DNA of 64,000 bases from Cinclus cinclus (Eukaryota > Chordata > Aves > Passeriformes > Cinclidae): NCBI RefSeq assembly GCF_963662255.1, contig NC_085050.1, positions 2,015,694 through 2,079,693 on the forward strand. The letters are read 5' to 3'. The position numbers were made by a program, and so were the translations under genes. Under the pieces are notes generated by a model that did no database searches, was not told the origin of the DNA, and worked only from the letters and a program-made list of their open reading frames with translations. This document shows, piece after piece, positions 1-64,000 of this stretch. Numbering within the stretch: the stretch's first letter is position 1; the number at the start of each line of letters is the position of its first letter.

Positions 1-250
1 GCTGTGGTGTGAGTTCGGGGGGATCCGGGGAGAACGGAGGGGATCTGGGATTCTGGGTGGGCTGATGGCTTTCGGGAGGATCTGCGACTCCAGGGGGGTC
101 CTGCGACTTGGGGAGGTCAGGAGCTGTGTCGGGGCTGAGGGCTTCCTGTGAGTCCTGCGGGAACTGGGGTGGAGGTTGGGGACTGAGGGATCCGAGGACA
201 ATCGGGGCCTCTGGAGCCGTCCTGTGGCTCAGGGGGCCTGCGGACTCTGA

Positions 251-1509
<1,259 letters not shown>

Positions 1510-2037
1510 GCCCCCCCCCTCTCCAGACCCTCAGATGGGGTCTGGACTCATCACGGAGCCCCTGGGGACCCTTGCCCCGACTAACATCCACCCTGCAGTG
1601 TGGCAGGGTCCAGCTGGAGCTCCCTTCCCTCTGAACTGCTTCTGGAGCCTCCCCTGTGATCCTGATGCTGCTGCCTGGGGGGCCCCATTGTCCGAAGGCT
1701 GACTGTGATCATGGGGGTGGGAGGTCCCAGTGCGTTCTCTCACCATTAAAGAGATGTGGAAGTACCATCGCCCCTTGTGATGGGTGCACTGGGCTGGGTG
1801 GAGAGCCCTGATTGCACGGGGAGGGGCAAAACATTCCCCCCCATGGCACAGGGGGTACCAGCCTGACCTGGGGTCAGCAAAGGCAACACTGTAACACCCT
1901 GACATGGGTGGCTAGAGGCCACAGATGTGGAAGTTTATTACAGGGGAGGCAGGGGGGCTCTGGCACAGCCCCCCAACACCTTCCCTGGCCCTGAGCAGGC
2001 CAGGCAGGCAGGCACAGGGCGCAGGGACTCCCCCACA

Positions 2038-4794
2038 TTAATAGTCCTCAGCCATGGCCAGCACGACAAGCGCGGACCAGCCAGCAAAGGGGTGACAACC
2101 CTGCCCAGCACCATCACTGTCCCGATAGTGCTCCCAAAGGAAGCCGGTGGCCTCGTACTGCCGGAACACGTTGGCCACAAGGTTGTGGCGCAGCTCCCGG
2201 TACAACTCAGCCGCGCGTTGCTGGTGTGGCCCCGCCACCTGCGCGTAGCCTTGTAGCGCCCGCAGCGCCAGGAAATTGATGTTGACCCAGATGGAGCCGC
2301 GCCAGTATGGGGGGTCGTGCTCAGTGTTGCGGCGCAGGTACCAGGGGCTGTCATGGGCCAGCGAGCGCAGGCCAAAGGGCGTCCAGAGCTGCTTCTCATT
2401 GCGCATGGAGCCCAAGAGGGCCGGCAGCCGCGGGGAGTCCGCTTGGAGCAGCTGCAGCAGCAGTGGGAACAAGCTCACGTAGCCCAAAGCACCCACAAAC
2501 TGTGGCCGCGGCGCCTCTCGTACCTCCCGCCGCAGCTGCGGGGCTGGCGGGGGCCTGCCGGGCACTGGGGCTGTACGGTGCCAGCGCAGAGCCACGGCCG
2601 TGCTGTGATTGCCAAAGTCAGCAAAGGTGCCCAGCTCAGGTGCCCAGTGCAGCCGGTCCAGCAAGTCGTTGTCGCTCAGGGCCGCGGCCATGTCGCGATA
2701 GGATGCGAGGGGTTCGCCCAGGCACTCGGCCAGCGCTGCCAGCACGCGGGCACCCAGCGCCATCCAGCAGCGCAGGTCCAGGTGCCGCTCCTCTGCAGAT
2801 GGGTGGGAGGCACGGGGGTAATCGTCCAGCCCCGACGACAGAGTCTTGGGGTTCAGGAAGCGGTCGAGGTCGGTGTCGCGGCCGCGCCAGCGGAAAGTGA
2901 AGGGTTCGGGACCGGCCTGGGTGCGGTTCAGCCACTCGAACCAGGCACGCAGGCGTGGGAAGAGGCGGCGCAGGTAGGGCAGGGGCGCGTCAGGCAGCAG
3001 CCGCTCCAGCGCCAGCAGCAGCGTCGGGGGGTTCGCCGTCTCGCTGTGCTGCAGCACAAACTCGGGGGGCACTCGGGCCCGCGCCTCGTCCCCCAGGATC
3101 TGCTCCCGTGGGATCCAACCATCAGCGTTCAGGAGGTCGAGCCAGTGGGCAAGGATATCGCGGGCCAGTGCAGGGTCCCAGCGGCCCAGCAGCAGCAGGT
3201 GGAAGCCCTCATCCCACAGGAAGCCGCGTGGGAAGCAGGAGCGCGAGGGCACAGCCGTGAACAGCATGGATTCGATGCCAGGCACCGGCTCTTCCCGGCT
3301 CTCCGAGCGTAGCAAGGAGTGGCCATGGAAGAAGCCAATCCCGCCCAGCATCTCACTGAGTGCAGCCTGGGCGAAGCGGCGCTGTGAGAGGGACACCCCA
3401 CGTGCCCCCAGCCTGAAGGTGTCCTCAAAGCGTTGCTCAAAGGTAGCCACGTGCTGGGCCAACGCTGTGCTCAGTGCCGGCCCCGCCAGCCGCCTGCGCC
3501 GCACTCCTGCCGCGCTCCCCGATTCCAATGTCACCTCCAGCACCGCCGGCGGCTCCAGCGTCACCTGGTGCAGCAGCAGCTGCCCCCGTGGGGGCTCCCC
3601 AGGCAGCCCCCCAGTGCTGGACACCCCAAAAAAGCGGCGGCGGGGTCGGCCCGGCGGGGAGAACACTGAGTTCTCACGGAGGCTCTGCCGGACCAGGTCG
3701 GTGAGACGGTGCAGCCCCGGCACCCCCGCAGCCAGGAAGTTGTAACTAGGGGGGACAGGAGAGTCAGGGATGTAGTGGGGACATGGGAGCAGATGAAGGG
3801 GACATGGTGAGGGTGGAAGAGACATAGAGAGTTTGGGGGCCGTAACCCAGACACTCACCTGGCATACTTGTGCCCCTCCCCGCCCTCCCCCGTGGGGGGC
3901 AGGAAGGTGACAGTGAAGTCCCCAAGCTCTTCCGCCGTCCCTGCCACAGCTGCCAGCCGTGTCCCGTTCTCCAGCACTGGCCGCAATGTTCCCTGCCCAT
4001 CTGTGGCCACGTAGAAGAAGAGGGACAGGAGAGGGGCTGGGCCCTTGCCCTGGAGAGGAGGAAGAGGAGAATGACAAAAGTTCCCTGGCATCCCAACCCC
4101 TCTCCCACTCTCATCCCCTCACCTCCATCTTCACTGTGACCCGCCAACTCCAGTCGCCACCATGGTCTCCCCCTGGCTGCTTCACGAACTCGGTTCTCAG
4201 CACCAAGCCCTCATCACGGATCTCCTGGACTCCGAAATTCTCCCCGTCGTGCATCAGCCACCCATATCGCGACACGCCGTCGTTCTGATCGCTCGTGTGC
4301 CGCAAGTTGCCGCCGTGTTGGAGCCACATCAGTCCTGGAGGGGCGGGGAGGTGTCAGGGGCGGCTCACGTGGTGGGAGCGGGGCCGGAGGAGCCCCAGGG
4401 CGGGGCAGAGCCCCCCGCGCCCCTCACCGGTCACGACAGCACGCGGGCTCCGCGTCTTCATCCCAAAGTAGACGTGAGGCCGGTACGTGCCCCAAAAATA
4501 GGTGGGCGATGCGAGAGGCCCGGTGGAGCCAGGGGGGACGGCAGGGGGTGCGGGGTGGGGGGTGACGAGGCGGGAAGCTTCGCTCCACCGGTTCCATTCG
4601 GCCACCGCCACCGCCAGACCCAGCGCCAGCGCTGTCGCCACCGCTATAAGCGCCAGCACCGTCCGGATCCGCCCGGAGCCCCGCGGTGGCTTTTGCTGTT
4701 GCCGTAGTTTCGGGTCCCGGTCCCGGTCCCGGAGCCGCTCCCGGGGCCGTTCCCGGGGTCCATCCCCGCCGCGCCGCCGCCGCTCGCCCGCCAT
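2038..4794 (-). CDS. MOGS: Mannosyl-oligosaccharide glucosidase (ER glucosidase I, GH63)
   Basis: Four coding exons (minus strand): 4794-4428, 4334-4123, 4049-3859 and 3745-2038, giving 825 residues, close to the human enzyme. Start ATG is at 4794-4792, stop TAA at 2040-2038, and AATAAA at 1939-1934. The product is a type II ER membrane protein: an Arg-rich cytosolic tail ([10 protein letters not shown]), one transmembrane helix at about residues 40-62, then a lumenal GH63 glucosidase. It removes the outermost alpha-1,2-glucose from the Glc3Man9GlcNAc2 glycan as the first N-glycan trimming step. Visible signatures include [19 protein letters not shown], the catalytic-domain block [32 protein letters not shown] and [20 protein letters not shown]. 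The frame is intact across all junctions, so the gene looks functional. A perfect CRE and a CTCF-like core lie just upstream of the start codon. Confidence 0.96.
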
Positions 4795-5290
4795 CTGGGC
4801 TGTCGCGCTAGTGACGTCAGTGCCGCGCCACGTCTGGCGGAGCCAATTCCGCGATCGCCCCCTGGCGGGCGGGAGGAGCACGCGCGGGTTCGGTCCTCCC
4901 AGGGACCCCGCGGAATCCAAACCGGCCCCGAGGGGACAACGACACAGCAGGGTGTCCCCGACCAGCCCTGCTACCCAGTCCACGCTCCTCACGTCCGGTT
5001 TGTTATGCCTGTTAACCTCTCTGGGGATACCCAAAGGACCCCCAGCCTTCCCTAGGACCACCCTAGAAACCCAGCTATGCACTTGCAGTGTCCCCCAGGA
5101 CCCCCAAGGGAATCCCACCCCGCACCCTCAGCCCCTCCAGGATCCCCTAGCTCCACCAGTCTCCCCACAAGTGTTCCAATTAGATCCTGCCCACTAGCAA
5201 CTGGTCCCAGTTGGAATCCCAGGATCACACCCCAGGGATGCCAGACCCCGATATCCTGATATCCCACCCACAGACATAGCCACGGCCATG
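4795..5290. promoter_or_regulatory. MOGS promoter: CRE, YY1-type start context, CTCF-like core
   Basis: There is no gene between the MOGS start codon and the end of CCDC142. A perfect palindromic CRE, TGACGTCA, lies at 4812-4819, about 18 bp upstream of the MOGS ATG. The start codon itself sits in an AGATGGCGGG context that resembles a YY1 site. At about 4853-4868 the minus strand reads CCCGCCAGGGGGCGAT, a good match to the CTCF core motif. The rest (4900-5290) is CCAGGA/CCC-rich low-complexity sequence. In mammals MRPL53 sits between these neighbours; I see no reading frame resembling it here. Confidence 0.5.
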
Positions 5291-5312
5291 GTGTTGCCAG
5301 GTTTATTCCAGG

Positions 5313-8300
5313 TCAGCCCTCGGGGCTGTTCCCAACACACGGCAGCCCTGGCACACGCCAGCGGCGAGCACGGTGCAGCCGCAGGGACAGCCACTGCTGC
5401 TGGCTGCCCGGGAACGGGGACTCAGGACGGGACAGGAGATTGGCCTCTGGAGCCAGTGGGGGGGTCCCTGGGACTTGGCCCGGGCCCTCCAGAGGGTCCT
5501 GACCAGGGAGAGGGTCCACGGATGGTTCCAGGGGGTGGGCGCCTTCATCTGAGCCTGGAAAGGGATGGACAGGCTGGGATATCAGATCCTGCTCCTGGTG
5601 GGGGTTCCTGTCCCCATCCCCGTCCCCATTCCAATCCCATCCCCTTCTTGTCCCTCTCCCTATCCCCATTCGTCCTTGTCCCAATCTCCCTATCCCTATC
5701 CCACCCTGTCCCATCCCATCTCCAACCCATCTCATCCCCATCCCACTCCACCTCATCCCACCCAATTCCCATCTCATCAGCACCCCATCTCATCCTCATC
5801 CCACCCCATCCCACCCCACTGCCACCCATTCCCACCCCACCCGGCTCTCACAGCAGCGCCTGAGGCCGCCCCAGCCCCGGGGTGGCCCTCCCAGCCCCCC
5901 GGGCTGCTGCAGGAGGCACCGAACAGCCGTGTCCGTGTGTCGGAAGACGCAGAGGGCCCGTAGTGCCTGCCGGGCCTCGGGAGCCAGCCCGGAGCGCTCT
6001 GAGCACACCAGCTCCCGCACCGCCTCAAAATCCCGCCGGAGCTGCAGGGCACCCTGCAGGCTGGGATGGGGGTCAGGTGGGCATGGAGCCCCTGGAATTC
6101 CCACCAGGACCCCACCAGGACCCCACCAGAACCCCCTGGCACTGCCACCACACTCTGGGACCACCACGGAAACCATGGCACTGCCATCAGAGCCCCAAGA
6201 CCACCATCGGGACCCCCCACAGCTGCCCACAGAACCTCTGGCACTGTCACCAGGACCCTTAGGAGCCCCACTGGGACCCTTGGCACAATCAACGGGACCT
6301 CAACCTGCCACTGGACCCCGTGGCTTCTCATTGCACCCCCAGCACTGCCACTGGGACCCCTGGCACTGCCCACCGGCTGTGGACCGCTGTCCCCAGTACC
6401 TGAACTTGATCCGGCGGGTCAGGATGTGATCCATCCAGGCCTCCAGGAAGGCCGTGGTGACCCGTGCCAGGGTGGGCACCTGGGCATCGTGGGGCAGGGC
6501 CTGGGCCCCCTGCAGCACCTGCCCCAGAACCGCCTGCACCGCGGCTGCCGCGTATGCGCTGGGGGAGCTGGGCAGCTCTAGGGGACACAGGGACCCACCT
6601 CAGTGACACCATAAAACCCCCATCCAAGCACCCCCACATACCCCTCAGCCCCAACACCCACCAGCGCGTGGCCCGAGCCGCCAGTGCCGACCCAGCGGCA
6701 TCGTCTGGTCAAAGATCTCAGCCGAGAGCCGCTTGCAGCTGGTGGAGAACATCCAGAGCACGTCCCCAGAGAAGAGCTGGAACACATGGAACACAGGGTG
6801 ACACTGGGTGACACAGGCATCTTTGTGCTCAGGATCCCCCTCCTGTGGTCCTCCACCTTACCTGGATGCTGTTGGCCACATCACGGATCTGCCGGCACAG
6901 CTGGAGCTCCCATGGGGATCCCAGGCTGGGGAGTGGCTCAGAGGGGCTGTCCCCATGAATGTCCCTTGGCTCCGCGAAGGTCTTGCTCACCTGCAGCATC
7001 AGCTGCTCTGCTTCTGCCTTCAGCACCTGGAGAGGAGCAGGTGGAATGAATCCAGCCCCTCTCTGTCCCCCCAGACACCCGTGCTCCCCTGAGCCCCCGT
7101 ACCTGCAGGTCTCCCTGGGTGAGCAGCAGGAACTGAGGCAGCGCCCAGGCTGCCAGATACCGCCCGGCCCGGCCCGTCAGCCACGCATGGACGGCCGCCA
7201 CCGCCGCCAGGCACCGGCCCAGCACCTGCAGCCGAAGGCAGAGACCCCCGGGGCAGGCTGTGGGTGGGGGTCAGCACAGAGAGGATCCCTGGACCCACTT
7301 GCCCCGCCCCCCCCCCCCCCCCCCCCCCAACCCCTCTCACCGTGCTGGCGGGCAGGTAGCAGGCGCAGGCAGCGCAGGGCCAGTGCCAGGGCTGGGAAGA
7401 GGCACCGGAGCTGCTGGGCTGTGCGGCTGCACCCTGGCCCTGGGGGCCCCCCTGGGGCCTCCAAGCACTTGTCTGACAGCCCTGAGCCCAGAGCACAGGT
7501 AAAATCTGGAGGAGAAAGAGAAGGCCCCAACATCCCCCATTTGCACTCCAAACCCCATACCCCATATCCAACACTTCATTGCATATCCCTCTCCTTCACC
7601 CCACATCCACCAAGTGCCCCACACCTTGCCTCCTGGCAAGCTCACACCCAGTACCCCCTGTACCCCACCCTGTGCTCCCCTAGCCCCCCATACCTGTGTC
7701 CCAGCTGCAGAGGATGCTCCGGCACAGCAAGCGCAGGCAGAGCCCCCCCAGCTCCTCCTGGCACTCAGGGGGCACATGGGCTGTGGGGACACAGCAAGGG
7801 TCAGGGCAGGGCAGGGACACCCTGAGGGAGCCCCCACACCCCCTGTTCCCCCACATACCAACAGCGAGCGCACGGCTCAGCTCCCACGCGGCGGTGACGG
7901 TGGCACTGGGGGTGGCAGGAGGGGTGCCCAGGCTGTCCCCCAGCACAGCCCCTGCTGTCTCCCAGAGCAGCAGGCGGTACCGGGCACTCAGTGCAGCGGC
8001 TGCAGGGCCACGGGCAGCGTCCAGCCACCGCACGGCCTTCCAGCCACATGCACTGCCTGGCTGCAGCCCTGGGGGTTCAGGGCTCTCTGACAGCACTTGC
8101 TGCCACAGGCTGTCAGCTGAGGCCACCAGCACCCCAAAAACGTGTCCTGTCAGCTCCTCGTCCTCCTGGCACAGCGTCTGCAGCTCAGCCGCCAGTGCTG
8201 GTGGCACCTCTGCTCTGGAAGGTTCTGTGTCCATCCCCACACCCATCTCTGCCACGTTGTGCCCTGGTGGCCATGGCACCACCACATCCTCCCAGCAGAC

Positions 8301-10067
8301 ATGTCCATCCCTGATGTTCCCATTCTGGGGCCACAGGAGGGGCTGGAGCCTCTGGGCCACAGCCCGGCCACGCTCGGCTGCCAGCAACCGCAGCACCCCG
8401 CCCACCGTGAACGCGGTGGGTGCCTTCACCTCAGGGCCCAGCTCCTCCGCCAGCCCCTGCACCACACGGTTGTAGATCTCCAGCCCCTGGAAGAGGTCAG
8501 CCAGGCACTCAGAGGCTGGAATGGGCACGCTGGGGCGGCCAAGTTCCTGCAGCCGTCCCTCGATGTGCCTCCTGGCCAGGCGCGTGGCCATCAGGACGGG
8601 CAGCAGCAGCGCCCACCGCATGTGCACCACGACCTTGCCCCGGCACCGTGGCAGCGCCCGCAGCCACGCGTCCGTCCGCAGCCGCCGCAGCAGCGCGGCC
8701 CAGTGCCCCGCGTGTGCCCGCAGCTCCTGGCACAGCTCCCGCAGTGTCAGCTCGGGTTCCCGGGGCTCTCCGGGCTCTGGCAGCGCCAGCAGCCGCCGGA
8801 GGAAGTCAGAGGAGGCCTTGAGGCGTCGGGTGAAGTCGCGGGCCAGGCGGAGCTGGTGGCGGTGCTGCAGCAGCGCGTGCAGGGCCGCTCCCCGCTCCGC
8901 CACGCGCTGCCGCACCGCGTCCTCAGAAAAGTCACCGGCGCCGCTGGGATGAGGCCGCACGTACCCCAGGAAAGTCTCGGTACGAGGGTCCTCCCAGACG
9001 CAGAGGCAGCGGCGCAGCCCTGAGAAGCTTTGCTCCAGCGGGACCACGATGGACGCTGCTTCGTCCTCATCCTCGTCGTCTTCCTCGTCGCTGTCACCGC
9101 GCCGGGATGACCGTGGGGACAGCAGACGGCGCAGTCCCGGGGTGACGCTGCGCAGCATGGCCTCTGCCCGCTGCAAGGAGCGTGCCAGGGGCCCCCGCGA
9201 CCCGCCTGGGGGACACGGGACCCTTAGGATGGGGCAGGGACCACTGGGGGATCCCCCGTGTGCAGAACCTCGCCGCGGGACAGCACCTGCCCACATCACC
9301 CCATCACTGCCCCACTACCACCCTAACTTTGAGACCTCCAGGACCCAGTTACGTTCCCCACAAGTCCCCCAGGACTCCACAGCCCCTTGGTGTCCCTGCA
9401 GCCCCCCAGGACCCCACAGACCATTGGGTCCCTGCACCCCACAACATGCCATCAATGCCCCCCCAAAGGACCCTGCACCCCTTTAGGGTCCTTCACACTT
9501 CCCCCAGGACCACGCACCCCATCAGGATCCCCGCAGCCCCCCAGAACACCACACCCCGTTGTGGTCCACGCAGCCCCCAGGGGTCTCACCGAGCTCGGGG
9601 GGCTCCCCGCGGGCAGCCCCATCGCCCGGTCCCGGTCGGGCCGTCAGCAGCAGCAGGATGAGGCCGCCCAGGCCGGCATCGCCCACCTGGACAGGGCACA
9701 GGGGGCTTAGGACCCCCGACCCGGGCGAGGGGCGGGACCACAAATGACCACGCCCATTACCACCATGACCCCACCCCTCCCGCCATCTCTGTATCTCGAC
9801 CACGCCCCCACGCCACGCCCCATCTGACTCCCGCTGTGACCACGCCCCCGACCAGGGCTCGCCACGTTTGGCCGCACCCTCGCCCCGCCCCCCGCGCCGT
9901 TGCCATGGAGATGCAGCACCGCCTGGGCCCGGTGCCCACCCGCCCATCCCGTTACCGGCTTGGCCCCGCCGCTGCCCCGCAAGGGGTGTCCCAGCTCGCC
10001 CTGCCGCGAACGGCCTCACCTGCAGGCATAACTCCCCGCCGCGCCGCTCAGCGCCGCCGCCGTCCAT
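5313..10067 (-). CDS. CCDC142: Coiled-coil domain-containing protein 142
   Basis: Eleven coding exons (minus strand): 10067-10020, 9686-9590, 9205-7859, 7780-7694, 7505-7341, 7257-7103, 7026-6862, 6776-6662, 6577-6400, 6060-5852 and 5554-5313. They join in frame to about 935 residues, longer than the roughly 750 of human. The function of this family is poorly known. Residues about 85-97 form an acidic run (DSDEEDDEDEDE). The large third exon is mostly alpha-helical and Leu/Arg-rich, with likely coiled coils (HALLQHRHQLRLARDFTRRL, LRELCQELRAHAGHWAALL), followed by further helical repeats (VLGRCLAAVAAVHAWL, ARVTTAFLEAWMDHILTRRI). The tail after residue 860 is Pro-rich and low-complexity. AATAAA (5307-5302) follows the stop codon almost immediately, so the 3' UTR is very short. 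The gene is head-to-head with TTC31 as in mammals; that synteny and the protein pattern give the name. The last exon and the junction at 7257 are the least certain. Confidence 0.85.
6085..6375. repeat. Degenerate minisatellite in a CCDC142 intron
   Basis: This intron stretch is made of imperfect copies of a unit of about 20-38 bp, roughly CACTGGGACCCCTGGCACTG, alternating with GGACCCCACCAG. A related ACCCC/CAGGA-rich sequence recurs in the intron at 9340-9590. It shows no coding potential of its own. Confidence 0.55.
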
Positions 10068-10638
10068 GCCGGGCCATGCCGGGGGCGGCGGCAGCAAAGA
10101 GGCTTAGGCCGCGCCTTCGCTAATCCGGGGGGCTGGGCCAAGCTGGCCGCCAGGAGGGGCCCGGTGTGGGGGGCGGGACGAGCAGCGGGGTGCGACCGAG
10201 CCAACGGTTCTGGAGCAGGCGGGGACGGCGATAGAGGATGTGTAGCCCCGGTTTCGCTCCCTGCGGGCCGCCGTCCTGCCCGCATCCAACATGGCGGCGG
10301 GGCAGCCTCAACCGGCGCCGTGACGTCTTTCCGGTAGGCCCGTGATGCAATTCTGAGGCGCGGCGGCGGCTTGTGGCGATAGGGGGCTCGGGTGGGACGG
10401 GGGAGCGGGACAGTCCCGGACTGGGTGGCTGTGGCTTCGGGCCTGTCCCTGCTGCCTGCCCCTGGGGCTGCACGCTCGGCCCCGCTGGCTGGAGTGGCGG
10501 TACGGGCCGTGGCGCGGCCGGGGGGCCGCAGGGTTGGGAGCCCGGAGCGGAGCCCGCTGGCGGCCCTGTTCGGTTCCGCTTTCCTCCGGCTCATGGCTGT
10601 TTCTACTTCCCACAGCGCCCTTCTGCCCCCGGCACCGT
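10068..10638. promoter_or_regulatory. Bidirectional CpG-rich promoter of CCDC142 and TTC31
   Basis: This 570 bp gap separates the divergent start codons of CCDC142 and TTC31. It is CpG-rich and has no TATA box. It contains a canonical YY1 element AACATGGCGGC at 10288-10298, a CRE-like GTGACGTC at about 10319-10326, and an ETS-type TTTCCGG just after it. The TTC31 leader is probably spliced: a CAG acceptor ends at 10615, 23 bp before its ATG, so a non-coding first exon should lie around 10340-10450. The same arrangement is known for the human pair. Confidence 0.7.
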
Positions 10639-14443
<3,805 letters not shown>

Positions 14444-14914
14444 CCCTGCTCTGTTGGCGGGGCTGCCAAGGCCCCGTCCTTCACCTGCTTGTACCTTCCT
14501 GTGCCTTGTCCCCCACTGCCAGGGGTGGGATTGTCTCCCCCTCCTGCCTTGGGGGTGCTGGGGGTCGGGGCGCACCCTGCAGCCCCTTGTGCTGAGGTGG
14601 TGGGCCTTATCTGTTCCCTGTGGCCCCTCAGGGATTTGAACCGATTTGGGTTTTTTAAATAAAACAGGTTTGTTTTTCTGTCTGGCCTTCCTTTGGGCTT
14701 CCTTGGTTGTCTATCTTCCTCTGCCACCTTTTTCCATTGCAGTCTTGGACCTCGCCACTGCTCCAGCCCCCCATGTCCCTCTCCACCCTGTGTCGTCCTC
14801 TGTCCCCCCTCACTCCTCATGTCACTTCAGCCCCAGGGGACAGCGAGGGGGGGCCTCTACTCCCCCTTAATGTCACTGGCTGGTGACAGGAGCTTGGGGG
14901 GGGGGGTGACAGGC

Positions 14915-15012
14915 GTGAGATCAAATACAATTTGATTAATATGCAAATTGAGGGGGGCAGGGGCGGCCGCAGCCGGTAATTAATCACCGGTTAAAACAAA
15001 TTAATGCCCGCG
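14915..15012. promoter_or_regulatory. Candidate conserved enhancer between TTC31 and LBX2
   Basis: This is an AT-rich block in otherwise very GC-rich DNA, located just past the LBX2 3' end. It contains a perfect octamer ATGCAAAT (14941-14948, POU factors), a palindrome TAATTAAT (14977-14984) and further TAAT cores typical of homeodomain binding, around GATTAATATGCAAATTG. The composition and its position beside a developmental homeobox gene suggest an enhancer. I did not check conservation. Confidence 0.45.
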
Positions 15013-15079
15013 GTGGGAGGTGCTCGCCCGGAAAAAAGTGGGGGGTGGGTGGCTCTGGGGTCCATATTAAGGTGTTGCC

Positions 15080-15185
15080 TTTATTGCAAATATTTACACC
15101 GGGGCCGATAGAAAATAAAATTAAAAAAAAAAAAAAGGAAAGACGAACCAAAAAAAATAAAAAAATACAAAAAAAAAAAAAAAGG
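15080..15185 (-). other. LBX2 3' UTR end: U-rich tract and poly(A) signal
   Basis: On the minus strand AATAAA occupies 15085-15080. The 70 bp before it (15184-15115) are runs of T interrupted by a few other bases, so the LBX2 messenger would end in a long U-rich element, with AUUUUAUUUU-like sequence close to the poly(A) signal. On the plus strand this appears as A-rich low complexity. Confidence 0.6.
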
Positions 15186-15229
15186 CGAAAAAGGGTGCAC
15201 CGATGGGGCGGGGCTGGGCTCGGCTCCTT

Positions 15230-15445
15230 TCGGAACCGAGCCGAGCGGATGTGGCGGAGTCGAGTCCGTCCGAAGGGACCCGAGTGCACCCGAACGGGGC
15301 CGAACGGAGTCCGGTGGATCCGAACGGATTAACTCGGCTTGAACCGACCCGAGCAAATCCGAAGTCAGCCGAGCCGGCCCGAATGGAGCCGCATGGATCC
15401 GAACGGAGCAGTTTCGGGCTGACTGGATCGGAACGGAGCCGAGCG
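15230..15445. repeat. Degenerate CCGAACGGA short repeat in the LBX2 3' UTR
   Basis: Just downstream of the LBX2 stop codon the DNA is made of many imperfect 9-12 bp words built on CCGAACGGA and ACCCGAG (for example CCGAACGGGGCCGAACGGAG). The same vocabulary returns at about 16255-16350 inside the LBX2 intron. Confidence 0.55.
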
Positions 15446-15453
15446 TACTCGGT

Positions 15454-18400
15454 TCAGTCCGCTACGTCGATTTCCTCCTCCGAGAGCTCGGCGGGCTCTG
15501 TGGTCCCGGTGCCGGTGCCGGGGGACCCCGGGGGCTCGGGCAGCCCCGCCAGCTGCTGCAGGGCGGCGGGGGGCAGCGCTTGCAGCGAGGCCACGTCCGC
15601 CCGCAGCTCCTCCAGGTCCCGCTTGAGCTTGGCGCGGCGGTTCTGAAACCAGGTGATGACCTGGGCGGCGGAGAGCGCCAGCCGCGCCGCCAGCGCGTCC
15701 CGGTCCACCGGGGAGAGGTAGCGCTGCCGCCGGAATCGCTGCTCCAGCTCCCGCAGCTGCTGCGCCGTGAACGCGGTCCGGGACTTGCGACGCTTCCTGC
15801 AGGGAGGGCGCGGGCCCGAGGCGCCCGGCGGGGACGGACCTGCGGAGACAGCGGGATTAGGGTGCGGAGAACGGGGAGCATCACCGGGACCCGCCCCGGG
15901 GAACGGCCCCCGGGCGCCCGGCTGTGAAGTGCCAGCGGGGGCAGGAATCGCACCCCCAGTAACGGGCCCGGGACCCGCAGCGGCACCCGGATACTCGGCG
16001 GGGAGCGGCTTGTGGGGCAGGGTACCGGCGCCGGGACGCGGAAAGCATCGGCATCGCCGAACGGCGCAGAGCACCGCGGGCCTCGACCTGCGGTGGCGGC
16101 GGCGTCAGGTCAAAGACACCGGTACGCGCACCGGGACCCACCCCGAGCACTGCGGGTTCCGACCTGTAGGCACAGCAGCGCCAGGGCACCGGTAACCCAC
16201 ACCGGCCCCGCCGAGCCGCGCCGAGCACTGCGAGTGGGTCCCGGCCCCGCTGACTCCCGGTCGAACGGAGACAAACCGGCCCACATCGAACAGAACGCAG
16301 ACGAGCCATACGAAACCGAGCCGTGCCCAACCGAACCGAGCAAACCAAAACCGCGTCTGGCGCCGGAAGCCGGGACTCATCGTTCTACAGCGGTCCCGGT
16401 CGTGTCGGAGTCGCCCCCGCTGCGACCGGGGCTGAGAGACACGTGTGTCGCCGGCGGCTTCTCCGGGACCCCGGAACGAAGCCGCGACCCTGGGCGGAGA
16501 AACGGGATCCTCCTTCTTCTCCCCGATTCCAGGAGACCCGAGACCGTGCTGGTCCCCGCATTTGATCCCGGTGCCGCTCCCGGCCCCGGTGCGGTCGCTG
16601 CTGCCCCTAGCGACGTAGAGAACCCCCGGCGAGACGCTGATCGCCACCCCGGGCACGGCTCCACGCCGCCGGCGGGATCCCGATCGCGGTCCCGGTCTCT
16701 TTCCCGCTCCGGTCTCCGGTCCGTTCCTGCCCCGCCGCTGCGGCGGCACCGACCCGCGGCCTCTCCATAACGCGGCTCACTCGGGCCGTGCATCCTTCAG
16801 CTATAGCGGTGGCTCCCGGGGTCTCTCGCAGCGCGGACTCCACTCCTTGCTCGGTAGAGGAGCCCCGGGTGGTCCCGGCTGAGTCCGTGGGTCCGTCCCG
16901 GTAGCACGGCTTTACCGCGGTTACGAGAATCCGATCGATGCCGTGCTCGTCCGTCACTCCAGTAACGGGATTTCCCCTCCGCTCTCGGAGCCGCGAGCGG
17001 CCCCGTTTCTGTCCGTCCGTCCATCCCGGTAACGGGGATTTACCCCCGCTCAGGGAGCCCTGATCGCTCCGTTGTCAGTCCGTCCTTCCGTCGCGATGAA
17101 GAGGCGTTTTCGTTCATCACGGAAGCTCTGGGCTGTCCCGGCTGTCGGTGGATCTACCCGGCAACGAGGTTTTACCTGAATTACCGGCACCTCCATCTGT
17201 TCTCCGGTTCATTCCGCCGCTACCCGCGCCCGGTTAGGGACCGGGTTTTGTTAATTCCGAGAGCCCCGCTCGGCAATGTCCGTCTGTCCGGCCAGTACCG
17301 GAGCTTTACCCCCTCTCCTGGAGCCCCGATCGCTCCCACGTTTGTCCGGCCGGCAGCGGGGTTTTTCGTTCATTTTTTATTAGTCCGTGTCTGTCCATCT
17401 GTCCGGCCGGTAACGGGAATTTACCCCCGCCCCGGGAACCGCTGTCGTTCCGATTTTTGACGTCTGATCGGCCGGTAACGTTTTTTTTTTCGTTGTTTTT
17501 TTCGATCCCTTTTCTGTCGATCTGCCCATCGGGTAATGGGCCTTTTTACCATAATTCCGGGAGCCCCGATCTGCTCCGTTTCTGCCTGTTTGTCCATCCC
17601 GGAAAAGGGAATTTTTTCGCCCCCGTTCATGTCCGTCTGTCCACCCGGTAATGAGATATTTTCGTTCACTTATTTCGTTCCTTGCCATGTCCGTAGGTCA
17701 GATAACAAGGGTTTTTACCTTAAAATCGGGCGCCCGAGACGTCCCCGTTCTGTTCGTCTGTCCGCCCGCTAACGGGTTGGTTTATTCGTTAATCACGGGA
17801 GCCCCGCTCTGTCTGTCCGTCTGTCTGCCCGCTATGGTGGGTTCCTTAATTAACAGAACACCTCTCCGTAATTAGGGATTTTTCCCCACTCCCCCCGCCA
17901 TTAATTACCGGAGTCTGGCTTCATCCTCCTTCATCTGTCCGGTCGGTAACGAAGGTTCGGTTACTCACCGGAGGGCTGATCTAGCGGTCCGTGTCCGTCT
18001 GTCCGAATGCTTTTTCGTTACCGGCGTGAATCGCGTTGTGCCCAACCGTATCCATTAATTACCGGCATGCTGTTCTGCCGTGCCTGTCGGTCTGTCTGTC
18101 CAGGTAATTTTTTTTTTTTGGTTGGTTGGTTTTTTTTTTTTTCACGTTAGTCACGGAGACCCTATCTGTCTGTGTCGGTAAGGGACAGTGATTGTTTTTC
18201 TGCGTTAATTGCGCCTTTTTCGGTCTGTCCGTGTCGATCTGTCTGTCCCGGTAACGGTTTTATTAATTCCCGGCGAAGCCGTGCTTTGCCTGTCCGTGTG
18301 TCCATCCGTGTAAGAGATTTTCCGTTCATCCCGGAGTCACGATCTGTCCGTCCGTGTCCGTCTTTCCAACCCAGTAACGGATTATTTCGTTCCCGGAGGC

Positions 18401-19360
18401 GCCGCGCTGTCTGTCGGTGTCCGCCCGTCCTGCCGGTTCGGCCGAGCCCGGGACGTGCGGCATCGGTTCGTCCCCGTCCGTGAGCGGCCGTCGGACCCTG
18501 CCGGTACCGGGCTGCTCTGTCAGGCCAAGCTCCGGACGGAGTCGCCGTCCCCGCTGAGGGTCGGGGCCGGTACCGGGTTTCCGTTGCCGGCGGGCCCGAT
18601 CCGCCGCTCGGCCCCCGCGCTCGGTCACGGTCACGGTCACGACTCGGCGGCGCCGATCCACCTCCCGGTCCCGTGGTTCCCAGTAAAGCTGCCGGCCCCG
18701 ACGCGGCCGCTTCTGCCGGAGCTCCGGTGCCACCAGAGCCTGGGCTCGCTCCGGTTCCCTGTGTCTGGCCCCGGGACTTCTCCCTCCCTTCGGACCGAGG
18801 CTGCCGCCTGTTTCCGATGTCCCGGCCGAACACCGGCGGCTTCTCGGGCCTCCCAGCCGCGCTCGCCGCTCTGGGACAAGGAGGAAACTTCCCCGGACGG
18901 GAGACGAGGGACGTCCCTGGCCGCGCCACGGCCTCCCCACCACCCTCCATCCCCGCCACCTGCCCGGTGCCCGGTTCCCGATGCCCACCCCGCTCCCGGC
19001 GGAATCCCCCCGCCCCGGCAGCCCCCCGTCCCCGGTACCTCCGGCCGCCTGCAGCATTCCCAGCTCCAGCCCCTGAAAGGTTTTACTGGCGAGTTCCTCC
19101 AGCGCCCAGAGCGGCGAGGCCGGGGCGCAGCCGCCGCCGCCGCCGCGGGGCCCTGTCGGGGCGGGGGGGGCGGCGGGACCGGTCCCGGTCCCGGGGGGGC
19201 TCCCGCCGCGGGGGCGCCCCAGGATGTCCTCGATGCCGAAAGGGGTCAGCGGTTTTGTGGTGTTGGCGGGGGGCGGGAGCCGGTCCAGGGGGCTCCGCCG
19301 GTGGCCGCCAACCGCGGCGGGCAGCGGGGGGGAACCGGCCGCCTCCCCCGCCGAGGTCAT
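15454..19360 (-). CDS. LBX2: Ladybird homeobox transcription factor LBX2
   Basis: Two coding exons (minus strand): 19360-19039 and 15839-15454, 235 residues. The donor GTACCGGG and the acceptor at 15842-15840 are both phase 1. The N-terminus has the family blocks RRSPLDRLPPPANTTKPLTP and the Groucho-binding eh1-like FGIEDIL, and exon 1 ends with LEELASKTFQGLELGMLQAA, shared with LBX1. The homeodomain spans about residues 124-183, with recognition helix AQVITWFQNRRAKLKRD, and is followed by the LBX-type helix DLEELRADVASLQ. The C-terminus ends in an acidic EEEIDVAD. LBX factors act in the nucleus in muscle precursor, neural and urogenital development. LBX2 rather than LBX1 is called from the divergent, GC-driven sequence (QQLRELEQRFRRQRYLSP) and its place between TTC31 and PCGF1. 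A second acceptor at 15799 would give the wrong phase. The 3.2 kb intron holds a satellite. Confidence 0.95.
16800..18460. repeat. Degenerate tandem satellite filling the LBX2 intron
   Basis: About 1.7 kb consists of imperfect copies of a 60-125 bp unit. Each contains, in order, a core like CCGGTAACGGG, a short T-rich run, TTAATTACCGG or TTCATTCCGG, GGAGCCCCGATC, and a run of GTCCGTCTGTCC. Cores are visible near 16963, 17031, 17411, 17476, 17532, 17648, 17771, 17948, 18251 and 18372, among others. The array has no long open frame and no transposase or reverse transcriptase signature. The remainder of the intron (15840-16800, 18460-19038) is CpG-rich single-copy-like sequence in which I see nothing else. 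Confidence 0.7.
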
Positions 19361-20300
19361 GCCGGGACCGGGACCCGCGCCGGGACCGGGACCCGCCGCC
19401 GCCGCCCCCCCCCCCCCAGCCCCGCGATTCCCGTTCCACCGCCTTAAAGCCCCGGGATACCGGGAGGAGGAGGAGGAGGAGCCACCGACGCCCCCCCTGT
19501 CGAGGGGGGGGACCGACCCCTCTCCGCCACTACCGGGGCGCAGGCCCGCGCCTCCCCCCTGTTGTCTCCCCCATTTTAACCCACCCCAGTGCATTCCCCC
19601 TCCTCCTCTGCTCCCTCCTCATCCTCACCGAGGCCCTATACCCTCATCCAAAAATTTATTGGCTCTTTTGCTCTAAAATGCCCCATAAAAGCATCGGGGC
19701 CGCGGCTGGGAGTGATTAAGCCCTTTTGGGTGGGTTTTGGGTTTCAGAGCCATAAATTCCGCCCCCCCCCTCCACATTCCCGCTGCCCTTTCCCGGTACA
19801 AATAGCTCCGGGATTTCGGCCGCTCGTAAAAATCCCGGGATGCCGCACACGCAGGTGAGGCCCGGCTGGCGACGCCGCGTCCGGATTATCCGGCTGGTTT
19901 GGGGCTGGGGGATGCCGAATTTGCTCTCCGGAGACTTGATTCGGCAGCCCCACAGCCCCAGTCCCGTCGGGTGTCCCCATGGATATGTCGCTGGGATCGG
20001 GGACATGGTGAGGTCACGGGGGTCACGGCGGTAATGAACCTGCGGACGGTGCCGGGGGAGGGGGGGCCGGTGGGAGCACACGGAGCCGGGTTGGGGGAGC
20101 AGGTGCAGGGGGATCCGGCAGCGCCGATGCCAGGATTATGGAAGTGGGGAGGGGGCGGGAGGGAAAGGGCGGGGTGGGGGGGGGATTTTTCCAATCTTGC
20201 TGACAAAGGCAGAACGCGATCTCCCGGCTGGAAATCGGAGTTTGACAAATTCAACCTTGAAATTTCCCAGCAGCCGGAGCAATTAAAGGCCGGCGGGTGG
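19361..20300. promoter_or_regulatory. LBX2 upstream region with an AT-rich candidate element
   Basis: The CpG-rich 5' flank of LBX2 contains a CCAAT box on the minus strand (ATTGG at 19658-19662), within AT-richer sequence at 19645-19850. A second AT-rich block at about 20185-20293 includes GCTGACAAAGGC (SOX/TCF-like CAAAG) and TTTGACAAATTCAACC, then CAATTAAAGG. There are no coding features. Confidence 0.4.
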
Positions 20301-21541
20301 GGGGGGGTGGGGAGGGGGCTCGGTTTAGGAGAGGGACACGGGGCCCCTCGCACGGCGGCGTGCCGGGCACAGCGGCGTTTGCACGGATTCCTCGCACGCG
20401 GCTTTTGTCCTCTCCGCAGGGCGCGGGGAGATGGCGGAGCTGCCGTGGCCGCACGTGCCGCCGGCTCTCACCGGGGAATGGAGCCCATCCCGGGATGCAA
20501 GCGATCTGGGACCCCCTCTCCCACCCTCCCACGGGAGCTGCCAGTGCTCCTGCACTCGGATGGACCCCTGTGAGCCCAGTCCCTTCCAGCAGCACCCCTG
20601 CCATGAGGCCACCGTGCCGGCCACGAGGCCCTGGGCAGTCCCGGTGAGCAGGGAATGGGGGTCGCAGCCGTTCCCAGGAGCCCCAACCCTTCCTGGGGAT
20701 CCCAGCCCCATGGGGAGGCCGTGGTCTCGGTCCTGGCTTAATGCTCTGGGACACACACACTGGGAAATCTCTTCTTGGGGTGATTCCATGTTCTTGTGGT
20801 GATGGGGAATTGCGGCCGCCCACCCGCTGAGCAAACCCCTCTGGAACGCTCCGGCTCCTCCGGGGCCAGCGGGATCTCGGCAGCGACTCCTGGGCTAGGG
20901 ATGTGGGAGGGCTCTCACCGGGCTGTGATACGGGAATCTACAGGAACCCGGCAGATCTCCAGCGGTGGTGCTCACCCTGATGGATGGGATGTCACCCTCA
21001 CCCCATTGCCCCCCCTCTCATCCAGCCCCCCATTATCCCCACCCGTTGCTCTTCAGCAGTTGTGGTGAATCCCCGGGCCCAGGGATGTTCCCAGATCATG
21101 GTGCTGGCACCTCCTTCCTTCCCTTAGTTGCCACTCGTGCCCCGAGGTGGCCAGTGTGACATTGTCGGGGTGGGCTGAGCCCCCCACACCCTGCCCGACC
21201 CCTCCGGCTTCCCCCCGGTGTGGGAAGTGGCGGCTCCAGCTGCCGGGAAGACAGGATGGGAAACGCTTTTTACCCCAAACCAGGGTGGGAACAAAACGAG
21301 CCCTCGGGGGTTTTGCAGGAACACTGGAGCTTCCTGCGGATCCGGGACAGTGCCCGGCGCTGGGCGGGTGCCCGTGGCCCGAGGGGACACCCTGTGTGGC
21401 ACTGACAGCCTCCGCCTTTGTCTCACTCCTCCACCCCGGGGAGTCTCTGGAGGGGTCCTGGAGGTCTGGGACCTCGGCTCCCAGCCACTTCCCAGCCCCT
21501 CACGCCCCATCCCCGCCAGGAGCAGCACCGGGGCACACGCG

Positions 21542-21575
<34 letters not shown>

Positions 21576-21940
21576 CGCGAGTGTCCACGTGTGAGAGGGG
21601 ATGTGTGTGCACGAGGATGTGATCCACGTGTGAGGGGCAGTGAGGGGCTGTTGGTGCTGGAGCTGGGGCTGCTGCCGTGTCCCCCCACCCAGCATCCCTC
21701 ATCTTGGGGGGGCTGCCGTGTCTCCAAGCACCGGCAGCTCCGGGTATTCCCCCACCCGGTGCCGCACACCTCCGCCAGCTGCCGGGAGTGGAGTGCCAGG
21801 CACGGGGTGCTGGGGTGCCAGGACCGCTGTGCCAAGGGTCCGGGAGCGTGGTGTCAGGAGTAGGGTGCTGGGGTGCTAGCTCAATGCCGGGGATGACACA
21901 ATTCGGGGTGCGGTGCCTCCGTAACTCGCCTCCCCCGCCC
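20301..21940. other. Non-coding gap between LBX2 and PCGF1, left part
   Basis: No gene is recognised. The sequence is CCC/GGGA-rich with accidental open frames and no splice-supported coding pattern. A dinucleotide TG repeat lies at 21547-21574. Confidence 0.5.
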
Positions 21941-21944
21941 CGCG

Positions 21945-22115
21945 CCGCCGTGATCCATTATTTATCGGCTTCATCCCAATATTGAGCCGCAGCGCTCCGT
22001 AACGCGATTAGGGCCGCGGCCCCGCGCGGCCCCGGCACATGGAAATCGCTGGCAAATGAATTTTCCTTTAATAAGGGAACAGCTCGGTGCGGAATTAAAG
22101 TGTAAGGAGCGGCGG
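21945..22115. promoter_or_regulatory. Candidate conserved enhancer block
   Basis: A compact AT-rich island in a GC-rich desert. Visible words include CCATTATTTATCGGCTTCAT, the palindrome CAATATTG (21977-21984), GCGATTAGG, GGCAAATGAATTTTCCTTTA and GGAATTAAAGTG. The mixture of octamer-like, TAAT and ATTA cores without any frame or repeat structure is the usual look of a deeply conserved developmental enhancer. It lies 2.6 kb upstream of LBX2. Confidence 0.45.
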
Positions 22116-22164
22116 CAGCGCCGGGGGGGTGCCGGGAGCCCCCACGCGCCGGGGGACGGGACCC

Positions 22165-22355
22165 CAGCAATTACTGGCAATAAATCCTGACCCTGTGGTG
22201 GGCTGGGACCCCAGCAAAGCCGGGAATAATGGGATTACACCTGGCTCCGGTGAATGGGGATGGATGTGTCGGGAGTCAGGGGAGCCAGGGGAGACGGGGA
22301 TCCCTCCCTGGAGCTGTTGGCAAATCATCGATTCATTAACACGAGCAGCATCGCC
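22165..22355. promoter_or_regulatory. Candidate regulatory block (TAAT and CAAT cores)
   Basis: This continues the AT-rich stretch after a GC gap. It contains CAGCAATTACTGGCAATAAA, GGGAATAATGGGATTACACC and GGCAAATCATCGATTCATTA (with ATCGAT). ATTAC, TAAT and CAAT cores are clustered. There is no coding potential. Confidence 0.38.
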
Positions 22356-25260
22356 CCCCGGGCTCCGGGGGAGGGCTGAGCAGAACCACGGCACGGGGGG
22401 AGCATGGGGGAACGGGATGGGGTTGGGGTGGAGACTGGGATATGGGCATGGGGACAGTGCAGAACTACGGACACACGGGGCCCTGCACATGTCTCCAGTG
22501 CCCCCACACCCGTGTCTGTTTGTGTGGGCACAACCTCCCCCGCAGGCTCCTCGTAGCCGTGGGTGGGGGCACAGCTGTGTGCAGGCGTGTGCAGGTGTGC
22601 AGAGGAGTGTGCAGGTGTGTGTAGTTGTGTCTAGGTGTGCACGGAGGGTTCACGGACACACCAGCTCACATCCAGCGCCGCCACACGCGTGTGCAGGCAT
22701 GAATGCCAGTGCCAAGGACCGGCCAGGGTCAGCGGGTCTCACCAGCCCCGGCCCCAGCTGCCGCACACTCCCGGAATCCCCTGCTCGCTCCGGGGCCTCC
22801 ATTTGTGCCTGGGCCAAACTCCAGCCAAATGGGCCGTGGGCGGGGGGGGGGGGGGTTGCATTTCAAAGGCTCCTGCTGCAGCAAACGCCGCTGCCCCCCC
22901 GCCGGGCTCTCGGCCGCCCACGCCCCCTGACCCCCACACGGCACGGCCGGGATGGGGGGCACTCCCCGTCCCCTGCCCCAGCAGAGGGACCCGCTGGGAC
23001 CCCCCCCTGGGGTCGGGGTCCGTCCAGAGTTGACCTGCGGCTGTGGTGGGCGGGAGCAGGCTGGGCTGTTGGGATGTGGGATCCCCAGTCCGCCGTGGGG
23101 CAGAGCCGTGGCGCGGGGCCGTGTGCCCTCTGCCCAGAGAGCGGGGGTCTCCGTACTGGGAGAAGGGGGGCAGCAACCGGGATGGGGCGGCTGGAGAGGG
23201 TGGGGGGCTCCGAATGCCTCCGGTGGGTGCCCGGCGTGGGGCACCCCGAGCCTCCCCGTGGCACCGGGACCCCTGGGAGACCTGCTGTGAGCAGCGGGAC
23301 GGTGAAGGGTGCCGCGGCGGGGCCGAGGCGGCGGCGGGGCCATGAGGATTCAATTAGGGCTGAGCGCGGGGGACTCGGCTCGGAAATGGCCCGTCTGGGC
23401 GTTGACAGCCCGGCCCCCGCCCAAGATGAACGACCCCCGGATTAAAGCGCAGAGGGGTGACAGGGGCACCTGAGCAGGGAGGGGGCTGGGGCGGCTGCGG
23501 GGGGTGGGACCCCGCCTTTGGCACGGCCACGGGGCCACTGAATAGCCGGGAGGGGGTCCCCAATGAGGGGACCTGGCTGGGGACGCCTCGAGCACAGTGT
23601 GCCCACAGCCCCTCACTGCCGCAGTGGTGGCAGCAGAATGGGGGCAGCGCGGGGGTCCTACGGGACTCTGCCATGCGTAGGATTGAAGGCGGGGGGGGAG
23701 CACACGCCCCTGTCATCCCGCAGGACCCCGAGGGGGCCCGTCCGTCGCTGCGAGCACGGCGCAGGGCTCGGGGGATCGATGGCCGCGCGGGTCACCGCTG
23801 CCATTAACCCCGGCGAGGCAGCGCCCCGAGGTTAATTAAAAAGTGAAGTGCAACGAAACGCGGCGGCGGCGGGGGGTGACAGCGGTGATGGGGCCTGACA
23901 GCAGCGGGGGTGACAGCGGCAGGGAATGGTGGGGGTGGCACTTGTACGGGCAGCGGGCACGGTGGGTGCTGCAGGGGACATTGTCGAGCGCAGCCGGCAG
24001 CAGGGGCTGTCACACCGGGAATGGGGGTGAGGGACAGTGGGGGGGCAGGTGGCACCCGGAGTGTCCCCGTGTCACACGTGCTGCCTGGCAGACCCGGGTA
24101 GGAGGAAGAAGAGGCGTCGCAGAGGAAGCCCCATCCTTCCTCCTCCTCCCACCCCAGCGCTATTCTTAGCCCCGGTCTGTCCTGCATCCTCCCTGCCTGG
24201 CGGGGTCCGGCCCTGCGCCCCACGGGAGTTTCGGGGTGGGACAACAGAGGGACCTCAAGTGGGGACATCCCCATGGGGACCCCGTCCCTCTCCGGGCCTC
24301 GCTCCCCGCCCCCCAGCCACCACCGTAACTTTAGACCCGACAGCTGCTCCGTGCCGGCCGCCTGCAGTCCCCACGGGCCCCGCAGTCCCCATGGCCCCCA
24401 TGACACATCCCCCATGGCACGACAACACTGGGTGTCCCCATTTCCGAGGGGTTGGAAGGGGGGGGTCTCTGCTCTCCTGAAGCTGGGGCAAGAAGAGGGA
24501 GATGATGCCCACCTTGCTGTGGGGAGAGGGGATGGCACATGGCGTCCTCTGGATGCGGGCAGGGAGGTGGCACATGGCACCCATCCCGGAACGGGAAGCG
24601 TGATGACTGTGTCACCCCCATCACAGAGACCTCGGGGCCATTGCCTGTCCCTGGGTCTCGAGGACATGTCTCTGGGTTTAGGGATCAGGGGACAGAACCC
24701 CATCGGGTTTGGGGACTGAGAATGGCCCTGGCTGGGGAAGGGGCTGCGCGGTGCCCGTGGTGACTGAGCCCGTGGTGACCCCGCGTGGCGGGACCCTCGC
24801 GGTGAGGCGGGCACGGCGGGGTCAGCGGCGCATTCCTGCTCCCGCGGGGCGATCCGGTTACCGGCCGGCCCAGCCCCGGCCCCGGCCCCGGCCCCGCCAT
24901 TAATCTTCCCGGGTGTCCTTTGGAATTTGCCGCTCAAGGCCCCGGGGGGTGTGGGGGTCCGGGGGGTGTAGGAAGAGCGGGGGGGATGGATGGTGATGCG
25001 GATGGGATGAGCTGGAGATGGGGATACAATGGGGATCTAGATACAATGGGGATGGGATGGACACAGGGATGGGGATGGAGATGGGTTGAGATGGAGATGG
25101 GGAGGGAACAGACCACGGTTCACCCCTCCAGGAGCACCCCCTTCTCGTGCTGGGCTCCCCCACTTCTCTCCAGCCCCTGTCCCACGGCAGGAGCCCAGTG
25201 CTGGCATCAGAGCTGTGAGATGATGGCGGCAGGTCCCCTCCCTGCAGGTCTCCTCCCTGC
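22356..25260. other. Gene-poor stretch with small AT-rich blocks
   Basis: No gene is recognised. Three short blocks stand out: about 23340-23455 (GGATTCAATTAGGG, CCCGGATTAAAGCGC), about 23795-23870 (CCATTAACC, GGTTAATTAAAAAGTGAAG) and about 24895-24950 (CCATTAATCTTCCCGG). Each resembles a homeodomain-site cluster. At 24980-25105 the sequence is GGGATGGA-rich low complexity. The rest is GC-rich without signal. Confidence 0.4.
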
Positions 25261-25261
25261 C

Positions 25262-25340
25262 AGGATCACGTGCAATTATCCAGCAGACGGAGACGCGGCG
25301 TTGCAATAACCCACCCAATTGTTTTAGGGATCAGGGGACC
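25262..25340. promoter_or_regulatory. Candidate regulatory block with E-box and CAAT cores
   Basis: The block contains ATCACGTGCAATTATCC (a CACGTG E-box beside AATTA), GTTGCAATAACC and CCAATTGTTTTAGGG. It is about 80 bp long and AT-rich relative to both flanks. Confidence 0.33.
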
Positions 25341-26184
25341 GGTGGGCGATAGCCGTGGCAGAAACCCCCCTCCCCCCGGTTGGAGAGGGGCTCTGGGGAC
25401 ATTCCCCAGCCTCTTCTCCACCGTGGCACCTCGGCATCCACACCGACACGGCCGTGACAGGGGCTCAGACCTGCCTGGTACAGCCGAGACCCCCTGTACT
25501 GGGATCTGAGCAGAGTTTGGGGGCTTGAGCTGCTCCTGGGGCGCCAGCTGTATCCCTGCCCATGGAGAGGGGGCCGGGAGCGCTGTCCTGCTGGCAACGG
25601 AGCCGCCGGCCCCATGGGATGAAGGGTTTCCTGCGAGGAAGGTGGGACAGGGAGGGAAAGACAATAAACCCCAGGAAATGCTGGGAATAGCAGAGGGAAC
25701 AGCCGTGCCGTCAGCGCTGGGCCTGGACGGAAGCCTCGGGGCGCTGGGGGCAGCCAGACAGGAGTGGAGGGACCATCCAAAGCCCTGGCACATCAACTGG
25801 GCTGTCGTGGGCACTTCCATGTGTGATTTGCCCCAAATCCTAACCCTGGGGTTATCCACATCCCATTATACCATCAGGAGTCAGTAGGGATGGGGTATCC
25901 ATGGGGAAGGGACCACTGTGATGTCCATCCTGATGGTCCCACAGGGGTTCAGTGAGTCCTTGCCCTGCCCTGGCAGGTCCCAATTGAAGGTGGGCTCAGT
26001 GGGAGCCCCTTGTCAGGCTGTGGCCCTGGGCATGCAGACGTTGAACCCCTGAGTTGGGTAATTTATGGCTGGGAAGCACCGGCACAGAGGGGTTGGGACA
26101 AACCTGCCAGGAAACACTGACTTCAAAGGGTGGAACAATGGCGGGATGGCGAGCGCCACTGCGTTGGGACACACAGGGCACTGG

Positions 26185-26410
26185 GGGCCCTGGGGTGGCA
26201 CTGGCACCCACACCACTGCACTGGCACCCACACTCTGGCACCAACATCCACACCGTGGCATTGACATCCACTTTGTGGCACCAGGACTCACATTGTGGCA
26301 CTGGGATCCACGCCACAGCACCAGGACCCATACCATGGCACTGGCTCCATGACACTGTCACTGGTTTGCTGTGACAGCACGGCACTTGCATCCATGTTGG
26401 GGCACCTGCA
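26185..26410. repeat. Minisatellite, unit about 20-24 bp
   Basis: Imperfect tandem copies of a unit close to GTGGCACTGGCATCCACAC. Neighbouring copies differ by one to five bases, as in TCTGGCACCAACATCCACAC and CGTGGCATTGACATCCAC. Confidence 0.65.
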
Positions 26411-27254
26411 CCAGCCTGGCCCCGGGGACCAGGCTGCCATCCCCCAGAGCACCCAGACCTGCCCTCTGTGCCCACCTGTACCCCATGTGTGCATTCCCTG
26501 TGCATTCCATGTCCCATCCTATATCCCATGTCCCCATCCCATGTCCCACCCATGCAGAACCACAGGCACTGGAGCCTCCTCCTCACATTCCCATCTCTCT
26601 GATTCCGGTGGGGCGTGCCAGGGCCTTGGCCCTGCAGTGCATCCCCCCACCCGTGTGGACACGCAGGATGCCTGGAGGGCAGGGGGTGGGGGGGGGGGGG
26701 GCTGCAGCCACCGGACAAAGGCTTGGAGGAAACTCTGGCCAGCCAAAATAAACCGGGAGATGTGAAGGGGTTGCCTTGATCGCGCTCCTACGGCCCCACT
26801 ACTCCTCGCACCCGTGCCAAGAGGGGCTGGTGGCGCTCGGTGCCCCTTTCACTGGGCACATTCGCCCTGTCACCACCCAGCAGCTCAGACTGGGTGTCCA
26901 GGGAACCGGGCAGTCCGGAAACGCTGGTGGCAGGGTTGGACGCCACGGCTTGGTGCCACAAGTGCTCCCATCACCAGCATGGCTACTCTGAGCAATCCCT
27001 GGGGTCCTCCAGGTGGCTGCAGCGGGTGTTGGGGTCCCGGGGGCGGCACTTTCCCAGGCCCTGCTGTGACCCCTCTGTCCGCAGGAAGGTGCCCACCCCC
27101 CGGCCCCCCTTCCCATGCCGGCGGGCATCCCGGTGCCAGCGCCGGTGCCCACATCCTCAGGAAGCAGGCAGGAAGCACAGGCCCAGGGAGGGCAGTGGAG
27201 GTGAGGAGGGCACAGGGAGGGCTTGGAGGGAGCTCAGCGTGGGCCCGTCAGAAC

Positions 27255-27355
27255 CCCCTGCGTCATTTAGAGTCACTCAGGCGGTGACAGAAATTAAATT
27301 GCGTTTGGATTTTCTCATCAGCCTCATCCCGGCACTTTGTTACAGGGAAGGTCCC
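27255..27355. promoter_or_regulatory. Candidate conserved enhancer block
   Basis: An AT-rich island containing TGCGTCATTTAGAGTCACTC (AP-1-like TGAGTCA-related words), GACAGAAATTAAATTGCG, TTTGGATTTTCTCATCAGCC and ACTTTGTTACAGGG. It is flanked by GC-rich repeats and has no open frame with splice support. Confidence 0.38.
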
Positions 27356-27444
27356 TGCGCTGGTGCGATGGCTCATTCCCGTTGTGACAGCTCATTCCCG
27401 TTGTGACAGCCGCGTGCCCGTGCTGCGTGCCACTGGGCATGGAG

Positions 27445-27537
27445 TGGGATGGGATGGGATGGGATGGGATGGGATGGGATGGGATGGGATGGGATGGGAT
27501 GGGATGGGATGGGATGGGATGGGATGGGATGGGATGG
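27445..27537. repeat. Pentanucleotide microsatellite (GGGAT)n
   Basis: About 18 uninterrupted copies of GGGAT. It produces spurious open frames in several phases. Such pure arrays are usually length-polymorphic. Confidence 0.95.
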
Positions 27538-28554
27538 CAGGTCAGGATGTGGGGCAATACTATGCACACTTGTCCCCACGGTGCCCACCCAGCCCATTCC
27601 AGTGCCCCCCACGTTCCAGGACGCCAGGCATGACCCCTCACCCAGCAATGGGGTGTGAAGGTGCTGAGGGTTCATCTGTCTCTGTCAGGGCAGAGACGGT
27701 GTTGCCGGAGCATGGCAGGGACAGTGCAACCGGGGGGTTCTGCACAGCCAGGGGGGCTCAGCAGCCCGGGGTGCACTGCCTGTGCCCACCTCCAGCTCAG
27801 GACAGCAGCTGGGGGTGAGCGGGACTCCCAGAGAGGGAATCCATGGCGCTGGTGGGTTTTGTGGGGTTTTGGAGGGGGCTGGGGATGATCCCCAGTGAGG
27901 GGCAGGGGTAGGGGAGTGTGGAGTAGGAGGGGGGAGTGCTTGGGGACACTGGCATAGGAGGGAGGGGTGATGCTGTGCCCCCATTGTCCCCCACCTGGCA
28001 CAGGAGATGCAGGGCTATGGAGGGTGGGGACCTTGAGGATTATCTCTGTGGGGTCCCTCCCACAAACCCACCCCCCCCAGTACTGCACCTGCAGCCCCCT
28101 GGCACACCCCTGTGACACCATGGGTGGGTCCCTTCACCTCTCACCCCACATCTGAGCCCTGGGACCCTCCAGTCTGTGGGTGTCACCATTCCCAGTGGGA
28201 CCCCTGGGGGTCCTACATAGCCAAGGAACAGTTAGGGGTCCTGTCCCCCTGGTCACATGGGTTCATGCCATATCCAGATCCTCTCGGGCAGGGCTGGGGA
28301 CCCCCGAGAGCCCCCCAGGTTAAGAACAGGGGGATGGGGGCTCAGGTTTCCCTCTCTGCCGGGCTGGAGTCGGGGGCCATTAGACCCCTCGGAGCATGAC
28401 GGGGCGGGGGGACATCAAAGTTGCCTTGAGCTTGACCGCGCCTCGGGGGTACTGGAACATCCCCCCAGTACCTGCCCCTGCCCCGCTGGATCCCCCAACC
28501 CTCATCTCCCCCCCCCTCTCTGGGGCAGCCCCCGTGGGCGCTGGGGCCAGGCCG

Positions 28555-28640
28555 TGGGCGGAGGGCTCATTTACCAACGTCAGCCCCGCAGTTGGTTTGA
28601 ATTAAGCTCCTCTGGGGCCGGCGCTGATAAGGGAGGGGGT
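28555..28640. promoter_or_regulatory. Candidate regulatory block
   Basis: A short AT-richer block with GCTCATTTACCAACGTCAGC, GGTTTGAATTAAGCTCC and CGCTGATAAGG (GATA core). It is surrounded by GC-rich sequence and minisatellite. Confidence 0.33.
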
Positions 28641-28789
28641 GCAGGGCTGGGGGGGGCGTGGGGGCGTCCGGGGCGCTTCCTGCTCTGCCGTCTGTAACTG
28701 GCTGCCAGAGCCGCTGCTGACAGACAGAGGGACAGCCCCCGGCATCCGTCCATCCATCCACCTACACGCCCACTCCGCCACAGGCCGCC

Positions 28790-29345
28790 CCCGTTTGGAC
28801 CCCCGTCCTGCACCCGCAGCCCTCCAGCCCTGTTTGGGATCCCCATCCTGCACCTCCACTCCTCCAGCCCTGGCTGGCACTCCCATGCTGCACCCACAGC
28901 CCTCCGGTGCCAGTTGGGATCCCTGTCCCACCCCCTTCCAGCCATGCATCCTCATTTAGAATCCCCCACCCGATCTTCTGATCCCATTTGGGACCCCCAT
29001 TCTGCACCCCCACCCCTCCAGCCTCGGCTGGGACCCCAGCCTTACACCACAAGCCCTGTGGCCGTTTAGAACACCCATCCTGCTCCCCCACAACTCCAGC
29101 CTTTTTTGGGACACCCATCCCATGCCCCAAACCCTCTGTCCCTACTCGGAACTCCCACCTCACACCCCAAACCCTCCAGACCTACTGAGATCCTCCTCCA
29201 GTCCTATTTGGGACCCCCATCCCACAACCCCGCCCTCCCTCTCCTGTTGGGACCCTAATCCTGCACCCCTCCACCCTCATTTGGAGCCCCCATTCCGCGC
29301 ACCCACCCATCCGTCCAGCCTCATTTGGGACCCCCATGTCCGGCT
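28790..29345. repeat. Minisatellite, unit about 40 bp, 12-13 degenerate copies
   Basis: Each copy ends in TTTGGGACCCCCATCCTGCA or a variant, followed by a CCCC-rich stretch and CCTCCAGCC. Copy length varies between about 32 and 60 bp. The first and last copies match the consensus best. There is no conserved frame. Confidence 0.75.
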
Positions 29346-30350
29346 GGCCCTACAGCCCCCGCGTTTCCCTTCGTCCTTGTGGGGGCTTTGGGCAAGCGAG
29401 CTCGGCCGCCCTCCGCCCGGTGAGCGATGGCCGACAGCTGGGCCGGGCCGGGCCGTAACCGGATCCCCCGGCAGCGGCGGCGGTGCGGGGATTCCGGCTC
29501 GGGGCACCAAAAGCAGAGCTCAGTGCGGGGCCGGGGATGAAGGGCGGGCCACGGCGCGTCCCCCCCGTCGTGGGCAAGGGGCACCCGATGTCACATCCAC
29601 CCAAGGTCGGTGGGTCCTGGACCATGCCCACCACAGGATAGGACACCCGGTTCTGGGGGCGAGGATGGAGGGGTGATCCCCGACAGCCGCCCGGCACTGG
29701 CACCACCGTGCCGGGAGGATGGAGCGTGGTTAGGTTCGGGGGGCTTTGAGCCCCGTGCCGCAGCCAGGGCCCCTCCGGAGCGGCGTTCCCGGGATCACCG
29801 GGATCACTGGGATCCGGCACCTGTTCCTCCCGTAGTAGCCCCAGCCCCACGGACACCCCCGCCCCCGGGACCCCCCCGCCCGCAGCTGTGCCAGTGGCTG
29901 CCGCGCACGGATCCAGATGGCGGAATATTGTCCCGGGCTAATTAGGGCCGCGCAGGGCAGGGGGGGCTGCGATGTTTCCACCTTCCCCCGGCAATCAAAG
30001 GGCCGATGACTTTATTACGACTCATTATGTGGAGGTAGGGGGGGCCGGAGGGGCGGGACACACACCAGGCAGCCGTGACGGGATGGATGTGGGGAGTGCC
30101 TGAACTGCACTGCGTTCCCCAGGGGGGCTGTGAGACCCCCTAGCATGGTGGGGAAATGGGGAGGGGGCTGCATAGCCCCACTGCCCGCAGTGCATCCCCA
30201 AACTCCCCGTGACTCGGCCCCCCATCACCGACTCCCCACATGCAGCCCCCCCCCAGCTCCGGGAGCTGCTGGTGCAGAGGGGACCCTCCTGAGACCCCCA
30301 GAGCAGCCCCCAGCCCCCCCAGACAAAGAAAGGACTCAAGGGAGCTTTTT
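29346..30350. other. Non-coding region downstream of PCGF1 with one AT-rich block
   Basis: No gene is recognised. Around 29915-30035 the words GGCGGAATATTGTCC, GGGCTAATTAGGGCC, GGCAATCAAAGGGC and ACTTTATTACGACTCATTAT form a likely regulatory block just beyond the PCGF1 3' end. Confidence 0.4.
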
Positions 30351-30455
30351 CCACAATTTTATTCCAAAAATAAATTCGAAGCGGGGTATAAATTACGGGG
30401 TGTGGAGGGGGTGGGAGCAGGGCTGCAATGGGGGGGCAGCACCCACCCCCCACCC

Positions 30456-32043
30456 CTACCTCCTCTTGTCTTTGATGCTGTAGTGCAGCAGGAGGGGCGC
30501 AGGCTGTGGGGTGAGGCGGGGGGAGGTCAGGGCTGGGGGGATTCCAGCCAAGGACCCCCCCTTGGAGCAGAGACTCCAGACCCCATGGCAGGGATCCCAA
30601 ATCTCAGCCCAGGGACCTCCCAGTCCATGACCCCCAGCCCAAGATCCCCTCGGGGCAGACACCCCAAACCTCTGCCCAGAAGTGCCCTGGTACAGGGATC
30701 CCCAATCCCCTCATTCTACGGGGCTGCACCCTGAACTTGGCCAACCCCTTTGGGGACTCCCCCACTGCCTGACCCATGCAAGGGCCAGGGACCTCCCCAG
30801 ATCACCACTGCAGCCACTGACATTAAAGATCCTCAATCCCCCAACCCCACACTGCCCTGAACCACTCCCAGAAAGTGACTCCATCCCCCACGCCTCACTG
30901 GGTGAACCCCAAAATCAGAGGTTGCCATCCCTTATAATGGACGCACACCTTGCCGAACCAGCGTGAGAGCCAGAGCTGCTTCATTGTCATGTGGTCAGGG
31001 AGGGGCTCATTGTCAAATAGGATCTGCACCTGTATGGGGAGGCTGCATCAGGAGGGCCAGGACACTCCTGGGGGTGGGGAACCCCCCGGGGGGGGCTGGG
31101 GACCTCCACTCACGTGCTGCAGTGACAGCCCCAGCCGGTGGCACAGGACCCTCCGCAGGTGTCGGATCTGCGCCCGCACCGAGCACCTCACGTATTTCTG
31201 CTGTGAGGGGTAGAACGGGCTGGGGGGCTGTGGAGACTCCAGGGACCCCACACCCCCCTTAGGGATGCCACACACCCCTGGCAGGGCCAGGGTGAGAGCT
31301 GGGGGTCAGGGGTGGGGACTGCAGGGATCCCCACTCACCTGCAGCACAACCTTGCTCTTGTCCTTGCTGGAGCTATGATGAGAAGAGAAAGGGACACACG
31401 TCCAGGGTCTCAGCGACGGGAGGCCATGCCCAGTGTCCCCTCCCCACCACATTGAGGGGCTGCAGCCCCCCCAGACTCACCTCAGCTTCTCCAGGCAGAG
31501 CGAGACGTGCTCATCATAGCGGAAATAGTGGGCGCGCGAGTGGTCAAAGGTGCTGTAGGGGAGCCCCATGGGGTCACCTCCCACCGTGTCTGGGGACATA
31601 GGTGGCACTGTCAGCTCCCTGTGCCCCAGACACCACCCAGCACTGCAGCTGGCTGCCCCCCAAGCCCCCCTGTCCCACCGTCACCGCTGGGCTGCGTCAC
31701 CCGGTCAAGGCCACGGGACTGGTAGAACTCCCGAATTCGCTTCTCCTCACCTGCAAGGGACAGGTGGCTCAGGGACACACCTGGGCCCATTGCCACTGAG
31801 GGCGGTCCCTGGCTGTCCTCCCACTGCACCACCACCACAGACCCTATCCCTATCCCTATCCCTATCCCTATCCCTATCCCTATCCCTATCCCTATCCCTA
31901 TCCCTCTCTCTCCCTTTGAATATCCCTGTCCCCATCCCTCTCTCTCCCTCTCCAAATCCCTGTCCCCATCCCTTGTTCTCTCCCTCTCCATATCCCTGTC
32001 CCCATCCCTCTCTCCCTGTCCCCATCCCTCTCTCCCTGTCCCC

Positions 32044-32089
<46 letters not shown>

Positions 32090-33461
32090 GCCCATATCTC
32101 CATCCCTCTCTTCCTCTCCAAATCCCCATTCCTGTCCCCATCCCTTTCTCCCCCTCCCTATCCCCATCCCCATGTCCCCTGTACTGTGCTGCAGGTGACG
32201 CCCCCTGAGGCCCCTCATGTCCCCTGTGCCCCCCATACTGTGCTGCAGGCCGGGCACCAGCTTGTACACAATGTCCTGCATGACCCGGTCCAGTTTGAGG
32301 TTGAGCAGCGGCTGCGTCTCGTGGATCTTGGTGTTGCACATGGGGCAGTACTTGCTGGTCTGCAGGTACTTCACGATGCAGCTCTTGCAGACTGGGGACA
32401 GGGACAGGTATGGGAGATGTGGTAGAGCTGGGATCACACCCCCACAGGACTCACAGCCCACCCCCAAGCCCCCCACTCAGGAGGGGACACTCACAGGTGT
32501 GCAGGCACTCGGTGATGGTGGTGGCATCGATGAAGTACCCGGCGCACAGGAAACACACGATGTGCTCGTTCAGCTCCTTCATCTTTACCTTCACCTCCTC
32601 CTGTGGGGACACCTCACTGTCACCCGGAGCATCCCAAGACCACCCTCACCTGCCATCCTAAGACTCCTCTCATCCTTTACCTGGAACCCATTAGCCCAAG
32701 GAGCTTCTCTTGCCATTCCCTAAATATGCCAGAAAAGGGGATTTTGGGGGGTTGCATCTCTTGTTTTGCTTTAATATGCCAGAAAACAGACACTGAGTGG
32801 CCTGCTAAAATATGTCAAAAAATGGGATTTCTTAGGGATTGCCCCGTCTTCCATTGTTACAACAGAAAATGAGATTTTGAGAAGCTGCCCTCACTGTCAC
32901 AGGGGGGCCACTCCTCCTATTTTCTCTTATTATGCCAGAAAACAGGACCTGGGGGGGGGGCTATGCCTCCTGTCTTCCATTATTATGGCAAAACACGGGA
33001 TTTTGGGGTGCTGCACCACCTTGTCTTGCCTTAACATTCTAGAAATCAAGACTGACCACTCTGTACTCCATTATTACGCCATAAAACGGGTTTTGGACAG
33101 GGATGGATACCGTATTTTGCCTTATTGTCTCAGAAAATGGGCTTTTGGGGGGTGTCTGGGGACACCCCCTGCTCAACCATTGACCACGCCCCCTCCCATG
33201 ACCACGCCCCTTCCCATGGCCACGCCTTCCCGCACCGCCCCTCGGTCTCACAGCGCCCCCCAGCGGCGCCACCGCGGCATCTCCCGTCCCCGCCCACGCT
33301 GGCCCCCGGTGTCGCCGCCACCGCCGCCTCCCGGTGCCTCCCGCCCGCCCGGTATGGCCGCTCGCCTCGTTCCGCAGCGGGTCCATCTTGTAGACGGCCT
33401 GGAGCTGGTTCCGCAGCCGCATGGCGATGGCCATCGGGCCCCCCTGAGGAGGCGACGCCAT
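30456..33461 (-). CDS. PCGF1: Polycomb group RING finger protein 1 (NSPc1)
   Basis: Nine coding exons (minus strand): 33461-33366, 32600-32495, 32391-32239, 31750-31685, 31589-31481, 31372-31339, 31197-31114, 31029-30949 and 30503-30456, totalling 258 residues (human about 259). The N-terminus is [18 protein letters not shown]. The RING finger (about 46-87) has its Cys/His ligands in place: [18 protein letters not shown] and YCPMC. The RAWUL ubiquitin-like domain follows in the C-terminal half ([40 protein letters not shown]), ending [13 protein letters not shown]1 pairs with RING1A/B in the PRC1.1 (BCOR-KDM2B) complex that monoubiquitinates H2A K119 at CpG islands; this is family knowledge. 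Intron 1 starts with GC instead of GT (AACGAG|GCGAGC). AATAAA is at 30363-30358. All phases agree, so the gene looks intact. Confidence 0.97.
31842..31904. repeat. Hexanucleotide microsatellite (CCCTAT)n in a PCGF1 intron
   Basis: About ten and a half copies of CCCTAT, then degenerate CCCTCTCTC/CCCCAT sequence up to about 32180 that includes a TC dinucleotide run at 32049-32087. All of it lies between PCGF1 coding exons 3 and 4. Confidence 0.95.
32700..33175. repeat. Degenerate 50-60 bp tandem repeat in PCGF1 intron 1
   Basis: At least eight imperfect copies of a unit containing TATGCCAGAAAACGGGATTT, then GGGG, a C-rich linker and TCTTGTTTTGCTT or TCTTCCATTATT. Copies start near 32726, 32776, 32812, 32866, 32930, 32982, 33040, 33079 and 33124. 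The repeat is AT-richer than its flanks. Confidence 0.7.
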
Positions 33462-33835
33462 CTTAGAGCCGCCTCCGCCTGTGGCCTCGCGCACTTCCGG
33501 GTTCGGGGCGGGGCGGCGGAGAACGGAGGGACTACAACTCCTACTGTGCCCCGCACGTCTCGAGTCGCGGCGGGCAGCGCAAGCTCTGCCCTGCGCTGAC
33601 CCTTTATCACGACCCACGGGGAGAGGCTCGGTATCCCGAGACCCTTCGACCTCGTTTGTGACCGGGAGACCCGCCGGGAGCCGCCGCCACCGGACCCGCC
33701 GCGTTTCGGGGAGGGTGTTCCCATCACTGACCAATAGCGAGAGGGCGCGCTCTTGACGGACAGCAGCATCCACCAATAAGAGAGGGCGCTGCGTGCGCGT
33801 ACTGCTGCGGAGTGCCGCCAGAGGGCAGCAGAGCA
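33440..33835. promoter_or_regulatory. PCGF1 promoter and CTCF-like cluster
   Basis: The PCGF1 ATG lies in an AAGATGGCGTC (YY1-like) context. Farther out, two similar modules, ACCAATAGCGAGAGGGCGCG (about 33730-33749) and ACCAATAAGAGAGGGCGCTG (about 33772-33791), each couple a CCAAT box to an AGAGGGCGC word. TGCCGCCAGAGGGCAGCA (33813-33830) is a near-consensus CTCF site. Together they suggest a promoter next to an insulator between PCGF1 and the TLX2 upstream domain. Confidence 0.5.
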
Positions 33836-33845
33836 ACGCGGGGGA

Positions 33846-34440
33846 ACGGGGCGGGGGGGGGGGGGGGGGGGGGCAGAGGGAGTGCGGGGGGCACCGGAGG
33901 GAACCGGGAGGACACCGGGAGGACGGGGATCTGAGGGGGTCTGAAGGCGTCGAGGGGGCACGAGGGGGACGAGAAGTCTGCATGGGACTCGGGGCACATG
34001 CGGGGAACTCAAGGGGGGTGGGTTAGGGTGGGTCCGTGGGGTGAGGGAGGTCTGGGGGTGCTCAAAGGGTCCGAGAGGATTCGGGAGGGAACACGGGAGT
34101 GTCCCGACTGGGACACAGGGTGAACTGCGGCGGGGAGTGCAGAGCTGGGCTCAGGGATGCAGTGGCACAGGCAGAATTGGGGTACGGAGGTGCTGGCAGG
34201 ATCGGGATGCTGGCCCCGGCAGTTTGGGGTACCGGGGCACTTCGGGGTGCCAGGGTGCTCGCAATTCGGGGTGCTGGAGTTCAGGCAGGGCTGAGGTTCT
34301 GGGGTGTTGCTGGGGTACCGGCGTGCTGACAGTCGAGTGTCGCGCTGCTGTTGGTGCTGGCATTTGGGGTATCCGGTGCTGGCAGTTCGGGGTGTCGGGT
34401 GCTGAAGTGCTGGTAGTTCGGGGTGCCAGCGGACCAGCCC
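33846..34440. other. Non-coding GC-rich stretch
   Basis: Starts with a G homopolymer (about 33848-33872), followed by GGGAACCGGGAGGACACC-like and GGGTGCTGG-like short repeats. No gene or motif cluster is recognised. Confidence 0.4.
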
Positions 34441-34454
34441 GCGGCCCCACCCGG

Positions 34455-34525
34455 CGCAGCTGGAGCCATGCTAATGAAGGTTTGGCTCAGGGGAAACGGC
34501 AGCCACGCTAATGCGGAGCCGAGCC
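34455..34525. promoter_or_regulatory. Candidate regulatory block with duplicated GCTAATG
   Basis: Two similar words, GGAGCCATGCTAATGAAGG and CAGCCACGCTAATGCGG, lie about 38 bp apart, with TTTGGCTCAGGGGAAACG between them. The duplication of a TAAT core in matched flanks suggests paired homeodomain sites. Confidence 0.35.
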
Positions 34526-37179
34526 GAGTTCCCCAAGGCCCCGCACAGCCCCCCACGGCTCCTCACGGACTGTGCGACCCCACCCGGACACCAGACCGGC
34601 CGGCGGGGAAGGCTGGTACATGCCAGGGAGTGTGAGCGGGCAGAGGAGCACGGCGCGACCCCAGAACAGGGGCTGGCACCCACCACCCCTTGATGGAGCA
34701 CTTGGCACACGGCCACGCTGCCAGCCCTGCAGCTCCGCACGGGCTGCCACGGCCAGTGCGGGTTTGGGGCTACTGGATGCGTGCCGGTCATTGTCATGGT
34801 CCTGGGCATGATCCTGGCCCCGGTCCCGGTTCGGATGCAGGTCCGGGTCCTGCTCCCGGATGCGGATCACAGCACTTACTCCACCCCTCGGCTCCTTCAG
34901 TGTGCCCAGTCCAGTCGCGCTGTCCCCCGTGCCGGATCGGAGCAGCACCTGTCAAACCCCGGTGATCCCGGTGCCAGCCCCTCGTCCCGAGCCGCGTACG
35001 GTGTGTGGCCAGACCCGGGGAGCCCACCGGGAGCAGCACGAGCCCCTCCCGGTGTCGGGGTGCCGGCGGGCAGAGGCTCCGGACCAGCCCCCGCCCCGCC
35101 GCCCGCCCACTCCCTGCCCGCGCCTCCGGGGAGGCGAGAGCGCGGCGGGGGCTGGTGACCCCCGGCTGGGGAGGGTCCGGTCCCATCTGTACCTGCCAGG
35201 AGCCATCCGGGGAGGGGCGGGGGTCACAGAGGGGCCACAGCGGCCCCGCGGCGGGGCAGCATCCCTTTCTGCCGCCGCCGCGAGGAGAATCGGCACCGGC
35301 ACCGCGAATCCCGGCCGGCCGAGGAGCGGGCTCTGTGGGTGGCCCTGGCACGGGACCCCGCGGGACCTAGGGCAGAGAGCCCGTCCCGGGGCTGGGGTCC
35401 CGGCAGCCGGTACTCCCGGAGCTGCCCCCGCCAGCCGGGCACGCGCGAGGCCGCGGATCCATCTCGCCGTTAATAATTGATGGCAGGAGCCGCCGGGGCT
35501 GCGCGGGGCTGCGGGGCCGAGGCTTTTAGCTCAGTCCTGCTCAGATATTCAGCTCCATTTCCGCGGCAGGGCCGGGGCGGCTCCTTCTGGGAAGTGCTGC
35601 CGGGCGCTTTCCCGGCCGGACCCCTCGTTGGGGCTGAGCGAGTCTGGGCTGAGGCTGGACACGATCGTGACGGCAGTGGGAGCAGGGCAGCAGCGTTCGC
35701 TCCCCCCCGCTCCCTCCGGTCTGTCCCACTGCAGCATGTCCGAGATTCTGTCCTGCCATCGCCAGGGCCAGAGCTGCTGTCCTGGCCCCACACCAGCCCC
35801 ACGTACCGGTTCACGGCCCCGTGGGGGCTCTGGGGGAGGTGTAACTGTGGAAGGGATGTCTGCCGGCAGTTGCCAAAGTAGGCAAGGGGTTGTAATGTCG
35901 TGGGCGTGGGTCCACCAGGGTAGTCAGATGTCCCTGGCAAAGTGGGCAGGTGTTCCTGTCAGGTGAATACGGTTCCCCCAAAGAAGGCAGGGGACTCCCA
36001 GGTGAGACAGGGGTCCCTGGCAGAGTGGGCAGGGGTCTCCCGAGGCAAATAGGGATCCCCCATTAAACCCTCTGAAGCGGGCAGGGGTCCCTGTAGGGCA
36101 GCGGGGGCTGGGTGTTCATGGACTGAGCTCCTGCCTAATGCACCGAGTACATTTGCAGAATTCAATTAACCTTCGATAACGAGGCCTGAGCGACGTGGCT
36201 GTCAGCGGCCACCAGCCACTGGCACACTGTGGCCCCCCGACGGGCACCAGCTCACCAGGACAAGCAGCACTGGTACCTGCAGCGCCAGGCCGGGCAAACC
36301 CCCCTCCAACAACCCCCGGCTGGTGTCGGACCCTGGGGAGGTGGGGGTGGGGTACACGGACACCCTAAGGGATGCAGCGTGGGAGAGGGGACCGGTGTGC
36401 CCAGCCATGTGTCCCGTGGCTCCTGGGCACTGGTTCCACTGACCAGTGGGGCTGGAGCTGCTTGTCCAGCAGCCCAAGGAGTGGGAGCTGTGTGCCCCCC
36501 CCCCCCCCCCCCCCATTCCCACAGCATCCCCTCCTGTTCCCTGCTCCATCCCCCTCCTCACTGCCCTCGCCCCACCGAAAGCCTCGGGGCTCAGCTCCCG
36601 CTCTGCTGTGGCATCCATCACCTCTGCAGCCCCGCAGCCCAGACTGTGCCCCCCCAGCCCTTTCTGACCCTCTTCTCAGACCATGGATCTGGGGCTCCCA
36701 GAAGGTTTGAGGGGAGCGGCCCGTGCTACACCTCCAATTCGGAACCCCAGCACCCACTGTCCCCTGCCCCAGAGGCTGTAGGCTGGAGGTGCCCGGGGGG
36801 GAGCAGCCCCCCAGCAGCCGGGTGTTGGCGTCACCGTGCAGCCGCCAACGCACCCATGTGGCACCCGGCTCCTCCCCGAGGACACCGCGCAGACGCCGAG
36901 GGCCACCGTGACGTCCGAGTGGGCGACTCGGATGTCGGGTCCCCGGGAGCTCGCGGGGGCCATCCGCGGCCACAGTGACCCCATCCCAACCCCACATCGC
37001 TCCATCCCGACTCCAATCCAATCCCCATCCCGGCCCCATCCATCCTCATCGCAGCCCTCCCTGCGTGTCAGCCGGGTCGGGGTGGGCACCGCGCCCACCG
37101 GCTGCTGCCGCCTCACCCCACGCACCCCGTCCGGGTGCCGGCGCCCGCGGCGGGCGGGCGGCGGGGGGCACCGGGAGTG
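34526..37179. other. Gene-poor TLX2 upstream region
   Basis: No gene is recognised. Two small AT-richer blocks may be regulatory: about 35460-35570 (GCCGTTAATAATTGATGGC, CAGATATTCAGCTCCATTTC) and about 36140-36215 (GCAGAATTCAATTAACC, TTCGATAACG). Around 35870-36090 there is a loose repeat of GTGGGCAGGGGTCCCTG. A C homopolymer lies at about 36497-36514. Confidence 0.4.
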
Positions 37180-37430
37180 TTTCATGCGGTTAAGAAGTGT
37201 CTGATTGAGGCAGGAGGCGCCAGCAGCTCCCCCGGGAGCCGCAAGCCAAGGACTGGAGGACCAAATGCAGGCTAAAGTAATCCAATCTGGGCTGGTTCAT
37301 CTAATTAGCCCAGAATTAACCCAGCAGCCAGAGAGGAGCTGACTGTCCCTCCAGTTTGCCAGCGGGTTTGGGGGGAAGCGGGAGGAAGAAGGGGACGTCC
37401 AGCGGTAATGAGATTACGGGGGGGAGCGGG
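37180..37430. promoter_or_regulatory. Strong candidate conserved enhancer upstream of TLX2
   Basis: About 250 bp of balanced composition inside a GC-rich desert. Words include TCATGCGGTTAAGAAGTG, CTAAAGTAATCCAATCTGG, TTCATCTAATTAGCCCAG, AATTAACCCAGCAGCC, CAGTTTGCCAGCGGG and GGTAATGAGATTACGGG. It shows no frame, no repeat structure and a high density of TAAT/ATTA cores. It is the best-looking non-coding element in the TLX2 upstream interval. Confidence 0.5.
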
Positions 37431-40128
37431 CGGGAGCGGGCGTGCGGCAGCCTCTGGCCGGTGGGAACGTGGGGCCCTGCCAGGTCCCCGCCGCGCCATC
37501 GCCGTGATGGCCGGGGCACCGGGGCGGCCGCCGACGGCACCGGGGACAGGCAGGGACCCGTCCCAGCGACTCTCGTCCTGGCAGCAGTTACCGAGCCCGC
37601 GGCGTCCCCGTGGGGGACGGGGGCACCGGCACGGCCGGCACCGGGGACGTGGCGCCACGAAGCAGCGCAGCTGCAGGGCAACGGTGGGGGACGGGGAAAG
37701 GAGCCCCGGCAGCTTCGGGCTGCCGTGGTGGGGCGGGTAGACCCCACAGACCCCATGTGTGACCCCCTGCTCCCAGAGGCAGAGGGACGTGGAGGGTGCG
37801 GGGCGGGGAGATGCTGGTGCAGCTCTGGCAATGGCAGTGCCCGGTGCTGCTCTGGCTGAAGGCTGATTCCCTCCTGGAACTGGGCAAATGCCCTTTTTTC
37901 GGCCACCTCCCCTCCAGCTGACACTGCCACCCACGAGAACCGCCAGGCCCAGCCCCTTGGGGTGGGAGGGGGCACACACCGCGGACACGGAGGTCCCTGC
38001 TGTGGCCGAGAAACGAGGAAGGGTCTGTATTGGCATAATGGGGGGGTCCCGGGTCGTGGGACCCTGCCTGGTCCCCACGGTGGCTCAGAGGACCCTGGGG
38101 CAGGGACACAGCCTCCTCCCAGGTGGCCCAAGGGTCACTGGGAAGACAGAGCCAGCGGTACAAGGAGGTGACACTGAGAGGCCCTTGGCCAACGGGGTAA
38201 ATGGGAGGGAGACACTCTGCACCCACAGCCAGGATGGGAAGGGACTCATGAGCACCCTCAGTTCTCCCCTGCGCCCTCCCAGGACAGTCCTGGTCGTGGA
38301 GTGTGTGGGTGCGGGGCAGGGGGGCTGCTCCGGCCACAGACCCCCATGGGCATGGGGCGGGCCGGGGCTCAAGCAGGCGCGGGGTGAGCCCGCATTGCCC
38401 CCGGCCCCGTCACAGCCCCCCAATCCATCTCCCAGCCCGGCAGATTCCAGCCCCTGGGCACGGCAACATCTGCCTCCTGCTCCGGGTTCAATTAACCTGC
38501 TGCCGCCTCCTCCTCCGGCACCGGCCATTTCCTTCCACTGCCACTGTCACCGCCACTGCTGCCACTGTCACCGCTGTCGCTGTCACTGCCACTACCTCCG
38601 CAACGGCTGCACCCCACGGGGTCACAGCGGGTCCCTTTGCCGCAGCAGACCCGGAGGCAGTGGCTCTTTCCAGGTAGAAAAGCCACAGTGGGAACTCTGG
38701 GATTTATCCCGGCACCTGCCGGGCTGAGAGCAGGGAACGCCAAGAAATCCATGGCGCCTGCAGGGCAGGGTCTGGGTGTGGTGTCCCCCTTCCCTTCTGC
38801 GCACGCAAGGCTCCGTCGGTGCCCCTGGTGTGGAAAGGGGCAGCTCGGCCGTTCCCGGTGCTGTAGTGGGACGTGGGCACGGCTGAGGGTGGCACGGGTG
38901 TGTGCCCGTACAGCCCCGGTTCCCGGCAGAGCTGCGGCTTCAGGGACGGGCACCCCACACTGCGGCGATCCCGGGACCACCCGGTGCCTCCCGGTGGCTG
39001 GGGTGCCCCTGGGATATGAGGTGCCCCGGGGCGTGCGGTGCCCCCGGTGCCCCGGGGCGTGCCACGCTCCCGGTGCGGCAGCTGCAGCCCCCGGTGCCGC
39101 CGTGATTTACAGGCGCAGGCCCCGGTAATGTCATTTGCCCCAGACCGGTGGCGCCAGGGTACCCGAGAGGCCGCCTCCGCCCCGCCAGCCCCTGTCCCGG
39201 GGCCGTGACCCATTCGGGAGCCGCCGTGGACCCACCCGCGGGGCCGCCACGTCGCTGTCGCGATAGTCATCGGAAGACCTGGCCCGGCCCGTGCCGCTCT
39301 CCGTTACCGCACGCCGACGGGGCCGGGCTGGGCTCTGCGACAGGGAACGGCGGGTCGGGAACCGGGGGCTATCTCCGGGAATGGCGGAGCCAGGGGACTC
39401 CATCCCCCTGACCAGTCTGGTCCGTGGAAAATGGGGTCCATGATACCGGGAACGGCAGGACCCGGGGAAAGGGAAATTATTGCCCGGGAACTGAAGGTTT
39501 CCCGGGTCGGTTCCCCAGGAAAGGCTGTTTCCTGGGAACTGAGATGCCAGCTACCGGCAACGACGGCTCTAGGAGATTTGGATCCATGTCCCACGATGTG
39601 TCCCTGTTCTGGGAACTGCGGGTCGGAACAACTCCTGGGTCCCCGCACCGGGCGCGTCCAGGGTCGCCAGATCCATTCGCTCCCGTATGGACGGGCTCGG
39701 CGAGAACCTGGCTCGGTGCGAAGCCTGCGCACCCCAGGAACCGGTCCGTGCCCCCCGCGATAACGCTTCTGGGGCAGGGGCCGCTTCGTCCGACCCGGGA
39801 GGGGCGGCTGGGAGCTCCGACGGGGCTGCGGACGGGGCGGGGACGCGAAAAGGCGCCGCGCTGCTGCTCGATGCAGCAGCGGCTCCGGTGGACCGGGTAT
39901 GGGGTCCGGCGAACGGCCAGGTGGGGCGAACGGGTACGGAGAACGTCGGTGCACGAGGGGCGTCCGGGGGCCGTGAGGGTTGCGGGCGCTCGGGACCCGA
40001 CGGGCCCGTCCGCTCGTCCCGGAGCCGGGGCGGGGGCCCGGAGCGGCGGGGGCGGAGGGGGGGGGGGGGAGGGGGGTGTCCCGGAGCGGGGGGCGGGGCC
40101 CAGGGCTGTCAATCACGCGGCGCGGCCG
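37431..40128. other. TLX2 upstream region, proximal part
   Basis: No gene is recognised. A short block at about 38465-38530 (GGCAACATCTGCCTCC, GGTTCAATTAACCTGC) combines an E-box and an AATTAA core. A run of CCACTGTCACCGCCACTGCT lies at about 38535-38600. From about 39100 the sequence becomes a CpG island leading into TLX2. The in-frame opening upstream of the TLX2 ATG is treated as chance. Confidence 0.4.
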
Positions 40129-40424
40129 CCAATCAGGGCGCAGGCGGTGGGAGTTCGGCCGGTCCGGATGGAGCGGGGCAGAAAAGCGCGTCCCGCCAGG
40201 GCCCGCAGCCCACCCGCGCTCCCGCCCCGGGGCCGCCAGTGGCTGCGAGCCATGCCCCGCACCCTGCCCCGCACCCGGCACCTGCCCCGCACCTTGCTCC
40301 GGGCCCGCACCCGCACCTTGCACCGCGTTTTGCCCTGCACCGGGCGCTCCTCGCCCGTCGCCGCCGCCGCCCCCCGCCGCCCCCCGGCCATGCCCGCGCC
40401 CCGCCGGCTCTGAGCGCGGCCGGG
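40129..40424 (+). promoter_or_regulatory. TLX2 proximal promoter and 5' UTR
   Basis: A CCAAT box (CCAATCA, from 40129) and a nearby CTGTCAATCACG (PBX/MEIS-like) lie about 290 bp before the start codon, inside a dense CpG island. No TATA box is visible. Between 40240 and 40380 the leader is a GCACC/CCCGCACC low-complexity stretch. Confidence 0.5.
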
Positions 40425-43400
40425 ATGGAGCGGGAGGGCGGCGGCCCGGGGCCCCCCGCGCCCCACGAGCCCATCAGCTTCGGCATCGACCAGATACTGG
40501 GCGGCCCCGAGCCCACGGGGCCGCACCGGGGGGCGGCAGAACCCGACTACGGGCTCTACGGCAGCGGCTACGGCCCCACGGGTCCGCTCGGCTCCTACAA
40601 CCTCAATATGAGCATGAATGTGAGCGTGAACGTGACCCCCGCGTCCGCCGCGCCGCCAACCGGAGTCATCCGAGTCCCGGCGCACCGGCCCGCGCCCGCC
40701 CCGCCGCCCGCCGCGCCCGCCCCGCCGCCGCCGGGTCCCGCGCTGCCGGGGCTCACCTTCCCCTGGATGGAGACAACGCGCCGCATCGCCAAGGACCGGC
40801 TCTCAGGTGAGCGGGCGGGACGGCTGGTGAGGGCTACCGGCGGCTACTGACGGCTCCGGGGATTCATGCGGCACCGGCGCTCCCGGGGTTCCGTCGGGGC
40901 AGTGCAGTGCGGCTGGCGGGTCGGGGCGGACACGGGGATAGGATGGGGATGGCGGGCACCGTGCGCTCCACAGGTTCCCACAACGCCCGGTCCTCGTCCG
41001 CCGCCGTCGGGACCCGCGGAAGCGGCTCGGGGTAGACGCGGCCACCGGCAGCTCCACTGCGGCACCGGGCAGGGTCCGGCGGCTCCGGGTGGAGCATGAG
41101 GGGTCCCAGCGGGCTCCGGTCTCGAGCTCCACTCCGTAGCTAGTCCCTTCCCCGGTTTGGAGGTGCCGGGTGGCGAGCTTGTCCCACCGTAACAGGGAGC
41201 TGCTGGAGGCTGTGGGGAGCGGGGGTGTGCACTCTGTGGGGTGCGGAGTGAGGGCTCCCTTGGAATGGAAAGTGGGATGGAGGCTCTGCGGGGTGTGAGA
41301 TGTGGTGGGTGGGCTGTTTGGGGACACGATGCAGGGTGGAGAACCCACCGTGGGACTGCAGGACTAAGCCCGTCCATACACAGAGCAGATGCCCCGGCCT
41401 TGTGAGCCCCGGAGGATGGGGGCAGTAGTGGGGGGGGTAACTATAGGGTGTCTGGGGATGGGATCTGGATCCCAGATCTGAATGTGCAGAGATCGGTGTG
41501 GAACACAGTGCCAGTGCTGTGGGAGAGGCCAGGGCGGACCTGTGGCAAAAATGTTGGGGAGGCAGCGAGAGGTTGAGGTGCTGCTGCTGGGGCTGGGGCT
41601 GAGCGCCGTGGTGGGGTCTGAGCAGCAGCGCTGGGGTGGGGGTGCTGGTTGTTGCACCCGGGAAGCAGGAGGGGTGCTGAGGTTGGGATCCTGGGCGCTG
41701 AGACCGTGTGTGGGTGCTGGAGATCCCTGGCCTGGCTCAGCTCTGCTCCCGCCCAAGATGGCGGCACTGCCACGTCCACAGTGTGTGGCCGCATGTGGTG
41801 ACAAAGCTGGAAGCCGTGTGGGGCTGGGGGCTGAGTCCCAGCCATGTGGGCAATGGGGTGGTGTGGGGTGGGAGCCTGAGTACTGTGGGGGTCCCGCCCG
41901 GGCACCAGCAGAACCGCGTTCACCTCCTGGCCCACCCCGCCATCACAGCGGTGACGAAGCACCGTCCCCACGCAGGGGTGGCGGGTGACGTCCTTGTCTC
42001 CTGCCTGGCGCCAGCGTTGGGTGGATGGGGCAGCCCCTCCCCGGCACGGGGTCTCCCAGCCGCAGCCATCACTCAGCACCGCTGGCCTTGGGGTGGGCTG
42101 TGGGCAGGAGGCATCTGGTCCCAGTGAGGGGCCGCCCCGTGCGGGGAGGGGGCACGGGGGCCTCCATCCCCCTGACTGCGCAGCTCCACCTGCGTCAACC
42201 GTGTCCGCCCCCGCTGGCGGCCAGGCGGCCTCCTGGGCGTGGGTGGGAGGGAGGGTCTGTGGGCGCCGAGGGGTCCCTGGGGTGCTGTGGGCTGTGCCCC
42301 ACATCCCTGTGCCATGGGGAGCCGTGGCCCCATGGCCGCCCATGGTCCCGGCCATGTGCGGCCCTGCCCACGGGGTATCGGCCGTGGTGACGGCTGTGGT
42401 GCCATGGCGCCACAGGCTTGGCCGAGGCCGCTGCCAGAGCAGGAGGGGTGCAGGCGTTGCGGGTTGACCTTGCCAAGCCTTCACTTTCCTCTATGCTGCT
42501 TCGCTGCTCTGATGCTCCCTGTAGCTCTGGCAGCTTCTGGGGCTTGGATGTGGCACACTGGCCTCACTAGGGCTGGCTCACACCTCAGTTGGGCAGGGAC
42601 ATCCCCTTCTCTGGTCCCGGGCAGTGGCCAACCCAGGGACTGCTGGCACATGGAAAGAGACACTGCCTGCCTCCCAACAGCTTCTGTGGTCCCATCCCCT
42701 GACTGGCAGGGCTGGCCAGCCCCTGCAGTGCTGTGGAGGCTCCTCGGGGGCTGCAGCAGGGCTCGATGTGAGGGGAGGGTGGGATTGTGCAGCCCCACCT
42801 GATGGTCCTGCATCAGTCCTGTGACCAGGCCAGCCCATCCACCCTGACATTCCAGTGCCGACCTCTGGGCTGGGGGAACGACTGTACAGTGGGGTAGGAA
42901 AGGGGATGGCTCCTCCCTCATGCCATGTCTTGAGCTGCCCCTGTGTCCCCACGGTGGGGGAGCAGGAGGGCATGACTCTGAGGGGTCCCATCCCCTACTC
43001 TCCCAGACAGCACTGGTGGCTTCCCTGGAGCCACCCATCCCCATGGCCCCAAGCCCCCTGACACCCCCCAGGGTCCTGCTCTGCTGTGCTCCCTTGAGTC
43101 CCCCCTCATCCTACTGTCCCCACAGCCGCGCTGTCACCCTTCGTGGCGACACGGCGCATCGGGCACCCGTACCAGAACCGGACGCCTCCCAAGCGCAAGA
43201 AGCCGCGGACGTCTTTCTCCCGGGTGCAGATCTGCGAGCTGGAGAAGCGCTTCCACCGGCAGAAATACCTGGCCTCAGCCGAGCGTGCCACCCTGGCCAA
43301 GGCCCTCAAGATGACGGACGCCCAGGTCAAGACCTGGTTCCAGAACCGCCGCACCAAGTGGAGGTAACGGGGACGGCTTTGGGGTAGCCGCCACAACCGT

Positions 43401-43904
43401 GATGGTCACATCCCTCTGGCAGCATCCCCCTGCATCCCTCTGGCAGACACCCTGATATACCCCTCTGGCAGCCCCAAATCCCACAGCCCTCCAGCAGCAA
43501 TTCCCGCGTTCTGGGAGAGGATGGGACTGGGATGGACTGGGGATGGATGGGATGGGCTGCCCATCACTGTGGCCTCCCCTATTCACTGCTGGGTGAGGTC
43601 TGCTGTTGTTGTGGGACGTGTGGGGCAGTGGCCCAGTGGCACGTGGCAGTGCCAGCTGTGGTCTGTGCCAATGGTGGGTGTCTGCAGGCGTCAGACGGCG
43701 GAGGAGCGCGAGGCGGAGCGGCAGCAGGCCAACCGGCTGATGCTGCACCTGCAGCAGGAGGCTTTCCAGAAGAGCCTGGCGCAGCCGCTGCCGCAGGACC
43801 CGCTCTGCATGCACAACTCCTCGCTCTACGCCCTGCAGAACCTCCAGCCCTGGGCCGAGGACAACAAGGTGACGTCGGTCTCGGGGGTGGCCTCTGTGGT
43901 GTGA
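40425..43904 (+). CDS. TLX2: T-cell leukemia homeobox protein TLX2 (Hox11L1)
   Basis: Three coding exons: 40425-40806, 43126-43363 and 43688-43904, giving 278 residues (human about 284). The N-terminus has the TLX signature [12 protein letters not shown] (eh1-like repression motif), a Gly/Pro-rich region, IRVPAHRP and [18 protein letters not shown]. Exon 2 carries the hexapeptide-like [19 protein letters not shown] and the homeodomain (about residues 151-210), with the TLX-specific Thr at position 47 in [14 protein letters not shown]. The tail ends in [21 protein letters not shown], which matches TLX2 rather than TLX1 or TLX3. TLX2 is a nuclear factor needed for enteric and other autonomic neurons (family knowledge). 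The 2.3 kb intron 1 shows no gene or clear element. I find no canonical poly(A) signal in the 900 bp after the stop. Confidence 0.96.
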
Positions 43905-44940
43905 GGGCCCTGGGTGCTGCTGATGTGCCAGGAGGTGGCAGTGGGAGCCAGGTGGGCTCTGAGCCTGGACCATGGCAGGGAGAGGGCTGCAGCTTCTTGA
44001 GAGCCCCCCACTGCTAGCCCCCTCCCTGCCATGGAGAGCCCCCCAGGACCACCCAGGAGAGAATCCATGCCCCTGCGGTTGGATTCAAAGCTTCACCAAA
44101 CTCCACCTGAAGCACTGCTGCGGGCAGCCCACTGCCTGGACCCCCGGGAGCCCAGGGCTGGGCCCCTGCACCCCATGGATGTCTGTAGCCCCCTGTTCAG
44201 ACCCGTGGGAGCCAAAGACTGGGCCTCTACACCCCATGGACATCTGCAGCTCCCTGCCTGGACCCCTGGGAGCCCAGGGATGGGTGCCCACACCTGGCAG
44301 GGTTCTGCAGCTCCCACACCAGCAGCTCCATGGGTCGTGCTGGCTCCCTTTGGGCCCCACATCCTCCAGCCCCCCTGGAGCAGGGCAGGGTGTGGACCTC
44401 CCATTCCTGGTGCTGGAAGCCTCCCACCCTGACAGCAGGGTCTGCACCACCTGCACCACTTGCCTTATCCCAGTCGGAGTTTGCCACCTCCGACTTCTAT
44501 CAGTGCCCTCCGGGCTGGACGAAGGACTAGGCCACCCTGGCCCCACCCCGCGGTGGGACAGACTGATGGTGTGGGCCCCCGGCCCCCCACCCACTGGTCT
44601 GTCAGCTCTCTGTGCCTGGACATGCCCTTGCAGCCCCCCGCCATGGACTCGGGGTGCCCCCCACACTGACGGATTGCACCAGTCCCTGACTCCCCGCGGG
44701 ACTGCCATCATCTCCCCCAGACTGAGCCTTGGTGTGACCCACAGAACATTCGTGGGGTGCAGAGGGGCTGAATCTCCCTTCTTCTGGCACATCTCTGCAC
44801 CCCCTCCGCCGTGGCCCCCTAAGTGGGGGTTACCCCCTCCAGGACCATCCAGCCTGACTCCAGCCTCTGTTGATGAGGATGGAGGGAATGAAGGGTGAAG
44901 GGGGGGGCTGACGGCGGTGACCTTGACCCTGAACTCGACC
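43905..44940. other. TLX2 3' region with a threefold ~65 bp repeat
   Basis: This contains the presumed TLX2 3' UTR and the gap to the next gene. Between about 44135 and 44300 a unit of about 65 bp (GCCTGGACCCCCGGGAGCCC, then CACCCCATGG and TCTGCAGC) occurs three times. No coil-1 type intermediate filament sequence is seen in any frame. Confidence 0.5.
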
Positions 44941-45002
44941 TTGCCCCCAACTCCGCCACTATCCACGACGCTGCAGCCCTTCACCCCACTTTTGGGGGAC
45001 AG

Positions 45003-46201
45003 GCTTCTGCCGGCTCCCCCTCTCCGTTGCTACCGGGAGGAGTCGGACACCCGGTACCGGTGGGATTGGCTGTGGTTCCGTGACGCGGAGGGGTGGAACC
45101 GCATTACCACCGGGATGAGCGCGGCCGAGGGCCGGCCCCGGTGCCGGTGGGGCGGCGGCGAGGCGGTGCTCCGTGCCCGTGCTGAGGCCGCCGGTTACCG
45201 GAGGCTGCTGCGAGCCCGAGCCGCCGAGGTGGAGGCGTTGCGGGGGGCGGTGGGCGCGTTACACCGGCAGCTGGAGGGGCTGCGGGACCGGCGGAGCGGG
45301 GAGCTGGCCAAGTACCAGGTGCGGGATGGGGGGAGGCCGGGGGGCGCCTGGGGGGTTGGGAGGGAACGGGGTTGGGGGCTGGGATGTAGGGGGGGGGTGG
45401 ATGTTTGGGGGGGCGGTGCTGGAGCTGGATGCCCGGAGGGAAGGGAAGGAGGGGGGAATGGGGATGGGGAGGGGCGGGGGTCAGGGGTCCGGATGGGGCT
45501 GGGGAGCCCCGGGAGGCAGCGGGAGCGGCGGCGGGACGGGATGGGGGAGTTCAGGTGGGACTGGGAAGTGCGGTTTATGTGGGTCGGGCCATCGGGTGTC
45601 CCTGTGGGTGCGTGTCGGGGCGGGGTTGGGGATCCCGTGGGTCTGTGTAGGGAGGGGGTCTGCCCGGGGTTCCGTGCGGGGTGGGAGGCGGTGCGGAGTC
45701 CAGAGGTCCGTGCGGGCGGGGATCGGGCCAGGGGTGCCGGGAGTCCGTGTAGGTGGGGTTCGGGGCCGGGGTCCGCGTGGATCGGGGTCGGGTCGGGGGT
45801 TCGGGGCCGGGGTCCGCGTGGATCGGGGTCGGGTCGGGGGTATGGGGCGGGGGGGAGGTGTCCGGGCGGGATGTCGGGCCAGAGGTCACTGTGTGCGGGG
45901 GTTCGGCCGGGGATCCCGGGGACCGCCCCGCGGCCCCGGCGCTGCTGACGGCCCGGCTCAGGAGCGGGTGGCGGAGCTGGAGCGGGAGATCGGGGCGGCG
46001 GAGGCGGAGATGGCCCGGTGCCTGCGGGAGTACCCGGCACTGCTGCGGCTGCGGATGGCGCTGGAGGCGGAGATCGCCGCGTACCGGTACGCGAGGGGGG
46101 CGCGGGGGGCACGGGGGGCGAGGGGCTTAGCCGGGCCCTTCTTTTTCAGGGAGATGCTGGAGAGCGAGGAGCTGCGCCTGGGCGGCCTGGCCCCGCCGTG
46201 A
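45003..46201 (+). CDS. Intermediate filament protein, divergent type IV (alpha-internexin/neurofilament-like), 5' end not found
   Basis: Three exons are supported: open from at least 45003 to 45318, 45962-46086 (exactly 125 bp) and 46150-46201, with stop TGA at 46199-46201. The first encodes the middle of rod coil 2 (EALRGAVGALHRQLEGL, GELAKYQ). The second encodes ERVAELEREIGAAEAEMARC, LREYPALLRLRMALEAEIAA and YR, the near-invariant coil 2 end. The third gives EMLESEELRLGGLAPP in place of the usual KLLEGEE, then stops, so there is almost no tail. The intron positions, after AKYQ and within the Arg codon of AAYR, are those I know for neurofilament and internexin genes; type III genes lack the first. 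AATAAA follows at 46546-46551. There is no in-frame ATG upstream of 45115 and no coil 1, so it is either 5'-incomplete here, spliced from an unseen exon, or a shrunken gene. A 41 bp tandem duplication lies in intron 1 (45758-45839). Confidence 0.62.
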
Positions 46202-46559
46202 CCGGACTCCCGGAACCCCGGTCCCACCAAGGGATATCGGTCCTGCCGTTACCACTGGACCCCTTGTCCCGGGACCGGATCCTCAGCCCCACCACCGGAC
46301 CCTGGTTCCTCTGCCGGACCCCAAACCCCCAACTCCGCGCCCTGGGCCACGGTTCCCCGGGACCCTCTGGACCTCTCTGGACTGACGGAACCCTGGTCCT
46401 TCTGCCCACCCCGTTCCACGGGTCCCCCGGACTTCTGCATGCCCACCTGCACCGGGACCCCCGGGAGGGCAGCGCCCGTGGGGACACACACTCACCAGCC
46501 TCTCCGGGGTGGGGGTCCCGGCCCAGACCCGTGTGGAAGCACCTCAATAAAACCCCGTG

Positions 46560-47205
46560 GCATCACCCGGAGCCGGCCCATCTGGATGGGGGTGGGCAGC
46601 ACCCCGGCTGTGCTCCAGGGGTCTGTGGTGAGGCGGGGGCTCCGTGGAAAATGGGCTCATGGAGGGGTGTGGGTTCCCTCCTGTCTGGCACAGCCCCTCA
46701 CCACCGAGCTGGGTGCTACACACGGACACTGAGGGGGGCACATTGTGGGGCCACAGCTTCAGTATAAACTGCACCCCCCCCCCCCAGTAGTGACGGGTGG
46801 TCCCTGACCCCCCCCCAGTGTGACCAGCACTTTGGGGGTCAGGATGGGGTCCTGCTCCGTGGGATGTGGGTACGGGGTGTTGCTCCCAGGACTTGCTAGG
46901 TGATGCCCCATGTCTGGGGATGTTGTCCCATTGCAGTCCCCAGAAAGGAGGCAGAGCTGGAAGGGTTTTTGAGGGTTGGGGGAATTCAGGGAACCCCCTG
47001 AGCTGGGCGGGGCTGTGGGATCCCCTACACCACCTGGCCCTGAGCTGGGCTGGAGCACAGGTGGAGCCTGTCCCAGACATGCAGATGGACCCCAGGACCA
47101 AGTCTTGTGCTAGCCAGGAGCTCCTCGGGGAGCTGTGGGGGCCCAGCACCTCCCTTCCCATATAGACACTGACCAAAGTTTGTGGTGGCAAAACCAATCC
47201 CAGAA
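46560..47205. other. Intergenic, tail-to-tail
   Basis: This gap separates the poly(A) signal of the intermediate filament gene from that of the IL-12B-like gene. It is G/C-rich with a C run near 46780 and shows no recognisable coding or regulatory element. Confidence 0.5.
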
Positions 47206-47309
47206 TTTTAATGGGGGGGGAAGAATCCTTTTCTGAGATGTAAAGGGATGGGGGTTCTGGGGAAAGGAGGTGCCCGTTTGTGGGGTCAGCATCCTCAAAG
47301 CCACGGTTA

Positions 47310-49180
47310 TTAGGGTGCATCGAGGCCCATCCAGGTGCTCCAGGGGCTCCAGGCTGGGGGATTGTAGGGGTCCTGGCAGCTGATGCGCACCCGCCGTGCA
47401 CCCACCTGCACCGGTGTCTCCTCCACACCCTCCACGAACTGCTCAACCTGCAGAGGGGGCAGGGAATAGTCCACGGAGACCCATGGGGAAAGGGGCACCA
47501 GCAGCCCCTGACCCCGGCAGCACCGGGGGGAGCCGGGGTGACAGCCGAGGGTGACAGTTCATCACCCCAAGAAGGGAAGCAGCAGAGTGAGGAGTGGCTG
47601 TGGCTGAGCATCTTCCCAGGCACAGAGAAAAGTCAGGGATGGGGCAGGGTGAGTACAGGGCAGAGTGCGGACATGGGGTAACCTGTCCAGGATCCCCCTG
47701 GGCAAGGAACCCCTTCCCATTACCTGGGTACCGTTGTGGAGCTCATACTGTAGACGGTAAAGCAGTGCAAAGTAGGACTTGGAGAGCGGCCAGGAGGCCG
47801 GGGGGGCCCAGGCCAGGTGGAGCTGCTCCCCCCGCTGCTGCAGGATTAGCTCCTGGGGTGGATCAGGACACACTGTGGACAGAGGGGGCTCAGAACAGAG
47901 GCTGAGACCCTCTCCCCACCCCGGAGCCTCCAGTACCTCTTGGACACCCTCACCCTGCTGCTCCTGCCCTGAACTCACCAATGTCATGGATGAAGAAGTG
48001 CCTGGACAGGTCGAGATAGGAGGTGTCTGAGAGCCCTTCCAGGTGCAGCTGGAGTGGGTGCAACTCCTCTCCAAAGGGGCAGAACAAGGGATCTGCCAGA
48101 CTGGTGTTGAACCAGCCATTGTCACTGGCCACTGGTACCCATGGCCCCACGGAGCCATCGCTGTGGGGAGAGAGGTGTGAGCAGGTCTTAGGGCTACGTG
48201 GCCGTGGTGCTGGTGTGGGTTTGGGGGGTCTCGGGGCACCCACCTCTGTGTGAGGCGGGCACGGAAAATTGCAGAGGAGGGCCCTGGCCAGGAGCAGTGG
48301 AAAGAGCCATTGTAGGACTCAGCCTGGCAAGACACGTTGATCTCGTCCTCGCCTGAAGGGACAAAGGGGTGACTGGTCAGGGGCTGCATGAGGCAAGGAG
48401 CGGTGCCCCCTCCCTGCATGGCAGCTCCCCCACAGCCCTGCCCAGTGCAGCCCCAGGGGCTTGGCATAAGAATCTCCTCTTCCTCAGCTCTCCATCCCCT
48501 GCACCCCATCATCCCCAGACACCCCAGCCATGCCCCTCCATACGGGTGCTCCTGACCACCACGTAGGTGGTGTCCAGCAGGATGGGGCCAGCCCAGCAGC
48601 TGTAGTTGCCAGTGGCTGGCAGGTCCAAGCCACGGATGGTGAGGTTCTGGCCCTCAGGCACCAGTTCGGCCATGGGGTCCTCCTCCCCGTTCAGCGTCCA
48701 GTAGATATGCTGCTCTGAAGTGTCACATCGCACCACCACGTCCTGGTTGAGCTTCCCCACCTGGACTGGAGATGCAGAGCCCATGGTCAGAAATGGAGTG
48801 TGGTGGGGGCAGATTGTCCCCCAAACCACGGTGGGGCTGGGTGCCCCTTGGCCTCACAACCACCCTGTCCCACAGTCCTCCCCCTGCATCTCCACTCCAC
48901 ATCCATCCCCCTACTCCCTTACCCCATACCCACCCCACATCACCCTCATGCCCATCCTCTAATGTCCCAGCAGAGCTGTCCCAACTCCTTTCAGGGGGAT
49001 GTGGATTTGGGATGCCCCCCACTCCCTCTGCTTCCTCTGCAGTCCCTGCAGCTGCCTCACCAGAAGGTTCCCCCTCCAATCCCTCCCTGTGCCCTGGGAG
49101 CAGCACTCACACTTTGGAGGGAAGGCAGTCAGGGGTTCTGCAGGCACAAGGAACAGCACCAGTCCCACCAGCACTAGCAT
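47310..49180 (-). CDS. Interleukin-12 subunit beta-like (p40-like) secreted cytokine receptor-type protein
   Basis: Six coding exons (minus strand): 49180-49111, 48765-48544, 48352-48244, 48160-47979, 47872-47724 and 47447-47310; all phases agree, giving 289 residues. Signal peptide MLVLVGLVLFLVPAEPLTA. An Ig-like D1 follows (DVVVRCDTSEQHIYWTLNG, GNYSCWAG). The first fibronectin domain, D2, has INVSCQAESYNGSFHCSWPG and ends HFFIHDIVCPDPPQELIL. D3 has SYFALLYRLQYELHNGTQV and a canonical WSPWS box near the C-terminus. There is no transmembrane segment or GPI signal. Domain order and motifs fit IL-12/IL-23 p40 (human: FFIRDIIKPDPPKNL, SYFSLTF). EBI3 lacks the Ig domain. p40 proteins are secreted and pair with p35 or p19 helical cytokines to drive T-cell and NK responses. 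It is a paralogue candidate, because IL12B normally lies near TLX3 and DOCK2. A non-coding first exon ends at 49349 and ATTAAA lies at 47211-47206. Confidence 0.82.
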
Positions 49181-49344
49181 CTGGGAAGGGAAAGAGAAGG
49201 GGAAGGGAAGCCTCAGCTGGACATAACCCAGGAGAGGGACACACCCAGTGGTGCCAGCCAGGACAGAGCCCCCAGCCCTGGGAGCAGCATCCCCAAAGCA
49301 GGATCCCCCCCGAGACCCTCCCCCCCAACCCTCCCAGTCTGTGC

Positions 49345-49560
49345 TTACCTCTGTGTGTGTCTCTCTGGTGGGCTCAGCAGGGCTGGGGGCTGCGGTCTTA
49401 TACTGGGCTGGACTCCATGGGGCTGTCCCAAAGTGCAGCCACAGCGGCATCACAGTTCTCAGAATTGGAGAATGGCACCCATGCTCAGCCCCCTGCCTCC
49501 CACCCACCCAGCCTCGGGACTCACCGCTGGTACTTCCCAGGGGCAGGGGGTACCACACAC
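49345..49560 (-). promoter_or_regulatory. TATA promoter and leader exon of the IL-12B-like gene
   Basis: On the minus strand TATAAGA (49402-49396) is followed about 25-30 bp later by the presumed start of a short non-coding exon that ends at a strong donor (GTAAGCAC, just below 49349). Upstream, GGGAAGTACC (49538-49529) differs from the NF-kappaB consensus at one position. A TATA box plus a kappaB-like word is how inducible IL12B promoters are built, which supports a regulated cytokine gene. Confidence 0.45.
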
Positions 49561-51144
49561 CCCCTGCCCTGCCCCCAATTGCCAGAGGATGGGTCCCCCC
49601 GGGAACAGCTGGGCAAGGGGCAGCGCTGAGCACCTGGAATGTTTGGGTTCTGGGTGGTCCCATGTCTCCCAGAAGGGTCCTGAGCCCCTGCACCACCTGA
49701 GGGTCTGCACATCAGCATGTGCTGCACAGAACCCCTTCAGTGCCCTGCTGTGGGGCGGGGGGACCAGTGAGGTCTATCAGCACCTGTGCCAGGGGTTTCA
49801 ATAGGGGCAGCTCGGGGCTGGGCCCCTCTGGGTGGGCTGTGGTGGGTCCCTGAGGAGAGGGGAGAGTTTCCACAGAGGCTTGGGGTGATTTCCCCCATCC
49901 CAACACAGGCTGTCTCATCCCTTCCCTCCCCTCCTCCAGCCACTGTGTCTCCCATGGGATGCAGTGCAGAGATGAGGACATAGGGACAGAGACCATCATG
50001 GTCACCAGCTGCCCCTTTGCCACCTCACTGATGCGGGTCCATGTCGAGGGTGCATAGCAGACCCCACCCTGGGGAGGGGATCACTGTACCCTTTCATGTA
50101 CTTTCTGGACTTCCTAGAAAGCAAAGGGGAAGTGGGGGCTGTGGGAGGCTGGGGGAGCCCAGCTCTCAGCTTTTGAGGCACTGTGGCCAGGATGGGGTGA
50201 TGGGACCTCCGGGCCCATCCCTGAGCAGAGCCGCACCCCTGTGCATAGGCTGCGGGATGCGGAGGGGAAGCTGGGACCCCAAGGCCCCCGTGCAGCAGCT
50301 CAGCCCTTGGCTGTAGCATTGCAGAGAACCCCGAAAGGCGACGGAGGGATGAGGTGCCTTGCCCGGGGGTACACCCATGCCCTGCCCTGTCTGGGGGAAG
50401 CAGGCAGTGGCGGCAGGTTCGCCCCCACCTCGCCAGCCTTAGCTTCCCCTTGGCTTCTGCAGAAGAACCGCAACCACGTAGGGGAAATCCTGATGCAAAG
50501 GCCAGGGATGCCCTCAGTGCCTCAGCATGGTTGGGACCCCTGCCTGGCACCCGAAACAAGGGTGGGAGGGGAGAGAGAGCTCACAGACAGCAACCATCCC
50601 AAAGAAGGGCAGTGAAGCCTCACAGACAGAAACCATCCCCAGGAGAAGGGAAGAGCAGGTAGAGACCATCCCAGCCAGATGCCCCTGTCGTGATGTCCCT
50701 CGCCAGGATGGACCCCACCCTGGCTGGACCCCTCGCTGCAGTCATGGACACAAAACCAGGAGTAAAAGTCACAAAACTTTATACAGGAGGGACCCGTGCA
50801 TGGCCCCTCGGTGCCGGATGTGGGGGGAGCAGGACAGGTGATGCCTCCAGCTCCACAGACCCCCTGGAAAGATGGGGTGAAGGAGCCTAGTGGGGAGGGC
50901 CCACACAACTCCCCTGGCCAGGGCCAGCGCTCCCCAGTCCACACTCTGAGGTGCCAGGGTGGTCCCACAGCCGCTGGCCCTCGACTGATTGCGGCGCAGC
51001 GCTGAGGCAGTGCCCACGCCTCCCTGGGACCCGGGACAGCCCCTGCAGCCATACAGCCCCCCCTGGGGCCTCCCCGGGGCTCCCCTATCCCCAGGGTCAT
51101 GGCCAATCCCAGGCAGCCCCACCACGGGGCTCCGGTGCTCCGGC
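49561..51144. other. Intergenic between the IL-12B-like gene and DQX1
   Basis: No gene is recognised. The right end contains the DQX1 3' UTR; near 50780 the minus strand reads GTATAAAG, the only weak poly(A)-like word found. Between about 50500 and 50680 an ACCATCCC-containing phrase (CACAGACAGCAACCATCCC, then CACAGACAGAAACCATCCC) is repeated. Confidence 0.4.
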
Positions 51145-55962
<4,818 letters not shown>

Positions 55963-56640
55963 GGCGGGGACACCGGAGCTGCGAGGGCGGGCAGGGGTGG
56001 AGCGGGACCGGCGCTGACCCACCCTCGCCTACGTCCCGGGAAGGAGCCCGGTGCAGCCCAGTGCCACGTCCCGTCCCACGGGGAGGGGGGACCCGCGGAT
56101 ACCCGGGATGGGCGAGGGATGCGGGCACAGGGGCACGGACAGGTGTGGAAGGGCGACAGGGCCGCGGAGACCAGGAACAGAACCGGAGTGTGGGGGACCG
56201 GGAGATCGGGCAGGGAACCGGGGAAAAGGGATGGGGCAAGAGCCCCGCAGGATCGAGCAGAGTGCGCAGACCGGGCAGGACTGTGCGTGGAGACCGGACT
56301 AAGGCAGGGTACAGGGGTTGTGGGACAGGGCGGACACCTTGGGAGGGTCGGTCCCGAACGACACGGGCCGACCGGGTCGGCGGAGCACCTGTACGGGCCG
56401 GTCCGGACCGGGCACCTGAACACCGGCACCGGGCCGAACCTCAGCGGAGCGGAGCGGGCGGGCGGGTCAGGGGCGGGTCGCCAGCATCCCCCTGAGCCGC
56501 GGCCCCGGTTCCGGCCCCGGTTCCGGTTCCGGTCCCGCCGCTCACCTGCGCGCGCCACCGCGGGCCCTGCCGGGGGGCACGGTCACGTGAAACACGTAGC
56601 GTCACGTGCCCCGCCCGCGGCAGCCAATCACCGCCCGCGC
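55963..56640 (-). promoter_or_regulatory. DQX1 upstream region with paired CACGTG E-boxes and CCAAT
   Basis: GTCACGTGA (56582-56590) and GTCACGTG (56601-56608) lie 19 bp apart and match USF/MiT-TFE (CLEAR-type) sites. A CCAAT box follows at 56624-56628. On the minus strand CGCAG|GTGAGCGG at 56546 looks like the donor of a short non-coding first exon, so transcription probably starts near 56560-56600. The region is a CpG island. Confidence 0.5.
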
Positions 56641-56827
56641 CGGGCGGTCCCCGGATGTGGCGGCGGGACGGGACCGGACGGGGCCTCCGGCACCCCCGGT
56701 ACCGCTCCCGCCTCCGGTAGCGGCTCTGCCCGGCCCGGTGTCCTCCGCTGCCAGCTCCTTTGTGCGGCTCCGAGCCGGGCGCGGCTGCAGCCCTAGGCCG
56801 TCCGCAGCCCTTAATCGGATTTGGCTT

Positions 56828-57175
56828 CACGGTACCGGACATCTCGGTGCCGGTGCGGGGCATCCTGTACTGGATCTGGGCATCCCAGTGCGGGACCGGG
56901 CGTGCCGCAGCCGGCGTCTTCTACCGGCGCATCCCGTAGCAGTGCCGGGCATCCTCATTCGGGACATCCTATACTACTGTCGAGTGTACCGGTGCCGGGC
57001 ATCCCGTACCGGTGTCGGATCTTCCGTACCGGAGCATCCCGTAATGGTGCTGATTATACTGCTGCTGGGCATCCTGCTGCCGGAGTGGCGCATCTCGTAC
57101 CAGCACTGGGTGTATCGGGGCCGGGCATCCCCGTGCCGGGCATCCCCATGCAGGACATCCCGTACCGGTGTTTCG
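56828..57175. repeat. Degenerate minisatellite built on GGGCATCCCGTACCGGTGCC
   Basis: About 12-15 imperfect copies of a 20-28 bp unit of the form GGGCATCC-CGTACCGGTGCC fill the gap between the DQX1 promoter and the DOCK-like gene. Open frames across it are accidental. Confidence 0.6.
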
Positions 57176-58683
57176 CACCCAGAGCAGCTCCCTCGGCCGC
57201 CGCGGCTCCCGGCGGTACCGGCAGGTGGAGCTCCCTGACCGGCGAACGGCCCGGACGGCCCGGCCCGGCCAAAGCTCCCGCCGGGGCCGCGGGGCAGAGC
57301 CGGGCACCGCGCAGGGACCGCGCACCGGGCAGCGCCGGGTGGGGACCGAGCGGTGCCTGCTGGCCCCGGGACTGCGGAAATCGGGAACCGGGAACGTCGG
57401 AGGCTGCGGGAAGCGCCACGCCTGCGGTTCCTGCTCTCCGAGAGCCCCGGCAGTCCCTGCACGCCGGTGCCCGTGCCACATTTCTTTCTGCTCACCCCCG
57501 GTGCTGCCAGCCCCGGGGCGGGCAGGTCCGTGAAGTGGCGGGGATCTGGCGGCAGATCCCGGGCTTTGCCGTGCGGGGTGGAGGCTCCGGCGGCTGCTCT
57601 AGCTCCTGCGTGTCCCGCCCTCGCACCTCGGCCCGGGCGGTGACACCGGAGCGGCCCGGTAGGATCGCATTATGGCCGGTTTTGGCTGATCCCACACCCA
57701 CCCGGTGTCTCTCTCCCGCCGGGCTCTCCTTGCCCTCCGGCTCTTCTCAAGGCCGGTTTTTGGTCGGGGTGGGGGAGGAGGGGGTCTGTCCTGGGGCTGG
57801 GGGTGACCTGCAGGGTAGGGAGGCTCCACCAGAGGTGACCCCAGAGCAGGCTCAGGTTGCAGGGAGGGGTTTAAGGTCATGCAGGGAAGGAGCCGAGTGC
57901 TGGCTCCAAGGGGCTGCTGAAGAGAGACCTGTGTAAATCTGTGGGAGCAGCAGCAGGATTCAGGGGGCTCTGAGGGTCCCAGGGCAGCATGGCCATGAGG
58001 GGCTGAGAGCTTGGCTGACCCTCATCCCTGTGGAGCCACCAGTGTTGGACAGCCAAGTGCAGCCAGCAGGAGGAAGGAAGTGGCTGGTGCTGAACCTTTG
58101 CTCCATGCGCTCGCCTGGTGCTGCAGGAGCTGGACAGGGCTGGACAGAGCACAGAGCTAGCACTGGCACAGCTGGACCTGGTGCTCCGAGGTAACAGGGA
58201 TGGAAATGTGGACAAGCCAGACCCAGCCACGATGGCAGAAACTTTGTCTCAGTGGTGGTTGGGAATCTCATGGCTAGCACAGGCCCACAGCCCCACATAG
58301 CTCTTTGTGCCATGGTGTGGCTGGAGAACTCCATGCTCTCAGTTCCAGCCCTATGTCCTGCTGGCTGGGGGCTCCAGCAATGGTGCTCACCCAAAGGGGT
58401 CACCGTGCCACCACATGACCAACTCCAGTGACCAGAACCATCTTGGCAGTGACCCCGAACCCAGACCCTTGTGTGCGTGGTGTGGGGGTCCCGGGGGCTC
58501 CATCCCCACCACGCTGCTCCGTCATGTGGCAAGGGCAGGATGGTGGAGTGGGACCCCACGCTCAGAGTGCACTGAGGAAGCGGAGGTTTCACAAGCTGGG
58601 GGTACACGTGACACGGAGTGTGACAGGAGGAACCACCAGTGGCCCTGCAGCACCCCGGTCCCCACGGCACAGCCCCGGTGGCC
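57176..58683. other. 5' flank of the DOCK-like gene
   Basis: A CpG-rich stretch to about 57750, then GC-moderate sequence. No coding exon is supported. The transcription start and any non-coding exon of the DOCK-like gene should be here, but I cannot place them. AUP1, which follows DQX1 in mammals, is not found. Confidence 0.4.
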
Positions 58684-61600
58684 ATGGCGCCCTGGCTGCC
58701 CACCAAGGAGAAGTATGGCGTGGGTGAGTGGGGGCTGCAGGCGCTGGGCCCTGTGGGGGTTTCCACTCGGCTGGAGGGGCACAGGGCTGGCAGAATGGGG
58801 TGCTCAGGATGAGGTGACATCCACGGTCCCCCCCTGGCTCTGGTGGTGGCAGCTGGGTGATGGCAGCCAAGCTGGTGCCATTGTGAGGTGATGCAAGGAG
58901 AGGGCCAGATCCCTGCGGTGCTGGTGTTGGTGCTGTCTGGGTGCAGGAACAAACAGGGGTAGCGAGAGCTGCAGGGCTGGTGACAGAAGGCTCAGGGACA
59001 GGGGCCAAGCAGGACAGGTGCCAGCAGGACTCACGCACCAGGAGGCTTCAGAGCTGGTGCTGGTGGGGGTGGGAAGCACTGGGATGGTTCCAGTCCCTCC
59101 AGGCTGTGGGTCTGGGCTCAGCCCGGCTGCTGAGGCTCTGGGGGAGCCTTGAGATACCCCAATAATTTTCCTCAGGTTCCAGCTGGGGCTTTGCAGTTGC
59201 CTTGGTGTTGGTGATGGCAAAACCCTGGGCAACCCAATTCCTTGCAGCACCCTCAGCTTGGGCTCCCCATGCTCTGCACCAGCCCTGGGCGCCCCCACTC
59301 CCCGCAGTACCCCCAGCTTCTGCTGGCTCTGGCAGCCCTGTGTTTCTTCCCGTTTCTTGTGGGGCTGTTTCCTGCACCCTTCCCTTTCACTTTTTGCAGT
59401 GCTGGAGCAAGGGCTGAGCTGCTGCAGGGTCCTGGGCAGCACCTGAGTGAGAGCTGAGCTGCTGCTGGTCCCAGCTGGCTCAGGGTCTTCGTGGGGAGTT
59501 CAGGGTGATGGGAGGAGTACTATGGGGTCTTGGGGCTCCCAGTGCCCCAAGGTGTGAGGGTCAGCCTGAGAGGTCCCAATGAGTCAGGCGGGTCTGGGGG
59601 TGCTGCAGTATGAGCTGGCCCTGGCTTGGGACTCGGGGTAGGCACAGGCATGGTCCTAGTAGGGATCCCCGGATGTAGGGACTCTCTCCCCATCTGGGGG
59701 CCAAACCAGGTCTGCCTGCCCCAAAGCTGTCCCTGGGCCCAGAAATAGCAACAGGGACAACCACAGCGCAGCTGGGCAGGAAGCGGCTGGCCACCAGAAA
59801 GCTCCTGTCCCCACCGCCCCCCTCCCCCGCTAACAGCTCTGCTGTCCCCAGACAGTCCTGTCCCTGGGCCACCAGCCCTGGGCAGGGGCTCAGCTGGCAC
59901 TTGCCCCCCTGCACTGCCTGTGCCAGGAGCAGGACTCACCAGGGTGTGGGTAGCAGGCAGGGGGAAGGGTCCCATAAGGGACCCCTGAGTGCCAAAAGGG
60001 GGCTGGGGGCTTCTGCTGTGCCCGGCCCTTTGTGGGCTGTGCTGTGGCTCTCCTGGGGTGCGGAGTCGGAGTGTTTGGGGGTCACACGCTGTTTGTGGGG
60101 CTGGAGCTCTGCCTCATCTCTCAGGGCTGAAAGGAGCCTGCTGGGGTGCTGTGGGGGGCACGCAGCCCGTGGGGTCTGGCTATGGGGTGCTGGTGCACAG
60201 GGCCTGGGGGCTGGTGAGGGGCTCCCGGCAGGGATCCCAACTCCTAGCCCCTCTTTTCACAGCCGTGTGGAACTTCCCGCGCACCAAGGAGCATCACCTC
60301 CCGCTGCAGATCGGGGAGATGGTGCACATCCTGCGGGCCTCCGAGGGTAAGGGGGACCCCCAGGTACTCCCCAGCGTGGGTTCTTGCACCCTCCTTTTTC
60401 CCTGCAGCAGGGGTCAGGACTCCCAGCCTGGCTGACGATGTCCCCTCCCTTCACAGGCTGGTACTGCGGGTACTCGCTCCGGAACAGGGCTGCCCGGGTA
60501 GGTGAGGACGTGCTGGGGTTTTGGAGGCAGGAGGGGCACTGCTGGTGGCTTTGCCTATCCCTGCTGGGTTTCTGCGTGGGCAGAGGGGGCATGGACAGCA
60601 GCTTGCCCTGTCCCCGGGGGAATGTCGGGGCTTGCAGGGAGCAAGGCTGGGCACCCTGTGGCATTGGGAGTCCCCAGCTGTGCCCCCCTGAGGGACATCT
60701 TCCAGCTTCGGGGTGCCGACGGCTCTGGCTCCTTCAGGGCATCTTCCCGGCCTCGCTGATCCGGCTGAAGGGCGCCGTGTTGGAGCAGCGGGGGTAGGTA
60801 CAGGGCACAGGCAAGAATGATGGGCTCCACCTTGCGCCACGTGCGGGGTCCCTGCAGTGCTGTGGTGCTCCAGGGATCCCTGTGCCTCCCCCAGGGTGGA
60901 GGAGAGCATGGAGGAGAGCACCCCCATGGTGCAGGAGATCACCACCACGCTGAGGGAATGGGCCACCATCTGGAAGCAGCTCTATGTGGTGAGGGACGAG
61001 GGTCTGTGTGTCGGGGGCAGGGATCTCAGAGCGGGGTGGGGCACCTCTTGTGACCCCGGTGACCTTGTGGTGCTGCCGCAGGCCGGGCAGATGGAGCGGT
61101 ATGGACAGGTGAAGAGGATGATGCAGGAGCTGATGGAGCAGCGCTCGCAGCTGCTCTCGGGGACACTGCCCAAGGACCAGCTCCTGCGGCTCAGAAAGGA
61201 GGTGACCGGCAAGATGGACTACGGCAACAAGTGAGGGCGGGGACAGGGCACAGGGACCTCAAATCTGCCTCTGGCACAGGCTGTGTGGTGCTAGGGTGTG
61301 CTCCCTGGTGTCCTGGCTGGCTGTCCCTGTGTCCCCATCATCCCAGCTGGCTGTCCCGTGATGGCTGGGACAGTAAATGTGCCACCAAGCCACCTGGCTA
61401 AGGGCTATGTCTGAGAAGCCGTGGCTGGGACAGGAATGTTCCTGGTGCTGCCAACTCCTGTCCGCTTCCCCAGTCTAATCTGTCCTGCGCCCTCAGACCC
61501 TGTGCAAGGACAAGTGAGTCCTGGTGGGACACACAGACCCTGTGTCCTGCCTCACTCCATCCTGGCCCCTGCAGGATCCTTGCACTGGACCTGGTGGTGC

Positions 61601-63918
61601 GAGATGAGGACGAGAACATCCTGGACCCCGACAGGACCAGCGTCATCAGCCTCTTCCAGGCGCACAGGAGGGCGGCGCAGACCCTCACCCAGCGCATCCA
61701 GGAGGAGACGGTGAGGGCGCTGCTGGCCCTGTACCCAAAGCCTGATGTCCCCTGTGCCAGGGGATGTGACAGGGGCTGAGCTGTGGGGCTGAGCCACCTT
61801 GTGCCCCCCACCTCGTGCCCCCCAGAGCCCTCAGCAGACAGCACCGGGCCATGGCATCCAGGGGGCTGCTTCACCCTCCCACAACCTCTACCTCCGTGTC
61901 CGCAATTTTGTCTGCCACATCGGGGAGGAGGCGCAGCTCTTCATGGCCCTGTATGACCCCAGCGAGCAGCGCATCATCAGGTGGGGTCTCAGGGCACAGG
62001 ACAGACCCCTGGCCGTGCTGTGCTGGGTGTTTGTCCTGCTGCTCCCTGTGGCATTCCCCTCAGGCTGCCCATCCTGCCCAGCCCTGAATGAGCCGGCGGG
62101 TGTCACAGGGGGAAGGGGCATCCCAAAGGGCTTCTCCAGAGCAGGAGGGTTCGTTGTGGTGTGCCAGCCATGCAGCCATATCCTGTGGGACAGCCCACGG
62201 CTCGCCCTGCCCCAGGCACTGGTGAGGTGGCCAGTGCAGTGATTTGGGACAGCCAGGCTGGGCCAGTGCCTGTGCCGCGACTGGGGACGCTGGTGGGCTG
62301 AGGGGTCTGTACGGTGGGAGCTGCCAGGGGCTCTGTCATCCCGGTGCCCACCTCAACCATCACTCACCCCGCAGCGAGAACTACCTGATCCGCTGGGCCA
62401 GCACCGGGGTCCCCCAGGACATCGAGCTGCTCAACAACCTCAAGGTCGTGTTCACGGTGAGGGCAGACCCCGGGGAGAGCTGCGCTGCTGCCTCCTGCCG
62501 CCCCTTCCTGCCGATCTGCCGGCACCCGCGGCATTTCGGGTGCCCCGTGTCCCCCCGCGAGAAGCCGAACCCCCATCAGTCCCCTGCTCCTGTACCCCCA
62601 GCCCCTCCGCAGACCCCTGCCCTGACGCCGGGACGTGGCACACGCCGTCCTGCCCCTCGGGGTTGCTGGCTGCCCCTCGGGGTTCCCTCCCGGTGCTGGG
62701 GTCTCGGGGTGCCCTCTCGGTGCCCCGTCCCCGCTCGTCCCACTCCTCTCGGCACCCGCTGACTCAGCGCTGTGGCTGCAGCGCAGCGCTGACCCCCGGG
62801 ACTCCGCGGAGCCATCGATATTCAAATGAGCCGGGAAAATCAATGTTAATGAGCAGCATCAGCACTTCGGCTCCGCTGACCGTGGGCTCTCTCCCATCTT
62901 CGCCCTCTGCTCTGCTCGCTGCTGATGTGCCCGCGTGTCCCCACGCGTTGTGGCTTGTCCCTATCCCTTCTCCTTAGCGCCGCTGGAAGGTTTTAGCGCA
63001 GGGGCAGCACCCGAGGGATCCGATTCCCTCCCCAGTGTCTCCGGAGCTGGAGTATAGGGCCACCTTGACATCCTTACACCATGCCAGGTTACCCCCCGCT
63101 TGCCAAACTGCCTGGGCTAGGGTGACCTGTTTGGACCATCGGTCCTGGCATTGTCCCCATCGCTGGGTTTTGGGACTTCTGGGGTGGACGGAAGCCTCCA
63201 GGGCAGCGGGGCTGTGTGCTCACTGTCCCCACAGCGTAGGGCAGCAGGGACCCATCTGTGCCCACTGGTTCCCCCTGCGCAGCCCTGAGCACCCCACCGT
63301 CACCTGGCGCTGGCGCTGGCTTGTCCCCTGCGGTGCTGCAAGAGTCACACGGCTCCTGTCCCCCCAGGATCTGGGCAGCACGGACCTGAAGCGGGAGCGG
63401 CTGTTCCTGGTGTGCCAGATCATCCGGGTGGGGCGCATGGACCTGCGGGACAGCCACAGCCGCAAGCTCAGCACGGGCCTGCGCCGGCCTTTCGGCATCT
63501 CAGGTGGGGATGGGCTCCATGGAGACTCCCAGGGACTCCCGTGCCACCCCCCTGGCACCCCCCCCAGCCACCACACCAGACTCTGTGATGTCCCTGGGCT
63601 GCTCCCACTGTCCCCTTTCCCTGCTTGCAGACCCCAACCCTCTGCATGGCTGCCCCCACACTGCCACCCCCCGTCCCTGCCCAAGGGACACAGGGGACCC
63701 CCAGCACAGCGCTGCTGAGGTGTCCCCAGAGCAGCCCTGGGGAGATCCCCTGCCTTCACCTGCCCCCACGATCCTGTTCTGGGCATGGATCATTGGCTGG
63801 GGGTGCCCCCCCTGCCACCGTGCCACCTCTGTGTCACTGCAGTGATGGACATCACCGACATCACCAAGGGGATGTGTGACAGTGATGAGGACAAGCAGCA
63901 CTTCATCCCCGTCCACCT
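58684..63918 (+). CDS. DOCK-A subfamily guanine nucleotide exchange factor (DOCK2-like), N-terminal 349 residues
   Basis: Eleven coding exons: 58684-58723, 60263-60346, 60457-60497, 60738-60793, 60895-60988, 61082-61230, 61575-61710, 61826-61980, 62375-62456, 63368-63503 and 63843-63918; the gene runs off the right edge in phase 2. The N-terminal SH3 spans about residues 10-70 ([31 protein letters not shown]). The DOCK helical region follows: [108 protein letters not shown] and [15 protein letters not shown]-1 and DHR-2 lie outside the window. The start MAPW and [16 protein letters not shown] are closest to DOCK2. DOCK1, 2 and 5 bind ELMO through the SH3 region and activate Rac. All phases agree and no residue is lost, so it looks functional. 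The tiny introns and neighbours differ from DOCK2 near TLX3. Confidence 0.88.
58724..60262. other. Intron 1 of the DOCK-like gene
   Basis: About 1.5 kb of GC-moderate sequence with CAGCACC/GCTGGTGC-type low complexity. No additional exon or strong element is recognised. Confidence 0.4.
62800..62905. promoter_or_regulatory. Candidate enhancer inside DOCK-like intron 9
   Basis: A small AT-rich island: GAGCCATCGATATTCAAATG (with ATCGAT and the octamer-like ATTCAAAT), then GGGAAAATCAATGTTAATGA and GCAGCATCAGCAC. It has the same look as the blocks around LBX2 and TLX2 and lies in the longest visible downstream intron of the DOCK-like gene. Confidence 0.45.
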
Positions 63919-64000
63919 GTGAGTCCCATGGGCAGGGGTAGTGCTGCGGGGACAGTGGGCAGGGAGCAGCACTCCAGGACCTGGCTGGCATGGGGACACC

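Follow-up and report, generated by a model that had tools for sequence, protein, structure and literature searches.

A second p40-type gene in the TLX2–DQX1 interval of a bird genome, a likely ohnologue of IL12B

Th1 and Th17 responses are directed by IL-12 and IL-23, two cytokines that in mammals have a single p40 subunit in common. A p40-like gene between a TLX-type homeobox gene and a DQX1-like helicase gene in Cinclus cinclus (genome 1.17 Gb) raises the question of whether this bird possesses a second p40, where such a gene came from, and what its product might do. The window analysed here is a stretch of 64,000 nucleotides (C8:2015694-2079693, where C8 is contig NC_085050.1), and positions given without a contig refer to it.

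The p40-like gene lies on the minus strand (47310-49180) and comprises six coding exons that join in frame into 870 nucleotides, encoding 289 amino acids followed by a TAA stop codon; all five coding introns are bounded by GT–AG and have the phases 1-1-2-1-0. An earlier sequence-only reading had given this span correctly to the base, with six in-frame exons. Coding exon 1 (49111-49180) begins with the start ATG, encodes a hydrophobic, signal-peptide-like segment (MLVLVGLVLFLV), and ends at the donor GTGAGTGC in phase 1. Exon 2 (48544-48765) encodes the Ig domain (D1), exons 3 (48244-48352) and 4 (47979-48160) encode the two halves of the fibronectin-type D2 domain, and exons 5 (47724-47872) and 6 (47310-47447) encode those of the fibronectin-type D3 domain; exon 4 contains the FCPFGEE segment, and exon 6 contains the CQDPY sequence, the WSPWS box, and the stop codon. 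The acceptor CCCTTCCCAG sits directly before the ATG. A probable non-coding first exon at about 49349-49372 (minus strand), whose start is estimated at some 30 bases from a TATA box (TATAAG from 49402), would end at the donor AGAG/GTAAGC at 49348. Six simple promoter patterns gave no match within about 500 bp upstream of the gene, and an ATTAAA sequence (47207-47212, minus strand) resembles a polyadenylation signal by motif.

The encoded protein has the p40 layout that had been read from the sequence, namely a signal-like start, an Ig domain, two fibronectin-type domains, and a WSPWS box with no membrane anchor; the hydrophobic N-terminus is signal-like as judged by eye. The Ig domain matches Ig_3 with an E value of 1e-5 at 26.3 bits, below the Pfam cut-off of 30, and the IL12p40_C profile matches residues 104-175 with 34 bits, above the cut-off of 25. 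The cysteines comprise Cys37 and Cys80 in the Ig domain, Cys106 and Cys117 as the first pair of D2, Cys161 within FCPFGEE, Cys196, and Cys268, and six N-glycosylation sequons are present. The stop codon follows directly after D3, the last domain, and lies 764 bp from a polyadenylation signal on the other strand (46546) that is taken as that of TLX2, so that an anchor exon has no room 3' of the stop; with an Ig domain, two FN3-type domains, and no membrane anchor, the protein is soluble in layout and predicted to be secreted. Among PDB sequences, the beta chains of IL-12 come closest (E 6e-21, far beyond chance), with weaker matches to CNTFR (E 5e-10), IL-27 beta (E 3e-9), and IL6R (E 5e-5). 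The predicted fold has IL-12 p40 as its top match among solved structures, in a model for which a p40-like outcome was favoured because the alignment contains 18 IL12B and two fish p40 rows.

A search of the whole genome with the IL12p40_C profile returned eight matches: two exons on contig C17 over the cut-off, one exon of the p40-like gene that stays under it with 24 bits (E 0.05), and five further matches with E values of 3 to 9 that are taken as chance. The gene at C17:20.13 Mb reads as canonical IL12B, with a signal exon (MSHLLCALLSLFSFTALLESAQWKLQEN, sought in phase 1 only) followed by five exons whose four junctions are phased as in the p40-like gene. An alignment of the two proteins shows 30% identity across 253 columns (E 9e-28), and the p40-like protein is approximately 25% identical to the IL12B of mammals and other birds. 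That the p40-like gene is the only IL12B of this bird is ruled out by the separate gene on C17, and because canonical IL12B lies on another contig, the p40-like gene is a second p40; that it is an intact and conserved one is virtually certain. Candidate alpha subunits are encoded in the same genome. Exons at G000:C13:1857873-1859332 (Pfam 24.2 and 22.2 bits, below the cut-off of 25) are taken by us to be p35-like (IL12A) on a reading against human p35, and p19-like (IL23A) exons at G000:C33:2118274-2118489 reach 31.2 bits, over the cut-off of 27.

The gene resembles IL12B in its signal-like start, Ig D1, FN3-type D2 and D3, WSxWS motif, p40 fold, and lack of an anchor, in having equal phases at those four internal introns that were compared, and in an equivalent of human Cys199 followed by two glutamates four and five residues on. 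In contrast to IL12B, the p40-like proteins lack Trp37, carry aspartate at Glu81 and mostly leucine at Phe82, and possess the lineage-specific residues Trp81, Cys268, and Trp283; the window protein has no cysteine in the Cys170/Cys193 columns; the p40-like gene resides beside TLX2 on C8, whereas IL12B resides on C17.

Relatives were sought in a space of 5.8 billion proteins, with 74 matches listed for the p40-like protein as query and 116 for a ten-row alignment. The nearest named matches are from passerines (Turdus, 88% identity; Taeniopygia, 87%), and those close relatives that carry a name come from birds, turtles, snakes, and a lizard; most are labelled "interleukin-12 subunit beta-like", and 17 of these proteins form one tree group with the window protein. 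After these close relatives, the ten-row search reaches two p40s of teleosts, IL6R proteins of fish, and a frog IL11RA; in a third search, the best 120 of 194 matches were almost exclusively IL12B of birds and mammals. Mammals are absent among the named matches of the 74 and the 116, and, given that the search relies on shared words and some matches are nameless, mammals may lack the gene. The proposal of a "second tetrapod p40" holds for a second p40, with "tetrapod" reaching further than the birds, turtles, snakes, and lizard represented here, and the gene is not new to databases, since NCBI automated annotation already contains p40-like copies under the same label (chicken LOC101747944 is match P0054). 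Two chicken models, P0047 and P0054, look mis-joined by eye: one starts with an incorrect segment and reads through an intron, and the other changes frame after the first half of D2. A corrected model would be needed before expression or functional work.

Conserved sites were compared in an alignment (A3) of 59 picked rows, consisting of the window protein, 38 further p40-like proteins, two fish p40s, and 18 IL12B proteins, chosen from the listed matches of the three protein searches; the choice passed over fragments, fusions, redundant models, and the IL12B of the same bird. Cys161 of the window protein is the equivalent of human Cys199, which forms the interchain bond of p40 to p35 or p19 according to the accessible text of PMC7600943, and this cysteine is present in 39/39 p40-like, 18/18 IL12B, and 2/2 fish p40 rows. 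The contact residue Trp37 is found in 0/39 p40-like, 18/18 IL12B, and 0/2 fish p40 rows, and its equivalent is carried by the IL12B of the same bird. The Asp36/Trp37/Thr38 site of p40 has been shown to be needed for IL-12Rβ1 binding, including that of the homodimer (PMC8571081). As the fish p40s are also without Trp37, its absence may be ancestral, and a lost binding to IL-12Rβ1 is not implied. The WSxW motif occurs in all 39 p40-like rows, with serine (26), threonine (7), glutamine (4), or arginine (2) in the fifth position. Five p40 residues regarded as alpha contacts (Tyr136, Glu203, Tyr268, Asp312, and Tyr314) are given no weight here, and a literature search for an Arg189/Asp290 interface found none.

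The p40-like protein belongs to the p40 family without being an IL12B orthologue, and a change in its receptor use is probable. The second p40 quite likely pairs with an alpha subunit as a heterodimer, and an altered use of IL-12Rβ1 seems somewhat favoured. In the mechanism proposed, immune cells would produce the p40-like protein together with an alpha subunit, D2 and D3 would clamp this subunit in the way known from IL-12 and IL-23, and the pair would be secreted as a heterodimer linked by a disulfide through the conserved equivalent of Cys199; the altered Ig domain would then lead to a receptor use unlike that of canonical p40, so that the receptor pair reading the heterodimer would have IL-12Rβ1 replaced or contacted differently. 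The combined picture of a predicted-secreted second p40, likely an IL12B ohnologue, whose conserved cysteine would bond it to a helical partner of the p35 or p19 kind and whose receptor use would be altered, is reasonably likely.

The p40-like protein might instead do most of its work with no alpha subunit bound, either as a monomer or as a disulfide-linked homodimer that blocks or modulates IL-12 and IL-23 receptors in the manner of p80, an explanation that we regard as improbable. Mammals secrete the p40 homodimer in excess, and IL-12 is antagonized by p40 in both its monomeric and its homodimeric form, as stated in the portion of PMC7600943 consulted; the lineage-specific Cys268, present in 39/39 p40-like proteins, could serve a second interchain bond. 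However, Trp37, which the homodimer needs for IL-12Rβ1 (PMC8571081), is missing from all 39, and the segment bearing the alpha-bonding cysteine is strongly kept.

The origin of the gene was addressed with a tree of 38 rows (18 p40-like, 13 IL12B, 2 fish p40, and one each of the receptor-type outgroups IL6R, CRLF1, IL11RA, CNTFR, and EBI3), some of them trimmed of mis-predicted ends. All p40s are split from the five outgroups at 100/99; the p40-like protein of the window groups with 17 bird, turtle, snake, and lizard proteins (93/94), and IL12B groups with the two fish p40s (97/94), the fish pair being among the branches flagged in a long-branch warning from the tree program. A reduced tree of 34 rows, from which CRLF1, EBI3, IL6R, and the lizard row were left out, gives 95/93 for IL12B with fish p40, 97/94 for the p40-like group, and 100/100 for the p40s against CNTFR and IL11RA as sole outgroups. 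The paralogy that the sequence-only reading had proposed is borne out by the position of the p40-like group outside IL12B and outside all five receptor-type proteins; a place inside the IL12B orthologues is ruled out, as the 13 IL12B rows lie across the 97/94 branch. A duplicate confined to sauropsids, modelled by constraining p40-like and sauropsid IL12B together, was rejected (p-AU 0.022), and because of this rejection the split between p40-like and IL12B is, on the sequence evidence, older than the sauropsids. The best tree and the gene order would place it before the split from fish. The two fish p40s, which are unassigned to the p40a, p40b, or p40c type, branch with IL12B.

The neighbourhood of the gene bears on the same question. 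The window contains an LBX-type homeobox (15616-15795, minus strand; 77% to an LBX homeodomain, the presumed LBX2 neighbour), PCGF1 exons (31707-32573, minus; 88-100% to a human fragment), a TLX-type homeobox (43191-43364, plus; 93% to a TLX homeodomain, the presumed TLX2 neighbour), and, beyond the p40-like gene, a DEAH/DEAQ-type helicase region (50772-56028, minus; OB_NTP_bind 34.1 bits, cut-off 29.5), which we take to be DQX1-like, following the sequence-only reading. Among the four DQX1-like stretches, OB_NTP_bind is above the cut-off in one, AAA_16 below the cut-off in another, and nothing was matched in the other two. An HTRA2 fragment gave no match within the 64-kb window.

The three gene families on C8 recur on other contigs. 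A DOCK query gave 14 matches at four places (C8, C17:6.63 Mb, C10:2.5 Mb, and C32:2.79 Mb), and 17 matches to EBF DNA-binding domains are spread over these contigs as well (C8:1.65 Mb, C17:17.4-17.6 Mb, C10:1.16-1.24 Mb, and C32:2.5-2.6 Mb). The best three of 43 TLX matches lie on C8 (98%), C17 (97%), and C10 (93%), the others reaching 60% or less. On C17, these genes are spaced over many Mb (TLX at 1.2, DOCK at 6.6, EBF at 17.5, and IL12B at 20.1 Mb), a point against the ohnologue reading, and the p40-like gene is on C8, not on this contig of canonical IL12B's TLX, DOCK, and EBF copies. The copies are presumably TLX1/2/3, DOCK1/2/5, and EBF1-4. The contigs are of the kind expected of a fourfold paralogue block from the two early vertebrate genome duplications, and because paralogues of TLX, DOCK, and EBF accompany both p40-like and IL12B, the two are inferred to be ohnologues; we consider it likely that the p40-like gene is an IL12B ohnologue of that age. 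The DOCK1/2/5-type gene beside DQX1 (60200-64000, plus strand) has four exons at 61576-63451 (DOCK_N 129 bits), starts near 60.2 kb by eye, and continues beyond the window; with four such loci in this genome against three human DOCK1/2/5-type genes, it looks like a fourth DOCK-A ohnologue, one not shown by the described human TLX2–DQX1 locus. In the text available from a study of Lbx and Tlx genes, the Tlx2 and Tlx3 loci are derived from one ancestor through the second duplication round, DOCK2 is counted among the TLX3-linked genes, and human TLX2 is described as flanked by DQX1 (PMC2446394), which fits a loss of the p40-like gene from that interval; the words "il12" and "interleukin" are both absent from its main text.

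An early-amniote duplicate of IL12B that arose outside the whole-genome duplications and diverged quickly afterwards is slightly less probable still than the action without an alpha subunit. A constraint joining p40-like with all amniote IL12B is not rejected (p-AU 0.125 with 38 rows and 0.218 with 34). The best trees nevertheless place the p40-like group outside IL12B plus fish p40 (97/94 and 95/93), and the explanation is weakened because a later single-gene copy leaves the DOCK, EBF, and TLX paralogues on the contigs of both genes unexplained. The ohnologue reading extends, somewhat short of an even chance, to a fuller proposal: sauropsids would have kept a p40 ohnologue that mammals lost, and would form with it a further IL-12-family heterodimer with p35/p19-type cysteine docking and without classical signalling through IL-12Rβ1, which would amount to an extra IL-12-type cytokine axis in their immunity.

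It is very unlikely that the protein acts in the manner of CRLF1, as a soluble and receptor-like companion of an IL-6/CLCF1-type cytokine, and not as an IL-12-type subunit. The soluble Ig–FN3–FN3 layout is common to CRLF1 and the p40-like protein, and the weak similarity to CNTFR (E 5e-10) points the same way, but the tree places CRLF1 with the receptors, fold similarity to the window protein is lower for CRLF1, and membership among CNTFR, IL11RA, CRLF1, or EBI3 is ruled out by the 100/99 branch. EBI3, the beta chain of IL-27 and IL-35, is likewise a soluble beta subunit of the IL-12 family; however, it has no Ig domain, unlike the window protein, and groups with CNTFR (94/85, 38-row tree). 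That the gene is a decaying, non-functional copy is scarcely credible, for although the chicken models P0047 and P0054 look partly mis-joined by eye, the frame and splice sites are intact, identity to Turdus and Taeniopygia is 88% and 87%, cysteines and motifs are invariant in 39 sequences, and induction in chicken has been reported (PMC8438895, in the text accessible).

In that RNA-seq study of chicken caecum infected with Eimeria tenella, the accessible text reports that LOC101747944 (IL-12β-like) was significantly upregulated at 4 and 10 days, and that the three cytokine genes upregulated on day 4 were LOC101747944, IFNG, and IL10 (PMC8438895). As far as this text goes, these data support a gene that is transcribed and inducible in chicken, and with its reported induction in coccidiosis the gene is open to direct study in poultry. 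A literature search covering few subscription journals found no study that presents a second avian or reptilian p40 as such; the accessible portion of a paper on IL-12 in 405 species describes no second avian p40 (PMC12162339), and IL12, interleukin, TLX2, DQX1, and EBI3 are all absent from the main text of a paper on avian missing genes (PMC12954441). From the sources available, the gene was already known to automated annotation and to one expression study (PMC8438895).

Teleosts offer a parallel in that their p40a, p40b, and p40c provide extra p40 genes besides one IL12B. Trout p40 paralogues share merely 24% identity with each other (PMC4929537), and p40c of common carp and grass carp is without the interchain cysteine (PMC8481787), both as given in the text available; unlike carp p40c, the window gene keeps this cysteine. 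If a second, anciently split p40 has been kept across birds, turtles, and squamates, sauropsids could assemble more IL-12-family heterodimers than mammals, studies of chicken "p40" may so far address just one half of what the p40 repertoire offers, and a deep split of p40 types, teleosts included, may date to early vertebrates.

Several other cysteine positions distinguish the protein. The columns of the second D2 disulfide of human p40 (Cys170/Cys193) hold no cysteine in the window protein, and human Cys300 and Cys327 are also unmatched in it, being kept in only 9/18 IL12B rows; these gaps count against the combined picture given above. Cys268 of D3 (exon 6), just before the WSxWS motif, is present in 39/39 p40-like rows and is replaced by alanine in the 18 IL12B and two fish p40 rows. 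Residue 196 (47868-47870, minus strand) is a private cysteine of the window protein, in the sequence VCPDPP, and the other 38 p40-like rows carry arginine, lysine, glutamine, aspartate, or glutamate there.
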